Below, piece after piece: positions 1 to 64,000 of a stretch of DNA of 64,000 nucleotides. The DNA is from a virus. Position numbers and translations under genes: made by a program. The stretch's first letter is position 1, and each line of letters begins with the position of its first letter. The stretch spans positions 1 to 64,000 of IMG/VR virus record IMGVR_UViG_3300031772_000002; one strand, written 5' to 3'. Under the pieces are notes generated by a model, which did no database searches, was not told the origin of the DNA, and saw nothing but the letters and a program-made list of their open reading frames with translations.

Positions 1-227
1 GTATCTACTGCATACCAATTATACAATGCACCATACTTTTCTTTATTGGCAATATCATTATTATACCAACAATATGCTGGTGTTTTAATATTTTTCCACT
101 TATTATTACCTTCTACTAAAGGTATATCAGAACCATCATTATACTTCGTTACCTTTAGATTTTCCGCCATCCATTCTTGGTCGCCAATCTTGACTGTATT
201 GTAAACATTTCCTTCAATGTCTATCAT
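1..227 (-). CDS. FISUMP-domain protein, C-terminally truncated by window edge
   Basis: The visible 75 residues start at an ATG at 227 that is preceded on the minus strand by a good ribosome site (TAAGGAG, 234-240). They read as the opening of the Fibrobacter succinogenes major paralogous domain: VKIGDQEWMAENLKVTKYNDG, then a YCWYNND segment, then YGALYNWYAV. This domain family has a C-type-lectin-like fold and is common in surface proteins of Bacteroidota and Fibrobacterota; it also occurs in phages of those hosts. In a phage it would most plausibly be a receptor-binding or virion surface protein. The rest of the gene lies outside the window, so signal peptide, length and repeats cannot be judged. 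The family call is from recognised motifs; the role is inference. Confidence 0.75.
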   Translation of the reverse strand, partial: MIDIEGNVYNTVKIGDQEWMAENLKVTKYNDGSDIPLVEGNNKWKNIKTPAYCWYNNDIANKEKYGALYNWYAVD

Positions 228-246
228 AATGTGCTCCTTAAGAATT

Positions 247-268
247 GTTAATGGTAAATTCCATTAAC
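247..268. repeat. 8-bp inverted repeat in divergent intergenic space
   Basis: GTTAATGG and CCATTAAC are separated by 6 nt, between the FISUMP gene (minus strand) and the TnpB gene (plus strand). It may be an operator, or part of the left end of the TnpB element. No further support is visible. Confidence 0.3.
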
Positions 269-374
269 ATTATAGTTATACCAGATAATAAGGATTAATA
301 AATAAAAAATAAATTTTCGCATCTCCCTTCAAAATAAATTTGATTTTTTCAAATAAATGAAGTATATTAATAAT

Positions 375-1451
375 ATGAAACTGACACTTCAAATTAAACT
401 TCTGCCGACGAATGAACAATCAAAGAGTCTTGGGAAAACCCTGAAGGCTTGTAATGCCACTTGCAATGATATTTCTGAAACAGCATGGCAGACAAAAACA
501 TTCAATCAGTTTAAGCTTCATAATCTGGTTTACCATCAACAAAAAGAATTTTCGCATCTTACAGCACAAGCTATTGTTCGTTGTATTTCCAAGGTATCCG
601 ATTCTTATAAGCTCGATAAAAATGTTAAACGAATTTTCAGGCTTGAAGGTGGTATTACCTATGATTCCCGCATCCTTTCGTATAAAGAGAATGTTGTTTC
701 GATCTGGTCTGTCGATGGAAGATTGAAGATTTCGTTTGTCTGTCACAATCAGAAATATCTTCCTCACATTAAAGGTGAAGCCGACCTTATTACCAAAAAG
801 GGCAAATGGTTTCTTTTTCAGACCGTTGAAATACCAGAAGAAATTATACATAATATCGAAGAATTTATCGGAGTAGACTTTGGCATTATCAATATTGCCA
901 CGCTGTCTTCCGGTGAAATAATGTCCGGCAAAGAGCTTGAAACATACAGAGAAAAACGTCAGAAGATTCGTTCGAGTCTCCAATCCAAAGGCACAAAGGG
1001 CTGCAAAAAGGTCTTGAAACGGCTTTCGGGAAAAGAGAAACGAACAACTTCTATCGTGAATCACACTATTGCAAAGAAAATCGTTGCGAATGCTGTACAG
1101 GAAAATAAGGGAATTGCTCTTGAAAAGCTTAAAGGTATTTGCAAATCCGCCAATAATAAGGGAAAGAAATTTCGTTCCCGCGTTGGCAAATGGAATTTTG
1201 CAGACCTTCGGACAAAGATTGAGTATAAAGCAAAACTTAATGGCGTTCCTGTAATCGCCATTAATCCAGCATATACTTCGCAGACATGTTCTCATTGTCA
1301 TAATCTTGGTTCCCGAAACGGCGAATCTTTTAAATGTCCGCATTGTGGTTTTGAAACACATGCGGATGTTAATGCAGCTAAGAATATCGGGGCAGCTGTA
1401 AATCTGCCTGAAAAATCGGTTAAAGAACATAAGGTTCCTAATCAGGTTTAA
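375..1451 (+). CDS. tnpB: TnpB, RNA-guided nuclease of an IS200/IS605-type element
   Basis: TnpB proteins are RuvC-type endonucleases guided by an RNA made from the 3' end of the element. The full set of catalytic parts is visible, counting from the upstream ATG at 357: RuvC-I GVDFG (Asp174), RuvC-II ALEKLKG (Glu256), a zinc ribbon CSHC...CPHC (Cys311, 314, 327, 330) and RuvC-III HADVNAAKN (Asp337). The protein begins MKLTLQIKLLPT, the usual TnpB opening, so ATG 375 is preferred to ATG 357, which would add six residues. Length (358 aa) is normal. No TnpA transposase lies beside it, so the element is either mobilised in trans or fixed in the phage. A palindromic hairpin follows 2 nt after the stop. 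The nuclease is probably intact. Confidence 0.92.
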   Translation: MKLTLQIKLLPTNEQSKSLGKTLKACNATCNDISETAWQTKTFNQFKLHNLVYHQQKEFSHLTAQAIVRCISKVSDSYKLDKNVKRIFRLEGGITYDSRILSYKENVVSIWSVDGRLKISFVCHNQKYLPHIKGEADLITKKGKWFLFQTVEIPEEIIHNIEEFIGVDFGIINIATLSSGEIMSGKELETYREKRQKIRSSLQSKGTKGCKKVLKRLSGKEKRTTSIVNHTIAKKIVANAVQENKGIALEKLKGICKSANNKGKKFRSRVGKWNFADLRTKIEYKAKLNGVPVIAINPAYTSQTCSHCHNLGSRNGESFKCPHCGFETHADVNAAKNIGAAVNLPEKSVKEHKVPNQV

Positions 1452-1453
1452 AG

Positions 1454-1567
1454 CCCACGGATTTATCCGTGGGATATTTACAATTACTCCTTATATTTTT
1501 TTATTAATAATTAAAAAAAACGGGTAATATGCCACTCTATCCGTGGGTCGATATAACACCCCGTTTT
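1454..1567 (+). mobile_element. Right end of the TnpB element, likely 3' end of its guide RNA
   Basis: A perfect hairpin (CCCACGGAT, loop TT, ATCCGTGGG; 1454-1473) directly follows the tnpB stop. TATCCGTGGG is repeated at 1538-1547, and CGGG (1521-1524) can pair with CCCG (1559-1562). Subterminal hairpins at this place are typical of IS200/IS605 right ends and form the scaffold of the TnpB guide RNA. The exact boundary cannot be set without a related empty site. Confidence 0.55.
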
Positions 1568-1630
1568 AATATGTTATATCCAAGCCTCTACCACAGTAGA
1601 AGCAAAATGACTAGAGAAATCATATTTTTT

Positions 1631-2110
1631 TTATCCTTTCTCTAAAAATCTAATACTTTTTACAATCGATCCGAGCTCAATTGAGCCACGGTTATTCATT
1701 AACAGCCATTTTTCGCCAGATTCAGACTCTATTCGTGCGGTCTGGCCGTTGTATAGGATAATAATCGAATCCACATATGTAAGTCCAGATCCGGTAGCAA
1801 CGATTTCCCACTTCCCTGTCGTTGACCAATTTCCTAGCACCTTAGCCTCAGTTATATCTGAGGATGTCAGAATTCTCAGTAGTATTGCTTTGGAGTCTCC
1901 ATCAGATTTTCTGATAACTGTTTTCTTGAAAGTTCCATATTCACTGGACGCTTCTGCGTCCATTACCAGTCCGTTTATTAGAGTTGGGGGATTTTTCTGA
2001 TCGAATTGCAACTTAGTTTGTTTCTTGGAGGTTTCTCCAAGAATTATTCCTTTGGAATTTGCTAATATCCCTTCCACCACGTCTCCATTGTGAAATGTAA
2101 AACATTTCAT
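1631..2110 (-). CDS. Hypothetical protein, 159 aa
   Basis: The start MKCFTFHNGD is chosen because AAAAAGGAG sits just upstream (2117-2125); a longer frame to 2167 has no ribosome site. The protein is soluble and beta-rich in appearance, with no cysteine cluster, signal peptide or membrane segment after the start. The opening FHNGDVVEGILANSKGIILG resembles small phage beta-barrel proteins only in general character. No family is recognised. It is transcribed away from the RNA polymerase gene and toward the TnpB element. Confidence 0.6.
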   Translation of the reverse strand: MKCFTFHNGDVVEGILANSKGIILGETSKKQTKLQFDQKNPPTLINGLVMDAEASSEYGTFKKTVIRKSDGDSKAILLRILTSSDITEAKVLGNWSTTGKWEIVATGSGLTYVDSIIILYNGQTARIESESGEKWLLMNNRGSIELGSIVKSIRFLEKG

Positions 2111-2331
2111 ACTTTTTACTCCTTTTTGTGATAGGTAAATTTTAATAATTTTTTTATCAATACACACAAAGTAGTGTGTTGATGATTTTAAAACATATAA
2201 TTAAATCATTCTATTATAGTTATTACATATTTTTGAAGATAATCACATTTTTGTAAAATGTTAAAATTGCTATAGTGTAACATTAATTGTATATTATAGA
2301 TATAATATTAATTTATTTAGGATTATAAATT

Positions 2332-5300
2332 ATGAATCTAAAGGAACAACAGACTCTTAATAAAATTCTTCAGATGACTAATGACGCTCGTGGAAATGTT
2401 TTATTAAATACAACTGTATCTGATACTGTAAAAAAAATTTTAAATTCTGTAGAAGATGATGATATAAAATTAAAAGTTAATAAAATTTTTGTTAATGAAA
2501 AATTTGATAATAAAGATATTGAATCTCAGATGACAGTAAGGAATAAAAATCAAATATGGGCAAATGATTTAAGAGCCGATCTTGAAATTATAGATAAAAA
2601 AACAGGCAAATCAATTGATAAAGTTCAAAATCTTAAAATTACTACAATTCCAAAAATAACCGATAGAGGAACATATCTTATTAATGGGAATGAATATGTT
2701 TTTACTAAACAGTCAAGACTTAAGCCCGGTGTATATACAAAAAGACAATCAAATGGTGAAATAAGTTCATTTTTTAATGTTGATAAAACTATAGATTTTG
2801 ATAGAGGATTTAATAATAATTTTAAATTGAATTTTGAACCGGAAACTAAAATATTTACAATGGGATATGGAAATAAAAATATTCCACTTATTAATGCTTT
2901 AAAAGTTATTGGAGTAAGTCCAAGTGAATTAATTAAAAAATGGGGACAGCAAGTTTACGATGCAAATTCTAAATCTTATGATAAGCATGAATTGAGGGAT
3001 CAGAATAAGTTATATGAAGCGGTTTTTGGAATTGCTCCTGCAAATAATATAAATAATGATACAATAAGAAGTCAAATAAAAGAAAGATTATTTGCGACAA
3101 ATCTTGATCCTGAAACAACAAAAATAACTTTGGGAAAATCATATACAAATGTTAATAAAGATGTTATTCTTGATGCGTCTAAAAAGATTATTGATATTAA
3201 TAAAGGTGAGATAGAATCTGATGATCGTGAATCTTTAGTGTTTAAATCTTTTTTTGATGTAGAAGATCATATACGTGAACGTCTTGTTAAAAACAGTAAT
3301 AAAATAATTAATAACATTAAGTATAAGTTAAAAAAAAATAAATTTATAAATAAATCAATTAGCGCTCAGTCTTTTGATCCTTTTGTTGTTGGAACAATTA
3401 CTACTAGTCAATTATCAACACCTCCTGAACAAACAAATATAATGTCTATTATCGGAGGGTCGTCTAAGTTTACTGTTATGGGAGAAGGTGGAATTGGATC
3501 AACAAATGCTATAACTAATGATATTAGAAAAATTTCTAATAGTGAAGTTGGATTTGTAGATCCTCTTCATACTCCTGAAGGGCAGGCTATTGGAGTTGCC
3601 GTTCATACATCTGTTGATACAATAAAGGTTGGTAATAATTTATATTCGAAAATGTTAAAAAAGAATGGTGAGAAAGTTCTTTTATCTCCTCAAGATGTTT
3701 GGGATAAAAATGTAGCATTTCCTGATGAATATGATGTAACTAAAAAGATTCCTGTTCCTAAAAATAATAAAATAAAAGTTGTAAATCAAGGAAAAATAAA
3801 AAGTGTTAACAGTTCTGATGTCGATGTAATAATAGCCAATCCTATTGGAATGTTTGATTCGTCTGTTAATATGATTCCATTTCTTAATTCTATTCAAGGT
3901 AATAGGGGATTGACTGCATCAAAAATGCAAGAACAGGCTCTTCCTTTAAAATATAGAGATAAGCCATTATTTAATATTGTTGATGAAAATGGAAGAAATT
4001 TTGGAAAAAATATTGCAAGCATTATAGCACTTCCCAAGTCTCCTGTTGATGGAATTGTTGAGGATGTTAATGAAAATAAAATTATTATTAAAGATAAAAA
4101 TAAAAATAAATATACTATTCAGTTATATAATAATTTTTCTTTAAATGGAGAGAGTTTTTTACATAATGAATCTAAGGTAAAAATAGGTGATTCTGTTAAA
4201 CAGGATGATGTTCTTGCCGATAATAATTTTACGAAAGATGGTAATATAGCTATTGGAGCTAATTTAAAAGTTGCTTATGTTCCTTATAAAGGTTATAATT
4301 TTGAGGATTCGGCTATCATTTCAGAGAGTGCTGCTAAAAAATTAACATCTGAACATATGTATGATTTTAAAACTAAAAGAACTTCTAATGGAGTTTTTTC
4401 GCGTGATAAATTTAAAGCATATTATCCTGAAGTATTACCATTAAATAAATCAAAAAAATTAGACAGCGATGGGGTTATTAAGGTTGGAGAAACGGTGGAA
4501 AGGGATGATGTTGTTATAGCTCATCTTGAAAAAAAATCACCTACGTCAGATGATATAATTTTAGGAAGGCTTGACAAGCAATTAAAAAGAGATATGTCTA
4601 ATAATGCTTTGCTATGGGATAAAGATGTAATAGGAGTTGTAAAAAAAGTTACTAAAAGTGGAAATAATGTAGTTGTTAATATAAAGACTGAAGAGCAGTT
4701 AAAGGTTGCTGATAAAATATCTGGATTACATGGAAATAAACATATCATTTCTAAAATTGTTCCTGATGATGAGATGCCTTATAATTTGGAAACTGGAGAA
4801 AAAATTGATTTAACAATGAGTCCTTTAGGAGTTTCAAATAGAATAAATACATCTCAATTACTTGAAGCTGCAGTGGGAAAATTAGTAAGTAAAACAGGAA
4901 AAACTTATGATATAAATAATTTTTCAGGGGAAGATAATTCTCGTAAAATTATTAGTGAGTTAAAAAAAGAAGGATTGTCTGATAAAGATATTTTAGTTGA
5001 TCCTGAAACTAAAAAACCGTTATTGAATCCTGTTGCTACTGGAACTGCTCATATTTTAAAACTTGAACATATTGTTGATCATAAATTTTCAGCTCGATAT
5101 AAAGATAGTTACGATGCTAATGAGCAGGCTGCTACTGGTGGTATAACAGGAGGAAAAAATTTAGGTAGAATGGAAATGGCTGCTCTATTAGCAAGAGGAG
5201 CTAATGAAAATTTAAGAGAAATGTTTCAGATTAAAGGTCAAAAAAATGATGAATATTGGAGAGCTATGGAAACCGGCCAAAGTCTTCCTCCACCTAAAAA

Positions 5301-8300
5301 ATCATTTGCATGGGACAAGATGTTGGCTATGATGTCAGGGGCTGGAATTAATGTTGAACAAAAGGGAAAAACATTTGCTTTAAAACCTATGACAGACAAA
5401 GATATTATTGAGATGTCTAGTGGAGAAATAACTAAACCTGAATTGTCATATCGTAAAAAAGACCTTGCTCCCATTAAAGATGGATTATTTGATCCTGTAA
5501 AAGCAGGAGGTTTGTATGGTAATAATTTTACTCATTTTAAACTTCCAGAACCTACATTAAATCCTATAACGACTTCAGCAACTGCAAATTTGTTAAATAT
5601 GCCTATTACTCATTTAGATAATATTTTAACAGGAAAAAAATTTATAGATAAGTCAAATGGTAAAATTGTTGAGCCTGGGTCTCCAAATTCTATATCAGGA
5701 GGGCCTGCAGTTAAACTTCTTCTTGAACGTATTAATGTAAAAAATGAACTTAAAAATGCTGAAGAAGATTCAAAAACAATAACCAATCCTACTGAACTTA
5801 ATAAGATACATAAAAAAATTCGTTATTTGAAATCGATTAAAGATAACAATATGAAACCTTCTGATTATATTATATCGAATGTTTTAGTTACTCCTTCAAA
5901 ATTTCGTCCTGTATTTCAAATTGGAACAGAAGGAACTGTTGTTGTATCTGATATTAATGATTTGTATCAACAAACCGCTTATACATCAAGTGCATTAAAG
6001 AATTTAAAAACAACTTTAGATGAATCTATTGATAATGAAGATATAAAAAATTTACAACTTGCAGAGGCTAGAGGGTCATTGTATAATGATTTAAAGGCTG
6101 TTGTCGGTATGGGTGATCCTACATCTTATTTGCATAAAGTAAAAAATAAGAAAGGATTTATTCCTCAAATTGACGGAGGCGCCACTAAACAAACTAAGGA
6201 AGGTTTTTTTCAGGATAAAGTTCTTGAACGTAGACAGGATTTAGTTGGAAGATCGACTATTATATTAAACCCTGAACTTGGCGGTGACGAATTGGGAATC
6301 CCCAAAATAATGGCTGGGAAAATTTTCCAGCCATTTATTATGAAGAAGATGGTTGAGTGGGGATATAAGCCCGTTGAGGCTCAGAAACTTATTAAGGATA
6401 ATGATCCTATATATCAGAGAGCATTACAGGTTGTAAGCGACGAGAGACTGGTTATAGCTAACAGGGCGCCTACATTGCATAGATGGAATATGACTGCATT
6501 TAAACCTAAATTAACTGATGGCAAATCTATTGAAGTTCCTGGCATAACAGTAGTAGAAAACATGGGTGGTGATTTTGACGGGGACTGTTGTTTTGGAGGA
6601 TTGTATATATCTATAGAAATTAATAAGTTAAATAAAGAAAATAAAAAAATTGATTTTGGAGATAAATTTTATAATAAATTTCTTGACACGGACAGTGAAA
6701 ATAGGTATATTAATACTAATGAACAATTTTTATTATTTATAAAATCATTGGAGGTTAATATGCCATGTCTTAATGAATTACCTGTTAATGTAAAAGATAA
6801 ATCAATACTTCATATTAATATTGCTGATTTTCCACGATTAACAGAAACTAAAGAAATAAAACAAAATGGTAATGAAATTTATAAAGTTCCTGAAGGGGTA
6901 TCTGTATTTTCTTTGGATAATGTTACTCATAAATTTATAGAACTTCCAGTTACTGAATTTTCAATTCATAAAAATATTTCAAATTATATAATTTTACTTT
7001 CAGATAGAAATGAATTATTACTTTCAAGTGATAAAAGTGCAATAGTATTGAATACAGATACTTTTAAATTAGAAAGTTGCTCTCCTAAAGATTTAATTGG
7101 AAAGGCAATTCCTAAAATTAAAAAAATTGAAATTAAACCATCATTGTTTGAAGTTAAATTAATTGATTATTCATTAAATAGTAAAAGTATAAAATGTAAA
7201 GATTCAATAGAATTAAATGAATCGGTTGGTCATTTTATAGGAATAATGATTGGTAATGGATGGATAAGTGATGATATGCGTATATGTATGGCTTCAGTAC
7301 ATGAAGATATAAAAAATCTTTTTAATGATACTATTAATAAAATGATGAAAGAAGATATAGGGATTTGTTCTATCGATTCTCCTCATTCATTTATGGGTTA
7401 TGATTGTTTTAGTACAAAACACACTAAAACAAGTATTTCTCTTGCACAAAATATTAAAATTTGGATTGGTCATTTGGCTAGAAATAAACATCTTCCTATA
7501 TTTTTTATGTCTACCTCAGAAGAGTTTCGTCTTGGCCTTCTATCCGGTCTTATAGATACGGATGGAACGTCTACATGGAACCATTCACAAGGTAAAAAAT
7601 CACAGTATATATTATTGTATTCTACGACGTCTGTACGTCTTGCGGAAGAAATAGTAACTCTTTCACGAACTCTTGGAATTTCAGCATCAATTACTTCTTC
7701 TGAACGTGATACATGTGTTGAGTATACTGTTGTATTTTCAACCCAAACTATTGTTGATAAAAAACTTAATTTTATAAATCCTGATAAAAAAGAAGCTTTT
7801 GAAAAATTTCAAGCAACAGGTGGCGAAACATCCGCTTCAATGGCTGCCAGACTTGATATGGTTCCTTTTAGTGATGATATGTATATAAAATTCAGGTTAC
7901 ATATAAAATCAAATAAATATCCTAACTTATATAGTTCAATGTATGATGCTGTAAATTCTGGATGTATATCAAGACCAACAGCTATTAAAATAATTACTAT
8001 ACTGCCTAAAGGTATTGCGGATGATAGATGGATTGAAATAGTTAATAATAAAAATATTACATGGGTATATGCTAAAAATATAGAATTAAATAAAGAACTT
8101 CTTACCATGTATGATATAACAGCTCCTGGTTCATATACGTTTATGTTAAATAATGGTATTATTTGTCAAGACACATTTCAATTACATGTTCCTATTTCGT
8201 CAAAAGCTTTACAAGAGGCAGAATTAATGAAACCCTCTGCCAGTATGCTTAAAACCGGTTATGATACAGTTCTTAATAAGCCATCTCTTGATATAACTGC

Positions 8301-10257
8301 AGGAAGTTGGCTTGTCTCAAAAGGTAAAGGTGGAAAAGAAACCAATTTATCTTTTAATAATATAGACGATGCTCGTGAGTCTTTTAAAAATAATAAATTT
8401 ACTTATGGTGACAATGTGACTATTAATAATATAAAGGCTCCATTTGGTATGCATGAAATTAATTCTATAGTTCCTGATGATATGAAAAAATATAATATAG
8501 AATTAACAAGTAAAAATACCGAAGGATGGATTCGTGACGTAGTAAAAAAATATAATGGAAAACAGGCACTTGCCCTTGCGGACAAGATTAAAGATGTTGG
8601 AAATAATTATGTTACAACTTATGGATTGACATTAGGAGTATCAGATACCATTATTGATAAAAAATTTAAAGATAAATTAGTGTCTGATGCATGGGAAAAT
8701 GTTAGTAAGGATGATAGTTCTTCTATTGTTAAGTCATTTAATGAAGCGGTATCAAAAGGTATTAAAAAATTAGAATCTGATTATGATGAAAACACTATGG
8801 TTGGTATTGGTTTAAAATCAGGAGCAGGTAAAGGTATAAGTAATTTTGCATCTATAGCATTAATGCCTGGAATAGTTACGGATATAGATGGAGCCGCTGT
8901 TCCTGTTCCAATTACTAAATCTTATTCTGAAGGACTTAATACTTCTCAATATTGGGCCGCAGCTCATGGGGCAAGAAGTGGAAATATACAGAAATCAGTA
9001 CAATCGTTTAAGCCGGGATGGTTAACAAAAGATCTTACTAATTCTATTTATGAAACAAGAATTAACAGTGAAGATCCTGTCGATACGGTTGGTTTTGAAT
9101 TTAATATTGATGATAAGAAATCTATTATTAATAGATATTTGGCAAAAGACGTTAAAGATACTCATGGAAAAATTCTTGCAAAAAGAAATGATCTTGTCAA
9201 TAGTGATCTTGTAAATAAATTGAACAGTCATAAAGTAAAAAATATATTTGTACAATCACCTATTACCGATCCAACTCCAGGTGATGGATTTTCAAGTTAT
9301 TCTTATGGAGCTGATTATGATGGAAAATTACATAATATAGGTGATAATATAGGAATTATTTCCTCTCATACAATAACCGAACCTTCATTAAAATTAGCTA
9401 TGAAGGCTTTTCATACAGGAGGAACTGTAGCCGCAGGAAAAACTGGATCTGCATTTGATGTATTGGAAAGAGTCTTAAGATTTACTACAAATATACCTAA
9501 CAAATCAACCCTTGCAAGTATTGATGGGATAGTAAAAAATATTATTAAATCTCCTATTGGCGGATGGGATGTTGTATTGCAAAATGATAAAAAAGAAGAC
9601 GTTCATTATATAGATCCTAATACTGAGCTGCTTGTTAAAAAAGGTGATAAAGTATTTATGGGTGATAATATTTCAACAGGAACAACAAGTGTGCATGATG
9701 TTTTAAAATATAGAGGATTTAAAGACGCTCAAAAATTTCTTGTAAAAGAAATAAATAATATTAATGAAGGAAAGCTTGATTCAAGAGATATCGAGACTGT
9801 TGTTAGAGGTATAACGAATACAACAAGAATATTACATCCAGGATCAAGTACATACGCCCCTTATGATGTTGCTCCATTAACAACTGTAGAATATTATAAT
9901 AACAATAATAATAAAGAAGATGATATTGAAAATACTGAAGGCGATCATTTATCTCAAAATTATGGCATATACAAAAAAAATACTAAAATTACAAATAATA
10001 TTATTGAAGATTTAAGTAATAAAGGAGTTAAAAGAATAAATATTTTTAAAGATAAAATTAAACATGAACCATTTTTAACTCCTGCAGGAATAAGCGCAAA
10101 GGCTCAAACAAGCGAAGATTGGATTTCACGATTAGCACATAATAGAATAGCAAAAGTTCTTGAAGAAGGAACAACTCAGGGATTTAAAAGTGTTATTGAT
10201 CCTAATGTAGGAAATCCAATTACTCAACTTATTACAGGGGAATATGGAAAAAAATAA
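2332..10257 (+). CDS. Fused RNA polymerase beta-beta' subunit with intein
   Basis: One 2641-codon frame carries the hallmarks of both large bacterial RNA polymerase subunits in the order beta then beta'. Beta motifs: an HTPEGQAIG segment, then AYVPYKGYNFEDSAIISE, DKISGLHGNKHIISKIVPDD, SPLGVSNRINTSQLLEA, and GGKNLGRMEMAALLARGA. Beta' motifs: KFRPVFQIG...DINDLY, FFQDKVLERRQDLVGRS, VIANRAPTLHRWNMTAFKP, the metal-binding DFDGD at residues 1414-1418, a bridge-helix region SEGLNTSQYWAAAHGARSG, and a trigger-loop region LKLAMKAFHTGGT. An intein (residues 1419-1947) interrupts the frame right after DFDGD; removal would leave about 2112 residues, well below the roughly 2700 of bacterial beta plus beta'. 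Jumbo phages usually split these subunits, so the fusion is unusual. It would be a phage transcription enzyme; whether it is packaged in the virion cannot be told. The upstream ribosome site is weak (AGGA). Confidence 0.95.
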   Translation: MNLKEQQTLNKILQMTNDARGNVLLNTTVSDTVKKILNSVEDDDIKLKVNKIFVNEKFDNKDIESQMTVRNKNQIWANDLRADLEIIDKKTGKSIDKVQNLKITTIPKITDRGTYLINGNEYVFTKQSRLKPGVYTKRQSNGEISSFFNVDKTIDFDRGFNNNFKLNFEPETKIFTMGYGNKNIPLINALKVIGVSPSELIKKWGQQVYDANSKSYDKHELRDQNKLYEAVFGIAPANNINNDTIRSQIKERLFATNLDPETTKITLGKSYTNVNKDVILDASKKIIDINKGEIESDDRESLVFKSFFDVEDHIRERLVKNSNKIINNIKYKLKKNKFINKSISAQSFDPFVVGTITTSQLSTPPEQTNIMSIIGGSSKFTVMGEGGIGSTNAITNDIRKISNSEVGFVDPLHTPEGQAIGVAVHTSVDTIKVGNNLYSKMLKKNGEKVLLSPQDVWDKNVAFPDEYDVTKKIPVPKNNKIKVVNQGKIKSVNSSDVDVIIANPIGMFDSSVNMIPFLNSIQGNRGLTASKMQEQALPLKYRDKPLFNIVDENGRNFGKNIASIIALPKSPVDGIVEDVNENKIIIKDKNKNKYTIQLYNNFSLNGESFLHNESKVKIGDSVKQDDVLADNNFTKDGNIAIGANLKVAYVPYKGYNFEDSAIISESAAKKLTSEHMYDFKTKRTSNGVFSRDKFKAYYPEVLPLNKSKKLDSDGVIKVGETVERDDVVIAHLEKKSPTSDDIILGRLDKQLKRDMSNNALLWDKDVIGVVKKVTKSGNNVVVNIKTEEQLKVADKISGLHGNKHIISKIVPDDEMPYNLETGEKIDLTMSPLGVSNRINTSQLLEAAVGKLVSKTGKTYDINNFSGEDNSRKIISELKKEGLSDKDILVDPETKKPLLNPVATGTAHILKLEHIVDHKFSARYKDSYDANEQAATGGITGGKNLGRMEMAALLARGANENLREMFQIKGQKNDEYWRAMETGQSLPPPKKSFAWDKMLAMMSGAGINVEQKGKTFALKPMTDKDIIEMSSGEITKPELSYRKKDLAPIKDGLFDPVKAGGLYGNNFTHFKLPEPTLNPITTSATANLLNMPITHLDNILTGKKFIDKSNGKIVEPGSPNSISGGPAVKLLLERINVKNELKNAEEDSKTITNPTELNKIHKKIRYLKSIKDNNMKPSDYIISNVLVTPSKFRPVFQIGTEGTVVVSDINDLYQQTAYTSSALKNLKTTLDESIDNEDIKNLQLAEARGSLYNDLKAVVGMGDPTSYLHKVKNKKGFIPQIDGGATKQTKEGFFQDKVLERRQDLVGRSTIILNPELGGDELGIPKIMAGKIFQPFIMKKMVEWGYKPVEAQKLIKDNDPIYQRALQVVSDERLVIANRAPTLHRWNMTAFKPKLTDGKSIEVPGITVVENMGGDFDGDCCFGGLYISIEINKLNKENKKIDFGDKFYNKFLDTDSENRYINTNEQFLLFIKSLEVNMPCLNELPVNVKDKSILHINIADFPRLTETKEIKQNGNEIYKVPEGVSVFSLDNVTHKFIELPVTEFSIHKNISNYIILLSDRNELLLSSDKSAIVLNTDTFKLESCSPKDLIGKAIPKIKKIEIKPSLFEVKLIDYSLNSKSIKCKDSIELNESVGHFIGIMIGNGWISDDMRICMASVHEDIKNLFNDTINKMMKEDIGICSIDSPHSFMGYDCFSTKHTKTSISLAQNIKIWIGHLARNKHLPIFFMSTSEEFRLGLLSGLIDTDGTSTWNHSQGKKSQYILLYSTTSVRLAEEIVTLSRTLGISASITSSERDTCVEYTVVFSTQTIVDKKLNFINPDKKEAFEKFQATGGETSASMAARLDMVPFSDDMYIKFRLHIKSNKYPNLYSSMYDAVNSGCISRPTAIKIITILPKGIADDRWIEIVNNKNITWVYAKNIELNKELLTMYDITAPGSYTFMLNNGIICQDTFQLHVPISSKALQEAELMKPSASMLKTGYDTVLNKPSLDITAGSWLVSKGKGGKETNLSFNNIDDARESFKNNKFTYGDNVTINNIKAPFGMHEINSIVPDDMKKYNIELTSKNTEGWIRDVVKKYNGKQALALADKIKDVGNNYVTTYGLTLGVSDTIIDKKFKDKLVSDAWENVSKDDSSSIVKSFNEAVSKGIKKLESDYDENTMVGIGLKSGAGKGISNFASIALMPGIVTDIDGAAVPVPITKSYSEGLNTSQYWAAAHGARSGNIQKSVQSFKPGWLTKDLTNSIYETRINSEDPVDTVGFEFNIDDKKSIINRYLAKDVKDTHGKILAKRNDLVNSDLVNKLNSHKVKNIFVQSPITDPTPGDGFSSYSYGADYDGKLHNIGDNIGIISSHTITEPSLKLAMKAFHTGGTVAAGKTGSAFDVLERVLRFTTNIPNKSTLASIDGIVKNIIKSPIGGWDVVLQNDKKEDVHYIDPNTELLVKKGDKVFMGDNISTGTTSVHDVLKYRGFKDAQKFLVKEINNINEGKLDSRDIETVVRGITNTTRILHPGSSTYAPYDVAPLTTVEYYNNNNNKEDDIENTEGDHLSQNYGIYKKNTKITNNIIEDLSNKGVKRINIFKDKIKHEPFLTPAGISAKAQTSEDWISRLAHNRIAKVLEEGTTQGFKSVIDPNVGNPITQLITGEYGKK
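6586..8172 (+). mobile_element. LAGLIDADG intein inserted after the RNAP catalytic DFDGD
   Basis: This is a 529-residue in-frame insertion (residues 1419-1947 of the host frame). The N-end is CCFGG; the C-end is a block like those of inteins, YDITAPGSYTFMLNNGIICQD, followed by Thr as the +1 nucleophile. Two LAGLIDADG helices are visible: GHFIGIMIGNGW (1633-1644) and LGLLSGLIDTDG (1734-1745). Joining DFDGD to TFQLHVP restores the expected spacing to the HVP of RNA polymerase beta', which fixes the junctions; the second Cys as residue 1 would leave one extra residue. The C-terminal pair is Gln-Asp in place of the usual His-Asn. Asp-ending inteins are known and can splice, so activity is likely but not certain. 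Confidence 0.88.
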
Positions 10258-10263
10258 GTAATT

Positions 10264-11634
10264 ATGTTTAATTCCAATGATACAATATCGTATACTGTAG
10301 TACCATGTATTTGTGATGGGGTTATCACTAATAAACTTGATGATACTGAATCATATGAAGTTGCCATTCATAAATCTCCATTAGGATCTATAGGTCAAAC
10401 ATATTGTTCTTTATCATACCCTCCAGGATTGGAAGATAATTTTAAAATTGGAGAATTTGTTAAAGTATTAGTTCAATTTCATTTTGGAGGTCCTAAAAAT
10501 GAATTTATAGGAATAGCTCCTAATCATGAAAAAGTAATTATTGGAATTTATTCAGAAAGATCCATCGCTCCTATAAAAATAGAAAATCCTGTTTCTGAAC
10601 CTGATGATAATACATTTAGATTTGTTAATAAAAATTCTGGAGCAGGCATTATTGCTACAGATAATGGGCAGGTTGTATTAGCATCTGGAAATGTAATAAA
10701 TACAACCATGAAACCTTTTGGATTTGGAGTTAAAGAAAATCTTCATTATACATATGCTCAAAATATTCATAGAGTTATTTCTCATAATAGTAAAGCTTCA
10801 TATGCAAGAGAACAATTTGGATTATATGCAGGTAATGATATAAATGAAAAATCTACTATGGTTAGTCCTGAAGATTATTTAATTAATTATAGAAGATATG
10901 TTACTTGTAATAAAAATCCTGATGATTGGATTTCTACATGTGAAGGAACGTATGCTCCATTTGTTGGAGCAAATATGGATACTCTTGTTGTTGAGAAAGG
11001 AAAAGAAGTACTTTTATCAAAAGTTATAAATCAAAAAAAATCAAGAATTACTATTGAAATGGGAGAACCTGGGGATAGTTTTGTTAATATTAGAGTTGAT
11101 GATGTTATTAAGGATGAGGGATTTAGTATAGTGCCTCCAGGAGCCACTACAGCGATACTTGGTAATAGAATGAAGGTTGGTATAAGTGACAAAGGTGCTA
11201 TTGATATAAGGGCATCTGGGGCTGGTTTAAATCAATCTAATAAAAATGGATTGCATGTATCTCTGGACACTTCTGGAAATTTAACAATTCATTCAATTGG
11301 AATTATTACAATATCTCATGGAGATAATGAAAAATCTAACAATTCAATTGTTCTTGATCCTATAAAAGGAATCGATATTAAAGCTAAGAATGGATTAAAA
11401 ATTAATGATCAACCTGTTGTTTTAAAACCATTTGTTGATTTTTTTATTAATAATAAAACTCAATTATGTCAAGTTACATCTATTGGGGGCCCGGCTCCGA
11501 TACATCCGGCGATACTTCCAATTCTTGAAGCTGATGCTAAAAAAATTGCTGATAATAAAGGTTATACGTCAATTGGAGTTAATGGCCAAAAAGGAACTAT
11601 TAATGATAATAGTTCAATTTTTGAAACTGTTTAG
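10264..11634 (+). CDS. Putative baseplate or tail-spike-like virion protein, 456 aa
   Basis: The frame begins 6 nt after the polymerase stop and has no clear ribosome site, suggesting coupling or leaderless re-initiation. The N-terminal part (about residues 20-110) has short strands and a LEDNFKIGEFVKVLVQFHFGG segment, compatible with an OB-fold as in phage spike or gp5-like baseplate proteins. The C-terminal half (about 290-380) is strand-rich and repetitive (DKGAIDIRASGAG, SGNLTIHSIGIITISHG, KGIDIKAKNGLKINDQPV), the look of a beta-helix spike. No lysozyme domain or cysteine pattern is seen. Its position before a small conserved-looking gene fits a baseplate module. Role is inference. Confidence 0.55.
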   Translation: MFNSNDTISYTVVPCICDGVITNKLDDTESYEVAIHKSPLGSIGQTYCSLSYPPGLEDNFKIGEFVKVLVQFHFGGPKNEFIGIAPNHEKVIIGIYSERSIAPIKIENPVSEPDDNTFRFVNKNSGAGIIATDNGQVVLASGNVINTTMKPFGFGVKENLHYTYAQNIHRVISHNSKASYAREQFGLYAGNDINEKSTMVSPEDYLINYRRYVTCNKNPDDWISTCEGTYAPFVGANMDTLVVEKGKEVLLSKVINQKKSRITIEMGEPGDSFVNIRVDDVIKDEGFSIVPPGATTAILGNRMKVGISDKGAIDIRASGAGLNQSNKNGLHVSLDTSGNLTIHSIGIITISHGDNEKSNNSIVLDPIKGIDIKAKNGLKINDQPVVLKPFVDFFINNKTQLCQVTSIGGPAPIHPAILPILEADAKKIADNKGYTSIGVNGQKGTINDNSSIFETV

Positions 11635-11668
11635 ATTTATTTTATTATATTTATAATGGGAGTTTTTT

Positions 11669-11962
11669 ATGCCAACTGTACGTTTTTCTAAATCAGCTCT
11701 TGGAGTATCAATAGTTTCTGATATTGAAAAATTTATTAATGATAATGCAAATGCTTCTGAAAATGATAAAAGTTCTACACATGAAGATGGAGCAAAAGCA
11801 TTGGCAAATGCAATAGCTTATGGCATATCACGAGCTCTTTCTGATGTGTCTGTTCAGACAGCTTTTTATACAGGAATTGTTCCACCCACAGTTGGAGGAA
11901 ATCCAGGAATGTTGATACATAATGCTTTGTCAATAATAACAAAGGAAGTAATAGTTGATTAA
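11669..11962 (+). CDS. Hypothetical small virion-module protein, 97 aa
   Basis: Preceded by GGGAG about 6 nt before the ATG. It follows the spike-like gene by 34 nt and is the last gene before the IS607 insertion. The C-terminal half (VQTAFYTGIVPPTVGGNPG) is glycine and proline rich. No recognised family, no membrane segment and no cysteine. Probably a structural accessory protein by position. Confidence 0.6.
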   Translation: MPTVRFSKSALGVSIVSDIEKFINDNANASENDKSSTHEDGAKALANAIAYGISRALSDVSVQTAFYTGIVPPTVGGNPGMLIHNALSIITKEVIVD

Positions 11963-11966
11963 AATA

Positions 11967-11995
11967 TTGACTTTTCTATAAAAATCTATTATATT
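11967..11995 (+). promoter_or_regulatory. Sigma70-type promoter at IS607 left end
   Basis: TTGACT (11967-11972), a 17-nt spacer and TATATT (11990-11995) form a near-consensus bacterial promoter, 18 nt upstream of the tnpA start. A 9-bp inverted repeat (TTCTATAAA at 11974-11982, TTTATAGAA at 11994-12002) overlaps it and could be bound by the MerR-like N-terminal domain of the recombinase. Host-type promoters are otherwise not obvious here, consistent with an imported element. Confidence 0.65.
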
Positions 11996-12013
11996 TATAG
12001 AAAAGGATATATT

Positions 12014-12604
12014 ATGAAATTTGTGCCACTAAGAAAAGCGATGGAATATTATGGTCAATGTGATAAAACAATCAGAAAATATGCGGAAAATGGAAACATT
12101 AAAGCAAAACGACTCCATTCTGGAAGATGGTTGTTTGACATCGACTCTTATGAAAAGCCATCCAAACAATCAACAATTTGCTACTGTCGTGTATCCTCAA
12201 TCAAGCAAAGAGACGATTTGGTCAGGCAGGTCGTCTTTATGCGAGAACAATTTCATAATGCAGAAATCATCCAGGATATTGGATCTGGACTTAACTACAA
12301 AAGAAAAGGGCTTAACTCCATTCTGGAACGACTTTTGCAAAGAGAAAAGCTTACAATTGTGGTTGCCTACAAAGACAGGCTTGCAAGGTTTGGAACAGAA
12401 CTTATCGAGTTCCTTATCAAGCAAAATGGTGGAGAACTCCTGGTTCTCAACCAATTGGTACATTCCCCCGAAAGAGAGCTTACCGAAGATCTACTCGCCG
12501 TTCTCACAGTATTTTCATGTCGAATGCATGGACTTAGAAGATATAAAAAGCAAGTCGAAGAAGATCCGGATTTACCCAAACCAGAATCAAAAGTCAATAT
12601 TTAA
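12014..12604 (+). CDS. tnpA: IS607 transposase, serine recombinase
   Basis: The N-terminal 45 residues form a MerR-like winged helix (PLRKAMEYYGQCDKTIRKYAENG) that picks the DNA. The catalytic domain follows: CYCRVSSIKQRDDLVRQ with the nucleophile probably Ser61, then VVAYKDRLARFG with the second arginine cluster near 122-125. The C-terminal part ends in a helix without the large DNA-binding domain of invertases, normal for IS607 TnpA (196 aa). AAAAGGA lies 8 nt before the ATG. The end overlaps the tnpB start in another frame by 77 nt. It appears intact. Confidence 0.92.
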   Translation: MKFVPLRKAMEYYGQCDKTIRKYAENGNIKAKRLHSGRWLFDIDSYEKPSKQSTICYCRVSSIKQRDDLVRQVVFMREQFHNAEIIQDIGSGLNYKRKGLNSILERLLQREKLTIVVAYKDRLARFGTELIEFLIKQNGGELLVLNQLVHSPERELTEDLLAVLTVFSCRMHGLRRYKKQVEEDPDLPKPESKVNI

Positions 12605-13646
12605 AAACTGGTTTGGGGCTGCAAGATTTTCTTTTAATCAAGCTTTTGCATATTTAAAAAACCCAGAGACTAAAGCAAATTGGATGTCTATTAAGGGCGA
12701 ACTGTTAGAAGCTCTCCCAGAATGGTCAAACAAAATTCCATATCAAATTAAATCAATAGCCATTAAAGATGCATGTACCTCAGTTTTGAATGCTAAAAAG
12801 AAATTTGCTATCACGCATGAATTTCAAGATGTGTCTTATAAGTCAAGGAAAGACACCAAACAATCATGCTATATTCCAAAGAGTGCAATTTCTGAATTGG
12901 GAATTTACCATTCAAAAATTGGTGAATTAAAATTTACAGAAAATATTCCTGACAATTGGTGTGACTCAAGGTTAACAAAAGAAAATGGTAGATATTATGT
13001 CTGTATACCACATAAGGTTCAATTACCCTCTATATGCGATAACCAAGCTAACAGGGTAGTTGCTCTCGATCCTGGTGTAAGAACATTTATAACTTTTTTT
13101 TCGGAAAATAGTTGTGGAAAGATTGGAGAAGGATGTTTTAAGAGAATTTTTAATTTATGCTTAAAGATTGATAAATTGCTATCGTCTTTAAGTAAAGAGA
13201 AACTATTCTTTAAAAGATGTAGAATTAAATCTTTAATAGGTAGAACAAAATGGAAGATTAAAGATTTAATTTCTGAACTCCATTTTAAGACAGCTAATTT
13301 TCTAGTCAAGAATTTTGATATTATTTTACTTCCAACTTTTGAAGTGTCAGATATGGTTGACAAATCAAAAAGAAAAATATCTTCGAGAACGGCTCGTAAT
13401 ATGCTGTCATTATCTCATTACAAATTTAAACAGATTATTAAATTTGTAGCTAATAATAATCATAAATTTGTTATTGACGTTAATGAAGCATATACATCAA
13501 AGACCGTGTCATGGACTGGTGAAATAATAGAAAACTTGAATGGAAATAGAGTTATAAAAAGTAACTTTGATGGACAAGTGATGGATCGAGATTATAATGG
13601 TGCTCGTGGAATATTTCTACGAGCACTACGGGGAGATACACCTTAA
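12528..13646 (+). CDS. tnpB: IS607 TnpB nuclease with a lost zinc ribbon
   Basis: The start is taken as ATG 12528, inside the end of tnpA; the frame is open further upstream but that part only mirrors tnpA. The 372-aa protein has RuvC-I VVALDPGVRTF (Asp181), RuvC-II LPTFEVSDM (Glu272) and RuvC-III MDRDYNGARGI (Asp355). The region that normally holds two CxxC pairs reads AYTSKTVSWTGEIIENLNGN, so all four zinc cysteines are gone although the flanking TSKT and DRDxN motifs are kept. In the family the ribbon helps fold the nuclease end, so activity may be lowered, or this is a ribbon-less lineage. The catalytic residues argue against simple decay. Confidence 0.88.
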   Translation: MDLEDIKSKSKKIRIYPNQNQKSIFKNWFGAARFSFNQAFAYLKNPETKANWMSIKGELLEALPEWSNKIPYQIKSIAIKDACTSVLNAKKKFAITHEFQDVSYKSRKDTKQSCYIPKSAISELGIYHSKIGELKFTENIPDNWCDSRLTKENGRYYVCIPHKVQLPSICDNQANRVVALDPGVRTFITFFSENSCGKIGEGCFKRIFNLCLKIDKLLSSLSKEKLFFKRCRIKSLIGRTKWKIKDLISELHFKTANFLVKNFDIILLPTFEVSDMVDKSKRKISSRTARNMLSLSHYKFKQIIKFVANNNHKFVIDVNEAYTSKTVSWTGEIIENLNGNRVIKSNFDGQVMDRDYNGARGIFLRALRGDTP

Positions 13647-13649
13647 TTG

Positions 13650-13673
13650 GTAGAAAGTTATAGAATTTTCTAC
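13650..13673 (+). ncRNA. Hairpin at IS607 right end, possible guide-RNA 3' stem
   Basis: GTAGAAA (13650-13656) pairs with TTTCTAC (13667-13673) three nt after the tnpB stop. TnpB guide RNAs end at the element's right end, so this stem could be their last scaffold helix. Position and pairing are seen; the function is inference. Confidence 0.4.
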
Positions 13674-13730
13674 AAAGAAAGTATCGGAATAGTTAATTTT
13701 AAAATTTAACAATTTATAAAGGAAAAAATT

Positions 13731-15926
13731 ATGGTTAGTATTAAAGATGCTGTTATTCCTCAAACTGAGTTTATTAAACTTTCTACTTATAAACTTTCAA
13801 ATAATATTTCTGATTGGAATGATGAAATAATGAGTAAATTTTTTGAAGAGATTAATTACATTCCTAAAGAATATAATGTAGATATTGTAGTTAATAATAT
13901 TGATGAAGATAAGGGATATGCTAAGGGAAGCATTGTAGTGTCTTATAATAATAAGCAAATTAATTTTCCTATTATAGTTAATAATTATCAATTATCTCCA
14001 TTTGATACATTCGTACATAAAGATAAAGATATTATTAAATATTATCCTGCAAATATTATTAATATGACCAAATTGTTAATTAGTCAAAAAATTGGCAAAC
14101 CTGAAGATATTTATAAAGATCAGGGAAATTCAGAATCTATTAAAAGTGTTGGTGGTGTATATCCTAAAAGGGCCAATACTATCGGAAATATTGATGATGC
14201 TTCATATCCAACTTTTGCTAAATTATCATCATGGAATAAAAAGATATTAAAAGAAGATCTTGAAAAATTTGCTATACAATTAGAAAGTGATCCTACTATA
14301 AGTCAAAAATTTGTTGAAAATACAGGAGATTTAATGACCAATCTTATAGATCTTGAAACTCCTAAAGTTATTCCTAACAATGAAAAATCTGGTGTCTTAG
14401 ATGTAAATGATGTAATACAAGCAAAGCAAGTTGTTACTACAATAGATTCTCAAATATTTGATGTAAATAAATTACAACCAATGATAGCTCCTACTGTATG
14501 TGAATTAAGAATATATGAACAACCATCGTTAGAACAATTTATTGAGAGTGGAAATAGTGCAATTGGGAGATTCGAATCTTCTAATAATGGGATTCCTATA
14601 TCTGGAGTTGTTCTTGATTATAAAAAATCTAGTGATTTGTATGATTCAAATGAATGTGCAACCGCAGCGCCATTATCAGGTAAATATGAAGAAAAAAATA
14701 AGGATAAAATATTAATAAAAAATAGACGAGATCAGATATTTATTTCTCTTGATGGAAATTTATATTCTGAATTTTCAGATTATGATAAAAAAGGTATTGG
14801 ATTTTATGGATTAAAAACATTGACAGGAGATGGTGTTCTTGAAAAGGCAGTTGGCATGATTAGAGATAATACTAATAATGATATTATTAATATTTCTTCT
14901 GAAAATAAAAATGATGGAGCTGACAAATCTTTTAATTATATAAAAGATATGAATCAAGGAATTGGATATAATTCGTTTTGTTCATGTGATCCTGTGAGTT
15001 CGTCATTAATTATAATTTATGGAGCTAATAATTCTTATGAATGTATTCTTTTTAATGATAAATTTAAAAAAATTAAAATTAATGATAATAATGCATATGT
15101 CAGTAATGAATCAGCTATAATTCCAGCTAATATTATATCAGTTCAAAAAGTAACTGCAGTTAAAAATCCAATATACAAAATGGCATTAGGTAATGTTAAA
15201 AATATTTATTTAATTCCTGAATCTTCAATAGTTATTAATACACAACGTATGAGAAATATTCCTACAACCGGTAGAAATGGATTTATGACTCCAAGTTTAC
15301 CAATAAAAGAAATATATGAAAATTCGGGCATAAATGAAATAAAAATTAAAGCGACAAATGATGGATATAAAATTAAAGGAACAGCATTTGATCCTTTAAA
15401 AAAGGTTGCTCATTTAGTAAATCCATTATCGACTATTCATACTAAAACTGTATTAAAAATAATGGGAATGTCTGATGATATGATAAAGATTGCAATGACA
15501 TCTGCTCTTTTAAAATTATCTAATAATTCTATTATTGATAAAGATGTTTCAATTTTTGGCGTTAATGATGATTATATTAATCCTGATTCATTTAAATCAA
15601 TAGAAAAAAAAGCTAATATTGATAGTTTGTTTTCGCAGATATCTGATAAAATAAAATTAAATTTAGTAAAAGAAGCTAGTGAATTGGCAAGTCCTGATGC
15701 TGTTGATGTTGTTCTGTCTCTTAATTTTATTAATAAAGATAGTTTAATAGATTATGTTGATAATATTGATGAAATGGAAAAAGTTGTCAACGAATTATCT
15801 AAATATCTAATTGCATCTCGCATGGGATTAACAATGATTAATGAGTCTGCTACTAAAAAAGCTATTGATGGAATAACTGAAGTTATACAAAATCTTGAAC
15901 AAATTAAAATTGCTATTGGTAAATAG
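13731..15926 (+). CDS. Large hypothetical virion-module protein, 731 aa
   Basis: A clear AAAGGA ribosome site precedes the ATG. The protein is soluble and acidic, with no membrane segment. It has a central strand-rich part (about 300-500, with a GIGYNSFCSCDP segment) and a helical C-terminal 150 residues (SIEKKANIDSLFSQISDK onward). SFKSIEKKANIDSLF resembles the F-x-x-(I/L)-x-K-(I/L)-A motif found in many head-module proteins here. No family is recognised. Without the IS607 element it would follow the 97-aa gene, so it belongs to the same transcription block as the polymerase and spike-like genes. The transcript runs into the convergent RT operon terminator region. Confidence 0.65.
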   Translation: MVSIKDAVIPQTEFIKLSTYKLSNNISDWNDEIMSKFFEEINYIPKEYNVDIVVNNIDEDKGYAKGSIVVSYNNKQINFPIIVNNYQLSPFDTFVHKDKDIIKYYPANIINMTKLLISQKIGKPEDIYKDQGNSESIKSVGGVYPKRANTIGNIDDASYPTFAKLSSWNKKILKEDLEKFAIQLESDPTISQKFVENTGDLMTNLIDLETPKVIPNNEKSGVLDVNDVIQAKQVVTTIDSQIFDVNKLQPMIAPTVCELRIYEQPSLEQFIESGNSAIGRFESSNNGIPISGVVLDYKKSSDLYDSNECATAAPLSGKYEEKNKDKILIKNRRDQIFISLDGNLYSEFSDYDKKGIGFYGLKTLTGDGVLEKAVGMIRDNTNNDIINISSENKNDGADKSFNYIKDMNQGIGYNSFCSCDPVSSSLIIIYGANNSYECILFNDKFKKIKINDNNAYVSNESAIIPANIISVQKVTAVKNPIYKMALGNVKNIYLIPESSIVINTQRMRNIPTTGRNGFMTPSLPIKEIYENSGINEIKIKATNDGYKIKGTAFDPLKKVAHLVNPLSTIHTKTVLKIMGMSDDMIKIAMTSALLKLSNNSIIDKDVSIFGVNDDYINPDSFKSIEKKANIDSLFSQISDKIKLNLVKEASELASPDAVDVVLSLNFINKDSLIDYVDNIDEMEKVVNELSKYLIASRMGLTMINESATKKAIDGITEVIQNLEQIKIAIGK

Positions 15927-15927
15927 C

Positions 15928-15958
15928 TAAAAAAAACTCCCGTGTCGAATACGAGAGT
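15928..15958 (-). terminator. Rho-independent terminator of the RT operon
   Basis: On the minus strand a stem (ACTC and CGT pairing with ACG and GAGT, one bulge each side) is followed by eight T residues. It lies at the end of the reverse-transcriptase operon and just after the folded RNA at 15975-16097. Confidence 0.7.
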
Positions 15959-15974
15959 AAGAATTATCAGACAA

Positions 15975-16097
15975 TACCTGGCTGGGGTCGGGGCCAGACA
16001 GGGATCTTAACCTGTATGGCCCTGCACGAACTTTTATAAAAAGTTCGTGAACAGGCAGGTAATAGAAATTGTTCCACTTTAAACTAAAGTGGAACAA
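15975..16097 (-). ncRNA. Structured RNA with three-way junction, downstream of RT operon
   Basis: Between the last gene of the operon and its terminator lies a GC-richer stretch that folds on paper into a three-way junction. P1 is TACCTGGCTG (15975-15984) with CAGGCAGGTA (16052-16061), one mismatch. P3 is GGGCCA (15991-15996) with TGGCCC (16017-16022), extended by ACAGG/CCTGT (15998-16002, 16011-16015). P2 is an 11-bp stem (16025-16035 with 16039-16049, loop ATA). A separate 13-bp hairpin (16069-16081 with 16085-16097) adjoins. Every helix is near perfect in otherwise 27% GC DNA. By analogy with retrons, P1 could serve as the a1/a2 pairing of an msr-msd RNA, but the canonical position is upstream of the RT and no conserved branching AGC is seen after P1. 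It could also be a processed 3' UTR element or a double terminator. Confidence 0.6.
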
Positions 16098-16113
16098 TGA
16101 ACTAATTACCTAC

Positions 16114-16329
16114 TTAGTTGGGCGATTCACCCAACTTAGAATCTTTACTTTTACTAAGATTCTTTCTTCTGAATTCTTTTTTTATATTTTTAATTTCTTT
16201 TACTTCATTTGAAATGGTGTTGCTATTGTCAACAATAGCATCTGCCAAATCAAATATAGTATCGGTAATTTTTTTTACGTGTTTAATTATTTTTTTAGCA
16301 TTAGGAGTTTTGTAATCACTTTTATTCAT
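16114..16329 (-). CDS. Small basic protein of the RT operon, 71 aa
   Basis: The ATG lies inside the end of the RNase H gene (8-nt overlap), so the two are translationally coupled and this is a real gene. It is lysine-rich and helical: a first helix (KKIIKHVKKITDTIFDLADAIVDN), then EVKEIKNIKKEFRRKNLSK. No domain is recognised. A small charged helical protein could bind the RNA or DNA product of the operon. That is inference from position and charge. Confidence 0.6.
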   Translation of the reverse strand: MNKSDYKTPNAKKIIKHVKKITDTIFDLADAIVDNSNTISNEVKEIKNIKKEFRRKNLSKSKDSKLGESPN

Positions 16330-16807
16330 GTGGACTTCTTTTAATGAAATCTTTTGCTATACGATCAACTTCTTGATTATTTTTATCATCCCCATGACCT
16401 TCAACCCATTTAAATTTAACAGTTTTAAATTCTAAAACTAATGAATATATTTTTTTCCACAATTTTTTATTTAATAAAGCTTTTCCATTGGATTTTCTCC
16501 AACCATTATTTGCCCATTCTATAATATAATCATTCCAATTTTCAGTTACATACTGAGAATCGCTATTAATAATGCAATCATGATCTTTTATTAATGATTG
16601 TGATGACCGTAAAAATTTTTTTAATCGTAATAAACTTCCTATTACTGCAATCAATTCCATTTGATTATTTGTTACATTGATACGGAATCCACCACCTTTC
16701 ATAATTTTTCTATAATTTAATATAATTATATATCCGTATCCTCCTTTGCATTCGCTATTTAATCTGTTTCCAGAACATGCTCCGTCTGTATATATTTCAA
16801 AAATCAT
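16322..16807 (-). CDS. rnhA: Ribonuclease HI
   Basis: Cuts the RNA strand of RNA-DNA hybrids. All catalytic residues of the HI family can be matched: IYTDGACSGN (first Asp), NNQMELIAV (Glu), INSDSQYV (second Asp), VEGHGDD (His) and NQEVDRIA (last Asp). Length (161 aa) is typical for a stand-alone enzyme with no hybrid-binding extra domain. The ATG overlaps the reverse-transcriptase stop by 4 nt. In retron biology the host RNase HI trims the template RNA from the cDNA; here the phage carries its own copy in the same operon as the RT. A general replication role, such as primer removal, is also possible. Confidence 0.95.
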   Translation of the reverse strand: MIFEIYTDGACSGNRLNSECKGGYGYIIILNYRKIMKGGGFRINVTNNQMELIAVIGSLLRLKKFLRSSQSLIKDHDCIINSDSQYVTENWNDYIIEWANNGWRKSNGKALLNKKLWKKIYSLVLEFKTVKFKWVEGHGDDKNNQEVDRIAKDFIKRSPHE

Positions 16808-17874
16808 TTGGCCCCCTTTGTCTTAAGGCCAAATTTTTCTTTTTCAAACTGTTTTAATTTTTCCATATATTTTTTACCTTGATAAGCATCAATAGACATT
16901 AAGTATGATGCCCATCCTTTTAATTTTCTTAACATTTTTTTAGTAGTTTGATCTGGATTTTTTTTTGTTGCATTATGAACTTTTGCTCTAAAAATTCTTA
17001 CATCGTATCTGGGGACTGATGTTTTTACATTAACTATTATTCCGCATGTTTTGAGTCTTCCAGATTTAGATTTAAATTTAGTTTTTTTCTTATTGGGTCG
17101 CAGTTTGTAAGCCCACAATTGTTGATATGCTAAATTTTTTACTTGTTTTTCAAGTTCGATTTTATTAATAGTTTTACTGGAAAAAGTTAAGTCATCAGCG
17201 TATCTGGTGTATACTATATTATTTTTTTCACAATGTTCAAGTAATTTTTTATCAAAACCTCTCATAATGAGGTTTGCAAGAATTGGTGATGTTGGAAATC
17301 CTTGAGCGCAAAATCCATTATAAGTACAGATATCAATTACTCGTGTCATTAATGATTGGTATCCTGTTTCGATACAATATTCAGGAATAAATACGGCTTT
17401 AATTTCTTCGCATTTAAATTCATAATCTTTTAATTTATTATGATACAATGACGGATTGCATCCATTTTCAAGCATTCTATCATAAAATTTACAAAACCTA
17501 CAAATTACTTTGTTTCCAAAAAGACAATTTTTTAAATGATCTTGAGATATTGAATCAAAAAAATTTTTTATATCTATCTTTCCTAAAGACATTGCTCCTA
17601 CGTGCAATCTTGCGTTTGTTACAATGCCCCTCTTATTAACAAATCCATGAGCTGCATCGCTTGGTTTATATTTTTTTAGAAATTTCCAATAAATACTTTT
17701 TTGTATATATTTTAATTTATTATCAGGAGCAATTATATTTCTTAACGATCCGTCACTTTTAGGTATATTCATTCTTCTTATATGTTTATCTTTATTTGCA
17801 ATGATTTCATCAATTTCATCTATTGATGAATTCATAAAGTATTGAATGTCGAAATTACTATTATCCTTGAACAT
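16804..17874 (-). CDS. Retron-like reverse transcriptase
   Basis: RNA-directed DNA polymerase of 356 aa. Motifs: IPKSDGSLRNIIAPDNKLKY (about 37-56), AAHGF (74-78), NARLH (87-91, the NAxxH of retron region X), LGKIDIKNFFDSI (97-109, first catalytic Asp101), QGFPTSPILANL (191-202), YTRYADDLTFS (222-232, catalytic YADD 225-228) and LKTCGIIVN (250-258, like region Y of retrons). QGxPTSP rather than an SQ box argues against a diversity-generating RT; no maturase domain or endonuclease follows, which argues against a group II intron. Between motifs 3 and 4 is an insert (about 122-168) with CRFC and three more cysteines, which may bind zinc. The gene overlaps its upstream DHH gene by 14 nt and the downstream RNase H by 4 nt. 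Confidence 0.9.
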   Translation of the reverse strand: MFKDNSNFDIQYFMNSSIDEIDEIIANKDKHIRRMNIPKSDGSLRNIIAPDNKLKYIQKSIYWKFLKKYKPSDAAHGFVNKRGIVTNARLHVGAMSLGKIDIKNFFDSISQDHLKNCLFGNKVICRFCKFYDRMLENGCNPSLYHNKLKDYEFKCEEIKAVFIPEYCIETGYQSLMTRVIDICTYNGFCAQGFPTSPILANLIMRGFDKKLLEHCEKNNIVYTRYADDLTFSSKTINKIELEKQVKNLAYQQLWAYKLRPNKKKTKFKSKSGRLKTCGIIVNVKTSVPRYDVRIFRAKVHNATKKNPDQTTKKMLRKLKGWASYLMSIDAYQGKKYMEKLKQFEKEKFGLKTKGAK

Positions 17875-19042
17875 CTCCAGTCTCCTTTTTATCTATTTTT
17901 TTAACAGCTTGTTCGCGTGCGTCATCAATAGTGATTTCTTTATTTTCAGATGATGCTTGTTTAACTATTTCATTAGCTTTTTTTTCAACTGAATCTTCTT
18001 TGTCAACTGCATATTTTTCCATACTAATATCTTCTCCTTCATTTATATAAGTTGTTATTTGATTTAAAAATTTATCTAAATCACCAATTTTCAATATTGC
18101 TCCTCCAACTTTTTTATGCCCACCTCCTGATATAGGATATGAAAGATCTGAAAGAAATTTACCAATATTAAGATCGTATCTAAATTCAACCCATGGATTA
18201 GCTCCTATTTCACAATGAATAGATTCTTCTCCATGATTTATAATTCTAATAGAATAAGGAAGGTCTTGATTGACAAAAAATTCAGAATATCTAGGATATT
18301 CATATAATGAATTACAGTATATTATTCCTATATTAATATTTTTAACTATATTTTTTTCAATTTTTAAAGCTCTTTTTTTTAAATTTAAAACTTCTGAATT
18401 ATCTATATTCATCGAAAATAATAGATCATCAATATCAAAATCATATTTAACTATATTTTCAACTATACGACAATATGTATTATCAATATATAATTTCATA
18501 TTTTCAAGGTATGCTCTTAAAATCATTAATGGATGTAAACTATTGAAAACAGAATTTACATTAGTATAATTTGCAGAATCAATCATATCTATAATATTAA
18601 TATCATCAATAAAATTGTTGATTACATCTAATTTATTTGATTGATTTTTTATTATATAATTATATAAAACTCGTGTTGCGGATTTTTCACCTATTGAGTA
18701 TATAATATGTTTTTTATTATATATTTCTATTAATTCATTAGTTGTTTTATCGGTGAACTCTTTGTTTTGATGATGATCAATCCATATATTACATAAATCG
18801 TTGTATTGGTAATCAATGATTATAATATTTGGATTTATATTTTTTAAACAGATTTCTTTAATAAATGAATTAAATTTAATTCCTCTCATTGATGTTTTGA
18901 CAGGGCATAATTTGATTGGAAAATTTTTAGTGTCATTTTCAATAAAAGATTTAATAAATATGGCTGATGTGTATATGCCATCCATATCATCATGAAAAAA
19001 AATATAGTGTTTCTTTTTATTACAATAATTTTCTAATCCCAC
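17861..19042 (-). CDS. DHH/DHHA1-family phosphoesterase (RecJ/NrnA-like)
   Basis: Motifs of manganese-dependent DHH phosphoesterases: FFHDDMDGIYTSA near residue 20, IIIDYQYNDL near 80, WIDHHQNKEF near 93, and the DHHA1 substrate motif SGGGHKKVGGA near 310. Family members degrade single-stranded DNA (RecJ), short RNA (NrnA) or cyclic dinucleotides. A lysine- and glutamate-rich tail of about 50 residues follows the DHHA1 motif. The start is set at GTG 19042 because GGAGG stands 5 nt before it; an ATG at 19054 would overlap that ribosome site and has none of its own. First gene of the RT operon. A role in trimming or removing RT products is inferred from linkage. Confidence 0.88.
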   Translation of the reverse strand: MGLENYCNKKKHYIFFHDDMDGIYTSAIFIKSFIENDTKNFPIKLCPVKTSMRGIKFNSFIKEICLKNINPNIIIIDYQYNDLCNIWIDHHQNKEFTDKTTNELIEIYNKKHIIYSIGEKSATRVLYNYIIKNQSNKLDVINNFIDDINIIDMIDSANYTNVNSVFNSLHPLMILRAYLENMKLYIDNTYCRIVENIVKYDFDIDDLLFSMNIDNSEVLNLKKRALKIEKNIVKNINIGIIYCNSLYEYPRYSEFFVNQDLPYSIRIINHGEESIHCEIGANPWVEFRYDLNIGKFLSDLSYPISGGGHKKVGGAILKIGDLDKFLNQITTYINEGEDISMEKYAVDKEDSVEKKANEIVKQASSENKEITIDDAREQAVKKIDKKETGDVQG

Positions 19043-19068
19043 ATGTTCCTCCATTTGTTAGTAATAAA

Positions 19069-19102
19069 TAAAAAAAAAGAGAATCAGACGAATCTAATTC
19101 TC
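19069..19102 (-). terminator. Intrinsic terminator upstream of the RT operon
   Basis: GAGAAT (19079-19084) pairs with ATTCTC (19097-19102) and on the minus strand is followed by about nine T. It would stop, or attenuate, minus-strand transcripts coming from the 345-aa gene before the DHH gene. Confidence 0.6.
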
Positions 19103-19106
19103 TCTT

Positions 19107-19621
19107 TAAAAATCTTCTATATTTGTTATTACATAATAATTATGAAAATAACATTTTTTTTTGTTTATAATTAAAAAAAAAAAAATAATAATAATATAAC
19201 ATAATATTATAAAAAGCATGCCAGTTCAATTAAAATCATTGAATACAGAACTGGAAACTCTATCTTGCATTTAAACATCTATGCAGAAGTCTTTGCTCTT
19301 TATATTACATATTTTTATATCCTACCCCTATATACCTTTCGATATATATTTTTTTTTAAATTATAATAATAAAACGGGGTAGGCCGTGATATTATTATTT
19401 TTACCTTTAACCTTGTTATATTTATAATGTTGGGTTAAAATCAACATTATAAACCTGTTAGTGAACAGGAACATTTAACCAGTGATATACATGCTTTAAG
19501 TAGGTTAAACGTACTCATTATTGTTATACCATATTTTTGTAAAAAATAACATAATAGTTAACTACTTAAGAACCAGGGATCTTCGTACTTTAGGTTAAGG
19601 AATGGTCAATCAATTAATATT
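19107..19621 (-). other. 515-nt non-coding, hairpin-rich region
   Basis: No credible gene on either strand. Seen structures: a 12-bp inverted repeat (19421-19432 with 19442-19453), a CCTGTT/AACAGG stem right after it (19454-19469), CCAGTTC (19221-19227) with GAACTGG (19248-19254), and TGCAT/ATGCA pairings near 19266-19284. GGTTAA or its complement occurs about five times (near 19405, 19434, 19475, 19503 and 19593). It could hold an untranslated RNA read with the minus-strand operon, a long leader, or a binding array. A retron-type RNA would be expected on this side of an RT operon, but none of its diagnostic parts could be proven by eye. Confidence 0.45.
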
Positions 19622-20659
19622 TTAGTAACGACGTTCAGCCCCAGTTCCTGTTGGAATTTGAGGATTGTTAGTTTGATTTAGTTCTGCTGTTTTTTTATGA
19701 CCAGTTAAAGCTTGGACACCTTTAACTCCGCCATATGCAGCTGCGCCTCCTCCAGCAAGTGTTAATCCAACTGCAGGGGTTGCTTTTTTAACTGCTGAAA
19801 GTAATGATAGTTTTTTTTCTGGAGATCCCCAACTATAAGGATTTTTAAATGATGCTGGTTGTTTTTTTAATGCAGAACTAATACTTCCTGGACCTTTTCC
19901 ATAAGCTGCTTTAAAAGATTCTTTGGTTCCTTTATATCCTGCTTTGGCGACGCCTTTAACAGCACCTTTAACTGCTTGATATATTTCTTTCGCTCCAGCT
20001 TCTTTTATTCCAGCTTCTTTTTTATGACCAGTTAATGCTTTAACTCCTTTAACTCCTCCATATGCTGCACCAGTTGCTGCAGCGCCTTGGATTGCTATTG
20101 CAGGAAGTGATTTAACAACAGCTTTTATTACTGGTTTAAATTGTTTTTTTTCTGGAGTTCCCCAACTATAAGAGTTTTTAAGCGATTCTGGTTTTTTTAA
20201 TGCAGAACTAATACTTCCTGGGCCTTTTCCATACATTGCTTTAAAAGATTCTTTAGTTCCTTTTATAGCCTGTCCTGGAGCGCCTTTAATTGCTTTATAT
20301 CCAGTAGTTAATGCTTTTTTTAGACTTGGCATCATTTCCTTCATCCACTTAGGTACTCCAGCGCCAATCTTTTCAAGTTCATCATTAAACCCTTCATAAT
20401 AGCATTCCATTGCTTCTTTTGGTATTTCAGAAGCAGCTCTAACTCCACGATTAAAAAATTCATTTGCAATTTGAGAATTTTCCTCTTGATTTGCAATATC
20501 AAATTGTGTAGCCATTTCATTACTTGCCTTTCTAGCACCTGATTGGTAGCCAAGTTTATGTCCTATTATAGCAGCAGCTGGAGTAGCAATAGCAGCTCCA
20601 GCTCCTACTGTTAACATCTTATTCAAAAAAGATCCAGCAATTTTTGTTTGAGTATTCAT
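19622..20659 (-). CDS. Repeat-containing putative internal virion protein, 345 aa
   Basis: Two tandem copies of about 100 residues are visible (about 118-215 and 225-330), each with GTKESFKA(M/A)YGKGPG, SISSALKK, an SWG(T/S)PEKK stretch, a Gly/Ala-rich hydrophobic segment and GGVKGV(K/Q)ALTGHKK. The N-terminus also has a Gly/Ala-rich hydrophobic stretch. Before the repeats it carries CYYEGFNDELEKIG, the motif shared by several head-module proteins downstream. Gly/Ala-rich hydrophobic segments in phage proteins often belong to internal or ejected proteins that enter membranes. A good AAAGG precedes the start. Family unknown; it is on the opposite strand from the packaging genes it neighbours. 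Confidence 0.65.
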   Translation of the reverse strand: MNTQTKIAGSFLNKMLTVGAGAAIATPAAAIIGHKLGYQSGARKASNEMATQFDIANQEENSQIANEFFNRGVRAASEIPKEAMECYYEGFNDELEKIGAGVPKWMKEMMPSLKKALTTGYKAIKGAPGQAIKGTKESFKAMYGKGPGSISSALKKPESLKNSYSWGTPEKKQFKPVIKAVVKSLPAIAIQGAAATGAAYGGVKGVKALTGHKKEAGIKEAGAKEIYQAVKGAVKGVAKAGYKGTKESFKAAYGKGPGSISSALKKQPASFKNPYSWGSPEKKLSLLSAVKKATPAVGLTLAGGGAAAYGGVKGVQALTGHKKTAELNQTNNPQIPTGTGAERRY

Positions 20660-20753
20660 TGTTTACCTTTCTGATAATTTATATAATTTCTGTTATAATT
20701 AAATATAACATATTTTTAAATATTATACAATTAAATTTAAAAATAATTACATA

Positions 20754-21821
20754 ATGTATATTTTGTTATATAATATTAGTATGGACATGTTTATGAATAA
20801 AGTACCATTTAAAAATTTTATTATTACTTTATTGTTTTGTGGTAAGACTATCAATGATATAATTGATAAACTTAAATCATTTAATTACTATATAACAGAA
20901 GATGAAATATTATTAATTTCAAATGAATTAAAATCTACACTTCCTAAAAGTGTTATTGATATTTTAAATAACAGATTATTACTAAATTTAGAAAATAATA
21001 TTCATGTTGAATGGTTGAAAAAATTAAATATATTTGAGTTATATCATTATATAACTAGTAATAATAAAAATAATTCAGATGTTCCTAATTATTTTAAATG
21101 GTGTGAAGATTGTGTTTGGATTCATTCTTATTATGATGTTATGTCAATTGTTAATATATTCATTTTCAATAACGAACCGCTTGAAAATATATCTGATATC
21201 ATAATGTTAAAGTATAAAAAAAAGATAGGTATTGATGCGTTAAATTTGTATAAAAAAATATTTTGGGATACTGAAAATTTAACTGCAAAGGATGCATTGA
21301 GATATTGTATTCCTTTTCATGATAACACTTTAATTATACGTAAATTTAATAATAATACTGAAATTGAGTGTCCATCTAATGATGGTAGTGATGTTACGGT
21401 TAATTTTCATAATATTAATTATATAAAATGGAAACTAGGAATTCCTATTACAACTCCTAATACTGATGATTTTCTTAAACAGGTTCAAACTGATAGTATA
21501 TACAAATTTTATGAGGTAATGAATTCTACTCAAAGTATTGAAGAGATTAAAGAAGAGGGTCAGAACGATAAGTTTGGAGTATTCGATAGTACAAAAACTA
21601 CAAAACGTAATGTAGAAGAAATGCGTGTTAAGTTGGCTAAACAATGGTTAGATATTTTTATTAAAGTTAAAGAACATACTGGGGCGTCTGATCAAGATTC
21701 TACAACTAAATTTTTTAATCAAATGAAACAGGTACAATTAGAATTTGATAATTGTGAAGAACATATTACTAAAATAGATGATATTCCAAATTTATTTGAA
21801 AATATTAAAGGTGATATTTAA
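20754..21821 (+). CDS. Hypothetical protein upstream of TerL, possible terminase partner
   Basis: The 355-aa gene ends 4 nt before the terminase large-subunit start, the usual place of a small terminase subunit, but it is about twice the normal size. The N-terminal 60 residues look helix-turn-helix-like (LLFCGKTINDIIDKLKSF, then TEDEILLISNELKS), a feature of DNA-recognising small terminases. The C-terminal part is helical (KRNVEEMRVKLAKQWLDIFIKV). The start is uncertain: ATGs at 20754, 20781 and 20793 all lack a clear ribosome site. Function is inferred from position only. Confidence 0.55.
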   Translation: MYILLYNISMDMFMNKVPFKNFIITLLFCGKTINDIIDKLKSFNYYITEDEILLISNELKSTLPKSVIDILNNRLLLNLENNIHVEWLKKLNIFELYHYITSNNKNNSDVPNYFKWCEDCVWIHSYYDVMSIVNIFIFNNEPLENISDIIMLKYKKKIGIDALNLYKKIFWDTENLTAKDALRYCIPFHDNTLIIRKFNNNTEIECPSNDGSDVTVNFHNINYIKWKLGIPITTPNTDDFLKQVQTDSIYKFYEVMNSTQSIEEIKEEGQNDKFGVFDSTKTTKRNVEEMRVKLAKQWLDIFIKVKEHTGASDQDSTTKFFNQMKQVQLEFDNCEEHITKIDDIPNLFENIKGDI

Positions 21822-21825
21822 TTTA

Positions 21826-23493
21826 ATGTTTATAACTCCTATTCAATTTGCATCAAATATATTTCAACTTAATGGAATACCTTTGCAAATGCCAAAGAAT
21901 TCCATGAAACATTTAATTCCTATTTACAACAAACCATCATCTGCTATAGTTCTTAAATTTGGCAGGCAAACACATAAATCAACTATATTAGGTTTTAAAA
22001 CAGCTATACCTGCTATTAAGTATCCATATTATCATGTATTGTATGCGGCTCCAACCGGTAAACAAATATCAGTATTTTCAACTGATAAATTGGATACTGC
22101 TTTAAAAGATTCTCCTATAATTAAAAATCATTATTTTGATACTAAAACTAAAGATCAAATATCTTATAAAGAATTAGTAAATGGAAGTAAAATTTATTTA
22201 CGATCTATGTTTCATACTGCAGATTCAATAAGAGGAATTTCAGCTGACGTTATTGAAATAGATGAAGTTCAGGATATTATAAGCGATCAAATATCCGTTG
22301 TTGAACAATCAATGAGTCATAGTCTTGCTAAATGGGAAAGGATGAAAGATACAATTCCTAATCTTCCGATGCATTTATTTAATTGTAAGTTATATGCAGG
22401 GACTCCAAAAACTGTTGAAAATACCCTTGAAAGATATTGTTGGGCTAATTCTACTCAAAATGAATGGATTATTAAATGTGAAAATACTGGATGTAAAAAG
22501 TATAATTATATTAATGAAAACAATATTGGTGATACGTGTCTTATATGTAATAAATGTGGCAAACCAATTTATTATGAAAATGGTCAATGGGTATCAATGA
22601 GTTCTGGATTTATAGATGGATACAGACTCCCTCAAATAGTTTTAAATTGGATTAATAATGAAAAAAATCCTAAAGTATGGCAGATTAATGTTATACAAAC
22701 TAAAACTCAGTATAGTATTGAAAAGTATTATAATGAGGTTCTTGCATTATCATATGCAGCCGCAAGACATCCGATAACTTCTGCTGACATTAAAAAATGT
22801 TGTGAAAATGTTGATATGATAGAAGAAGGTATAGGAAATACAGATAAAAGATTAAAAGGAAAAAAAACATATGCCGGTATAGATTGGGGAAAAGGAGATA
22901 CCGCATCTGGTACATCGTATTCTATGTTAACAATTGGTACATATGATATGAATAAATTTATTGTTATATTTAAAAAAAAATATACTGGAAAGTTATCTGA
23001 AGCTACAATTCAAATTAAAGATATGTTAAAAATTATTAAAAAATTTGATTGTGTTCTTACTATCGCAGATAGTGGAGATGGAAGAACTTCCAATGCCATA
23101 ATGGTAGCTGCCCTTGGTCCTGTTAAATTTGCTGAAATATATGAACATGGAACATTAATAAAAAAAATAAAATGGGATCATAATAAAGGGCATTATATTA
23201 TTAATAGAACACGAGTAATGACTGATATTATCATGGAAATAAAAAGAACTGAAGTATCTTTTTTTAGATATGAACAGTTTAAAGAATTTGAACCGGATTT
23301 TACCGGTATAATTTCTGAATATAGTGAACAAACAAGAATGACAAAATACGATCATATAGTTCCTGACGATGCGTTTCATTCATTCATGTTTAGTAATATA
23401 GCATGTAAAGTTATTCGTGGAGAATATTCTAAATATTTAATTGGTGGTGATGATAGTGAATCTGATACTAATAACGTTATTACGGTAGGTTAG
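21826..23493 (+). CDS. terL: Terminase large subunit
   Basis: The motor and nuclease that package DNA into proheads. ATPase: Walker A-like GRQTHKST (46-53) and Walker B VIEIDE (Asp146, Glu147). Nuclease (RuvC fold): TYAGIDWGKGDTASG (Asp353), TIADSGDGRT near 418, and a VPDDAFHSFMFSN segment near 510. Between the two domains is a zinc ribbon (Cys218, Cys223, Cys241, Cys244 or nearby), seen also in lambda gpA-type terminases. The start at 21826 gives 555 aa; an upstream start in the same frame would only add 16 residues overlapping the previous gene. Confidence 0.93.
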   Translation: MFITPIQFASNIFQLNGIPLQMPKNSMKHLIPIYNKPSSAIVLKFGRQTHKSTILGFKTAIPAIKYPYYHVLYAAPTGKQISVFSTDKLDTALKDSPIIKNHYFDTKTKDQISYKELVNGSKIYLRSMFHTADSIRGISADVIEIDEVQDIISDQISVVEQSMSHSLAKWERMKDTIPNLPMHLFNCKLYAGTPKTVENTLERYCWANSTQNEWIIKCENTGCKKYNYINENNIGDTCLICNKCGKPIYYENGQWVSMSSGFIDGYRLPQIVLNWINNEKNPKVWQINVIQTKTQYSIEKYYNEVLALSYAAARHPITSADIKKCCENVDMIEEGIGNTDKRLKGKKTYAGIDWGKGDTASGTSYSMLTIGTYDMNKFIVIFKKKYTGKLSEATIQIKDMLKIIKKFDCVLTIADSGDGRTSNAIMVAALGPVKFAEIYEHGTLIKKIKWDHNKGHYIINRTRVMTDIIMEIKRTEVSFFRYEQFKEFEPDFTGIISEYSEQTRMTKYDHIVPDDAFHSFMFSNIACKVIRGEYSKYLIGGDDSESDTNNVITVG

Positions 23494-23501
23494 GAGTAGT
23501 C

Positions 23502-25415
23502 ATGGAAATTGTAGCTTCTTTTAAAACTAATATTCAAAGAAAGGCTTTTTACGCACAAGCAACACCTAAAGAACTTGCTGCTAAAAAACGTAAAGATATG
23601 GCTAAAAAGGTTGAATTAGAAAAAATTGCTCCTTTTAAATCAGATGCTCAAAGAAGATGGATGTTTGCTGCAGAGGACCGTGGAGAAGTTCCTAAAGGAA
23701 CTGCAGATAGATGGGCTAAGCATACAAAGAATATTAAAAAACTTCCAGAACATGTTAAAAAAGCTAATATGGACTATGTTAATAATATTTTTTTAAAATT
23801 TGCTAAACAAGTTAATCTTAAGTTATTACCACATCAACAAGAGGCTGTTGATAAATATAAAAAAAGTAATTCAATTCTTCTTTATCATGGTGTTGGATCT
23901 GGAAAAACAGCTACATCAATAGCTGCAACTTCAAAAGATTTTCCTGAAGTTGTTGTCCCTGCGTCTTTAAGGGAAAATTTTAAAAAAGAATTAAAAAAAT
24001 TTAATATTAAAAATAATTATAAAATAAGATCATATCATCATTTTGCAAAACATGGACCAGAGTCTGGAGTAGAAACAATTATTATAGATGAGCCGCAAAA
24101 AATAGGTAGAACAAGTTCCGCAATATCACAAAAAATGGTTGAATCATCTCCTCAATATAAAAAGAGAATATTATTATCAGCCACCCCTGCATCTAATAAT
24201 CCTGCAGAACTTGCTCCTATTATTAGATTTTTAAATCCTGATGATAAAAATATACCATTAAATCCTACAGATTTTAATAAAAAATTTATTAAAGAAACTG
24301 TAATTCCAATTGGATTTTTTAATAAGCTAATGGGGATGAAACCTGGGATTGAAATAAGTATTAAAAATCCTGAAATTATATCTAAGGCTATTAAAAATAG
24401 AGTTCATTATTATGAACCTTCAAAGGAAAATTTTCCTGAAAGAATAGATCATGAGATAAAATCTTTAGCAAGCCCTGAGCAAACTAAATATTATAATTAT
24501 GTCACATCACACGCAGATCCTATTATAGCAAGTAAAATAAGATCAAATATTCCATTGGCTAAACAAGAATTAAAATATTTAAATGCATTTATGGCTGCAG
24601 CAAGGCAAGTATCTAATACTACAATTCCATATGGTGGCACAGAAGAGTTGTCATCAAAAATGAAATCTTTAATTAATAATGTTAAAAATAATATAATACA
24701 AAATCCTAATCATAAAAATTTAATTTATTCAAATTATTTAGATTCTGGAATTTTACCAATAGCAAAAAAATTAGAAGATGAAGGGATTAAATATAAATTA
24801 TTTACTGGCTCAATGAATGATAAAGAAAAAAAAGAAGCTATTGATTTATATAATAAAGATAAAATTAATGCATTGTTAATAAGTGGATCAGGCGCAGAAG
24901 GTATCGATTTAAAAAATACAGGAAGTATACATATACTTGAACCGCATTGGAATAAAAATAAAATTGAACAAGTTATTGGCCGTGGAATTCGTTATAAATC
25001 TCATGAAAATTTACCGGAAGAACAAAGAAAGGTTGATGTTTATAAATATCAAACAATACTACCAAAAACATTTTTTCAAAGATTATTTAATCTTAAACAG
25101 GGAACTTCTGCAGATGAGGCGTTAGAAGAGTTGGGAAATAAAAAACAATTATTATTAGATAAATTTTTAAATATTTTTAAGGAGGAGGGATTGTCAAAAT
25201 CTTCATCTTATATTAATAGTTTTCAAAAAATAGCTGAAAAACTTTTAAGTTCAAAAGAAAATCCATCAATCAAACCTGAAGAAAAAATTAAATTAGAAAT
25301 AAATTTAGCAAAACAAAAGAAATTTAAAGGATTGAGTCCTGCAGAAAAAAGGACTAATGATGTTAAGGTAAAAAATAATTCTTTTAGTCGAAATGCACAA
25401 TCTTTTAAACATTAA
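23502..25415 (+). CDS. SF2 (SNF2-like) helicase/translocase with phage N-terminal motif
   Basis: DNA-dependent ATPase of helicase superfamily 2. Motif I HGVGSGKTATS (129-139), motif II IIIDEPQK (DEPQ in place of DEAH), motif III LLSATPASNN, motif V GSGAEGIDLKN, motif VI IEQVIGRGIRY. Before the core are two FKxxxQRxxxxA units (SFKTNIQRKAFYA at 6-18 and PFKSDAQRRWMFA at 44-56), with LEKIA between them, a type of N-terminal segment common in phage proteins. AGGAG precedes the ATG 8 nt after terL, so it is co-transcribed with packaging genes. It may remodel DNA or start transcription from injected DNA; a virion location is possible but unproven. Confidence 0.85.
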   Translation: MEIVASFKTNIQRKAFYAQATPKELAAKKRKDMAKKVELEKIAPFKSDAQRRWMFAAEDRGEVPKGTADRWAKHTKNIKKLPEHVKKANMDYVNNIFLKFAKQVNLKLLPHQQEAVDKYKKSNSILLYHGVGSGKTATSIAATSKDFPEVVVPASLRENFKKELKKFNIKNNYKIRSYHHFAKHGPESGVETIIIDEPQKIGRTSSAISQKMVESSPQYKKRILLSATPASNNPAELAPIIRFLNPDDKNIPLNPTDFNKKFIKETVIPIGFFNKLMGMKPGIEISIKNPEIISKAIKNRVHYYEPSKENFPERIDHEIKSLASPEQTKYYNYVTSHADPIIASKIRSNIPLAKQELKYLNAFMAAARQVSNTTIPYGGTEELSSKMKSLINNVKNNIIQNPNHKNLIYSNYLDSGILPIAKKLEDEGIKYKLFTGSMNDKEKKEAIDLYNKDKINALLISGSGAEGIDLKNTGSIHILEPHWNKNKIEQVIGRGIRYKSHENLPEEQRKVDVYKYQTILPKTFFQRLFNLKQGTSADEALEELGNKKQLLLDKFLNIFKEEGLSKSSSYINSFQKIAEKLLSSKENPSIKPEEKIKLEINLAKQKKFKGLSPAEKRTNDVKVKNNSFSRNAQSFKH

Positions 25416-25840
25416 TTAATATAGGTTGGTGTGTTCCCATGGAATGGAACAAATAATCCATGTTCATTTGTATACATGGTTTTATTAATTTCAAGATTTT
25501 GATTTACACTTACTACATTTTCTCCTTCATGATTAATCGCGGCGTCGTTAAATATTTCTTTAATAGTTTGTTCAAATAATTCATCATATTGATCGTCTGT
25601 TTTTTGATATTCACCAAGACTTGCTTTTGTAAACTCATTTATTAAGTTACGTTTAATCTGTATCATTGCATCTAATTCTATTCTGTTTTTTATTTTTTTA
25701 GATAATACATATTCAAAAAGTTTTGCTACATAATTTTTAAAAATATCAATAAGCAATTCATGTCTATTTATTTTAGATGAGTCTGAATTAAAAATAGCAT
25801 TTTCAAGATCTTTCTGAAAATTATATTCTTGACTTGACAT
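25412..25840 (-). CDS. Hypothetical protein, 142 aa
   Basis: It has its own AAGGAGAGA ribosome site and runs convergent to the helicase gene, overlapping its last 4 nt. It is helical and charged in the first 100 residues, followed by a short polar tail. No domain recognised, no membrane segment. It is the only minus-strand gene inside this plus-strand head block. Confidence 0.6.
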   Translation of the reverse strand: MSSQEYNFQKDLENAIFNSDSSKINRHELLIDIFKNYVAKLFEYVLSKKIKNRIELDAMIQIKRNLINEFTKASLGEYQKTDDQYDELFEQTIKEIFNDAAINHEGENVVSVNQNLEINKTMYTNEHGLFVPFHGNTPTYIN

Positions 25841-25953
25841 TGAATCTCTCCTTATTTAACTTATTTAAATAAAATTAAATACTTGCTTATTAAATATATT
25901 ATATTATAATATATATAAATACAATAATAGATATTAAAATTTTTTGGATATCT

Positions 25954-26616
25954 ATGAATAAAACTTTAAATCAACAAATATTAACTTCATTTGCTAATGA
26001 ATTTTCAAAAGAGGCTTTTATTGGTCATATTGGAAGTTCTTTATCAAGACTAGGAGCTAAATATTTACCAAAGGTTATTAAATATTCAAAGGGATTATTA
26101 AAAGGTTTAAGATCTAAAGTTAATGCCGCTAAATCTAATTTAGTAAAACCTATTGGCAGTTCATCTCCTGAACAAATAGCGTCTTCAGCTACTAAAATTC
26201 ATGCTGCAACTCCTACAGTTTCAACAACTAGTATGGCTCCATTAACTTCTAATAAGATTCATGTAGCAACTCCTAAAATGAATAAGATAACGATGGGATC
26301 GAATTTAAAACAACCAACAGAAGTTGCTTCTAAACCATTAGAATTTGAAGGTACAGATATATTAAAAAAACCAAAACGTATTAAATATAATAGATCTGTT
26401 AAAGGACAAAATATTTCTACTGATGTTTTGGCTGAAGAAGAAGTCAAGCCATTAACTAGTGGTGAAAAATTTAAATTACATCATCCATATGCTCATGCTT
26501 TTTTAAGTGATGTTAAAGCTTTACCAATAACAGTTGGTGGGACGGCTTTGGCAACAACTGTGTATGCAGGATCTAAAATGCCAAGGCCATTACGGACATC
26601 AGCAGAACCTTATTGA
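25954..26616 (+). CDS. Putative internal head protein, 220 aa
   Basis: Basic and low-complexity, rich in Lys, Ser, Thr and Pro. The N-terminus LTSFANEFSKEAFIG is a variant of the SFxDELxKI opening seen in neighbours. An inner near-repeat (KIHAATPTVSTT, then KIHVATPKMNKI) is visible. A short hydrophobic stretch near the C-end (ITVGGTALATTVYAG) could be membrane-active. First of a run of plus-strand genes with short gaps. Confidence 0.5.
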   Translation: MNKTLNQQILTSFANEFSKEAFIGHIGSSLSRLGAKYLPKVIKYSKGLLKGLRSKVNAAKSNLVKPIGSSSPEQIASSATKIHAATPTVSTTSMAPLTSNKIHVATPKMNKITMGSNLKQPTEVASKPLEFEGTDILKKPKRIKYNRSVKGQNISTDVLAEEEVKPLTSGEKFKLHHPYAHAFLSDVKALPITVGGTALATTVYAGSKMPRPLRTSAEPY

Positions 26617-26647
26617 ATAAATTTCTATAGAAAGTGTAACTATTGAC

Positions 26648-27487
26648 ATGTCATTAATAGATCATATAAAAAACATTGCTCATGATATTTCAGAAAATTA
26701 TATAATATATAAAAAAGATTTAAATAAATCGATATTAGAAGTATATTATAATGGAGGGATAGATAATTTTGAGATATTAAAAAGAATATGTGAATTGGTA
26801 AATCAAAATGTTTATCTTGCTATATATAATGATTCTTCTGCTGATAAAACAAATATTCAATTTCCACTTGCGGATTTTGAATATTTAAAGAATGAAATTC
26901 AACAAAGTGAGAAAAATATGAATGATTATGAAATACCACCTGAAGATTTTCATAATAATGTAATGACTATTATTAATGATAGTAATGATATTTCTTTAGA
27001 ATCTATTCCTGAAAGTAAATATTCTTATCTTAATGATTTTACAAAATTAAGTCAGTATAATAATTCTATTGATAAATTTATAAATACATTGCAATGTATT
27101 AAATCTCAGGAAATTCGCAACTCTAAAGAAGAATTATTAAAAATAGCTAAACAAACAAAATCAATGGTTTTTAATAAAGAATCCATTGGGGATATAGCTA
27201 AAATATCATCTCGATATCTTAAATCTGAAGGTTTTGATATTGATAAGATAGCTGCTGTATATAATTTAATACATAAAGATCTTATTAAAGATGGTTTTAA
27301 TGTTTCTACTGAATTTACAAAAGTATCATCATTGACTATTAATAAAAATTCAGAAATTTTAAAACCTGTAAAAGAGTTTATGTTGTGTATTGAAAAGGCT
27401 GCGGCATGTCAGGAAATGATTGATAATATATTTAAATTAAATCAATCTATTAAAAAGGTAATTAATGAAGAAATAGTAAAGAAATAA
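26648..27487 (+). CDS. Hypothetical protein, 279 aa
   Basis: A mostly helical, acidic protein without cysteine clusters or membrane segments. The C-terminal half has repeated KIA-type motifs (ELLKIAKQTK, IAKISSRYLK, DKIAAVYNL). It is followed after 2 nt by the next gene, so translation is probably coupled. Not recognised. Confidence 0.55.
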   Translation: MSLIDHIKNIAHDISENYIIYKKDLNKSILEVYYNGGIDNFEILKRICELVNQNVYLAIYNDSSADKTNIQFPLADFEYLKNEIQQSEKNMNDYEIPPEDFHNNVMTIINDSNDISLESIPESKYSYLNDFTKLSQYNNSIDKFINTLQCIKSQEIRNSKEELLKIAKQTKSMVFNKESIGDIAKISSRYLKSEGFDIDKIAAVYNLIHKDLIKDGFNVSTEFTKVSSLTINKNSEILKPVKEFMLCIEKAAACQEMIDNIFKLNQSIKKVINEEIVKK

Positions 27488-27489
27488 TT

Positions 27490-28233
27490 ATGGTTGATCC
27501 AATTACAAAAATTTTAAAAGATAAAGAAGTGTCTCGTATTGTCAAAAAGATTGATGATAAAGCCATTGATTATTTGGCAAATAAAACATATGAAATTTCA
27601 AAAAAAAGTATTGAAGAATCTAAAAATAAAGAGCCTAATAAATTATTAAGTAATAAATATTTAATGAGTTCTCTTGGCGCCACTTCTCATTTGGTTGGTG
27701 GAACGCTGGCCAGATTAATTAAAATAAAATCAGAACCTTTATTTAATAAAAAATATTTAATACCATTGACAGCTGCAGGCGCAGTTGTTGGATATTTTTT
27801 ACCAGATACATTTAAAAAACTACAAGAAATTAATAATGATAAGAATGCTGTTAAATTATTAAAAGATAGATATAAAGGTCTTAATAAAGTTTATTCCACT
27901 ACGAATAAATTATTAATTCCAATAGGTCAAATTTCTCAATTAGCAAAAACATCATCATGGTATGGATCTGCATTAAAAGGGGCTGGAAGCTTATTAAATA
28001 AAGGAATTAGAAAGGCATGGTCAGTAACTCCTATAAGAAGGACTGCTCAGGTTGGTATAGGTGGCGGGGCTTTATATGGCGGTTATAAGGGATTTAAATA
28101 TCTAAAAAATAGAAATTTATCTGGTAATAATTATACTACAATGTTAAGAAACAACATTCTTTCTGGAAATATAGATCAGGAGCAATTATCACAACCAGAT
28201 CTTATTGATGTAAGAAGGATAGGAATGAAATAA
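27490..28233 (+). CDS. Hypothetical protein with hydrophobic segments, 247 aa
   Basis: Basic. Shows two candidate membrane or core segments: LIPLTAAGAVVGYFLP near residue 95 and TAQVGIGGGALYGGYKGFKYL near 195. The second resembles the GAAAYGGVKGV units of the repeat protein at 19622-20659. Likely a member of the same internal-protein class. Function unknown. Confidence 0.55.
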   Translation: MVDPITKILKDKEVSRIVKKIDDKAIDYLANKTYEISKKSIEESKNKEPNKLLSNKYLMSSLGATSHLVGGTLARLIKIKSEPLFNKKYLIPLTAAGAVVGYFLPDTFKKLQEINNDKNAVKLLKDRYKGLNKVYSTTNKLLIPIGQISQLAKTSSWYGSALKGAGSLLNKGIRKAWSVTPIRRTAQVGIGGGALYGGYKGFKYLKNRNLSGNNYTTMLRNNILSGNIDQEQLSQPDLIDVRRIGMK

Positions 28234-28234
28234 A

Positions 28235-28495
28235 ATGAATAATATATTAAATTCTTTTTTTAGTTCTATGGAAAAAAGGGCTGCAGGAATAGGATCAATT
28301 CTTATGAATTCAATTATGCCAATAATGGCTGTTGATGAAATGAAAGCAAAAATAAAACAAGAAAAGCAAGACATTCCATATAAAAGTGTTAATAAATTAA
28401 CAGATCAGGAACGTAAATTACAACCATCAACTGCGTATAGACAACCATATTCTTCCAGGAATATATCAGATACAATTAGTCCATATGCTCAGTGA
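28235..28495 (+). CDS. Small hypothetical protein, 86 aa
   Basis: Starts 1 nt after the previous stop, with GGAATGA as a possible ribosome site. Opening ILNSFFSSMEKRAAG again resembles the shared N-terminal motif. The rest is polar and ends in a Ser/Pro-rich tail. Not recognised. Confidence 0.5.
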   Translation: MNNILNSFFSSMEKRAAGIGSILMNSIMPIMAVDEMKAKIKQEKQDIPYKSVNKLTDQERKLQPSTAYRQPYSSRNISDTISPYAQ

Positions 28496-28502
28496 GGAAA
28501 AG

Positions 28503-29078
28503 ATGAATTCAAAAATTAAAGAAGCAGCGGATCGTTTATTAAATAAAGGTAACATTACTAAAGATGAATATCAACAATTGGAAAAAATTTCAGCTATTCC
28601 AATTCAACCAAAACAGGTATATAATAGAATTTTTGGTATAACTCCAGTTGGACCATTTGCTCAAAAAATGGTTGATTATGCTGGAAGGTATGCAATTCCT
28701 ATTGGTTTAATAGGTGCAGCTGCTTATGTAGGAAAGGAAGCTGTCGTTGATCCATTAATGCAATTGCTTAAAATATATAAATCAAAAAAAGAAATGGTAT
28801 CAAAAGTTCCTATATTAGAGGATCAAGATCCAGAACTTGTTAATGATTATTTTAATGTTGTAAAACAATATTCTCCTAAAGCTGCAGCCAATCCTTTAGT
28901 GGCAGGAGCTTTAGTTAATAAAATGATCCAGTTCGGAGGTGTTGATCATAAATTAATACAAGACCTTGGCTCTATAGAAGGTGAACCTGTTATTTCAGGA
29001 GCTATTAATAAGGCTGTTGAAGGGGCTACAAGGGGAATATATTCAGAAGGTTTTAAAAGTCAAGAATTTCATAGTTAA
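28503..29078 (+). CDS. Putative internal head protein, 191 aa
   Basis: The start MNSKIKEAADRLL at 28503 is preferred because GAGGAAAAG precedes it; an upstream ATG at 28485 overlaps the previous gene. Residues 5-40 include YQQLEKISAI, a variant of the shared motif. A hydrophobic segment (YAIPIGLIGAAAYVGKEAV) follows near 65. Function unknown; by position and composition part of the head block. Confidence 0.55.
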   Translation: MNSKIKEAADRLLNKGNITKDEYQQLEKISAIPIQPKQVYNRIFGITPVGPFAQKMVDYAGRYAIPIGLIGAAAYVGKEAVVDPLMQLLKIYKSKKEMVSKVPILEDQDPELVNDYFNVVKQYSPKAAANPLVAGALVNKMIQFGGVDHKLIQDLGSIEGEPVISGAINKAVEGATRGIYSEGFKSQEFHS

Positions 29079-29086
29079 TTATTATT

Positions 29087-29365
29087 ATGGACAAGAATTC
29101 TAATATTATTGCTATTATTAAAAAACATCCAAAAATAACTATTGGAATTATAGGTGGAACTGGCGCTATTGGCGCTGGAATGTTAGTTAAACCTATTTTT
29201 GATATTTTAAGTTCTCCTGCAACTATTATTAATGAATTGCAGAAAAAATCTTTACTTAAACAACAGCTTGAAGAATTAAAGGCTATTAGAAATTTATCTA
29301 ATAATAAAAATGATACTAGTAAATTGCCATTACAACAAAAGTTAATTATTAATCCAATGTCTTAA
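29087..29365 (+). CDS. Small membrane-segment protein, 92 aa
   Basis: A short basic N-terminus precedes a glycine-rich hydrophobic stretch (ITIGIIGGTGAIGAGMLV) that fits one membrane helix; a polar helical tail follows. Such small Gly-rich proteins occur repeatedly in this block. No ribosome site of note. Not recognised. Confidence 0.5.
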   Translation: MDKNSNIIAIIKKHPKITIGIIGGTGAIGAGMLVKPIFDILSSPATIINELQKKSLLKQQLEELKAIRNLSNNKNDTSKLPLQQKLIINPMS

Positions 29366-29382
29366 AAATTAAAGGTGGGTTT

Positions 29383-29676
29383 ATGAATGAATTATTAGAA
29401 CAGATATACAATCAGTCATTTGAAGATGAATTGAATAAAATATCGGCATTTAAAGGTCAGGAGATTTTTAAAAGATTAAATCCAATAAAGGGAAAAAATC
29501 CATTATTTAAAATTTTATCAAATAATAAAGGTAGCATAATAAGTCAAAAAATACCTTTAGTTAAAGGATTGGAAGAAAAAGTATTTTTAGCTAAAAATAT
29601 TCCACGCGCTAAAGGATTGACAGGCAATGCTATTCAATCTACTAATATTAGACAAGTAAAAGGATTGACTAGTTAA
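29383..29676 (+). CDS. Small protein with shared head-type N-terminal motif, 97 aa
   Basis: AAAGGTGGG precedes the ATG. The opening MNELLEQIYNQSFEDELNKI is almost identical to that of the gene at 29931 while the rest is unrelated, so the N-terminus behaves as a module. The body is basic with three VKGL/AKGL repeats (LVKGLEEK, RAKGLTGN, QVKGLTS). Confidence 0.55.
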   Translation: MNELLEQIYNQSFEDELNKISAFKGQEIFKRLNPIKGKNPLFKILSNNKGSIISQKIPLVKGLEEKVFLAKNIPRAKGLTGNAIQSTNIRQVKGLTS

Positions 29677-29679
29677 TTT

Positions 29680-29919
29680 ATGGATACTTTTAATAAAATA
29701 TACAAACAATCTTTTAATGAAGAACTGGTTAAATTAGCCATGCCTCCAAATGCAGGTCTTGTTAAAAATATTCAAAGATCTATCCTTAAAGGTCAATATG
29801 CAAATAAAGATGTTTTAAAACGTTTTTTACATTCTGCTACTGGAATTAATATTAAAGATTTACAAAAATCAAAAAGTTCTTTAGTAAGTAAGAACTTTTT
29901 TCCTATTATTAAAAAGTAG
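29680..29919 (+). CDS. Small protein with shared head-type N-terminal motif, 79 aa
   Basis: Begins MDTFNKIYKQSFNEELVKLA, a third form of the shared N-terminal module, followed by a basic Lys/Ser-rich body. Starts 3 nt after the previous stop. A short, basic body behind a common leader is what DNA-associated internal head proteins look like in other phages. Confidence 0.5.
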   Translation: MDTFNKIYKQSFNEELVKLAMPPNAGLVKNIQRSILKGQYANKDVLKRFLHSATGINIKDLQKSKSSLVSKNFFPIIKK

Positions 29920-29930
29920 ATATAGACTTT

Positions 29931-30320
29931 ATGAATGAATTATTAGAACAAGCATACAATCAATCATTTAAAGATGAATTGAATAAAATATCTGAATTAA
30001 CTCCAGAAAAGAAAAAAATATTAAATGATTATAAAGAGTCAGTTAAAAATTTAAAAGGGCCTGAATATCCATTTTTTCATAAATATAGAATTCCTGAAAT
30101 ATTGGGTGGTATTGGTGGAGCTACTGTCGGAGTAATTGCTGAAAAAGCTTTTAACAAAAGATACCCTAAATATATTGATTTAAAAAATCCTATTGCTAGT
30201 TCGTTTAGTTTAGGTGGAATTATTGCTGGAGGTGTATTGTCTAAAGATACTCTATATCGAAGAAAAATAAATGAATTGAAATTAAAACGTAAAGATGATT
30301 TAAAAAAAATACAACAATAA
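29931..30320 (+). CDS. Small protein with shared head-type N-terminal motif, 129 aa
   Basis: Begins MNELLEQAYNQSFKDELNKI, then a polar linker and two hydrophobic stretches (EILGGIGGATVGVIAEK and FSLGGIIAGGVLSK), ending in a Lys-rich tail. It looks like a small two-helix membrane or hydrophobic internal protein carrying the shared leader. Followed directly by the protease-like gene. Confidence 0.55.
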   Translation: MNELLEQAYNQSFKDELNKISELTPEKKKILNDYKESVKNLKGPEYPFFHKYRIPEILGGIGGATVGVIAEKAFNKRYPKYIDLKNPIASSFSLGGIIAGGVLSKDTLYRRKINELKLKRKDDLKKIQQ

Positions 30321-30322
30321 TT

Positions 30323-32167
30323 ATGATTAAATATATTGAATATAATTCGATTGGTGATGATGGACAGCAATTAATTATTCCTGTTAATAATATGATGTCA
30401 ATGACCAAAACAGCATCGAATTATTCTCAGGAAATAATGGATTATATTACTGGCATGACTCGTAGGTCAGATCGTTATTATGTAGTTGTCAACGCTCTTG
30501 GTTCTTATGAAGTTTGGGGGGCTAATAGAAATGGGGATGCTTTTCCTGAATCAGGTTTAATTCATAAATCTCTTAGAACTGATATGGGAACCGTTAATGA
30601 TTATGGTTATAAAACTTTTGAATATTATGCTAAGTTTTTCAAGCATCATTGTAATAAAAATCCTAAAATGAATTTTGGAGAAGTATTATATTCATATTGG
30701 AATCCTATATTACATCGTGTTGAATTGATTGTTGCAATTGATACAGTTACAGGCGCTGATATAATTGAAGAACTTGAAAATGGTGACAATGTAGGAGTAT
30801 CGATGGGCGCTAAAGTCAAGTTTGATAGATGCTCTGTTTGTCAACATAAATCAACTACTCGTAAAGAATATTGCAAACATCTTGCTTTACATATGGGAGA
30901 AATAGTAACCCATGATCTATCTCAGATATGGTCTAAAGAATTAGGAGTTAGTATTTTTCCAGGCCAACAGGTTTTTGCCTTTAATGATTTTCCAAAATTT
31001 TTTGATTTATCGAGAGTATTTATAGGAGCTGATCGTATATCATATATTCTTGGAAAAGCTGCGTCATTGCATAAAATATCGTCTTTAGCGCTTGCGGATG
31101 CGTATGGAGTAACCGATATGATGGTAGATAAATTTGCTCAGGTTTTAAAAAAAAGTGAAATTGATAAAGAAGTTGGGGCTTTAGGCCCTGATGATATAGA
31201 TGGTCAGGTTAATCCAATAGATCAAAAGATAGAATTAAAAAATTCTATTGATGAAAAAATGAAAAATATTATAGTTGCTGAGCCTGCAATACCAAATGAA
31301 ATTATTGATAGTGTTGCTCCAACGCTTCCGTTGAGTACTATATTTTCTACAATGCTTGGAATGGGTGTCCAGCCTAAACCTCAAGAATTTCAACGTATAA
31401 TACTTATTAAAATTAACGCTAAACCTATTGCTGATTATCTTGATGAGAATAATCAAGTGTTTGATTATACCGATAATTCTCAATCACAAAATATTGATAT
31501 ATCACAAAATAATTTTAGTGACACATTGGGAAAAATTTTATCTGGTCTTTTAGATCAAAGAAGTGCTCATCCTTCATTTCTTGAACCTCGTTTAAATCAT
31601 ACTATTATTAAAGAAAGTGGTATTGTTGCTAACGATTTTACTGAAGAAAAAAAATATACTATTAATAAAAAACTTTCGTTACTTGCTGGAATAGCTGCAT
31701 TATACACAGGACTTAAGGCCAAAGCATTAGGATACACGTCTAAAGATGTGGCTTTTGAATTTGCAAAAAGACCATGGTTAAAATCAATTATTGGAGGTGG
31801 AATTTTATATCTACTTCTTAATAGATTAAATCAAGAAAAACTTTCTGACACTTTAGTACCTGCATCTAATTATTCAGATGTATTGCAGAATACTAATTTT
31901 TCTGGAAAACTTATAAAACAAGCTTCTAAAGAAAATAATATAATTACTGAAGGTATGATTTTAGGTGCAATAGTTTTGCCTGGAGCATATATTTATAATT
32001 CATACAATCAAGACACTTCTTATATTATTAAAACATCTAAATTTATTAAAAATGGTTTAATTAAGGCGTCTTCTTATATTAATAAAAATAATTTTTTAAA
32101 TAAAACACTTGTAATTAATGAACAAAAAGAATATGATTTAAAAGAAAAGTTGTTAAAACTAAAATAA
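30323..32167 (+). CDS. Putative prohead protease / head maturation protein, 614 aa
   Basis: The N-terminal 200 residues show a pattern like phage prohead serine proteases: GANRNGDAFPESGLI (67-80, compare the N-x-NGR-x-YP of T4 gp21-type enzymes), a His in NPILHRVELIVAID (His131) and a Ser in NGDNVGVSMGAKV (Ser160). Inserted after it is a probable zinc site (Cys170, Cys173, Cys184, His186). The long C-terminal part (about 250-614) is helical, contains AQVLKKSEI-like motifs and a hydrophobic segment near 490, and is not recognised. Position just before scaffold-like and capsid genes supports the role. Catalytic residues are assigned by pattern only. Confidence 0.55.
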   Translation: MIKYIEYNSIGDDGQQLIIPVNNMMSMTKTASNYSQEIMDYITGMTRRSDRYYVVVNALGSYEVWGANRNGDAFPESGLIHKSLRTDMGTVNDYGYKTFEYYAKFFKHHCNKNPKMNFGEVLYSYWNPILHRVELIVAIDTVTGADIIEELENGDNVGVSMGAKVKFDRCSVCQHKSTTRKEYCKHLALHMGEIVTHDLSQIWSKELGVSIFPGQQVFAFNDFPKFFDLSRVFIGADRISYILGKAASLHKISSLALADAYGVTDMMVDKFAQVLKKSEIDKEVGALGPDDIDGQVNPIDQKIELKNSIDEKMKNIIVAEPAIPNEIIDSVAPTLPLSTIFSTMLGMGVQPKPQEFQRIILIKINAKPIADYLDENNQVFDYTDNSQSQNIDISQNNFSDTLGKILSGLLDQRSAHPSFLEPRLNHTIIKESGIVANDFTEEKKYTINKKLSLLAGIAALYTGLKAKALGYTSKDVAFEFAKRPWLKSIIGGGILYLLLNRLNQEKLSDTLVPASNYSDVLQNTNFSGKLIKQASKENNIITEGMILGAIVLPGAYIYNSYNQDTSYIIKTSKFIKNGLIKASSYINKNNFLNKTLVINEQKEYDLKEKLLKLK

Positions 32168-32262
32168 GTTAGTATATTTGTATTGTGGCTTTGTATAAAT
32201 AAAAAAAATAGATAAATTAATGTAGAATAAAATTTAACATTTAATTTTAATGGAGGAATTGT

Positions 32263-33168
32263 ATGAGTAAAAAAACTACATTCGAAGACCATGTTAAAAT
32301 AATAGAAGCTGGTCATCAAAAAGTTGCGGGTCTAAATCCAAAAACAGGAAAAATTCAAAGTTCTTTTCTTGACAAATTAGCACAAGAAATGGGATTTTCA
32401 ACAGAAGATGTAATACCTGACAACACAACGGTTGCGGGTACTGATCCTAATGTTGAATCTGCTATGGATCAAGTTATTGGCGATCAACTTATTCTTTCAG
32501 GCGGAGATCCTGTTGAAATAGCTGCTGGGGAAGTTCCTGCCGCTGCAACTCCTACAGATCAAAATCTTCCTATTTCAGATGGTGATTCAGTAATTACTGA
32601 TGCTAATAATTTTAGCAGGGAGCCTGAAGCTGTTGCCGCTGCTGCAGTTGGTGGTGGAGGTGATGAATCAGGAAAGTCTGCTATTGAAGGACCTGTTAAC
32701 GCTGAAACTATTGATGAAGAAGCTGCTAGTATTGGTGAGAAAATTGCATATGCTTTTCAAAATACTCTTGCAAAGCAAGCTGAAGATGCTGAATATTCTC
32801 AGGCTCTTGAAATTTTAAAAGAGGCCGGTGTTCTTGAAGGATACAATATTCATGATGAAGGTATTGAAAAGTCAGCTTCAGGAAATATTGATTATATTGA
32901 AAAAATTTCAAGTCGCCAACCTTTAACGCGCCAGGATATTATTGGAGCTGCTTATCAGGTTGTTGAGTTTGAAAAGAATGCGGCTGATGCAGAAAATAGA
33001 GGAAGAGAAGACGCTCATGCTCTTGTTGAGATGGTGGCTAAAAGTACAGAAGAGGTTTCTGCTATTGAAAAACAAGCATCGTCAGAGCAACAGGCAATAG
33101 ATAATCTTATGAAAGATCCTGCAGTTGTTAATGCAGTAAAAGTATTGAAAAGTAGAAATATAATTTAA
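32263..33168 (+). CDS. Putative scaffolding protein, 301 aa
   Basis: A strong GGAGG ribosome site precedes the ATG. The protein is very acidic and Ala/Glu-rich with a long helical C-terminal half (about 170-300), the usual composition of capsid scaffolds. It also carries several KLAQE/KQAED/EKISS motifs (FLDKLAQEM, NTLAKQAED, YIEKISSRQ) that might be protease sites. It lies between the protease-like gene and the decoration and capsid genes, as scaffolds do. Confidence 0.55.
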   Translation: MSKKTTFEDHVKIIEAGHQKVAGLNPKTGKIQSSFLDKLAQEMGFSTEDVIPDNTTVAGTDPNVESAMDQVIGDQLILSGGDPVEIAAGEVPAAATPTDQNLPISDGDSVITDANNFSREPEAVAAAAVGGGGDESGKSAIEGPVNAETIDEEAASIGEKIAYAFQNTLAKQAEDAEYSQALEILKEAGVLEGYNIHDEGIEKSASGNIDYIEKISSRQPLTRQDIIGAAYQVVEFEKNAADAENRGREDAHALVEMVAKSTEEVSAIEKQASSEQQAIDNLMKDPAVVNAVKVLKSRNII

Positions 33169-33201
33169 TCACAAAATTAATTAATTTTTGTGAGTATAAA
33201 T

Positions 33202-33705
33202 ATGCAACAAGATATTAATATAGGTAGAATGATTTTAGATTTTATATCTTCTAAAAATTCTACTGAAAATACTGAAAAAATAGCATCAAACATTAATTTT
33301 AATGAAGCTAAAAAAATATCTGAAGGATTATTTAAAATAGCTTCATATCCATATAATGAAAATGTGTATGGATCTATTCAGGAGATAATGAAGATTGCTT
33401 CAAATTGTATTAGTTCTTTATTACAAACACTTAAAACTTCAAATTCGCAAGTTGTTGAATTAGAGAAGGCCGCTGAAATCAGATGTTTATTAGATGATAT
33501 GATTAAAAATGGACTTGTTAGTGATAATAATGTCGAAGAAAAGATAGCTGAATTAATGAAAAAAGATCATAATAATCTTTTAATATTAAAAGAAGCTATA
33601 AAACTTGCAAATAATAAAGAAAGTGAAAGTTTAATATTTGAACAAAATACTAATGAAGGATCTAAATCACGAATTAAACGTGGTATATTTGATGGTATTT
33701 TATAA
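33202..33705 (+). CDS. Hypothetical head-module protein, 167 aa
   Basis: ATG 33202 is preferred to GTG 33190 since a GAG lies just upstream; the difference is 4 residues. Helical with repeated KIA-type motifs (TEKIASNINF, GLFKIASYPY, EIMKIASNC, EEKIAELMKK). Not recognised. Could be a second scaffold or core protein. Confidence 0.5.
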   Translation: MQQDINIGRMILDFISSKNSTENTEKIASNINFNEAKKISEGLFKIASYPYNENVYGSIQEIMKIASNCISSLLQTLKTSNSQVVELEKAAEIRCLLDDMIKNGLVSDNNVEEKIAELMKKDHNNLLILKEAIKLANNKESESLIFEQNTNEGSKSRIKRGIFDGIL

Positions 33706-33767
33706 TTTTTTTTTTAACTATTAATAATTTCACCATTGTATATGGATTGAAATGATTGGAGAAACTT

Positions 33768-34229
33768 ATGCTAGATGTATTGACTCTTTTGAATAAAGTT
33801 GAGCGTGTGTCTCGTTTATTTGAACTTGACAATTTTGTTGCGGTTCCTGGAATATGGGCTGAAGTTGTTGATGATGGTTCTATTAAAAACGTTGTTACTG
33901 ATACTCCTGCTAAATGCAATAAACTTGTATTTAGTGGAGTTTCAGACAATGTTTACGAAAATAACGATACAAAGGCCGGCAGGGTAACTACCATAGAATC
34001 GCATGGTATTCGTTGTAAAGTTGATTCGGAAGGATATGATGGAACTATAAATGTTAATGATGATCTTGTTGTAGCCACAGGAGCAGGCATTGAAGGTAAA
34101 CTTGTGTCTGTAGCAGAAACAGCAGAGACAGGAATATATGAAGTTGTAGCTCGTGCTGAAGAGGTTAATGATACAGAAGGTTGGATTATATTCAGAACAT
34201 TGTCTCCTTCATATATTACATTAACGTAA
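33768..34229 (+). CDS. Capsid cement/decoration-like protein, 153 aa
   Basis: GGAG stands 6 nt before the chosen ATG; a TTG at 33756 would add 4 residues. The central stretch AGRVTTIESHGIRCKVDSEG, then TINVNDDLVVATGAGIEGK, resembles the beta-barrel head-decoration proteins often grouped as DUF2190-like, which clamp capsomers. Codon use is slightly richer in GC than in the neighbours, as expected for a well-expressed virion gene. Followed by a strong terminator. Confidence 0.6.
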   Translation: MLDVLTLLNKVERVSRLFELDNFVAVPGIWAEVVDDGSIKNVVTDTPAKCNKLVFSGVSDNVYENNDTKAGRVTTIESHGIRCKVDSEGYDGTINVNDDLVVATGAGIEGKLVSVAETAETGIYEVVARAEEVNDTEGWIIFRTLSPSYITLT

Positions 34230-34268
34230 TTAATTATATTTGTATAAAATTCACACACTTATTAGTAA

Positions 34269-34300
34269 AAATCCCATAGTTTTAACTATGGGATTTTTTG
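34269..34300 (+). terminator. Rho-independent terminator after decoration gene
   Basis: A 12-bp stem (AAATCCCATAGT with ACTATGGGATTT; 34269-34280 and 34285-34296) with loop TTTA is followed by T residues. It separates the head genes from the sugar cassette. Confidence 0.85.
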
Positions 34301-34309
34301 GATTTTATC

Positions 34310-35734
34310 ATGACAAGAGGAATATTATTTATAGTATTTGGTGATTATTATAAATTAGCAATACAAACAATTACATATTCTCGTCAATTTACAAATCTTC
34401 CTATACAGATTATATACAATATTAAAGATCTTCCAGATTATTTAAAAATTAATAATACAATATTTACATATTCTAATCTGAATACTGAACTTAATAGACA
34501 AATAAAAACATTAATGCATTTACATTCAGTATTTGATGAAACTATTTATATTGATTGTGATGCGGTAATACAAAATTATGGCATAGAAAATGTTTTTAAA
34601 TATTTTGATGAAGGGAATGATTTACTTTTAGTAAATTATGGATTTTATAGAACTTCAGAAATTGTTCGTCGCCAATCTCCTTATACTAGTATATTTAAAA
34701 AATTTAATATTGAATCTCCTGTTTGTATATATTATGGGGCATTTATTGGATTTAAGAAAAATGATAATGTGTCTGATTTTTTTATAAAATGGAACAAAAA
34801 TTGGAAAGAAGATGGTGGTGGCAGAGAAATGCCTGCTTTATCAATGACAACACATTATACTAATGCCGTTATTAAAAATATTGAAATTAAAGACGATATA
34901 TTCATGTGGAAACCATATAATCCAAAATCTATTATACAACATGAGTTTGGAGGAGGGTCAGCCTTTTGGAAAAAATATTTTAATTTTAGTAAAAATTTAA
35001 TAGAAATTAAAAATAAAATAGAACTAGTTGAAGATATTGATAAAAATAAAATAGAATTAGTAAAAGATATTGATAAAAATAAAATAGAACTAGTTGAAGA
35101 TATTGATAAAAATAAAATAGAATTAGTAAAAGATATTAATGAAAATAAAATAAAATATAAAAATATCGATATAAAATCAAAAAATGTATTTGTAGATTGT
35201 GGATCTTTTAAAGGTGGAATCGCAAAAATTTTTAAATTAAAAAATCTTCATTATAAAGTTTTTGCTTTTGAATGTAATCCTTTTTTATCGTTAGCTATAT
35301 ATAGAAATCATATAATTAAAATTAATAAAGCTGTATGGATATATGATGGATTTGTAGATTATTATCTATCAGATGTTAGATTGGAAAATTTAAAAAATTC
35401 TTCTTTATATAAATATAATAGAAATTTAAATTTAAATACAATTAAACAATATCAGGTTCCATGTATTGATTTTAGTAATTGGTTAGGTAGTAATTTTAAT
35501 GAAAATGATAATGTAATTGTAAGAATGAATATTGCTGGCGCTGAATATGAAGTTTTAAAAAAATGTATTAATGATGGAACCATTTATTTAATTAAAAAAT
35601 TATTAGTACAATGGAGTTATAATAAAATAGATTCTATTAAACATTTACATAATGAAATATTCAATAAATTAGTTGATTTAAAAATAAATATAATAAATAA
35701 GCATATAGATCTTTATATTAATAATCAGGTATAG
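34310..35734 (+). CDS. Bifunctional glycosyltransferase / FkbM-type methyltransferase
   Basis: The N-terminal 220 residues look like a GT-A glycosyltransferase: GILFIVFGDYYKLA, then the metal-binding DCDA in ETIYIDCDAVIQN. The C-terminal 170 residues form a FkbM-type SAM methyltransferase: NVFVDCGSFKGGIAK, FAFECNPFLS, then MNIAGAEYEVLKKCI. The two are joined by four 11-residue repeats (IELVEDIDKNK type). ATG 34310 is chosen; a TTG at 34298 would add MDFI. Its methyltransferase half is a close relative of the separate gene at 36880. It likely builds and methylates a surface or DNA sugar; the target is unknown. Confidence 0.75.
   Translation: MTRGILFIVFGDYYKLAIQTITYSRQFTNLPIQIIYNIKDLPDYLKINNTIFTYSNLNTELNRQIKTLMHLHSVFDETIYIDCDAVIQNYGIENVFKYFDEGNDLLLVNYGFYRTSEIVRRQSPYTSIFKKFNIESPVCIYYGAFIGFKKNDNVSDFFIKWNKNWKEDGGGREMPALSMTTHYTNAVIKNIEIKDDIFMWKPYNPKSIIQHEFGGGSAFWKKYFNFSKNLIEIKNKIELVEDIDKNKIELVKDIDKNKIELVEDIDKNKIELVKDINENKIKYKNIDIKSKNVFVDCGSFKGGIAKIFKLKNLHYKVFAFECNPFLSLAIYRNHIIKINKAVWIYDGFVDYYLSDVRLENLKNSSLYKYNRNLNLNTIKQYQVPCIDFSNWLGSNFNENDNVIVRMNIAGAEYEVLKKCINDGTIYLIKKLLVQWSYNKIDSIKHLHNEIFNKLVDLKINIINKHIDLYINNQV
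35009..35140 (+). repeat. Four 33-bp in-frame tandem repeats
   Basis: The units 35009-35041, 35042-35074, 35075-35107 and 35108-35140 alternate in sequence: 1 equals 3 and 2 is nearly 4. This points to a 33-bp duplication followed by a 66-bp duplication. They encode the charged linker between the two enzyme domains. Confidence 0.9.
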
Positions 35735-35738
35735 TATC

Positions 35739-36623
35739 ATGAGTATTGGAATATTAGTAAGTCATACTCCTGTACACATGAATAAATATTTTTCTTCAAA
35801 AAATTTAGCAAATGCATTAAATGCAAAATTATTTCAAATAGGGATTAAAAAAATAGAAGGAATTGATCATTTAATAATTATTGGTATGAAAGGTTTAGAT
35901 ACTTATAGTAAATTAAATGATAAAAATTTTAAATCAGTATCGGTTATATTTAGTGATACAAGATTTTGCATTGAACATAAATGGTGTAATGATTATGTTA
36001 TTAAAAATAATATACCAGTTTATGCCATGCCAGATCTTAATAATTTTATACGATGTAAATATGTTCCAGCTTATCAAACAATAACATGTCCAAATATTAT
36101 TGTTGAAAAGCCAACTGATAGAACAGTTATATGCCATTCTCCTGGAATAAAATGTTTAGATAATTGGAAAGGTACAAACCAAATCGAAAAAATTGTTAAT
36201 GAATTATCAAAAGAATATAAAATAGAATATAAATTATTAACAGGTTTATCAAATGGGCAATGTATAAAAGAAAAAAGTTCTGCTCATATTTTTGTTGATC
36301 AATTAATAAAAGGAAATAAATTTGTTGATCAAAAAAGATTTGGAGGGGATATAGTATATAATGGTGGACTTGGCAAATCTGGAATAGAAGGAATGTGTTT
36401 AAGGTGTTGTGTAATTACAAGTATGGATGAAGTTGAAACAGAACCATACTTTCCGTTTCCTCCTATCGTTATAACTGATTATGATAATTTTAAAGATGAT
36501 TTAGAAAGAATTATATGCAATGTTGGTTATAGAAATTTGTTTATAGAAAAACAAAAAAAATGGGTTGATAGATATTGTAGTCCTGAATTTGTATCAATGA
36601 ATGTTTTAAGGCATATTTTATGA
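35739..36623 (+). CDS. Putative GT-B glycosyltransferase, 294 aa
   Basis: The C-terminal part has the family-1/4 pattern GGLGKSGIEGMCLRCCVITS, then the YDNFKDDLERII helix, as in glycosyltransferases that take nucleotide sugars. A glycine-less N-terminal domain with GILVSHTPVHMNKYFSSKNL suggests a shortened acceptor domain. It lies between a GT/methyltransferase and a methyltransferase in the same operon; the stop overlaps the next start by 4 nt. Donor and acceptor are unknown. Confidence 0.65.
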   Translation: MSIGILVSHTPVHMNKYFSSKNLANALNAKLFQIGIKKIEGIDHLIIIGMKGLDTYSKLNDKNFKSVSVIFSDTRFCIEHKWCNDYVIKNNIPVYAMPDLNNFIRCKYVPAYQTITCPNIIVEKPTDRTVICHSPGIKCLDNWKGTNQIEKIVNELSKEYKIEYKLLTGLSNGQCIKEKSSAHIFVDQLIKGNKFVDQKRFGGDIVYNGGLGKSGIEGMCLRCCVITSMDEVETEPYFPFPPIVITDYDNFKDDLERIICNVGYRNLFIEKQKKWVDRYCSPEFVSMNVLRHIL

Positions 36624-36871
36624 GTTTAAGAAGTGCATCCAAACTTAGAACTATATGTGAAGTAATTAGAGAAGTTAATGATATACTTCAAAATAAAGAA
36701 ATTCATAAAGAAATATTGCCAAAATTAATAGAAATTGAATATATGGCAAAAAAAATGGAAAAAAAACTTCTTGAATATAATAGAAATGGTTTTCCTGATT
36801 GGTGGAAAGAAAATGAAGATTATGAAAAAGATTTAGAAAAAAGGATTGATAAATCATATTTAGCAGAATAG
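36620..36871 (+). CDS. Small coiled-coil protein, 83 aa
   Basis: ATG overlaps the previous stop (ATGA), so it is translationally coupled. Helical and charged throughout, with a WWKENEDYEKDLEKRI end. Probably a partner of the neighbouring glycosyl or methyl transferase; no family recognised. Confidence 0.55.
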   Translation: MSLRSASKLRTICEVIREVNDILQNKEIHKEILPKLIEIEYMAKKMEKKLLEYNRNGFPDWWKENEDYEKDLEKRIDKSYLAE

Positions 36872-36879
36872 GATTAAAA

Positions 36880-37473
36880 ATGAAAGTATATATTGATTGT
36901 GGATCATACGAAGGTGGAACAATAAGAAAATTTATAAAAAGTGATTATTATTCTAATGATTTTAAAATTTATGCATTTGATCCAAATCCAAGACTAACTC
37001 AATCAAATTATTGTGATAATGTTATTTTTATTAAAAAGGCTGTTTGGACATCTAATGGTGTTATTGATTTTTATATAAATACAAAAAATACTAATAAACA
37101 ATGCGGGTCTTCCATTATTAAAGAAAAAATTACAGGATCTCTTGATAAAAAAAATCCTATAAAGGTTGATGCTATAGATTTTAGTTTATGGTTAAAAAAT
37201 AATTTTACTATTAATGATTATATTATTATACAAATGAATATTGAAGGGGCTGAATATAATGTTCTAAATAAATGTATTGATGATGGAAGTATTAATTTAA
37301 TAAATAAATTATTTGTTCAATTTCATGAAAAAAAAATATTTTTTGGAATTGATAATCATAATAAATTATTAAGGAGACTTGCAAATATAAAAGGATTATC
37401 ATTGCATATAGATAGTAAGGATCCGCTTGAACAAGAATTTTATGAGTTACACAAATGCTATACCAATGTTTAA
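36880..37473 (+). CDS. FkbM-type SAM-dependent methyltransferase
   Basis: 197 aa with the FkbM pattern: VYIDCGSYEGGTIRKF (SAM site), YAFDPNPRLTQSN, then MNIEGAEYNVLNKCIDDG. Strongly similar in order and wording to the C-terminal half of the gene at 34310, so they probably arose by duplication. FkbM enzymes O-methylate sugars or related hydroxyls, which fits the surrounding transferases. Confidence 0.8.
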   Translation: MKVYIDCGSYEGGTIRKFIKSDYYSNDFKIYAFDPNPRLTQSNYCDNVIFIKKAVWTSNGVIDFYINTKNTNKQCGSSIIKEKITGSLDKKNPIKVDAIDFSLWLKNNFTINDYIIIQMNIEGAEYNVLNKCIDDGSINLINKLFVQFHEKKIFFGIDNHNKLLRRLANIKGLSLHIDSKDPLEQEFYELHKCYTNV

Positions 37474-37481
37474 TAAATTAT

Positions 37482-37529
37482 ACGGGCACACCAAGAACTG
37501 CTCAATTTGGAAATGATTATTGTGGTTAA
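37482..37529 (+). pseudogene. Remnant copy of the start of the next methyltransferase gene
   Basis: Reading from 37482 gives TGTPRTAQFGNDYCG and a stop, matching KGTPRTAQIGSEIDG at residues 7-21 of the following protein. The DNA also matches at most positions. There is no start codon with a ribosome site for it, so it looks like a broken duplicate or the mark of a recombination event at the gene boundary. Confidence 0.55.
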
Positions 37530-37538
37530 GGTGTTAAA

Positions 37539-38213
37539 ATGTCTAAATTAATAAAAATTAAAGGAACTCCACGAACAGCTCAGATTGGAAGTGAAATTGA
37601 TGGTTATAGATCATTTAGTGATAATCATAATATAGAAAGAGTTGTTGAATATCCATGGGCTTTAAAATTTTTAAAATATATTAAAAGTGGAAAAAGAGAA
37701 AAGGTATTAGATATTGGTCCAGGGCCATTTTATGTTTTTCCACAAATATTACAATATATGAATTATAATGTTGTTATTATAGATGTTGGACCATATGCTG
37801 ATAGAATTATAAAAGATGATATTTGTGAAACTAAATTATTATCAAATGAATTTAATGTTGTTTTTTGTATTAATGTAATACAATTATGTTATGATCATTT
37901 ATTAGCTATTAATAATATTCATAGAATATTAAAAAATAATGGACTTGCTGTTATTACTGCTGGTTTTAGTAAAGAAAAAAAAGATTTATCAGTTAGAGGA
38001 TATATTTGTAATAAAAATAAAGTTAAGACTAATGGGTGTTTTACAATATATCAACAAGAAGTTGATGAATGGATAAAAAAATTTTCTAAGTGTTTGGAAA
38101 TTATATATTGGAAAGCGTGGGAAACGGATTGGCATGTTGGAGATAGGCTTCCGTTTCCTATCGAATACGGAATAGATGAAGCTCAGTTAATTGGAATTAC
38201 TTTACAAAAATAA
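37539..38213 (+). CDS. Class I SAM-dependent methyltransferase, 224 aa
   Basis: Rossmann-type SAM site VLDIGPGPFYVFPQ near residue 50, an acidic second strand VVIIDVGPYADRII, and motif HRILKNNGLAVITAGF after the catalytic segment. Opening GTPRTAQIGSEIDGYRSF is a separate conserved-looking N-terminus. The family includes type 11 methyltransferases; the substrate is probably a sugar or lipid-linked glycan in this context. Confidence 0.72.
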   Translation: MSKLIKIKGTPRTAQIGSEIDGYRSFSDNHNIERVVEYPWALKFLKYIKSGKREKVLDIGPGPFYVFPQILQYMNYNVVIIDVGPYADRIIKDDICETKLLSNEFNVVFCINVIQLCYDHLLAINNIHRILKNNGLAVITAGFSKEKKDLSVRGYICNKNKVKTNGCFTIYQQEVDEWIKKFSKCLEIIYWKAWETDWHVGDRLPFPIEYGIDEAQLIGITLQK

Positions 38214-38216
38214 ATT

Positions 38217-38825
38217 ATGGATAAAGAAAAATTTATATTAGATAGAAATACTGGAGTTTTAGATCAGATATGGGAAAGATATTTTGATAAAACGCATCCT
38301 AAACATCAACAAGTTGTAAATAGATTTAATTGGATTATTGATAGAGTACATGGCCCAAGAGTAATTGATATTGGATGCTCTAATGGATTGGGTATTTTTC
38401 TTTTTTCAAAAATAAATGATGTGGAAGAAATATATGGAATTGATATATGTGAAAAAATAATTGAAATGGCTAAAGTTAATAATTGTAATTCTAATAAAAA
38501 AATTGTTATTAAAACAGGAATGGCCGAAAAACTTGAGTTTGAAAATAGTTTTTTTGATTGTATAATAATGGGAGAAACTCTTGAGCATGTTTTTAATGAT
38601 ATAGATTCTATTTATGAGGCTTATAGGGTATTAAAAAATAAAGGTACAATTATTATAACAATTCCTGAGGGTGGAAGAATTTCAAGAAACCATCTTCGTG
38701 TATATTCAGAACAATCTATTGTTGATTTACTTACTATAACAAAATTTAAAATAATTGAAATTCATAGAATGTTATCAGGTCACGGGTCGTCTTCATATTG
38801 GATATTAATAAAAGCTATAAAATAA
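38217..38825 (+). CDS. Class I SAM-dependent methyltransferase, 202 aa
   Basis: SAM site VIDIGCSNGLGIFLFSK near 48-64, EIYGIDICEKIIEMAK (acidic loop), and YEAYRVLKNKGTIIITIPEGG: a typical type 11 methyltransferase. Begins 3 nt after the previous stop; its stop shares one base with the next ATG. Substrate unknown. Confidence 0.8.
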   Translation: MDKEKFILDRNTGVLDQIWERYFDKTHPKHQQVVNRFNWIIDRVHGPRVIDIGCSNGLGIFLFSKINDVEEIYGIDICEKIIEMAKVNNCNSNKKIVIKTGMAEKLEFENSFFDCIIMGETLEHVFNDIDSIYEAYRVLKNKGTIIITIPEGGRISRNHLRVYSEQSIVDLLTITKFKIIEIHRMLSGHGSSSYWILIKAIK

Positions 38826-39754
38826 TGAATTATTTATTTCTTAGAGGGAAAGCAGCTGCTATATATGAAAAATCAGATATGTGGCAAAGTTTATTTATTA
38901 ATATGGTTGGTGGTAATGAAAATGGAGAAATGATATGTTATGGAAAAAAAGAATTTCATCAGGTATTAAATAATTTTAGTATTATATGCACTGATGATAT
39001 AAAAAATTATGAAGCGCCATTTGAACCAAATGTTATATTTTCAAGAGGTGGATTTGGATGGAATGATATTATTTTAAATAAATATAAATCTACAATTAAA
39101 ATTTATTATGGAGCAGGCCCTCGTTATAATCCAAAGAATGATATTTATTATGATATAATTTTAACAGATTGTAAAGAATTTTTAACTAATTGTAAATTAG
39201 ATCATAATAATTCTAAAGTAGTTCCATGGATAAAGCCTGCACATCCTGATTTTGCTCCTCCATTGTCTTATAGTCATGAATATGATATTTGTTATATTGG
39301 AAATACAAAAGAACCTAGACCACATAAGGGTCATAAGTTTGTAAAAGAAACGTGTCCTAAAAATTTAAGTATTTTACATCTTGGATATAAATCTGAAATT
39401 GATGATTTGAATAATGTAATTAATAAATTAGTATCAAGAAATGAAATGTCATATTGGATAGGTAAATGTAAAATTGGAATAATTCCATCTTTAATAGATT
39501 ATTGTCCACGTGCAATGTCTGAAATGCTTGCATGTGGCCTACCTGTTATTGCTCTTGATACAGTAAATTTTTGGCCTGAAATTTATAGAGATGTTATTGT
39601 TTTAAATAAAGAAAATTTTTGGAATGGTATAAATAAATTATTAAATTCTGATATTAATCATAAAGAAATAAGCGACACATATCAAAATGAATTATCAATT
39701 GGAGTTGCTTCAAGTTATTTAAAAAATTTAATTAATGAAAAAAAGTATGTATAA
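38825..39754 (+). CDS. GT-B glycosyltransferase, 309 aa
   Basis: ATG 38825 overlaps the previous stop (TAATG) and is preferred; a start at 38798 would lie inside the previous gene. C-terminal donor site: IGIIPSLIDYCPRAMSEMLA then CGLPVIALDT, the E-x7-E-like signature of glycosyltransferase group 1. CYIGNTKEPRPHKGH marks the interdomain start. Last gene of the sugar cassette, 101 nt before the capsid gene. Confidence 0.75.
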   Translation: MNYLFLRGKAAAIYEKSDMWQSLFINMVGGNENGEMICYGKKEFHQVLNNFSIICTDDIKNYEAPFEPNVIFSRGGFGWNDIILNKYKSTIKIYYGAGPRYNPKNDIYYDIILTDCKEFLTNCKLDHNNSKVVPWIKPAHPDFAPPLSYSHEYDICYIGNTKEPRPHKGHKFVKETCPKNLSILHLGYKSEIDDLNNVINKLVSRNEMSYWIGKCKIGIIPSLIDYCPRAMSEMLACGLPVIALDTVNFWPEIYRDVIVLNKENFWNGINKLLNSDINHKEISDTYQNELSIGVASSYLKNLINEKKYV

Positions 39755-39855
39755 TGTTAAAAATTAATTATATTATCTATATATGTACAAATTATTAATA
39801 ATATGTTATAATAAAAATATGTGAAACTATTTAAATTATACCAAAGGAGTTTTTT

Positions 39856-40881
39856 ATGTTAGAAACACATGCCGCCATTCAAGCTAATGAAGCTTTTATG
39901 GAAAAAATTGCCACTCTTGAGGGGCAGGCTCAGCTTTCAGAGGCAGGAAAACAGTATGTTAAAACTGAACTTCAGGAAGCAGCATTCTCACGAGCTATTG
40001 TTCCACAGGAACCAATTACTGTAGCAGATTGTCAAAGAAATGTTAATGATACATCATTGTATCTTATACGTGATATTGAACCGGATGCAGCTGCCGTAGC
40101 TGTAGATAATCTTGGAGAGCCGGATGGCCAATATGTAAAAGGCGAAAAGTATATAATACCGATCGTTAATTTTACCACAAAACGTTTTCAGATTACCTAT
40201 GAAGATCTTCGTTCGTATCAATATAAAATCACCAAACGCATTGAAGATAAATCCGTTCCTATTCTTGAAAAACTTGAAGATAAGTTTTTCCTTCGTATTT
40301 GCGGATCCGCTCTTGGCGTTGCAATTGATACCAAAAGAAAATGCGTAAAGTATGCAGGAGCAACAGCGCTTACAATTGATCAAAAAGATCTTGTAAAAAT
40401 TAAGAACACTCTTGCTTCAGGTATTAATGGCTCGGATTCAAAACGTAAAGAAGTGGGATGTATTTTAATGTGTCAGGAAGTTTTTGAGACAGCGGTATTT
40501 CTTCCAGGTGCTGGTGATGATTTTGGTAAAGACAGGGTTTTGAATGGTATTACTTCAGACACTCTTCATGGAACCAAAGTTATTAAAACCATTAAAAGTG
40601 ATATTCTTCCTGTCGGCCATATTTGGGCGTTTACAACTCCAGATTTTCTTGGTCATAATTTCTCATTAGGAGATCCTAATTTTGAAATTAAATCAAATTT
40701 TGGTCTTATTGAATGGCAGACAAAGGAATCGGTTGGTTTTAATATTGGCAATGCACTGTCTGTTGCATTACTTACACTTTTGGGTTCGGTAAATCCAGGA
40801 GGGTCAACTGATATTGAGGTTAAAGCTGACGGAATTCTTCCTGCAAATATTACAAACTATTATAAAGGTTTAAAACTGTAA
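39856..40881 (+). CDS. Major capsid protein (HK97 fold)
   Basis: 341 aa, with an AAAGGAG ribosome site. Shape of the family: a helical N-arm (about 1-50), then a beta-rich body with YIIPIVNFTTKRFQITYEDL (P-domain and E-loop region), helix EDKFFLRICGSALG, GCILMCQEVFETAVF, and a C-terminal A-domain VGFNIGNALSVALL. The N-arm NEAFMEKIATLEGQ holds the same KIA-type motif as the small head proteins, which may mark a maturation cut. Base composition is clearly less AT-rich than in the neighbours, as expected for the most expressed gene. It sits as a single-gene unit between the sugar cassette and a strong terminator. Confidence 0.8.
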   Translation: MLETHAAIQANEAFMEKIATLEGQAQLSEAGKQYVKTELQEAAFSRAIVPQEPITVADCQRNVNDTSLYLIRDIEPDAAAVAVDNLGEPDGQYVKGEKYIIPIVNFTTKRFQITYEDLRSYQYKITKRIEDKSVPILEKLEDKFFLRICGSALGVAIDTKRKCVKYAGATALTIDQKDLVKIKNTLASGINGSDSKRKEVGCILMCQEVFETAVFLPGAGDDFGKDRVLNGITSDTLHGTKVIKTIKSDILPVGHIWAFTTPDFLGHNFSLGDPNFEIKSNFGLIEWQTKESVGFNIGNALSVALLTLLGSVNPGGSTDIEVKADGILPANITNYYKGLKL

Positions 40882-40915
40882 AAAGTTGTAATTTATTTTT
40901 TTTTGTTATCATGAA

Positions 40916-40950
40916 AGCCCAGCCCCAATTTGGAAGGGCTGGGTTTTTTT
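40916..40950 (+). terminator. Strong terminator after major capsid gene
   Basis: An 8-bp GC stem (CCCAGCCC 40918-40925 with GGGCTGGG 40936-40943) is followed by seven T. It allows separate, high-level transcription of the capsid gene. Confidence 0.93.
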
Positions 40951-40966
40951 GTTAAATAGGATAAAA

Positions 40967-41437
40967 ATGACATTAAGTGAATATAGAGTAGCTTTAAAAA
41001 ACTTTATTAAAGATCACGATATATTAAATAGATTAATAGAGTTTAAAGAAGAAAATTCAAGTAATGAATTGGATATGTATATCCATATGGCATTGGGTTT
41101 TTTAAATTCTACACCTCCAATGATTCAATCATATACTATATCTACATTTCCATTGCCATCTTTACTTATACACCAAGCATCAATTGAATGTTTAATTTCT
41201 AATGGTATAGTAATGGCTCGTAACGATCTTGCTTATAACAACGGTGGAATAAATGTAAAAATTTCTGATGGAACTCGATATCTACAGCAATTACAAACTT
41301 TATATGCTGTTGCTGATAAAGAAATAGATGTTTTAACTAAAATAAAAATAGCAATAAATATAAATGCAGGATGGGGAGGTGTTGCCTCTCCATATGCATC
41401 TTTGCATGGTTTAGAAGGAACTGTTATTGACGATTAA
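40967..41437 (+). CDS. Putative head-tail connector protein, 156 aa
   Basis: ATG 40967 with AGGATAA upstream is preferred to TTG 40949, which lies next to the terminator T-run. Helical N-terminal half, then PPMIQSYTISTFPLPSLLIHQ and a C-terminal VKISDGTRYLQQLQTLYA segment. Adaptor and connector proteins occur at this position behind the capsid gene. No firm family match. Confidence 0.5.
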   Translation: MTLSEYRVALKNFIKDHDILNRLIEFKEENSSNELDMYIHMALGFLNSTPPMIQSYTISTFPLPSLLIHQASIECLISNGIVMARNDLAYNNGGINVKISDGTRYLQQLQTLYAVADKEIDVLTKIKIAININAGWGGVASPYASLHGLEGTVIDD

Positions 41438-41452
41438 TAAAAGGGGAGATGT

Positions 41453-42292
41453 ATGGAAAAAGTAAAAATTGTTATTGAAGATCTTCAAAAAATTGCTGAA
41501 ATGGGTAATATTTTAAATGCATTATTAAAATTAGCTGCTAAGGATGAAGAATCTAATTTTAATGAAAAATCAAATAAAGATAAGAAAAATGAAGATAGCA
41601 CTACAGATAATGAAGAAGGTGAAAGTGCTGAGGGCGAATCTACTGAAGAAGAACCTGTTGAAGATGTGGCCCAGGAAGAACAAGAAGTTGAACAACCTAT
41701 AGTTGACGCTCAAGTACCTCAAGAAACTAACACTCCTGCTCCTCAAGAAATAGGTGCTATGTCAGCAAGGGCATTTCTTGGTCCTGAAGTTTTTAATATG
41801 GCTATGCAAGGAAATCCAAATGCGCAAGATTTAATAGGTCGTGTAGCTGCTCATATTGCACAGGTTGGAACAGATTCAGCATCAAATCAAATGGATCAAA
41901 TGATTCAACAGCAATCTATGTCACAAAATGAAGGATATGCAGCCACTCCTGATGGTTATGCTCCACAAGAAGGTGGAGTAATAGATCCTAACGCTGTTCC
42001 GGTGGATCAAAATGGTGTTCCTATAGATCAAAATGCTATTCCTGTAAATTCAAATGTAGCACAGGGAGTTGTAACTCCTGAAGAAGATGTTGCTAATGAT
42101 ATAGTTCCTCCAGCAGCGCCTTCTAAAGCTTCTACAGGTTCATCTATTAAACCAAATTCAGTTAATGGTAGTCAAGTAGCATCTCAAGATCAAAATGCGG
42201 TAAAAGGCCCAGTAAACGTTAATGGGGTGAATATGTATGATGAAGAAACAGTAGCTAAATTAATTGAATTGGCTAAACAAGGACAAATTTAA
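41453..42292 (+). CDS. Acidic low-complexity virion-module protein, 279 aa
   Basis: AGGGGAG precedes the ATG. The N-terminus DLQKIAEMGNILNALLKLAA matches the KIA-type motif; then follows a Glu-rich, Pro/Gln-rich, largely disordered body with a short VPVDQNGVPIDQNAIPV repeat. The C-end NMYDEETVAKLIELAKQG is helical. Likely structural; could be a flexible tether or scaffold. Not recognised. Confidence 0.5.
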   Translation: MEKVKIVIEDLQKIAEMGNILNALLKLAAKDEESNFNEKSNKDKKNEDSTTDNEEGESAEGESTEEEPVEDVAQEEQEVEQPIVDAQVPQETNTPAPQEIGAMSARAFLGPEVFNMAMQGNPNAQDLIGRVAAHIAQVGTDSASNQMDQMIQQQSMSQNEGYAATPDGYAPQEGGVIDPNAVPVDQNGVPIDQNAIPVNSNVAQGVVTPEEDVANDIVPPAAPSKASTGSSIKPNSVNGSQVASQDQNAVKGPVNVNGVNMYDEETVAKLIELAKQGQI

Positions 42293-42324
42293 CAGGTAAA
42301 TTTAACTAGGTTTAAAGTTAAGTA

Positions 42325-42909
42325 ATGGAACAAAAAATAACAAAAAATTTTTCTTTTTATGAGTTTGCACCCAATCTGTTTGGTAAGGGTTGGGTTCCTG
42401 ATAGTAAATATTTGCAGTTATTAATTGTTAATCTTGCAAATAATATGCAAATAGTAAGAGATGCCATGCCTGTAAATTCATCTATTAGCATTTCATCAGG
42501 AGTAAGAAATAAAGAAGATTATGATAGACTTGTTTCAAATGGATACAATCCATCGGAAACAAGTGATCATAATTATGGTAATGCTGTATTGTTAAAATAT
42601 GGATCTGATAAATATTTAAAATATGGACCAACTTATAACTTTTCAGTTGGAGCGGCTGATTGTGTACCTAATGGAATTACTGCTAAAGAGTTATTCAATT
42701 TAACTATGGATTTAGTCATAAATAATAAATGTAAATTTGGTCAAGTTATTTATGAAAGAGATCCTGTTAGAAGAGTTGAATGGATTCATTTAGGTGGATA
42801 TGCAAAATATTATTTTAATGAATCAATAGTAAATTTAATTGATAAAAAATTATTCTTATCGAGTATAGATAGTGGAAAAACTTATCAAGAAATTAATAAA
42901 CCATTATGA
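42325..42909 (+). CDS. M15-family peptidoglycan peptidase (endolysin or virion enzyme)
   Basis: Zinc peptidase pattern of family M15: ISSGVRNKEDYDR, SDHNYGNAV with zinc ligand His82, VGAADCVPNG with Asp112, and RRVEWIHLGG with His155. 194 aa without signal peptide. M15 enzymes cut D-Ala-D-Ala or L-Ala-D-Glu bonds in the cell wall. Its place among neck and tail genes suggests either a lysis enzyme or a virion-borne hydrolase used at entry. Its stop overlaps the next start by 4 nt. Confidence 0.75.
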   Translation: MEQKITKNFSFYEFAPNLFGKGWVPDSKYLQLLIVNLANNMQIVRDAMPVNSSISISSGVRNKEDYDRLVSNGYNPSETSDHNYGNAVLLKYGSDKYLKYGPTYNFSVGAADCVPNGITAKELFNLTMDLVINNKCKFGQVIYERDPVRRVEWIHLGGYAKYYFNESIVNLIDKKLFLSSIDSGKTYQEINKPL

Positions 42910-43742
42910 TTTTTTCATCAGTAGAAGTCATAAAAACTATAGAAAATGAATTCTTTATAGAATGGGATTTAATTCCAGACGATCCGCCAATTACTGATGA
43001 TTATATAGATAATTATTTTTTTAATATTTATTGGTCTAAACATCCTGAAAATGAATTTGAAACTATTAATGATGTTGACGGGTATCCTATCGAAATTGAT
43101 GGGTATACCGGCCCTTTATCTTATACTCATAGAATTAAACAATACGAATTTAATGTTGATCATTATTATAAAATTTTTGCTGTAAATAAAAATGATCCTA
43201 ATTATAGTTTTTTTTCTAAAGTTGTTTTTATAGGAATGCATTATAATGGTATTCATGATACCATGCGCCACGCTGAGTATATTCTTTATAATATGTATCA
43301 TGGAGAACCATGCAAACTTTACAAAAGAAAAAATACCGGAACAAGATGTAATAAATGTTGGTCCGAAGAAAGACAACAACGAACACTTTCATTTTGTGAT
43401 GTATGTAATAGCACTGGATTTATTTCAGGTTTTTTTTCACCTATTGTAGTTCAAATATCTTTCGGAGCTTCCCATAAAATATCAGTTCCTCAACAAAATT
43501 GGGAAAATGTTTTTCTTCTAAATGAAGCTAGAATGAGTAATTATCCAATTGTTCGTCCAAAAGATTTAATAGTTAATAATGATAATAATAAAAGATTTGT
43601 AATAAGTAAAGTTGATATTACTAAACTTCCAAAATTAAGCGAAAGTTCTGCAATATTATCTAAACAAAATTATATTATAAGTCAGATATTAACTATTGAT
43701 GAAATAGTTAGTAGTGATAATGAATATGATATTATTGTATAG
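42906..43742 (+). CDS. Putative neck/tail virion protein with zinc motif, 278 aa
   Basis: Starts in the end of the M15 gene. The middle holds RCNKCWSEERQQRT followed by FCDVCNSTGF, a four-cysteine zinc site. The N-terminal 130 residues look like a beta-sandwich. Proteins with this cysteine arrangement behind NMYHGEPCKLYKRKN are, as I recall, frequent among phage structural genes, but I know no function. Position suggests neck or tail completion. Confidence 0.5.
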   Translation: MIFSSVEVIKTIENEFFIEWDLIPDDPPITDDYIDNYFFNIYWSKHPENEFETINDVDGYPIEIDGYTGPLSYTHRIKQYEFNVDHYYKIFAVNKNDPNYSFFSKVVFIGMHYNGIHDTMRHAEYILYNMYHGEPCKLYKRKNTGTRCNKCWSEERQQRTLSFCDVCNSTGFISGFFSPIVVQISFGASHKISVPQQNWENVFLLNEARMSNYPIVRPKDLIVNNDNNKRFVISKVDITKLPKLSESSAILSKQNYIISQILTIDEIVSSDNEYDIIV

Positions 43743-43751
43743 GAGTTGACT

Positions 43752-44249
43752 ATGATTGATAACGAAAGAGAACTTGGAAAAATACAACAACAATTAGACA
43801 CTGCTGTAGAAAATATTACTTTATTACGAGATAATATTACTTTATTATTTAATAAATTAGATTCTGATTCTAAAGATACAATAAAAGAAATAGCTAAGGT
43901 TTATGAATCAGTAAATATTCATTTGCATTCATTATCTAATAAAATAGAAAATAATTCTAAGGAAACAGTTAAAGAAATTTCTAAAATTTATTCATCCCTA
44001 AATTCGCATTTGAACGTAACAAAAGAAAAAAGAGAAAATTGTGAGAAATTATTTACCTTGTTTGAAAATAGATTAAATGAACATGAAATTAAAATAGATG
44101 ATATTGATACTAACCAGCAAAGGATTGATACTAATATTGATATTTCTTTTAAAGCGGTAAAAGTTTTTGTTAGTATAATAAGTTTTATTGCTTTATTAAT
44201 AAGTATAGCATCAATGGCTATAACTTTTTTCAAGTTAATTCATAATTAA
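43752..44249 (+). CDS. Coiled-coil protein with C-terminal membrane segment, 165 aa
   Basis: GGAG precedes ATG 43752, and an upstream TTG is rejected. About 130 residues of coiled coil (heptads with repeated KETVKEISKIYSS and KDTIKEIAKVYES units) end in one hydrophobic helix, VSIISFIALLISIASMAITF. This layout resembles XhlA-type lysis accessory proteins or a holin partner, and the M15 peptidase lies two genes upstream. A structural role cannot be excluded. Confidence 0.5.
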   Translation: MIDNERELGKIQQQLDTAVENITLLRDNITLLFNKLDSDSKDTIKEIAKVYESVNIHLHSLSNKIENNSKETVKEISKIYSSLNSHLNVTKEKRENCEKLFTLFENRLNEHEIKIDDIDTNQQRIDTNIDISFKAVKVFVSIISFIALLISIASMAITFFKLIHN

Positions 44250-44308
44250 ATTTAATAACAATTTGTTTATTTTATCTTTATAGCTTATATTTATGTTGAA
44301 GGATCAGG

Positions 44309-45238
44309 ATGTCATCAGTATTAAAAAAATTTCCATTGGCTCTTATAAGTGATGCATTTATAAGTTATATACAATGGATGTTTGGAAATGAAGAGAAGGT
44401 TCCTGAATACTATAGATGGATTGCAGATGATAGGTTAAGTAAAATTCGTATATCATCACCATTTGTTATAGATAATCAAAAACCAATGAGTGCCCCATTT
44501 ATAGTAGTTGAAAGAAGTGGTTTTACATTTCAACATAATATTATAAATGATGTTAAGTCTGGATCAGAAAATACATTTGAACAAATAGAACAGGTGGTAA
44601 TATTAGATGGATTTATTAATATTATATGTGGTTCGCGGGTTGGGTCTGAGGCTTCATCATTAGCTAATTTTTTAGCTATTAATTTACAATCTGATAGACA
44701 TGGAATTATGGATGCTTTAAAATTTTTACGTAATATGAATTGTGTTGATATTGGACCTGAAACACCTGTAGTTATTAATACTGAAGTAAGAAGATATGAA
44801 GTTGTATTGCGTATTTCTGCATCAATACAACTTGGGTGGTTAAACGTATTAAGAGAGCCTGAATTATGGAATTCAGTATCTATATTTGCAGTAAATAAAG
44901 AATCTACAACATTTTCTGAAAATGGAGTGGTTGAAAAAGATAAAGATATATTGTATGATAATAGTAAAAGTTTTGGATTTGAAGAAGATGATGATCCAAG
45001 ACTAAATGAAAAAGAATTATCAAATGGATATTATTATATTAAATTTAATGAAAATCCACAGTTATATCCTATTGATAGTATAAAAGATAAAAATACATTA
45101 AAATTATTAACTCATAATGATTATAATGAACCTATACCATGGGTAGCTCCTGATAATGCTGATGATGTTAAATATGAATTATATTGGAATTGTATACATT
45201 TAACAGGCGAAATACCAAATAATAACCAAGGAGAATAG
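44309..45238 (+). CDS. Putative tail terminator/neck protein, 309 aa
   Basis: Directly upstream of the sheath gene, whose ribosome site overlaps its stop. Residues 1-200 form a mixed alpha/beta body (LILDG-like GFINIICGSRVGSEASSLA, helix HGIMDALKFLRNM, then strands VVLRISASIQLGW), similar in outline to tail-completion proteins. The last 80 residues are polar. Role inferred from order. Confidence 0.5.
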   Translation: MSSVLKKFPLALISDAFISYIQWMFGNEEKVPEYYRWIADDRLSKIRISSPFVIDNQKPMSAPFIVVERSGFTFQHNIINDVKSGSENTFEQIEQVVILDGFINIICGSRVGSEASSLANFLAINLQSDRHGIMDALKFLRNMNCVDIGPETPVVINTEVRRYEVVLRISASIQLGWLNVLREPELWNSVSIFAVNKESTTFSENGVVEKDKDILYDNSKSFGFEEDDDPRLNEKELSNGYYYIKFNENPQLYPIDSIKDKNTLKLLTHNDYNEPIPWVAPDNADDVKYELYWNCIHLTGEIPNNNQGE

Positions 45239-45241
45239 AAA

Positions 45242-47803
45242 ATGGCTACAACATATCAAGGACCAAATGTTTCAGTAACTCAACAGTTTGTTACAAGTCC
45301 AGGCGCAATTGCTGTGGAAGATATTCCATCTGCAATAGTTGCTACTGCATTTGATGTGTATCTTAATGAATTGATTGGATCATCATATGGAATTAAAGAT
45401 AATGTTTTAGAATGGGGTGTTGAAAAAGTAGTATATAATAAAGATGTTATTAATAAAAGAGCATACGATTTTTATCCTGTAAAAGTAAAAGGATCTTCAC
45501 CATTTGGAAATATTGATCTTGATATAGATAGTGATAATATATCAGAAGATGGTATTTCTATTGGATATGATGATAATTATACAGTTCCAAACACAGAACA
45601 AGTAGAAGGGGAATGCGAAGGTATAATTCCTTATTATAGAAAAGAAGGGGTTTCAGGTGAAGTTAAAATTCTTGCTTCTGATCTTAAAACGATTTTAATT
45701 ACTGACGGAGCTGTAGTTACTTCAAAAATTAAAACAGGTCAAAATGTTTTTATTAATATTAGTGATGCTTGGACATTTGTAGGAACGGTTGCTAATATTA
45801 GTACCGACGAAACAAAAATAAATCTTCAAAAAGCTTATTCTGCTGCTATACTTAATGGTGAAGGAATTGTTGTTGGAGCTCATAATGTTTCGACTATTGA
45901 TATTCCTAATACATTGTATGATGTAAATGCGAAATTTGTAACTAATAAAGTTAAAATTGGAGATGTATTATATTTATCATCATTAGCAATTTCAGATTCA
46001 ATAGATACTCCAATTCAAGTAAGCGTAACTTCAGTATTAAATGAAAATACATTAAAATTTAATACTATTCCGCTTGATACAGGCAGGGTTGATTATTCAT
46101 TTACTCAATACAAGGCATTTGAACAAACTCCATTTTCTACTCTTTATTTAAGTTATTATACCATTAAAAGATATCTTGGATTTTCTCAAAACTATGGATT
46201 AAAACTCGTTGGCGACGCTTCAATTGTAGAGAAAATAAATGATTATTCATTTAGTATTACAGACACTGGCGGGTTAGCTCCAGTGCTTTCTGCAGGAGAT
46301 TTATTTTTAGTAACTACTGCCATTATAGATGATGGTGTTGACGAACGTACTATTGACAATATAAGATTATATCGTATTAATACTATTGTTAAAAGTGGTG
46401 AAGTTTATACTATCACTACAAATTCAGTTATATATAAATCGGTAGTGTCTCCTAATGATACTAAGTTTATTACCGGAGATTTTTTAACTGCATGGCATCC
46501 TAAAATTGAAAGTGATATTCTTTCTGATTTTCGTGCAGTAAGAACTGAAGAAATTGGAGTTGTAAAACGTATCGCAAGTTTGAAAGATATTACCGATGCG
46601 TGGTCAAATGATGGTAGTATTAATTTACATAATGAGTTGGCTTTTATGGCTTCTGCAGCTTTTTCTCAATCAGGACAACAAGTTTTATATGGTGTTCATG
46701 TTGATGCTACTGAAAATAATCTATCTGAACAATATGCAGAAGCTCTTGAGGAGCTTAAACTTTATGATGTATATAGCCATACATTTGGAACTACCGATGT
46801 GGGTGTTAATGCTCTTGCGGGGCCATATTGTGATGAACAGTCTGAACCTTACGAAGGTCATGAACGTATTGCCACTGTAGTTTATGATGAAAATGATATT
46901 TATTTAATGGGATCAGATGATGGCAGTATTGATGAATCTACAGGAGTTATAACTATAAATGGATCCTTTGATCCTGTTTCTGCTGGAATAACAGTTAATG
47001 ACATTGTTGAAATATATGATGTTGATGGTGAACTTGTTACAACTGTTAATGTTATTGCAACTCCAGATTCAGAAACTCCTTTTGAAATACAAACAGATTA
47101 TAGTGGAGATTCAATAACTACTCCAAGTTTTAAATTCATGAGTGGACGAAAAGATAATCAAGCAATTAAAATAGCCGCTATAGATTATGGGAATCGTAGA
47201 GTTAAAGTGTTGTGGCCAGGATGGTTTTATGGATATTATAATAGTATCCAGTATCTTCTTCCTCCATATTATATCTCTGCAGCAATTGTTGGATTGGATT
47301 CAGGAGTAGTAGTTTCTCAATCATTTACAAATATGAATTTTAGCATACCAGGAATAGCTAATATTTCATTAAAAACAAATCATTATTTTAAGAAATCTCA
47401 ACTTGATGAAATTGGAGGCAGTGGAGTTGATGTTATGATTCAGGATGTATCTCCAAGCCAATCAATTAAGTCAAGACATGATTTAACTTCAAATATGGAT
47501 GCTGTAGAATATAGAGAGCATTCTATTACTAAACAGGCGGATGTTGCTGCGAAAACATTACGATCAGCTATAAATCCATATGTTGGAAAGTATAATATTA
47601 CTAACGATTTATTGAAATTTATAGCGTCTGTATGTGGAATAGTATCAACAACACTTACCAGAAAAGGAATTTTGCAATCACTTTATGTAAAATCAATTGC
47701 TCGTGATGAAGTTATTGCTGATAAAATTAATATTGTATGCGAAGCAACTGTATTTGTTGCGGGTAATTATTATGACATTACATTGATTATTAAATCACGT
47801 TAA
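45242..47803 (+). CDS. Contractile tail sheath protein
   Basis: 853 aa, AAGGAG ribosome site. The N-terminus (PNVSVTQQFVTSPGAIAVED) and the C-terminal domain (DLLKFIASVCGIVSTTLTRKGILQSL, then VIADKINIVCEATVFVAG ending in DITLIIKSR) match tail sheath architecture, in which the end strands link neighbouring subunits. Longer than the roughly 500-700 aa usual for sheaths, with extra surface domains in the first 400 residues. It marks the phage as a myovirus. Confidence 0.8.
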   Translation: MATTYQGPNVSVTQQFVTSPGAIAVEDIPSAIVATAFDVYLNELIGSSYGIKDNVLEWGVEKVVYNKDVINKRAYDFYPVKVKGSSPFGNIDLDIDSDNISEDGISIGYDDNYTVPNTEQVEGECEGIIPYYRKEGVSGEVKILASDLKTILITDGAVVTSKIKTGQNVFINISDAWTFVGTVANISTDETKINLQKAYSAAILNGEGIVVGAHNVSTIDIPNTLYDVNAKFVTNKVKIGDVLYLSSLAISDSIDTPIQVSVTSVLNENTLKFNTIPLDTGRVDYSFTQYKAFEQTPFSTLYLSYYTIKRYLGFSQNYGLKLVGDASIVEKINDYSFSITDTGGLAPVLSAGDLFLVTTAIIDDGVDERTIDNIRLYRINTIVKSGEVYTITTNSVIYKSVVSPNDTKFITGDFLTAWHPKIESDILSDFRAVRTEEIGVVKRIASLKDITDAWSNDGSINLHNELAFMASAAFSQSGQQVLYGVHVDATENNLSEQYAEALEELKLYDVYSHTFGTTDVGVNALAGPYCDEQSEPYEGHERIATVVYDENDIYLMGSDDGSIDESTGVITINGSFDPVSAGITVNDIVEIYDVDGELVTTVNVIATPDSETPFEIQTDYSGDSITTPSFKFMSGRKDNQAIKIAAIDYGNRRVKVLWPGWFYGYYNSIQYLLPPYYISAAIVGLDSGVVVSQSFTNMNFSIPGIANISLKTNHYFKKSQLDEIGGSGVDVMIQDVSPSQSIKSRHDLTSNMDAVEYREHSITKQADVAAKTLRSAINPYVGKYNITNDLLKFIASVCGIVSTTLTRKGILQSLYVKSIARDEVIADKINIVCEATVFVAGNYYDITLIIKSR

Positions 47804-47844
47804 TATATATATATATAAATTGAAATAATCTAGGAGGAAATTTT

Positions 47845-48639
47845 ATGGGAAACCCTATTAATTTAGATAGCTTAGTTGATCTTAGTGGTGGGTGGGATTG
47901 GAAAAATAAACATGTCTCACAGGCTTATATTGACAAGACAGGATTTCAAGCTAACAAACAAGGTATAGCTATAAACGATATAGTTGAATCTGGAACTGTT
48001 TTAATATGTGCAGGACCTGCTGATTTTGAGCAAGCTCTTTCAGGATCTGTAGGTATTAGAATAGTTCCAATAGGTCTTGTTGACACTGCTCAAATAAGTA
48101 TGTCTAAACCACTTAGTAGAATATTTGAAATTGGCTCTCGATTAAGTTATTTAATACCAGGGAAAACTGTTGGAGCCATAAATATGAGTAGAGTGTTTTT
48201 TGATGGCGCCAATATATTAAAAGCTTTATATATGGGAGAGGTAAAGGCTGATTATTCTACTGTAGATAAAAAGTTTGCTAAATTTATGTCTAATAAATAT
48301 TTAGACTCTTCAGGTAATGAAAGTTATCAAGAGTTTGAACCAATAGGTTCTGGTCAAATGTCTATAAATTTAGCTTCTTCATTTTTTGATCAACCAACTG
48401 GACTTGCCTTTTACTTTAAAGATCAGCAAAGTGATACGGTAAGTCAAATTTATTTTGAAGGATGCAGAATCAGTACTCATCAACTTGGTATTTCAGCAGC
48501 AATGAATGTGTTGTCTGAGGGAGTATCTATTGAATTTATTAGAGTTAGGCCAATTAATACAGCAGCTTCGTATGATTATATAAAAGGTACAAATCTTGCT
48601 GATGTTAATATCATATCTCCTTTAATTAATAAAGGATAG
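47845..48639 (+). CDS. Putative tail tube protein, 264 aa
   Basis: AGGAGG ribosome site. Beta-rich with VGIRIVPIGLVDTAQISMSK, SRIFEIGSRLSYLIPGK and a C-terminal ISTHQLGISAAMNVLSEGVS. Gene order sheath then tube is the rule in myoviruses, and size fits. Expected to be abundant, in line with its strong ribosome site and following terminator. Confidence 0.7.
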   Translation: MGNPINLDSLVDLSGGWDWKNKHVSQAYIDKTGFQANKQGIAINDIVESGTVLICAGPADFEQALSGSVGIRIVPIGLVDTAQISMSKPLSRIFEIGSRLSYLIPGKTVGAINMSRVFFDGANILKALYMGEVKADYSTVDKKFAKFMSNKYLDSSGNESYQEFEPIGSGQMSINLASSFFDQPTGLAFYFKDQQSDTVSQIYFEGCRISTHQLGISAAMNVLSEGVSIEFIRVRPINTAASYDYIKGTNLADVNIISPLINKG

Positions 48640-48665
48640 TAATTTTAGTGAATTTAATAGCTAAA

Positions 48666-48695
48666 AAAAAGGTCACTTAAAATGTGGCCTTTTTA
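48666..48695 (+). terminator. Terminator of the tail operon
   Basis: AAAAGGTCAC pairs with GTGGCCTTTT (one G-T pair) around an 8-nt loop; T-run follows. It ends the plus-strand tail transcript. Confidence 0.8.
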
Positions 48696-48705
48696 GTCTT
48701 ACCTT

Positions 48706-48850
48706 AAATTGATTAGATGGCTCTATTCGGAAGAGTCACATCCATCATTTCCCAACGTCTTGGTGGTAACATCAGATCCGCGACGCGGCGCCACACCAAC
48801 GGAACCAGAAGTCGTTGCTCCTTGGGCTTTTGGCAGTCGCCATCGATTTA
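48706..48850. ncRNA. GC-rich folded island, candidate structured RNA
   Basis: This 145-nt stretch is near 50% GC or more inside very AT-rich DNA. Pairings on the plus strand: GATGG/CCATC with inner CTCT/AGAG (48715-48751), CCGCG/CGCGG with a one-nt loop (48778-48788), and TTGGTGG paired with CCACACCAA over it, with one bulge. A 71-codon frame crosses it but has no ribosome site, begins at the terminator and looks unlike any protein, so coding is doubted. It lies after the tail terminator in a convergent region. No known RNA family is recognised. Confidence 0.45.
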
Positions 48851-48914
48851 ATATCCTCCAAGTTGATAAATTTCTCTTATACACCTATTCTGTTATAACT
48901 TGGAGGATATTAAA
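48847..48914. repeat. 18-bp perfect inverted repeat, 32-nt loop
   Basis: 48847-48864 and 48897-48914 are exact complements (left arm TTTAATATCCTCCAAGTT). A further stem GAATGGAG/CTCCATTC lies at about 48926-48945. Could be a processing stem for a transcript, or a binding site. Confidence 0.8.
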
Positions 48915-49060
48915 TAAAAATTGAAGAATGGAGAAACTCCATTCTATTCAACTCTAAGACTTGTACAAACTTCACTTGATTCGATATAATACTTATAGAA
49001 TTGAACTCCCAGACCGTGGAGGATTATCCTACTAACTAATAAAATTACTCCTGGTGGGTA

Positions 49061-49134
49061 TTTTTAACTTTCAATTTATATGGTTACATATTTCGCATAT
49101 TATTTTCTGACTAATATAAATTGAAAGTTAAAAA
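49061..49134. terminator. 21-bp perfect inverted repeat, probable bidirectional terminator
   Basis: 49061-49081 and 49114-49134 are exact complements, with T-runs on the left and A-runs on the right, so either transcript ends in a stem plus U tract. It lies between the converging tail operon and the minus-strand accessory block. The whole interval 48640-49209 holds no convincing gene. Confidence 0.7.
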
Positions 49135-49209
49135 AAATAATAAATGGCGATACGCCATTAAAATTTCTTTGTACATTAATATTATTACAAAAAAAACATA
49201 TAAATAACA

Positions 49210-50127
49210 TCAATTGACTTTGTAAGGTTTTGATATTATTTCAGATAATTCTGGACCTTTCCAATATGGTAAAATCCATTGCTTTCTTCTTAAAGTTAAT
49301 TTTTCTCCATAAGCTTGATTTGTCCAATGGCCCCTGACTATAAATCTTTTATCTATAGTTCTATGCTTAGAACTATTTAAAGATTTATAATCTTTTGGAG
49401 TTGTTAAATATATATAAGTATTAGTAATTTTTTTATTTTTACTATTACTTTTAACATTTGTTTTTCGTGTACATATTTTTTGCACACAACCATTGTCAAC
49501 CCTTTCATTAATATACATTACTGTATTATAAAATATATTAACAACTTTTTGAGTTTCATTTTTTGTTATTCTTATGTCCAAATCTTTTGCTATTGGATGT
49601 ATTTGCTTTTCATACATTTCTTTAATAACATTATCTTTTTTTAAATTTAACCAAATATAATCCAGACCAGTATCTATATCTAATATTTTTACACCAGGGA
49701 CTATGGCCGATATTGAAATATCCCATTCAATATTATGAACATAGCCATCAATACTAATTAGTTTAGAATTTTTAGTTGCAGTTTCTTTATCAATATAAAG
49801 AATATTATATACATTTGTTTTTCTTCCATCACTAAAAAATACGTCAAACATTGGGTTTTCGCTTTCTATCATAAAGCACCCAAAAGGATATTGAAAATCA
49901 TTTGGTGTATAATTAAGATTAATATCTGTATTATTAAAAGCTTCAACAAGATCTGATGATAATTTAAAAGTTTTAGATCCTGTCATTTGCCATATTTTTA
50001 TTTTATTTAGTAATGATAAATACATGAATATTAATTCTGCTGTTTTAAAATTTTTACTATATTGATTATATTGATTTAATGAATTGGCAAAATTTTCTAA
50101 TATTTCCATTCTCTTAATTATATTCAT
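49210..50127 (-). CDS. Hypothetical protein with VRGHWTNQAYG motif, 305 aa
   Basis: Soluble, mixed-fold protein. The last 35 residues (VRGHWTNQAYGEKLTLRRKQ then WILPYWKGPE) form a conserved-looking motif that, from memory, ends many phage and plasmid proteins of unknown role. The upstream half is helical. It is the last gene of a minus-strand series that stops at the bidirectional terminator. Confidence 0.6.
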   Translation of the reverse strand: MNIIKRMEILENFANSLNQYNQYSKNFKTAELIFMYLSLLNKIKIWQMTGSKTFKLSSDLVEAFNNTDINLNYTPNDFQYPFGCFMIESENPMFDVFFSDGRKTNVYNILYIDKETATKNSKLISIDGYVHNIEWDISISAIVPGVKILDIDTGLDYIWLNLKKDNVIKEMYEKQIHPIAKDLDIRITKNETQKVVNIFYNTVMYINERVDNGCVQKICTRKTNVKSNSKNKKITNTYIYLTTPKDYKSLNSSKHRTIDKRFIVRGHWTNQAYGEKLTLRRKQWILPYWKGPELSEIISKPYKVN

Positions 50128-50153
50128 TTATTTTCCTTTTGTAAATTTTTTTT

Positions 50154-50525
50154 TTAAATATTTTCTACTATTTCTGTTATATGTATTGGTTCAGTTTCAA
50201 TATTTATTGAGGTATTTTTAATTAATCCTTTCCAATATACCATTCTATCAGTAACACACGCAGTTAATATATCAATAGTTCCATTCCATTTTTTTACCAA
50301 TTCTATGTATTTAAATTGTATATCAATTTCGTCTAAATCATCTTCATAAAAAATTGGAGTAATATCAAAAATTTCTATACAATATGCATTAAGACTTTTT
50401 ACCGCTTCACATAATTTTTTTATTCTATTAACTAGATTTTCATTCATTACAATTAGAGCGCTGTTAGGATAGCCACTGCAATAATGATCAGAAACATAAA
50501 TTCTTTTAATAAAAGTTTTATCCAT
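50154..50525 (-). CDS. Hypothetical protein, 123 aa
   Basis: AAAGGAAT precedes the ATG. Alternating helix and strand predicted from sequence (RIKKLCEAVKSLNAYCIEIF, DEIDIQFKYIELVKKW), no motif recognised. Lies just downstream of the 10-bp hairpin at 50539-50607. Confidence 0.55.
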   Translation of the reverse strand: MDKTFIKRIYVSDHYCSGYPNSALIVMNENLVNRIKKLCEAVKSLNAYCIEIFDITPIFYEDDLDEIDIQFKYIELVKKWNGTIDILTACVTDRMVYWKGLIKNTSINIETEPIHITEIVENI

Positions 50526-50538
50526 TTTATTCCTTTTA

Positions 50539-50607
50539 AAAAGTACGAGTTTTAGTATTAATTGGGGACGAGGTGAGATTATTTAATACATAAAACGTCG
50601 TACTTTT
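50539..50607. repeat. 10-bp inverted repeat with extended pairing
   Basis: AAAAGTACGA (50539-50548) pairs with TCGTACTTTT (50598-50607); inner TTTTA/TAAAA and TATT/AATA extend the stem. The loop carries GGGGACGAGGTGAG. It sits between two minus-strand genes and could be a terminator-attenuator or an RNA element. Confidence 0.55.
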
Positions 50608-50615
50608 AATTTAAT

Positions 50616-51209
50616 TTATTTATTCAATAATTTTTTACGAATTCTTTTCCCACCACAATCTTCAGTATTTATAGCAGGACACGAATTACAAGCAGTTAAA
50701 CCATTCATTTGAATTAGCCAACATTCACTTGTTAAACTTCCCTGATTTATTTTTTTTTCATTAGTTATTTTTAGAGTTCCATTATCAACAATTCCATCAG
50801 ACATTGTAAAACAATTTGAATTTTCTCTTCCCCTAAGAATATCTCTACCAGTTAAATTATTTTTATATTTTGGTAAAGATAATTCTTCTTCTATATTATC
50901 AAATGATTCTGATATTTTAAATTTTGATTCTTCTAAACAGTTCCTTCCTTCAATATTAAAATATGGAATAAATAATCCAATGTTATAAAGGTATAATATT
51001 TTATCTTTAATTGTTTTATAATTTTTTTTTAATTCATCTGGAAATGTTTCAAAAATGTCTAATGACAATATTGAAACCAATACTTCCAACATGGAAAGTT
51101 TTTCTGTTATTTTATTTGTTTTAAGTTCAATTAAAAAATGAATTTTGAAATCAACAGTTTTTTGTTGATTACTTAAAAAAATATTTTTTTGTATTTCTCT
51201 AAAATGCAT
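50616..51209 (-). CDS. Hypothetical protein with C-terminal cysteine cluster, 197 aa
   Basis: Helical N-terminal half. The C-end SECWLIQMNGLTACNSCPAI followed by DCGG has five cysteines, possibly a metal site. Also DIFETFPDELKKNYK and LTGRDILRGRENSNCFTMSDG. No family recognised. A basic tail (GKRIRKKLLNK) ends the protein. Confidence 0.55.
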   Translation of the reverse strand: MHFREIQKNIFLSNQQKTVDFKIHFLIELKTNKITEKLSMLEVLVSILSLDIFETFPDELKKNYKTIKDKILYLYNIGLFIPYFNIEGRNCLEESKFKISESFDNIEEELSLPKYKNNLTGRDILRGRENSNCFTMSDGIVDNGTLKITNEKKINQGSLTSECWLIQMNGLTACNSCPAINTEDCGGKRIRKKLLNK

Positions 51210-51353
51210 CTTTTATTCCCTTTCTTTTGATTAAAAAAAAATATTTTATATATATATTAATAATTAAGTTAAACCAATCTATAATAGTTATTTCATAATT
51301 TTGTTAATAATAACTAAACATATCCTACTGCTATGTAATTCATTTATAAATTT

Positions 51354-51815
51354 TCAATCCAATATTGCTGAACAATTTCCGAAGCACTTACCATTTTCAA
51401 TAATGTATTCATTGCATTCTTGACAAATATTTTTAACTATATATTCTTTTGCTTCTAAATCATAATAAGTAATATACTGTTCCACTAAACATCCTTTGCC
51501 ATTATAATCATAACTTGTTACTTCAAACGGATGTCCAAGTTTTTTGTTATATTTACACGATGTTTTAATTATTATTCCGTCGCCCCATTCACTTGTAAAT
51601 TCTGCATCAACTATTTCACTATCCTCTTTTTTTTTATTATTATTAGAATAGTATTTACAAATTGAAGCAATAAACTCTGGAATATAATTAATTGGAAATT
51701 GTTCTGATATTTCTTTTTTAATTATTAGTTCCAATAGTTCATTTGTTGCTTTTCTTATTGAACATATTTTGTTCAAATAGCATGCATAACAATTAAAATA
51801 TTTTTTTTCTTCCAT
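51354..51815 (-). CDS. Hypothetical cysteine-rich protein, 153 aa
   Basis: Two cysteine groups, CYACYLNKIC at the start and ICQECNEYIIENGKCFGNC at the end, may bind one or two zinc ions. The centre is strand-rich (DGIIIKTSCKYNKKLGHPFE). Starts 4 nt after the previous gene. Not recognised. Confidence 0.55.
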   Translation of the reverse strand: MEEKKYFNCYACYLNKICSIRKATNELLELIIKKEISEQFPINYIPEFIASICKYYSNNNKKKEDSEIVDAEFTSEWGDGIIIKTSCKYNKKLGHPFEVTSYDYNGKGCLVEQYITYYDLEAKEYIVKNICQECNEYIIENGKCFGNCSAILD

Positions 51816-51819
51816 ACTT

Positions 51820-52089
51820 TTATCCTTTGATATATGATTTTGATTTTAGTGAATCTATTTTATTACAATTAAGATCATGAATAATGATATCAATTATAAA
51901 ATTTTTATCCATTTGATTTTTTTCTGCCAAATCAATAAAAGTATTCAGATCATAAAATGCTTTTATTCCTTTATATTCTTGGAAATACATCATAGATAAA
52001 ATAATGTCTATGGTATTAATTTCTGTACATTTTGTATATTCTAATATTTTTTTTTCTATAGTAAGAATATCATCATATCCGGGTTTCAT
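51820..52089 (-). CDS. Hypothetical protein, 89 aa
   Basis: Preceded by AAGGAAA. Helical, acidic. Its leader (52086-52148) is duplicated at 52488-52548 in front of a different start, see the repeat entry. Function unknown. Confidence 0.5.
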   Translation of the reverse strand: MKPGYDDILTIEKKILEYTKCTEINTIDIILSMMYFQEYKGIKAFYDLNTFIDLAEKNQMDKNFIIDIIIHDLNCNKIDSLKSKSYIKG

Positions 52090-52148
52090 TTTTTTTCCTT
52101 ATATTAAATAAATTTTTTCATTACCAACTGAAATTTCGTACAACGGTT
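52086..52148 (-). repeat. 60-bp leader repeat, copy 1 (copy 2 at 52488-52548)
   Basis: The block from the start codon of the 89-aa gene back through AATTTCAGTTGGTAA to GTACAACG is repeated almost exactly about 400 bp upstream. In both places it includes an AAGGAAA ribosome site and ends in the recurrent dyad of this region. Copy 2 leads into a different 35-codon frame, so the leader has been duplicated and joined to new sequence. Confidence 0.8.
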
Positions 52149-52150
52149 CG

Positions 52151-52396
52151 CTAAATGGCTGATAGTTGCCGCATTCGCTCAACCAAATCTTTAACATTCG
52201 CTATATCACAATCCTTAATATGAATATCAGAAAGTTCGTTTGCAAAAGCGTCAATTTCATTCTTTAGCTGCTGTGCGCTGTTGGCAATTTCTACAACACG
52301 TTTCAGAGCTTGCCATGCGTCCTTTAATTTTACACCATAGTTCAATTGCGGAAATTCAGATTCTATGATTGATAGTGCCTCTTTACCAGAAAGCAT
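52151..52396 (-). CDS. Hypothetical helical protein, 81 aa
   Basis: AAAGGAG lies 6 nt before the ATG. Heptad-like helices (AWQALKRVVEIANSAQQLKN, EIDAFANELSDIH). The C-terminal DLVERMRQLSAI resembles AVNELRELSDVY in the protein at 57469-57798, and both genes end within the same dyad repeat, so they are distant paralogues. GC is higher than in the surrounding late genes. Confidence 0.6.
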   Translation of the reverse strand: MLSGKEALSIIESEFPQLNYGVKLKDAWQALKRVVEIANSAQQLKNEIDAFANELSDIHIKDCDIANVKDLVERMRQLSAI

Positions 52397-52490
52397 GGTA
52401 AACTCCTTTCAAAAAATTTAAGAGCAAAATTGAAGTTAATTTAGCAAATGTATACAGTCGGAACAGCATTGCATACTTTTTGAGTTTCAT
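52383..52490 (-). CDS. Possible 35-aa leader peptide
   Basis: An AAGGAAA ribosome site (from the duplicated leader) precedes an ATG at 52490. The 35-codon frame (MKLKKYAMLFRLYTFAKL...) ends 14 nt inside the next gene's start, which would allow coupling. Parts of its DNA copy other genes nearby, so it may be a chance product of recombination. Confidence 0.25.
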   Translation of the reverse strand: MKLKKYAMLFRLYTFAKLTSILLLNFLKGVYHAFW

Positions 52491-52595
52491 TTTTTTTCCT
52501 TATATTAAATAAATTTTTTCGTTACCAACTGAAATTTCGTACAACGTTCCACAAACGGGCGAAGTTCTCGCCTATAATTCTAACTCCATAGTCAA

Positions 52596-52829
52596 CTACG
52601 GGTATTTTGTCATTTGTGTGTTATCAGCTGCAAACTGGATTACCGTATCTTCCAACATGGCCTGAAACGAAGTTACGATAGTTTCAAGTTCGTTGGTTTC
52701 AAGATTATTTACATAAGAAGAAGTCATTCCATTAAGTCGTAAAACTCGTTTCATGCGAACACGCCAGCGAGCTTCATCCGAAGAATATTTAGTCATAAAA
52801 CTTCCTTTCTTGGCATCGCCTATAAACAA
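52596..52829 (-). CDS. Hypothetical protein, 77 aa
   Basis: The 77-aa frame opens MFIGDAKKGSFMTKYSSDEA; the inner start MTKYSSDEA at 52796 (66 aa) has AAGAAAGGAAG directly before it and is the more likely one. Helical with EARWRVRMKRVLRL and FQAMLEDTVIQFAADN. Preceded by TTTATAGGCG (about 52815-52824). Not recognised. Confidence 0.55.
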   Translation of the reverse strand: MFIGDAKKGSFMTKYSSDEARWRVRMKRVLRLNGMTSSYVNNLETNELETIVTSFQAMLEDTVIQFAADNTQMTKYP

Positions 52830-52872
52830 AAAATGCAGTTTATTGACACTAATTTAGCAAACGTATATAGTG

Positions 52873-53085
52873 CTACTTTCCTAACTGTACACAATTTCCA
52901 TTTAAACACTGATTTTTTGATCCAAGTGCATAACCGCATTCGGAACAGCATTGCATACTTTTCTGGTTATATGATACAGAATGGGCGCCATATTTAGAGT
53001 ACTGTTGCGTAAATATCAAATAACCGCACCATACTCCAAAACCAAATATTGGAATTAATAACAGAAATAATATAATGAATATCAT
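52873..53085 (-). CDS. Small membrane protein with zinc ribbon, 70 aa
   Basis: One N-terminal hydrophobic helix (MIFIILFLLLIPIFGFGVW), then a cytosolic-looking tail with CCSECGYALGSKNQCLNGNC, a short zinc ribbon. The linker NQKSMQCC matches a linker in three other small genes of this region. Role unknown; may dock a partner at the membrane. Confidence 0.55.
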   Translation of the reverse strand: MIFIILFLLLIPIFGFGVWCGYLIFTQQYSKYGAHSVSYNQKSMQCCSECGYALGSKNQCLNGNCVQLGK

Positions 53086-53109
53086 ATGCAGCCTCCAAAG
53101 TTTTACATA

Positions 53110-53145
53110 ATAAAAAAAAGAATGAATAAAAATTCATTCTTATAG
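53110..53145 (-). terminator. Minus-strand terminator
   Basis: AAGAATGAAT (53118-53127) pairs with ATTCATTCTT (53132-53141); on the minus strand eight T follow. It ends the transcript of the gene at 53150-53332. Confidence 0.75.
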
Positions 53146-53149
53146 GAAG

Positions 53150-53332
53150 CTATTGAATAAGACATGAGCTTCCGTTTTTTTTTAAAAACCAAAACGACAA
53201 TTTTCCCCCTAGAAAATTAAAATCCTTTGAAGAAAAATACTTTTTATTTATGGGGTTTATCTTCCCATAAATTAAAAAGGCTTTTTTAATTAACTTATTT
53301 TTTTTTTTATTAAAAATTATTGATTTTAACAT
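53150..53332 (-). CDS. Small basic hypothetical protein, 60 aa
   Basis: AAAGGA precedes the start and a terminator follows 9 nt after the stop, which supports a real unit. Very lysine-rich with FWFLKKNGSSCLIQ at the end. No family recognised. Confidence 0.45.
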   Translation of the reverse strand: MLKSIIFNKKKNKLIKKAFLIYGKINPINKKYFSSKDFNFLGGKLSFWFLKKNGSSCLIQ

Positions 53333-53429
53333 AAAAAAATCCTTTTAATTGTTAATACTTAATTGTATTAACATAATATTTATACCATAATTTTCATAAT
53401 AATAACGTATATAATTGTTTCTATTTATT

Positions 53430-53768
53430 TTATAAATTTGATTTTGATTTTATATCCACAATCGTTGGTTCCATATTAGGTAACGGTTTCAGTTTAGGAA
53501 CTATTTTATTTTCATCAACTGTTACAATAGGAATGCCACTTTTTGGTTCAGACCATTTGCCTATTTTAAGTAACTCATTTTTCCAAACAGCTGAAACTTC
53601 GTCAGAGCAATGAGCAACCGCATCAGCCCATGTAACACCACGTCCATATGTTGATTGAAACCATATCTGATATGGTAATGATTGTGCATTATGTGGTTGT
53701 GTGGAATTGTGTAAAGTTGCACATACTTGGCAGGTCCCTGCTTTCGATGGTAACATAAACATTGGCAT
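53430..53768 (-). CDS. Phage conserved hypothetical protein, 112 aa
   Basis: The start MPMFMLPSKAGTC is chosen since GAAAGGAA lies upstream; a longer start at 53792 would use that site as coding sequence. The core CQVCATLHNSTQPHNAQSLP, then YGRGVTWADAVAHCSDEVSA, is a pattern I recognise from many phage proteins of unknown role, with a CxxC and later Cys/His that may bind zinc. The C-terminal 45 residues are proline-rich. Confidence 0.6.
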   Translation of the reverse strand: MPMFMLPSKAGTCQVCATLHNSTQPHNAQSLPYQIWFQSTYGRGVTWADAVAHCSDEVSAVWKNELLKIGKWSEPKSGIPIVTVDENKIVPKLKPLPNMEPTIVDIKSKSNL

Positions 53769-53844
53769 AAAGTTCCAATTCCTTTCTTTCAAAATATTAA
53801 AATTTTGTTTAAACTATTTGTGAAATTCTTGATATATATGATAC

Positions 53845-54078
53845 TTAACAACCATCTTTGTCATCTTTGTAACCATACAAAGACCACATTCCCATACACA
53901 TAACTCCTTTTTTAAGTTTATCGCATATAAATGTAGATCCAACGACAGGATCAATAACAATTCTTGAAGATTTAATAATTTTGTTAATTTGTAACGTATA
54001 GACATATAACTCGGCGGTACTGTTATCCTCTAATACGGTTACGTCCAAAATACAACCGTCTTCGTGATATTCAGCCAC
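53845..54078 (-). CDS. Hypothetical protein, 77 aa
   Basis: Starts with GTG behind a strong AGAAAGGAA site. Beta-rich appearance (CILDVTVLEDNSTAELYVYT). An overlapping frame at 53814-54005 is rejected as it lacks a ribosome site. Not recognised. Confidence 0.55.
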   Translation of the reverse strand: MAEYHEDGCILDVTVLEDNSTAELYVYTLQINKIIKSSRIVIDPVVGSTFICDKLKKGVMCMGMWSLYGYKDDKDGC

Positions 54079-54181
54079 AAATTATTCCTTTCTTGTGAAG
54101 GTCTATCAAATTAGAATCTTATATAATAACTCCATAAAAAAAATTTATTTCTCCAAGCGTTTGCCAAATGGATGCCGTTGC

Positions 54182-54379
54182 TCACCGAAGCGGGATACGG
54201 CAATCAGGACAATTTTTCATCCACGGATACTCTATTGACAAATCCTGATGGTTCTTCGAGCAATGGCATTCCTTTGGCTGTTGCTGGCTGTGCTGCGCTG
54301 ACTCCTTAGTGTCGTGCGCGGCAGTATCTTCGATGATGCGTCTCAATATTTTTTTACACTGATCTTTCGTAACAAGCAT
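54182..54379 (-). CDS. Small zinc-ribbon-like protein, 65 aa
   Basis: Helical start, a Gln/His-rich linker, then CHCSKNHQDLSIEYPWMKNC PDC, giving up to four cysteines and two histidines for metal. GC is clearly higher than average. Preceded by TTTATAGGCG (about 54403-54412) and followed by a copy of the intergenic dyad. Confidence 0.5.
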   Translation of the reverse strand: MLVTKDQCKKILRRIIEDTAAHDTKESAQHSQQQPKECHCSKNHQDLSIEYPWMKNCPDCRIPLR

Positions 54380-54436
54380 ACATCCTCATTTTCTTGCCAC
54401 GCCTATAAATGGTTCGGCGTAGCATTGACAGCAACT

Positions 54437-54820
54437 TTATAAATGGTGCTGTTGTAGACAAGTAATAGCTGCTTTGATATGATTAACTGCGTTATCTACT
54501 TGTAAACAGCGCAAATAAGCCAATGCATCGTTTAGGTCTGCAATGGCATCCATTTGTGTTTGGTTGGTGGGTTTAAATTTTTCTTCCACTAGTAATTCCA
54601 ACAATCTCTTTTGTCCAGGAGTTACATTTATTTTATTATCTATTGCCCATCTACTAATAATTTCATATATTTTAATATGTAATTGTTGTAAGATAGATTG
54701 ACAATTTCCATCGAGACTGCGTTGAGTCTCGATGTCATACCGATATCCACACTCATCACACAATTCCCACATATCATTCCATAAATGATCTATCTCTTTT
54801 TGACAATTTCTGCATTTCAT
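54437..54820 (-). CDS. Hypothetical protein with N-terminal zinc ribbon, 127 aa
   Basis: The start MKCRNCQKE at 54820 overlaps the stop of the upstream gene and has GGAAA before it. KCRNCQKEIDHLWNDMWELC DEC is a clean four-Cys ribbon; a helical domain follows (LLELLVEEKF, AIADLNDALAYLRCL, AVNHIKAAITCLQ). Probably a protein- or nucleic-acid-binding adaptor. Not recognised. Confidence 0.6.
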   Translation of the reverse strand: MKCRNCQKEIDHLWNDMWELCDECGYRYDIETQRSLDGNCQSILQQLHIKIYEIISRWAIDNKINVTPGQKRLLELLVEEKFKPTNQTQMDAIADLNDALAYLRCLQVDNAVNHIKAAITCLQQHHL

Positions 54821-55278
54821 AATAAATTTCCAATCTTTTTTTTGGAACGAAACCAAGGTATTTTTTTATCTTGTGGATTGTCAGATGAGGAACTACCAGT
54901 TATAATTTTCGGATGTTTGCGATATACCTTATAACCAAGACTATTACATTTTGATACAGACAAACCTATCAAATTTACAACTGCGTCAACACCAAATTCT
55001 TTCGATACAACTATATCTCCACTAATGCATTTTCCTTTCTTAACAAGTTTCATTTCTTTTCTCAATCTCAAATCGAACCTCCTATAAAATTTATTTTTAC
55101 CGTTCGTTTTTTCTTCTACGCCACACCTTGCGTATTCTATTTTTATTAATTTAATCACACCAGAAAAAACTTCATCGTTACATTCATTTTCTACAAATGC
55201 AACTATTTCTTTTTTTGATTTACCTTTTAGTAACGTTTCTTTGTCTGTGTCAAATTCAAATGTAATCCATAATTTCAT
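54817..55278 (-). CDS. Hypothetical protein, 153 aa
   Basis: The start MKLWITFEFDTDKET at 55278 follows GGAAAAGA; 17 more residues upstream look untranslated. Mixed alpha/beta with a Ser-rich, basic C-end (PWFRSKKKIGNLL). No motif recognised. Confidence 0.55.
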   Translation of the reverse strand: MKLWITFEFDTDKETLLKGKSKKEIVAFVENECNDEVFSGVIKLIKIEYARCGVEEKTNGKNKFYRRFDLRLRKEMKLVKKGKCISGDIVVSKEFGVDAVVNLIGLSVSKCNSLGYKVYRKHPKIITGSSSSDNPQDKKIPWFRSKKKIGNLL

Positions 55279-55320
55279 ATTTTCTTTTCCAGCACGGATG
55301 ATGTTTATTAGAATAAAGAA

Positions 55321-55356
55321 GGCTCCCACACAACGTTTGACAAATGTATGCCGAGC
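55321..55356. repeat. Recurrent intergenic dyad, copy g
   Basis: GGCTC (55321-55325) and GAGCC (55352-55356 region) flank the core; on the minus strand the core reads ACATTTGTCAAACGTTGT. Related cores lie right after gene ends at about 52133-52165, 52429-52460, 52537-52570, 52845-52875, 54148-54180, 54410-54450, 55598-55623, 56511-56540, 56957-56985 and 57467-57495. They share ATTTG(N2)AAACGTTGT with varying arms. Nothing like it was seen in the plus-strand structural half. Confidence 0.7.
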
Positions 55357-55572
55357 CTACCCGTAAACCTCAGAATGCGACTTACCGCAACGAATACACG
55401 AACCGCTATTAAGATCGAACTGGTGCTGACATGGTATACTTTGTTTGTTGGTGGATATAAATTTTTCCACCTCAGCTTTCAGTTTTCCGTACTTCGCTAC
55501 GACATCGGCGTGTACGGATTCTGGTAACTCCAACGCAAGGCATCTAACTACCTTATCAAATTCGGCAAACAT
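55357..55572 (-). CDS. Small protein with C-terminal zinc ribbon, 71 aa
   Basis: The start MFAEFDKVVRCL at 55572 follows GGAGG; an earlier ATG at 55620 has no site. A helical N-terminus precedes KQSIPCQHQFDLNSGSCIRCGKS, a C-x-H...C-x2-C ribbon. The KQSIP linker recurs in neighbours. Not recognised. Confidence 0.6.
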   Translation of the reverse strand: MFAEFDKVVRCLALELPESVHADVVAKYGKLKAEVEKFISTNKQSIPCQHQFDLNSGSCIRCGKSHSEVYG

Positions 55573-55597
55573 ATAACCTCCAGAGAAAACGGTTTTT

Positions 55598-55623
55598 CGC
55601 ACAACGTTTGACAAATACACGCT
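55598..55623. repeat. Recurrent intergenic dyad, copy h
   Basis: On the minus strand TATTTGTCAAACGTTGTGCG lies between a stop codon and the leader of the next gene, as for copy g; 13 nt of the core are identical between the two. Confidence 0.7.
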
Positions 55624-55625
55624 GT

Positions 55626-55817
55626 TTAGTCACGATGATTAGACATACAATCGACACAATAATGATACTCTGCTATTTCATCACAATCGTCGCACTTAAT
55701 AGATGGCGTACTTTGTTTGCTTAAGATGTAATTCCACGCTTCTAATGCAACGCCACGACCGTAACTTTGATTTTTGCCATACTTATCGTTAAACCACTGC
55801 TCGAAATTTTCTGCCAT
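55626..55817 (-). CDS. Small zinc-ribbon protein, 63 aa
   Basis: GAAAGG precedes the ATG. NFEQWFNDKYGKNQSYGRGVA is a helical head seen in other phage small proteins; KQSTPSIKCDDCDEIAEYHY CVDC is a four-Cys ribbon. Unknown role. Confidence 0.6.
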   Translation of the reverse strand: MAENFEQWFNDKYGKNQSYGRGVALEAWNYILSKQSTPSIKCDDCDEIAEYHYCVDCMSNHRD

Positions 55818-55847
55818 ATATACAACCTTTCTATATAGTTCCTTAAT

Positions 55848-56108
55848 TTATTTTTTTTTGTTTGTATTAAAGAATTTTATTTTCTCTTCTTTCTTCTCCC
55901 ACACTTTACAATTTCTATAAATACCTGAATTGTCAGAATATCTTATTATTTTTCGTTTTTTGATAATGATATAATCTGTTACACACGCAGGTAAAGATAT
56001 TAATTTAGGCAAAGGAAATTTACACTCTCCATTACATCTCGAATGTTCACCTATTGAAAAAGGAGTCCAATCCGGTTCGTATTTGCACGTTAAACATATT
56101 TTATACAT
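55848..56108 (-). CDS. Small cysteine-containing protein, 86 aa
   Basis: MYKICLTCKYEPDWTPFSIG, then HSRCNGECKFPLP and a later ACVTDY and RNCKVW: six cysteines. The first part resembles short zinc-binding phage proteins. Lysine-rich tail. Not recognised. Confidence 0.55.
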   Translation of the reverse strand: MYKICLTCKYEPDWTPFSIGEHSRCNGECKFPLPKLISLPACVTDYIIIKKRKIIRYSDNSGIYRNCKVWEKKEEKIKFFNTNKKK

Positions 56109-56121
56109 TTTGATATCCTAT

Positions 56122-56460
56122 TTAAATTTTAATAATGTTATTTACTAAAATTTTTTTTAAAAATTTATTAATTATATCTTGATTTACTTTTTCATATTTA
56201 AAGAGATCATATAAATTAGTAGATTCACTGTTTGCAGTTGTTCTTAACTTTATTCCTTCTTTTCCTTTTATCCAATATCTACAGAAATATCCTGAATATG
56301 ATTTTGAAGTTATAAAGCCATATTCAATATACGAATCTTCTATTATATTAAATTCATCTATTGCATGGCCAGGAACATATGCAATTTGATATCCTGTTTC
56401 AATTTTTGAAAGTTGCTCTTGACTTAAACTACTTAATTTTTGCATTTGCATAACATTCAT
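56122..56460 (-). CDS. Hypothetical protein, 112 aa
   Basis: The start MNVMQMQKLSSL at 56460 follows GGAG. A helical N-end with QEQLSKIETGYQIAYV, then strand-rich middle YGFITSKSYSGYFCRYWIKG resembling a small sensor or adaptor fold. Not recognised. Confidence 0.55.
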   Translation of the reverse strand: MNVMQMQKLSSLSQEQLSKIETGYQIAYVPGHAIDEFNIIEDSYIEYGFITSKSYSGYFCRYWIKGKEGIKLRTTANSESTNLYDLFKYEKVNQDIINKFLKKILVNNIIKI

Positions 56461-56647
56461 AAAAACTCCAATTTTCATCCGTTCATTATAATTTAAAAAG
56501 CATAATAATTTTGTACAATGTGTGATAAATGTACTGTCGTTTTAATTTAATATCTCTTACTTTCCAATAATTTTGAATTCCAAAAAATACCTTAGTGTAA
56601 TCCGCATTGCATAACGCCGGTGTTGTGCGCTGATTTTCGCGCTTTCC

Positions 56648-56905
56648 TTAGTGTACTCCCGGCGCTCTTTCTGTTTCATCCTCCATGAAATCAAACTGAC
56701 CCATTGCTACCTTTGCCCGTTTGTACGCATCGAAACATCCGCCATAAATTCCATCTTCTTCCGCACCCCATGATTCGATACCACGGAGTAGTCCGCTTAT
56801 AATTTCCATTAATTCCGTGACCGGCATATATGCCTCGCATTTCCGATGATGCGATAACAACGGCAATCGTCCATCGCTCGCCCAATTTTTGCATTCGCAT
56901 TCCAT
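56648..56905 (-). CDS. Hypothetical protein, 85 aa, high GC
   Basis: AAGAAAGAG precedes the ATG. CECKNWASDGRLPLLSHHRK CEAY has Cys and His that may bind metal; a helical MEIISGLLRGIESWG follows. Its GC near 50% differs sharply from the phage average, which suggests recent gain. Frames on the other strand over it are shadows. Confidence 0.55.
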   Translation of the reverse strand: MECECKNWASDGRLPLLSHHRKCEAYMPVTELMEIISGLLRGIESWGAEEDGIYGGCFDAYKRAKVAMGQFDFMEDETERAPGVH

Positions 56906-56988
56906 GTTTTTTCTCTTTCTTGCGCCGGGCTATAATAGTTCTTCAGCGCGAAAATTTGCGTACAACGTATAACAAATGTACGCCGTGT

Positions 56989-57195
56989 CTACCGCTTAGG
57001 AAAACAAGTCCACGCACGAGTATAAATTGTGTCATGAATGTAAACAGTATCTGGACACGAACATGGCGTACTTTTTTTGTTGTAAGATGTGTTTTTAATT
57101 ACCTTAATGTCAGAGGCAATATCACGGATGTTTATTATCGCAGTGATACTTCCAATAAGCAAAAAGATAAATAACAAAACCGAACCTGCTCTCAT
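56989..57195 (-). CDS. Small membrane-anchored protein, 68 aa
   Basis: One N-terminal hydrophobic helix (SVLLFIFLLIGSITAIINI), then a polar segment with KKSTPCSCPDTVYIHDTIYT. The leader has TTTATAGGCG 5 nt before the ATG. The shape is like spanin or small anchored phage proteins but no lipobox is seen. Confidence 0.5.
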   Translation of the reverse strand: MRAGSVLLFIFLLIGSITAIINIRDIASDIKVIKNTSYNKKSTPCSCPDTVYIHDTIYTRAWTCFPKR

Positions 57196-57210
57196 ATTGC
57201 CGCCTATAAA

Positions 57211-57414
57211 TTAAAGATTTAAAACATTACTTTCTGCGGGCGCACTCTTTCTTATTGCTAAATATTCCATTAAACACCGTCTGATTGTTAACGAATATAC
57301 TGCCAACGATGGTAGTTTTATCAAATCATTTTTCATAAAATTTGTTATTGCACCAATTGATTCCTGTATATCTTCAATGGTGGTAATTTCACCAGATTTG
57401 TCTATTATATTCAT
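57211..57414 (-). CDS. Hypothetical protein, 67 aa
   Basis: Preceded by AAGAAAGGAAAGGAAA. Helical, two segments (IEDIQESIGAITNFMK, LAVYSLTIRRCLMEYLAIR). Not recognised. Confidence 0.5.
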   Translation of the reverse strand: MNIIDKSGEITTIEDIQESIGAITNFMKNDLIKLPSLAVYSLTIRRCLMEYLAIRKSAPAESNVLNL

Positions 57415-57468
57415 TTTCCTTTCCTTTCTTATGTCCGCTTATAAATAAGTTTTGCGAGTGCAAATGGT

Positions 57469-57798
57469 TTACAACGGTTTATAAACGTCTGATAGTTCGC
57501 GCAGTTCGTTGACGGCATTATCTACCGCCATAGGATCAGCGGTACGATACGAAATTTCAAGTCCATCTGCAATAGCGCGAATTTTGGCTTGCAGTTGTTG
57601 TACGTCTGTAAGCTTTTTTACATTAGCGTACCGTTCGCACTCTTCATTAAGAGCACGAGTGTTAGGCTCATCTTCTCTATAAGGACAATTTTTGTCTTCA
57701 CCGTCACAGTCGTCTCTATCAATAGCACATACTGTTTTTGATTTACTTTTTACTTCTACAATTTTAACTAAAATAGTCTCTATTTTTTTGCAAGTCAT
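57469..57798 (-). CDS. Hypothetical protein, 109 aa
   Basis: AAGGAT precedes the ATG. An acidic cysteine group DRDDCDGEDKNCPYRED is followed by a helical second half whose end (NAVNELRELSDVYKPL) resembles that of the 81-aa protein at 52151. First of the dyad-flanked small genes on the minus strand. Role unknown. Confidence 0.55.
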   Translation of the reverse strand: MTCKKIETILVKIVEVKSKSKTVCAIDRDDCDGEDKNCPYREDEPNTRALNEECERYANVKKLTDVQQLQAKIRAIADGLEISYRTADPMAVDNAVNELRELSDVYKPL

Positions 57799-57834
57799 AT
57801 TAATATCCTTAATTGTTTACAAATTAATAACATA

Positions 57835-57870
57835 AATAAAAGGTTCGTGTATATAAACACACGAACCTAT
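57835..57870 (-). terminator. Minus-strand terminator
   Basis: AGGTTCGTGT (57841-57850) pairs with ACACGAACCT (57859-57868), with a T-rich tail on the minus strand. It ends the three-gene unit 59046-57905. Confidence 0.8.
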
Positions 57871-57904
57871 TATTAATTATATAATTATTTTTTTTTAAAT
57901 TTAA

Positions 57905-58513
57905 TTAAATATTTCTCCACTTATTATCAATATATTGGAACAACTGCCTATCATTATAAGTAATGATAGGGGCTCCTTTTACTATTCTAACTAACTTATA
58001 AGTTTTATCGATTGGCATCAAATACATACCTCCGACAATACTTGCCTTAGCAGTTTCACAATTCTCAAAGAAATTAATAATTTCTTTACTCATATACCCA
58101 GATCCTTTAGTGATTTCAATCATAACAGAAAATCCAGATACTTCCCATTTATCAATTTCTTTTTTTTGTTTATTATATTTCATTATATACCCCTCTTCTT
58201 GGGAGCCGTCTCTTTCACTAAATCTTATAGTTGACGGTCTTGCAATACCCCCTTCCAATTCTTCATCAATTCGTGCATCTTGAATTTCATTGTTATTAAA
58301 TCCTGGTTTACCAGAATTTTTTAATATAGGAGTTTTAACAAATATAGGATTATTAGACTCTTTACTATCATCCTTTTCATTCTCTGTATAGGCAGGATAT
58401 TCAATAGCTTCATTAGTATTAATTTCTAAATTATTATTATTTTCTTCATTAACCAAATTTAACATTGGGTTGTTTTCTTCTAAAACACTATCTTCATTTA
58501 AATTTTCATTCAT
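57905..58513 (-). CDS. Hypothetical protein, 202 aa
   Basis: Its first 100 residues are acidic, Asn-rich and probably disordered; the C-terminal 90 (EGYIMKYNKQKKEIDKWEVS, then MYLMPIDKTYKLVRIVKG) look folded. The start overlaps the upstream gene by 8 nt. Not recognised. Confidence 0.55.
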   Translation of the reverse strand: MNENLNEDSVLEENNPMLNLVNEENNNNLEINTNEAIEYPAYTENEKDDSKESNNPIFVKTPILKNSGKPGFNNNEIQDARIDEELEGGIARPSTIRFSERDGSQEEGYIMKYNKQKKEIDKWEVSGFSVMIEITKGSGYMSKEIINFFENCETAKASIVGGMYLMPIDKTYKLVRIVKGAPIITYNDRQLFQYIDNKWRNI

Positions 58514-58871
58514 GAGATTTCAACTCCTTATAAATTGTTTCAAAAATATCGTCTATTACATCCTTTATTATTTCTTTTTTAATAATTATAAAAATAGGAT
58601 AATCAAGATTTAAAACCATAGTTGGATCTATCAATCCAATATCACATTCATTTCCTAAATATTTATTAAGAAAAAATATCATATTTTGTATTGTAATATC
58701 GTTAACAGCTATATGATATTCTCCTTTTAAAACATTATTTATATAAACTTTTCTAACTGTAAATTGACTATAATAAGAATATCCATAAGTAATATTTTCA
58801 GGTATTATATTTAAAGTAATGTTTTTTAATTTATCATTTAGTTGAAGATTATCATTTTGATCGCTTTCCAT
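58506..58871 (-). CDS. Hypothetical protein, 121 aa
   Basis: Overlaps both neighbours (8 nt and 20 nt), so it is part of a tight three-gene unit. Mixed strands and helices (YGYSYYSQFTVRKVYINNVL), acidic ends. Not recognised. Confidence 0.55.
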   Translation of the reverse strand: MESDQNDNLQLNDKLKNITLNIIPENITYGYSYYSQFTVRKVYINNVLKGEYHIAVNDITIQNMIFFLNKYLGNECDIGLIDPTMVLNLDYPIFIIIKKEIIKDVIDDIFETIYKELKSHE

Positions 58872-59046
58872 TACTCACCTCCAATTTAATATTAAACATT
58901 GCAGGAGATTTGTTATAAGTTTTTATAAATAACTCTAACATTTCCTGCATTGTTTTTCTATGGTTTTTCTTAACTATTTTTTTAAATTTGTCCCTATCGA
59001 TTCTTGATAGTTTCAAATTTAATATTACTATATCTATTTTTTTCAT
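58852..59046 (-). CDS. Possible ribbon-helix-helix DNA-binding protein, 64 aa
   Basis: A short strand DIVILNLKLSRID is followed by two helices, DRDKFKKIVKKN and TMQEMLELFIKTYNK, the outline of small RHH repressors. Basic. As the first gene of its unit it could regulate it. The assignment is by pattern only. Confidence 0.4.
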   Translation of the reverse strand: MKKIDIVILNLKLSRIDRDKFKKIVKKNHRKTMQEMLELFIKTYNKSPAMFNIKLEVSNGKRSK

Positions 59047-59141
59047 AATATATATAATATAATATAAAATATAATAAAATATATGATATAAATTTAAAAA
59101 AAATAAGAAATTATTACAAATATATATAAACTTCTATTTTT

Positions 59142-59423
59142 TTATTCTTTTTTTTTGAATTCTTTGATAGTGTTAGTATTTTCCACTATGCTAATTGCAA
59201 TTATGTTTAATGTGGAATTAATTCTTTCTAAATTAGAATTTAAATTATTAAAACATTTTATTATACTATCCATATTATTTCCAATAGTATCATTAATATT
59301 ATTCATAGTTTCGCCAACGTCATGAAATGAATTATTAATATCATTAATGTGTTCTGTCGTTATTTCAATGTTTTCAAATAAATTAATGGCAGAATCAATA
59401 ATATCATTTATTCCTTCTATCAT
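59142..59423 (-). CDS. Small coiled-coil protein, 93 aa
   Basis: Regular heptads of Ile/Leu/Asn over nearly the whole length (INDIIDSAINLFENIEITTE, NDTIGNNMDSIIKCFNNL). AAAGGAGC precedes the ATG. Likely oligomeric; role unknown. Confidence 0.55.
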   Translation of the reverse strand: MIEGINDIIDSAINLFENIEITTEHINDINNSFHDVGETMNNINDTIGNNMDSIIKCFNNLNSNLERINSTLNIIAISIVENTNTIKEFKKKE

Positions 59424-59443
59424 ACTTGCTCCTTTAAATAAAA

Positions 59444-59575
59444 TTATAATTCAATTTCTATATTATTAGAATTATTATTATTATTATTATTATTATTTAT
59501 TTTTTCTATTAATAATTCTAACTCTTCTGTCAATTCTTGTAATTCCAAAATATTAAATAAATCCTTTTCTTCCAT
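59444..59575 (-). CDS. Small protein with nine-Asn run, 43 aa
   Basis: AAAGGAGT lies 9 nt before the ATG. A charged helix (ILELQELTEELELLIEKI) ends in nine Asn encoded by nine AAT triplets (59471-59497 on the plus strand as ATT), a microsatellite likely to vary in length. Confidence 0.45.
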   Translation of the reverse strand: MEEKDLFNILELQELTEELELLIEKINNNNNNNNNSNNIEIEL

Positions 59576-59589
59576 TAATTAATTACTCC

Positions 59590-59630
59590 TTTGACATACT
59601 ACCCGCCCTGAAGGACGAGGTTTTACGGGC
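59590..59630 (+). mobile_element. IS200/IS605-type end sequence, copy 1
   Basis: TTTGACATACTACCCGCCCT followed by GAAGGACGAGG and TTTTACGGGC. This is the kind of subterminal hairpin sequence that marks tnpB element right ends and their guide RNAs in many bacteria. No tnpB is attached; the wecB stop codon lies at its edge. Confidence 0.6.
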
Positions 59631-60781
59631 TATTGGATAATTTGATTATCAATTTTAGAATCTTTTATATATTTACAATTAACATCAAAATATTTAATTA
59701 TATGTTGTATAATTTTTTTAGAAGCGTCTCCATATCCATACATATTATTTATATAATTTAATTTATTATTATTAATATCATTTAGAGTTAAATATATTGC
59801 ATGAATTATTTGTTCAATATGATTGGGATTAACAATTTTATTCCAACCTAATTCAACAGTTTCAGTCCATTCTGTTTCTTCACGTAAAGTAACACAGGGT
59901 ACTTTATGAAAATAAGCTTCCTTTTGTATTCCCCCAGAATCAGTAATAATTAAATTTGCATTATTCTCAAGAGATATCATATCAAAAAATCCAACTGGTT
60001 CTATAATCAAAATATTTGACATAAGTGAGGTGTAATTAAAATGATAAATCATCTTGCTGGTACGAGGATGCATAGGTAAAATTATATTAATTTTTTTTGC
60101 AAGAGTATTTAAAATTGTAAATATATTAAATAATTTATCTTTATTGTCAACATTTTCAGCCCTATGTATTGTAGCAAGAATATAATTTTTACTTTTTATA
60201 TTTAGATCGGTTAATATTTTGCTTATTTTATTTGCTTTGTTAGTATATTTTAATGCTATATCATACATTACATCTCCAACATAAAAAACATTTTTATTAA
60301 TTTTTTCTTCTTCTAAATTATTAGAAGCTAAACTGGTAGGGGTAAAAAGTAATGTAGATAATTTATCAGTAATAATTCTATTTTTTTCTTCTAGCATTCT
60401 TATATTATAACTTCTTAAACCTGCTTCAATATGTGCTATTGGAATGTTTAATTGAGATGAGATTAAAGCACCAGCTAAAGTGGAATTAGTATCTCCATAT
60501 AATAATACTAAATCTGGTTTTTCTACACAAAGAATTTCTTCTATACCTATCATCATTTTTCCAATTTGATTTCCATATGATTTTTCAATAATATTAAGAT
60601 TATATTTTGGTTTAGGTATATTAAGTTCTTCAAAAAATAATTTAGACATATTTTCATTATAATGTTGACCAGTGTTTAATATTATTTCATTAAGTAAAGA
60701 TTCTTTTTTAATTTCTTCCGATATAATTGAAGCTTTTATAAACTGAGGTCTAGTTCCAATTATAGTAATAATTTTTTTCAT
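59630..60781 (-). CDS. wecB: UDP-N-acetylglucosamine 2-epimerase (non-hydrolysing)
   Basis: Makes UDP-ManNAc from UDP-GlcNAc, a precursor of surface glycans. Family signatures: IITIIGTRPQFIKAS at the start, NTGQHYNENM, VLLYGDTNSTLAGAL, IAHIEAGLRSYN, EEKNRIITDKLS, ATIHRAENVDN, LPMHPRTSKM and ITDSGGIQKEA, in the right order over 383 aa. A full, apparently working enzyme. AAAGGA precedes the start. It lies alone between two IS200/IS605-type ends and may supply sugar for the transferase cassette at 34.3-39.8 kb, or alter the host surface. Confidence 0.95.
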   Translation of the reverse strand: MKKIITIIGTRPQFIKASIISEEIKKESLLNEIILNTGQHYNENMSKLFFEELNIPKPKYNLNIIEKSYGNQIGKMMIGIEEILCVEKPDLVLLYGDTNSTLAGALISSQLNIPIAHIEAGLRSYNIRMLEEKNRIITDKLSTLLFTPTSLASNNLEEEKINKNVFYVGDVMYDIALKYTNKANKISKILTDLNIKSKNYILATIHRAENVDNKDKLFNIFTILNTLAKKINIILPMHPRTSKMIYHFNYTSLMSNILIIEPVGFFDMISLENNANLIITDSGGIQKEAYFHKVPCVTLREETEWTETVELGWNKIVNPNHIEQIIHAIYLTLNDINNNKLNYINNMYGYGDASKKIIQHIIKYFDVNCKYIKDSKIDNQIIQ

Positions 60782-60851
60782 TCAAATCCTTTCAATTAAT
60801 TAATTTAATAATTAAAAAAAGACTTAATTATATAATTTAATTAAATCTTTT

Positions 60852-60906
60852 TTTGACATACCCCCCGTCCTGAAGAACGAGGATTCCTGAGACTTATCGA
60901 GTCCCG
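60852..60906 (+). mobile_element. IS200/IS605-type end sequence, copy 2
   Basis: TTTGACATACCCCCCGTCCT followed by GAAGAACGAGGATTCCTGAG: the same motif as copy 1, in the same orientation, 1.26 kb away on the other side of wecB. It extends further (to GAGTCCCGC) than copy 1. No transposase gene is attached. Confidence 0.6.
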
Positions 60907-60968
60907 CAGCCAATATATTATTTGCAGCATTTATATAATTATACCAGATTTTTATTTTAAATAACATA

Positions 60969-61988
60969 TTATAATCCATGTTGGATTAAATAATCATTCG
61001 ATATTACTTTAAAAGATATTTTATCATTATTATAATAAAGTCTAAACACCATTCCTTCTTGAAAATAATTTGGAGATAATTTACTTTTTGTATTAGCTAA
61101 TGATAATAATTCATCGCAAGAATGATTAAGTATAAAATTATCATTAATTATAGGAACCATTTTTAAACCTAAATTTTTTACAAATTCTATCATTTCATCA
61201 AGTAATAAATATTTACTATTTAAAATATCAAAAACATAAAAACTAAAAAAATCAACATCTTTTAATTTAAGTCTATTTTTTTGAATACCAGGCCCGGAAG
61301 TTTCTCCTTGAATTGCATAACCATTTGGAAATTTATTTGAAAGATCATATTTTTTAGCTAATATCCAAAAAATATTTTTGTTACTTTCTTTAAATTCATA
61401 ATTATGCCCACAGACCCCAAATGCATTATCATATTTATAAAAAGTTGAAGAAGTGCCATCAATTTTTTCAGTAATATAAAATCTATTGTTTTTATATAAT
61501 TCTAATAAAGGAATACAATTTTGTATTCTTTCTTCATTAGTTATAGGTATAAAACCAGGCATCCTTCCTTTTGCATCTCCAGATATACTTGCGTCTAAAG
61601 GAGGATTGTATTTATAAATATTTAAAATTTCAGACACATCGGTATTTGTTTCAATATCTTTATTAATTTCAGGAAATACACTTAATGGAAGAGCAAGCCC
61701 TTGAGATATTTGACCTTTTAATTTAATAGTTTTTAAACGATAACCTTCAACTTCTTTTCCATTATCAATTATACTTTTTTTAAGTGTAGAACCTTTATTC
61801 ATAAAACTATATTGTTCAACATTTGGAAGCAATGAATCAATTTCATGATATATACATTTATCACCAACTTTAAATTCATTTTTTCTTACAACACATTTCC
61901 ATCCTTTTATATAAACCATTTCTATATTATCTGCCCCTTCTATTGAAGTCAGATTATTAATAACCTGAATAGTAGCAAGTCTTCTCAT
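60969..61988 (-). CDS. RNA ligase, Rnl5/DraRnl-like
   Basis: Seals nicked RNA by the nucleotidyl-transferase mechanism. The N-terminal 100 residues form an OB-like domain (GWKCVVRKNEFKVGDKCIYH). Ligase motif I is TEKIDGTSS with adenylated Lys175; motif III lies in FFSFYVFDI, motif IV in EGMVFRLYY and motif V in ISFKVIS. The N-terminal OB domain placed before the transferase is the Deinococcus RNA-ligase arrangement. 339 aa, normal. AAGGAAGG precedes the start. Phages use such ligases to repair host-cleaved tRNA; no nuclease or kinase partner is seen here. Confidence 0.88.
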   Translation of the reverse strand: MRRLATIQVINNLTSIEGADNIEMVYIKGWKCVVRKNEFKVGDKCIYHEIDSLLPNVEQYSFMNKGSTLKKSIIDNGKEVEGYRLKTIKLKGQISQGLALPLSVFPEINKDIETNTDVSEILNIYKYNPPLDASISGDAKGRMPGFIPITNEERIQNCIPLLELYKNNRFYITEKIDGTSSTFYKYDNAFGVCGHNYEFKESNKNIFWILAKKYDLSNKFPNGYAIQGETSGPGIQKNRLKLKDVDFFSFYVFDILNSKYLLLDEMIEFVKNLGLKMVPIINDNFILNHSCDELLSLANTKSKLSPNYFQEGMVFRLYYNNDKISFKVISNDYLIQHGL

Positions 61989-62318
61989 TTAACCTTCCTT
62001 TTTTTTAATTTTATATTTTGATTTAATCAACTTAATCATTTTTTCATTTTTTAACACAAATTCTCCCATTCGACAATTAGTATTTTTTCGTTCTATTTGT
62101 ACATAATTAAAACACGGAGTTTTTTTATACCAAGGGAATTTATGAATGCCACATAAAAATTCCCCTGGAACATTACCTGTAATATGTCTGCATCTTTGAT
62201 TTGTAGGTTTATATTCAATATTTTCTTCTCTCTCAACACTTTTTCGTGGACCCAAATTTTTTAATACTATTACGACATCATATGTTATACAACAATATCC
62301 ACAATGCAAGCAGATCAT
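61989..62318 (-). CDS. YkgJ-family cysteine-cluster protein, 109 aa
   Basis: The start MICLHCGYCC at 62318 has AGAGGTAA upstream and is preferred to a longer frame from 62369. CLHCGYCC near the N-end plus Cys in QRCRHITG, FLCGIHKF and TPCFNYVQ give the YkgJ pattern, thought to bind zinc or an iron-sulphur cluster. Its stop lies 1 nt before the RNA ligase start, so the two are co-translated. Exact role unknown. Confidence 0.75.
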   Translation of the reverse strand: MICLHCGYCCITYDVVIVLKNLGPRKSVEREENIEYKPTNQRCRHITGNVPGEFLCGIHKFPWYKKTPCFNYVQIERKNTNCRMGEFVLKNEKMIKLIKSKYKIKKKEG

Positions 62319-62347
62319 TTTATTACCTCTTATTAGTGAACAAAATA

Positions 62348-62602
62348 TCAAACAAGCAACGAGGGGCACAACCTTACTTCCTCAGCCTCCCCATTCATTA
62401 ATACTAAACTTTTGATATTTATAAATTTACTTTTAGAGGAATTTATATAACTTGCAAACCAAATTTTATAACCCCTCTTTTCATAAGATATTTTTAGTTT
62501 CTTTATATATTCACAAGCTTCTTTTACAGATTTTATATCAATTGCATATCCTATGTCTCGCGATCCGTCTTTATCTATTATTCCCCAATATAATTTTCCC
62601 AT
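62348..62602 (-). CDS. Small hypothetical protein, 84 aa (paralogue of 63544-63762)
   Basis: AGGAGG precedes the start. MGKLYWGIIDKDGSRDIGYA, KSVKEACEYIKKLKISYEKR and GYKIWFASY match the 72-aa protein at 63544-63762 nearly word for word, so the pair is a local duplication. No family recognised. The C-terminal 25 residues are unrelated between the copies. Confidence 0.65.
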   Translation of the reverse strand: MGKLYWGIIDKDGSRDIGYAIDIKSVKEACEYIKKLKISYEKRGYKIWFASYINSSKSKFINIKSLVLMNGEAEEVRLCPSLLV

Positions 62603-62677
62603 ATTTTCCTCCTAAATGTCAATTCTATTATTGCTTTGATTGAGTATAAAAGTATCATCGTGGTTTAATCCTTAGTT

Positions 62678-63349
62678 TTATTCTATTTTTTCTATTATTG
62701 TTCCATAAATAACTCCTAAATAAATATAATGGAGTCTTTTATATTCTTGCATGACAGTTGAGCGATACTCTCCAATATAAGTTTTGTCGCTTACTATTTT
62801 GACAGATACTAAAGGTCCCCCAATATATTTTTTTACAGCTATTTCAAGAAGGGAATCAACTTCTTTTAATGTGGTATCGCTTTTGATATTTTCAGAAAAA
62901 TATGTGAATCCAATAACTAGATTAATCAATTCATTCCACAGAGTTATGTTCTCCACATATTTAATACCTAATTTACTAGCAATCTCTTTACCGGTTGATT
63001 CAAGAATTTGAGCAATTCCTTTTGCTCCTTTTTCTGATCTTAATCCAACTTCAAAATTGGACTCGATTCTAATTAATGCTGGATAAATTTCCCAAGGAAC
63101 ATTATAAATTGCTGAAAAATCTTCAAAAATATATGAATAATATTTTGCCTCATACGAAGACAGTTTTGGATATGCTATAATTAAAGATTTTTGCATATTC
63201 AATAACTTCTGTTCTTTGTCCTTGTATTGTTCAATTTTCTTTTCATAAATTTGACAATTGCATTGTTTATGTGAAAAATATTTATTATACCATATATAAT
63301 ATGTTGATAAAAAAATAACTATAAAACTTATAATTAAAAAATATTTCAT
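62678..63349 (-). CDS. Lytic transglycosylase (SLT domain), membrane-anchored
   Basis: Cuts peptidoglycan glycan strands. An N-terminal membrane helix (YFLIISFIVIFLSTYYIW) and a coiled linker lead to the SLT domain: VPWEIYPALIRIESNFE with catalytic Glu96, then SEKGAKGIAQILESTGKEIA. 223 aa. AAGGAAT precedes the ATG. In a phage it may open the wall at entry or help lysis; the anchor suggests action from the membrane. Confidence 0.85.
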   Translation of the reverse strand: MKYFLIISFIVIFLSTYYIWYNKYFSHKQCNCQIYEKKIEQYKDKEQKLLNMQKSLIIAYPKLSSYEAKYYSYIFEDFSAIYNVPWEIYPALIRIESNFEVGLRSEKGAKGIAQILESTGKEIASKLGIKYVENITLWNELINLVIGFTYFSENIKSDTTLKEVDSLLEIAVKKYIGGPLVSVKIVSDKTYIGEYRSTVMQEYKRLHYIYLGVIYGTIIEKIE

Positions 63350-63373
63350 TATTATAATTCCTTAGTTAAAAAT

Positions 63374-63547
63374 TTATATAAAAATAATTTTATGGCTTAT
63401 TGCCCATTGTGCATTATATAATTCATTAGTACTTTTATTAATTTTTTCCCGAATACATTCATTTAATAATGTTTCAAATTCTTCTATTTCTACTGTATTG
63501 AGAGTTCCGTTATTTATATTAATTCTAATTTTAAATTTAATTATCAT
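63374..63547 (-). CDS. Small hypothetical protein, 57 aa
   Basis: Its ATG overlaps the stop of the upstream gene (ATGA) and AAAGGAA lies before it, so it is a real coupled gene. The sequence opens MIIKFKIRINI, with TVEIEEFETLLNECIREKI as a helix. Not recognised. Confidence 0.55.
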   Translation of the reverse strand: MIIKFKIRININNGTLNTVEIEEFETLLNECIREKINKSTNELYNAQWAISHKIIFI

Positions 63548-63762
63548 AAGCATTCCTTTCTTTTGATATTTATAAATTTACTTTCAGGAGAATCTTTATA
63601 GTTTGCAAACCAAATTTTATAACCCCTTTTTTCATAAAATATTTTTAGTTTTTTTATACGTTTACAAGCTTCTTTTAAAGATTTTACATAAATTAAATCG
63701 CCTACATCTCGCGATCCGTATGAATTGTCTTTGTCAACTATTCCCCAATGTAATTTCCCCAT
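63544..63762 (-). CDS. Small hypothetical protein, 72 aa (paralogue of 62348-62602)
   Basis: AGGAG precedes the start. MGKLHWGIVDKDNSYGSRDV and SLKEACKRIKKLKIFYEKRG repeat the protein at 62348-62602. It has a short basic C-end instead of the longer tail of its partner. Likely a strand-helix-strand fold; role unknown. Confidence 0.6.
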   Translation of the reverse strand: MGKLHWGIVDKDNSYGSRDVGDLIYVKSLKEACKRIKKLKIFYEKRGYKIWFANYKDSPESKFINIKRKECL

Positions 63763-63778
63763 ATTTTTCTCCTATAAA

Positions 63779-64000
63779 TTATTTTTTTTTAATTTCATTA
63801 ACTATTTTAAATTTCCATTCAAAATTAAGTTTAATATTATCTTTAATTAACTCTTTAATAGAAATATAACCTAATTCAAATGTTTCTTCTAAATTATACA
63901 TTCCAAAAGCTTCTGTTTGATTTTCTTTATTATCTTTTTCTATTATATACCAATTAATTATTGTAAGACTAGAAGGTAAATTTTTAAAATAATGCAGATA
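63779..64000 (-). CDS. Partial hypothetical protein (N-terminus outside window)
   Basis: An open frame of 73 codons plus stop enters from the right edge: NLPSSLTIINWYIIEKDNKE, AFGMYNLEETFELGYISIKE, LNFEWKFKIVNEIKKK. Helical and acidic-basic mixed. Its stop lies 16 nt before the ATG of the next gene, with AGGAG in between, so it belongs to the same operon. Confidence 0.5.
   Translation of the reverse strand, partial: YLHYFKNLPSSLTIINWYIIEKDNKENQTEAFGMYNLEETFELGYISIKELIKDNIKLNFEWKFKIVNEIKKK

What the first reader, a model, noticed from the sequence alone, without database searches (positions are those of the whole stretch)
15928..19106. Undescribed-looking phage operon: retron-like RT, RNase HI, DHH phosphoesterase and a small basic protein
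Seen: four overlapping genes in one minus-strand unit with terminators on both sides. The RT has retron marks (AAHGF, NAxxH, QGxPTSP, YADD, a region-Y-like LKTCGIIVN). Known: retron cDNA synthesis needs RNase H to remove template RNA, normally from the host. Inference: this phage has packed the polymerase, the hybrid-cutting enzyme and a single-strand or oligonucleotide phosphoesterase together, giving a self-contained machine to make and trim an RNA-DNA product. I know of no retron type with this partner set.
Basis: partly seen in the sequence, partly recalled or inferred. Interest (0 to 1): 0.85.

Follow-up and report, generated by a model that had tools for sequence, protein, structure and literature searches.

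The report
Retron built into a phage lineage
A group of large bacterial viruses carries, as a fixed part of its own genome, a retron (a reverse-transcriptase machine that makes a short RNA-linked DNA and that bacteria are known to use against viruses), together with its own RNase H, a nucleotide-cutting enzyme and the template RNA, which raises the question of what a virus uses such DNA for.

Summary
The four-gene minus-strand operon is real (16114-19054): DHH/DHHA1 phosphoesterase, retron-type RT, RNase HI, small basic protein. A covariance model built from seven other phages, without the window, finds this RNA in the window (E=4e-16) and in six more held-out phages, with no other match at E<=1 in 458 kb. 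It has retron hallmarks: a1/a2 closing stem, conserved G after a1, and an 8-bp stem with a 3-nt (typically UUU) loop; 19 of 25 pairs show compensatory change. All 14 phage records long enough to show it carry DHH-RT-RNase H next to the terminase, and RT divergence tracks that of core genes, so it is inherited with the phage. The RTs form one phage-only clade with a zinc-finger-like insert. The template RNA lies 3' of the operon, not 5' of the RT as in standard retrons. That it makes msDNA is very likely but not shown; what the phage uses it for is unknown. Novelty: new variant of retron; no described retron with this partner set was found in the papers held.

The parts
19113..19152 (-). promoter-like element GTTATTTT-N13-TGTAATAAC before DHH
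   Evidence: Similar element at the same place in the relatives read; window copies listed. Consensus only, function inferred.
19070..19105 (-). terminator-like hairpin + T run between the upstream stretch and DHH
   Evidence: read directly
17861..19054 (-). DHH/DHHA1 phosphoesterase (397 aa from ATG 19054; a GTG at 19042 with GGAGG before it is an alternative start)
   Evidence: Motifs invariant in 11 relatives; AlphaFold model pLDDT 81.7, PDB best PggH E 4e-15. Substrate not testable here.
17861..18022 (-). candidate nested small gene: C-terminal tail MEKYAVD... of DHH with its own start
   Evidence: Met invariant; SD-like sequence before it in most relatives; separate ORF in L082/L084. Candidate only.
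16804..17874 (-). retron-type reverse transcriptase with Cys4 (zinc-finger-like) insert
16322..16807 (-). RNase HI
   Evidence: Pfam 4.2e-27; catalytic residues present
16114..16329 (-). small basic protein; its 3' end overlaps the start of the template RNA
   Evidence: An ORF of this kind lies at this place in the relatives, little sequence conserved
15958..16179 (-). template RNA (msr-msd) found by covariance model
   Evidence: held-out model R2, 63.8 bits, E 4.3e-16; covariation
16168..16176 (-). a1 arm of the closing stem (GAATTCAGA)
16166..16166 (-). predicted branching G (invariant column after a1)
   Evidence: invariant in 14 sequences; coordinate by counting from 16179; role inferred
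16138..16163 (-). msr stem-loop 1
16116..16136 (-). msr stem-loop 2 (3-nt loop; UUU in many relatives, AAU in the window)
15972..16115 (-). msd (template) region with three hairpins; 5' limit of copying not known
15983..15993 (-). conserved element CCCCGACCCCA near the 3' end of the msd
15961..15971 (-). a2 arm of the closing stem (TCTGATAATTC)
15929..15958 (-). terminator of the operon

Best explanation
This is a retron that belongs to the phage. One transcript carries DHH, RT, RNase HI and the small protein and ends in the template RNA. The RNA closes on its a1/a2 stem; the RT binds the msr stem-loops and copies the msd, starting from the 2'-OH of the conserved G after a1. RNase HI removes the copied RNA and helps set the end of the product. 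The result is a multi-hairpin msDNA held by the RT; its 5' part would carry the complement of the conserved element (TGGGGTCGGGG), possibly a protein-binding site. Shown: genes, order, conservation, RT class, RNA structure with covariation, inheritance with the phage. Inferred from retron biochemistry: 2'-5' priming, the msDNA, the role of RNase H. Speculative: the purpose. Because the module keeps its place in the phage genome, I think the msDNA-RT complex serves the phage during infection, most likely in conflict with host defences; the DHH enzyme would destroy small nucleotides or oligonucleotides (a defence signal, or short RNA left by RNase H). I put about 0.8 on 'a retron that makes msDNA' and about 0.5 on that purpose.
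For: RT class by profiles, tree and structure. Template RNA with a1/a2 stem, conserved G, stem-loops; 19 of 25 pairs with change on both sides, covariation 0.607 against 0.262 in shuffles, 0 of 500. Held-out model finds it in the window and six more phages. 8-bp stem with 3-base UUU loop is what region Y of Ec86 RT binds (PMC6868368). Host RNase H1 sets RT-DNA ends in most retrons tested (PMC8989520). Same site in all relatives checked; RT and DHH distances follow terminase and other core genes (r 0.82-0.92, 0 of 2000).
Against: No msDNA has been observed. Template RNA is 3' of the operon, not 5' of the RT as in standard cassettes (PMC6868368). Rfam finds no retron family. L017, L082 and L083 are missed by the models. 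RNase H is not universal. No evidence bears directly on the purpose; DHH substrate unknown.
Confidence: 0.75

Rival explanations
1. A defence retron carried by the phage against competing phages or satellites: DHH (or the small protein) is a toxic effector held by RT-msDNA and released when a rival disturbs the msDNA.
For: Known retrons pair RT and msDNA with an effector, and phage proteins trigger them (PMC12548924). DHH is the best effector candidate and its gene adjoins the RT in all relatives.
Against: Present in every relative that can be checked and inherited vertically, unlike sporadic defence cargo (general knowledge). No PADLOC effector model matches DHH, RNase H or the small protein.
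Confidence: 0.22
2. The msDNA or the RT complex has a housekeeping role in the phage, such as priming of replication, DNA packaging or virion assembly; the operon sits beside the terminase.
For: Fixed place between g13731 and g20754-terminase, core-like conservation.
Against: The operon is on the opposite strand with its own promoter-like element and terminators; no second copy of the RNA sequence in the record; no known retron does this.
Confidence: 0.18
3. The DHH enzyme is an independent counter-signal enzyme (destroys cyclic or linear nucleotide signals of host defences) that only shares a transcript with the retron.
For: DHH phosphodiesterases in jumbo phages have been proposed as counter-signal enzymes (PMC7824862). 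Closest folds are PggH and PAP phosphatase.
Against: DHH and RT are never apart in the relatives seen and overlap or nearly overlap in most, which suggests a joint function but does not prove it.
Confidence: 0.3
4. The RNA is a 3' regulatory or processing element and the RT makes no msDNA from it.
For: No msDNA shown; Rfam finds no retron family there.
Against: The RNA has the set of retron marks in the right order, and the RT is closer to retron RTs than to DRT, group II or DGR RTs.
Confidence: 0.08

Closest known systems
Retrons such as Ec86 (Eco1)
   Same: RT fold and motifs (Ec86 first hit); a1/a2 stem, conserved G, stem-loop with 3-nt UUU-type loop as described for Ec86 (PMC6868368; PMC8989520).
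   Different: Template RNA 3' of the operon (in E. coli C the Ec86 RNA is just upstream of its RT); own RNase HI; DHH and small basic protein as partners; Cys4 insert in the RT; fixed in a phage lineage.
PADLOC RT_XIII and NCBIfam St85-family retron RTs
   Same: Best profile matches of the RT (3.5e-63; 1.2e-61).
   Different: Below the NCBIfam cut-off; forms its own group in the tree; no PADLOC effector model matches the partner genes.
DHH-DHHA1 small-nucleotide hydrolases (PggH, PAP phosphatase, NrnA/NrnB)
   Same: Fold and catalytic motifs.
   Different: 15-17% identity to the best folds; extra conserved C-terminal tail MEKY.VD...; encoded with a retron.
Retrons on prophages and satellites (retronphage phiR73, Ec73)
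   Same: Retron on a phage-like element (PMC6868368).
   Different: Those are accessory insertions; here the retron is in the same place in every relative checked and follows the phage tree.
Diversity-generating retroelements of phages
   Same: RT and template RNA in a phage.
   Different: RT matches retron RTs; no second copy of the RNA sequence in the record.

Membership tests
Retron | RT of the retron class | tested here: met
Retron | template RNA insulated between inverted repeats a1/a2 | tested here: met
   covariation; held-out model
Retron | conserved guanosine next to a1 for priming | tested here: met
   G invariant in 14 sequences; its use in priming not testable here
Retron | msr stem-loop bound by the RT (Ec86: 8-bp stem, UUU loop) | tested here: met
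   8-bp stem with 3-nt loop in 14 of 14, closing G-C invariant; binding not testable
Retron | msr-msd upstream of the RT (standard layout) | tested here: not met
   It lies 3' of the operon. A layout feature with described variations (PMC6868368), so treated as a variant, not as exclusion.
Retron | production of branched or processed msDNA | not testable with these tools
   no expression or sequencing data
Retron | match to Rfam retron RNA families | tested here: not met
   no hit; Rfam covers only described families
Retron defence system | known effector protein | tested here: not met
   no PADLOC effector model matches the partners
Retron defence system | protection against phages | not testable with these tools
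   needs experiment
Diversity-generating retroelement | template repeat with a variable-repeat copy | tested here: not met
   the RNA sequence has no second copy in the record
DHH/DHHA1 phosphoesterase | DHH motifs, DHHA1 GGxH motif, fold | tested here: met
DHH/DHHA1 phosphoesterase | substrate (oligonucleotide, cyclic nucleotide or PAP) | not testable with these tools
   fold does not settle it
RNase HI | catalytic acidic residues | tested here: met
   window met; degenerate in L012

The most novel reading that the evidence does not exclude
A retron recruited as a permanent working part of a phage lineage: the phage makes msDNA for its own infection cycle (counter-defence, replication or packaging), with its own RNase H and nucleotide hydrolase, so retrons are not only bacterial immune systems.
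Probability: 0.5. Interest if true: 0.9.

Novelty: new variant of a known kind. Interest (0 to 1): 0.78.

Why it matters
Retrons are understood as bacterial anti-phage systems, and those described on phage-like elements are accessory insertions in prophages and satellites. Here one is inherited with the backbone of a lineage of large phages while their terminases diverged by up to about 49%. That makes the question 'what is msDNA good for, apart from holding a toxin?' directly testable. It also offers an RT that comes with its own RNase HI and a compact template RNA, which could be useful for making ssDNA in cells.

Tried and rejected
Rfam: no retron family in the window or in seven relatives. 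DGR: no second copy of the RNA. Single-protein scans of viral contigs with RT or DHH found none or two relatives; the terminase and the RT alignment found the rest. Second phage group (L086-L097): the gap after its RT looked like a template RNA, but it reads as coding sequence in those I looked at by eye, so not claimed. Full-length covariance models miss L017, L082 and L083; in L017 and L082 a shortened RNA is seen only by folding, in L083 none was found. The 2020 retron typing paper is not held, so partner sets of all named types could not be checked in it. Host not determined.

Full report
Observation. Families: RT (Pfam RVT_1 3.3e-20), RNase HI (4.2e-27), DHH and DHHA1 (weak, below cut-off), small protein without a convincing match. 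The window lies in a virus record of 164,446 bases.

Conservation. The terminase found 19 related IMG/VR contigs, 58-98% identical; one more came from the DHH protein. RT, DHH and RNase H occur in all 14 records that are long enough, window included; the other seven are fragments of 5-14 kb that by their length and terminase position do not reach the region. Order and site are the same: g13731, then the operon on the opposite strand, then g20754 and terminase. An RT-alignment scan added L071-L074, L081 and the deeper L082-L084; L081-L084 keep the flanking genes too. RNase H was not found in L082/L084. Pairwise distances of RT and DHH follow those of terminase, g20754 and g13731 (r 0.82-0.92, 0 of 2000 permutations). 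Hence inheritance with the phage. No clade member was among the 80 best matches in bacterial genomes (all 33% identity or less), and none is in the INPHARED phages (best 31% for the RT, no DHH match).

The RT. Best PADLOC, NCBIfam and PDB matches are retron RTs. The AlphaFold model (pLDDT 84.6) matches retron RTs in its first 18 hits, Ec86 first. In a 153-row tree the 17 phage RTs form one group (SH-aLRT 99; quick method, midpoint root) and no bacterial sequence falls inside. Four cysteines (C125, C128, C139, C155) are invariant in 12 aligned members; a pattern for them matches 16 of the 17 and none of the other RTs. Zinc binding is inferred.

The template RNA. Downstream of RNase H and the small ORF the relatives have a structured RNA before a terminator. 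The alignment of 14 shows an invariant G at the end of a1 and an invariant CCCCGACC. RNAalifold gives the a1/a2 stem, stem-loop 1, stem-loop 2 with a 3-nt loop, and a CCTG/CAGG stem. Pair counts: 86.6% paired against 69.4% in shuffles and 47% or less when slid; 19 of 25 pairs with a change on both sides; covariation 0.607 against 0.262; 0 of 500 shuffles as high. The structure was derived from these same sequences, so the slid control leans its way. A model of all 14 finds them again, by construction. The independent test is a model from seven other phages: it finds the window (63.8 bits, E 4.3e-16) and six more held-out phages at the operon's 3' end, and nothing else at E<=1 in 458 kb that included bacterial retron loci. 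In L082 and L017 a shortened RNA with an a1/a2-like stem and a UUU stem-loop is seen by folding only; in L083 none was found. CCCCGACCCCA occurs once in the window; the RNA has no second copy in the record.

Partners. RNase HI has its catalytic residues in the window but is degenerate in L012. Published work shows that host RNase H1 sets RT-DNA ends in most retrons tested (PMC8989520), which fits a phage bringing its own. The DHH protein has invariant catalytic motifs and a model (pLDDT 81.7) closest to pGpG phosphodiesterase PggH, PAP phosphatase and archaeal RecJ2; TM-scores by query length are moderate (0.48-0.55), so the substrate is open. Its C-terminal tail starts at an invariant Met, in most relatives with an SD-like sequence before it, and is a separate ORF in L082/L084; an acidic linker could also give GAGGAG codons, so the nested gene is a candidate only. 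The small protein keeps its place but little sequence.

Mechanism. By analogy with retrons: the RNA folds, the RT binds, copying is primed from G16166 and runs from the a2 side of the msd, RNase H removes the template. The cDNA's 5' part would carry the complement of the conserved element, TGGGGTCGGGG. None of these steps has been observed for this system. Purpose: fixed, vertical inheritance argues that the module serves the phage; counter-defence is my leading guess (about 0.5), ahead of exclusion of rivals and of housekeeping roles. The DHH-as-counter-signal rival can be true together with the main explanation, so the confidences do not add to one.

Known or new. The paper searches that ran found no phage-core retron and no retron with DHH or its own RNase H; subscription papers and the main typing paper were not available. 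Filed as a new variant of a known kind: what it works like (a retron) is well supported; the production of msDNA, the feature that would settle membership, could not be tested.

Noticed in passing
L086, L087, L089, L091-L095, L097: A second group of phage contigs (some to 210 kb) has a retron-type RT (about 30% identical) in a shared neighbourhood: AAA/MoxR-like ATPase, VWA-like protein, RT, a small ORF, a radical-SAM-like protein in most. Names of the neighbours are by eye, not by profile.
   Followed up: partly
window 2332-10257 (+): 2641-aa ORF with matches to phage RNA polymerase beta subunit (phrog_3295, 2.7e-23): the phage probably encodes its own RNA polymerase in one long chain.
   Followed up: no
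window 305, 19152, 19550, 49208, 60965 (minus): Promoter-like element GTTATTT-N-TGGTATAACTATAAT, nearly all copies on the minus strand; may belong to the phage polymerase.
   Followed up: no
window 19106-19550 (minus): Stretch without a long ORF between a promoter-like element and a terminator; it holds CCTACCCC...GGGGTAGG and a stem with a GAAA loop. Possible second small RNA; not conserved at this place in relatives.
   Followed up: no
window 12014-13646 and 357-1451 (+): IS607-type resolvase followed by an overlapping TnpB-like ORF next to g13731, and a second TnpB-like gene at 357-1451.
   Followed up: no
L020 4517-4581 (minus): tRNA-like sequence (Rfam tRNA 39.7 bits, not called by ARAGORN) directly downstream of the retron in one relative.
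   Followed up: partly
L012 4738-5412 (minus): RNase H of this relative has lost catalytic residues while RT and template RNA are kept.
   Followed up: partly
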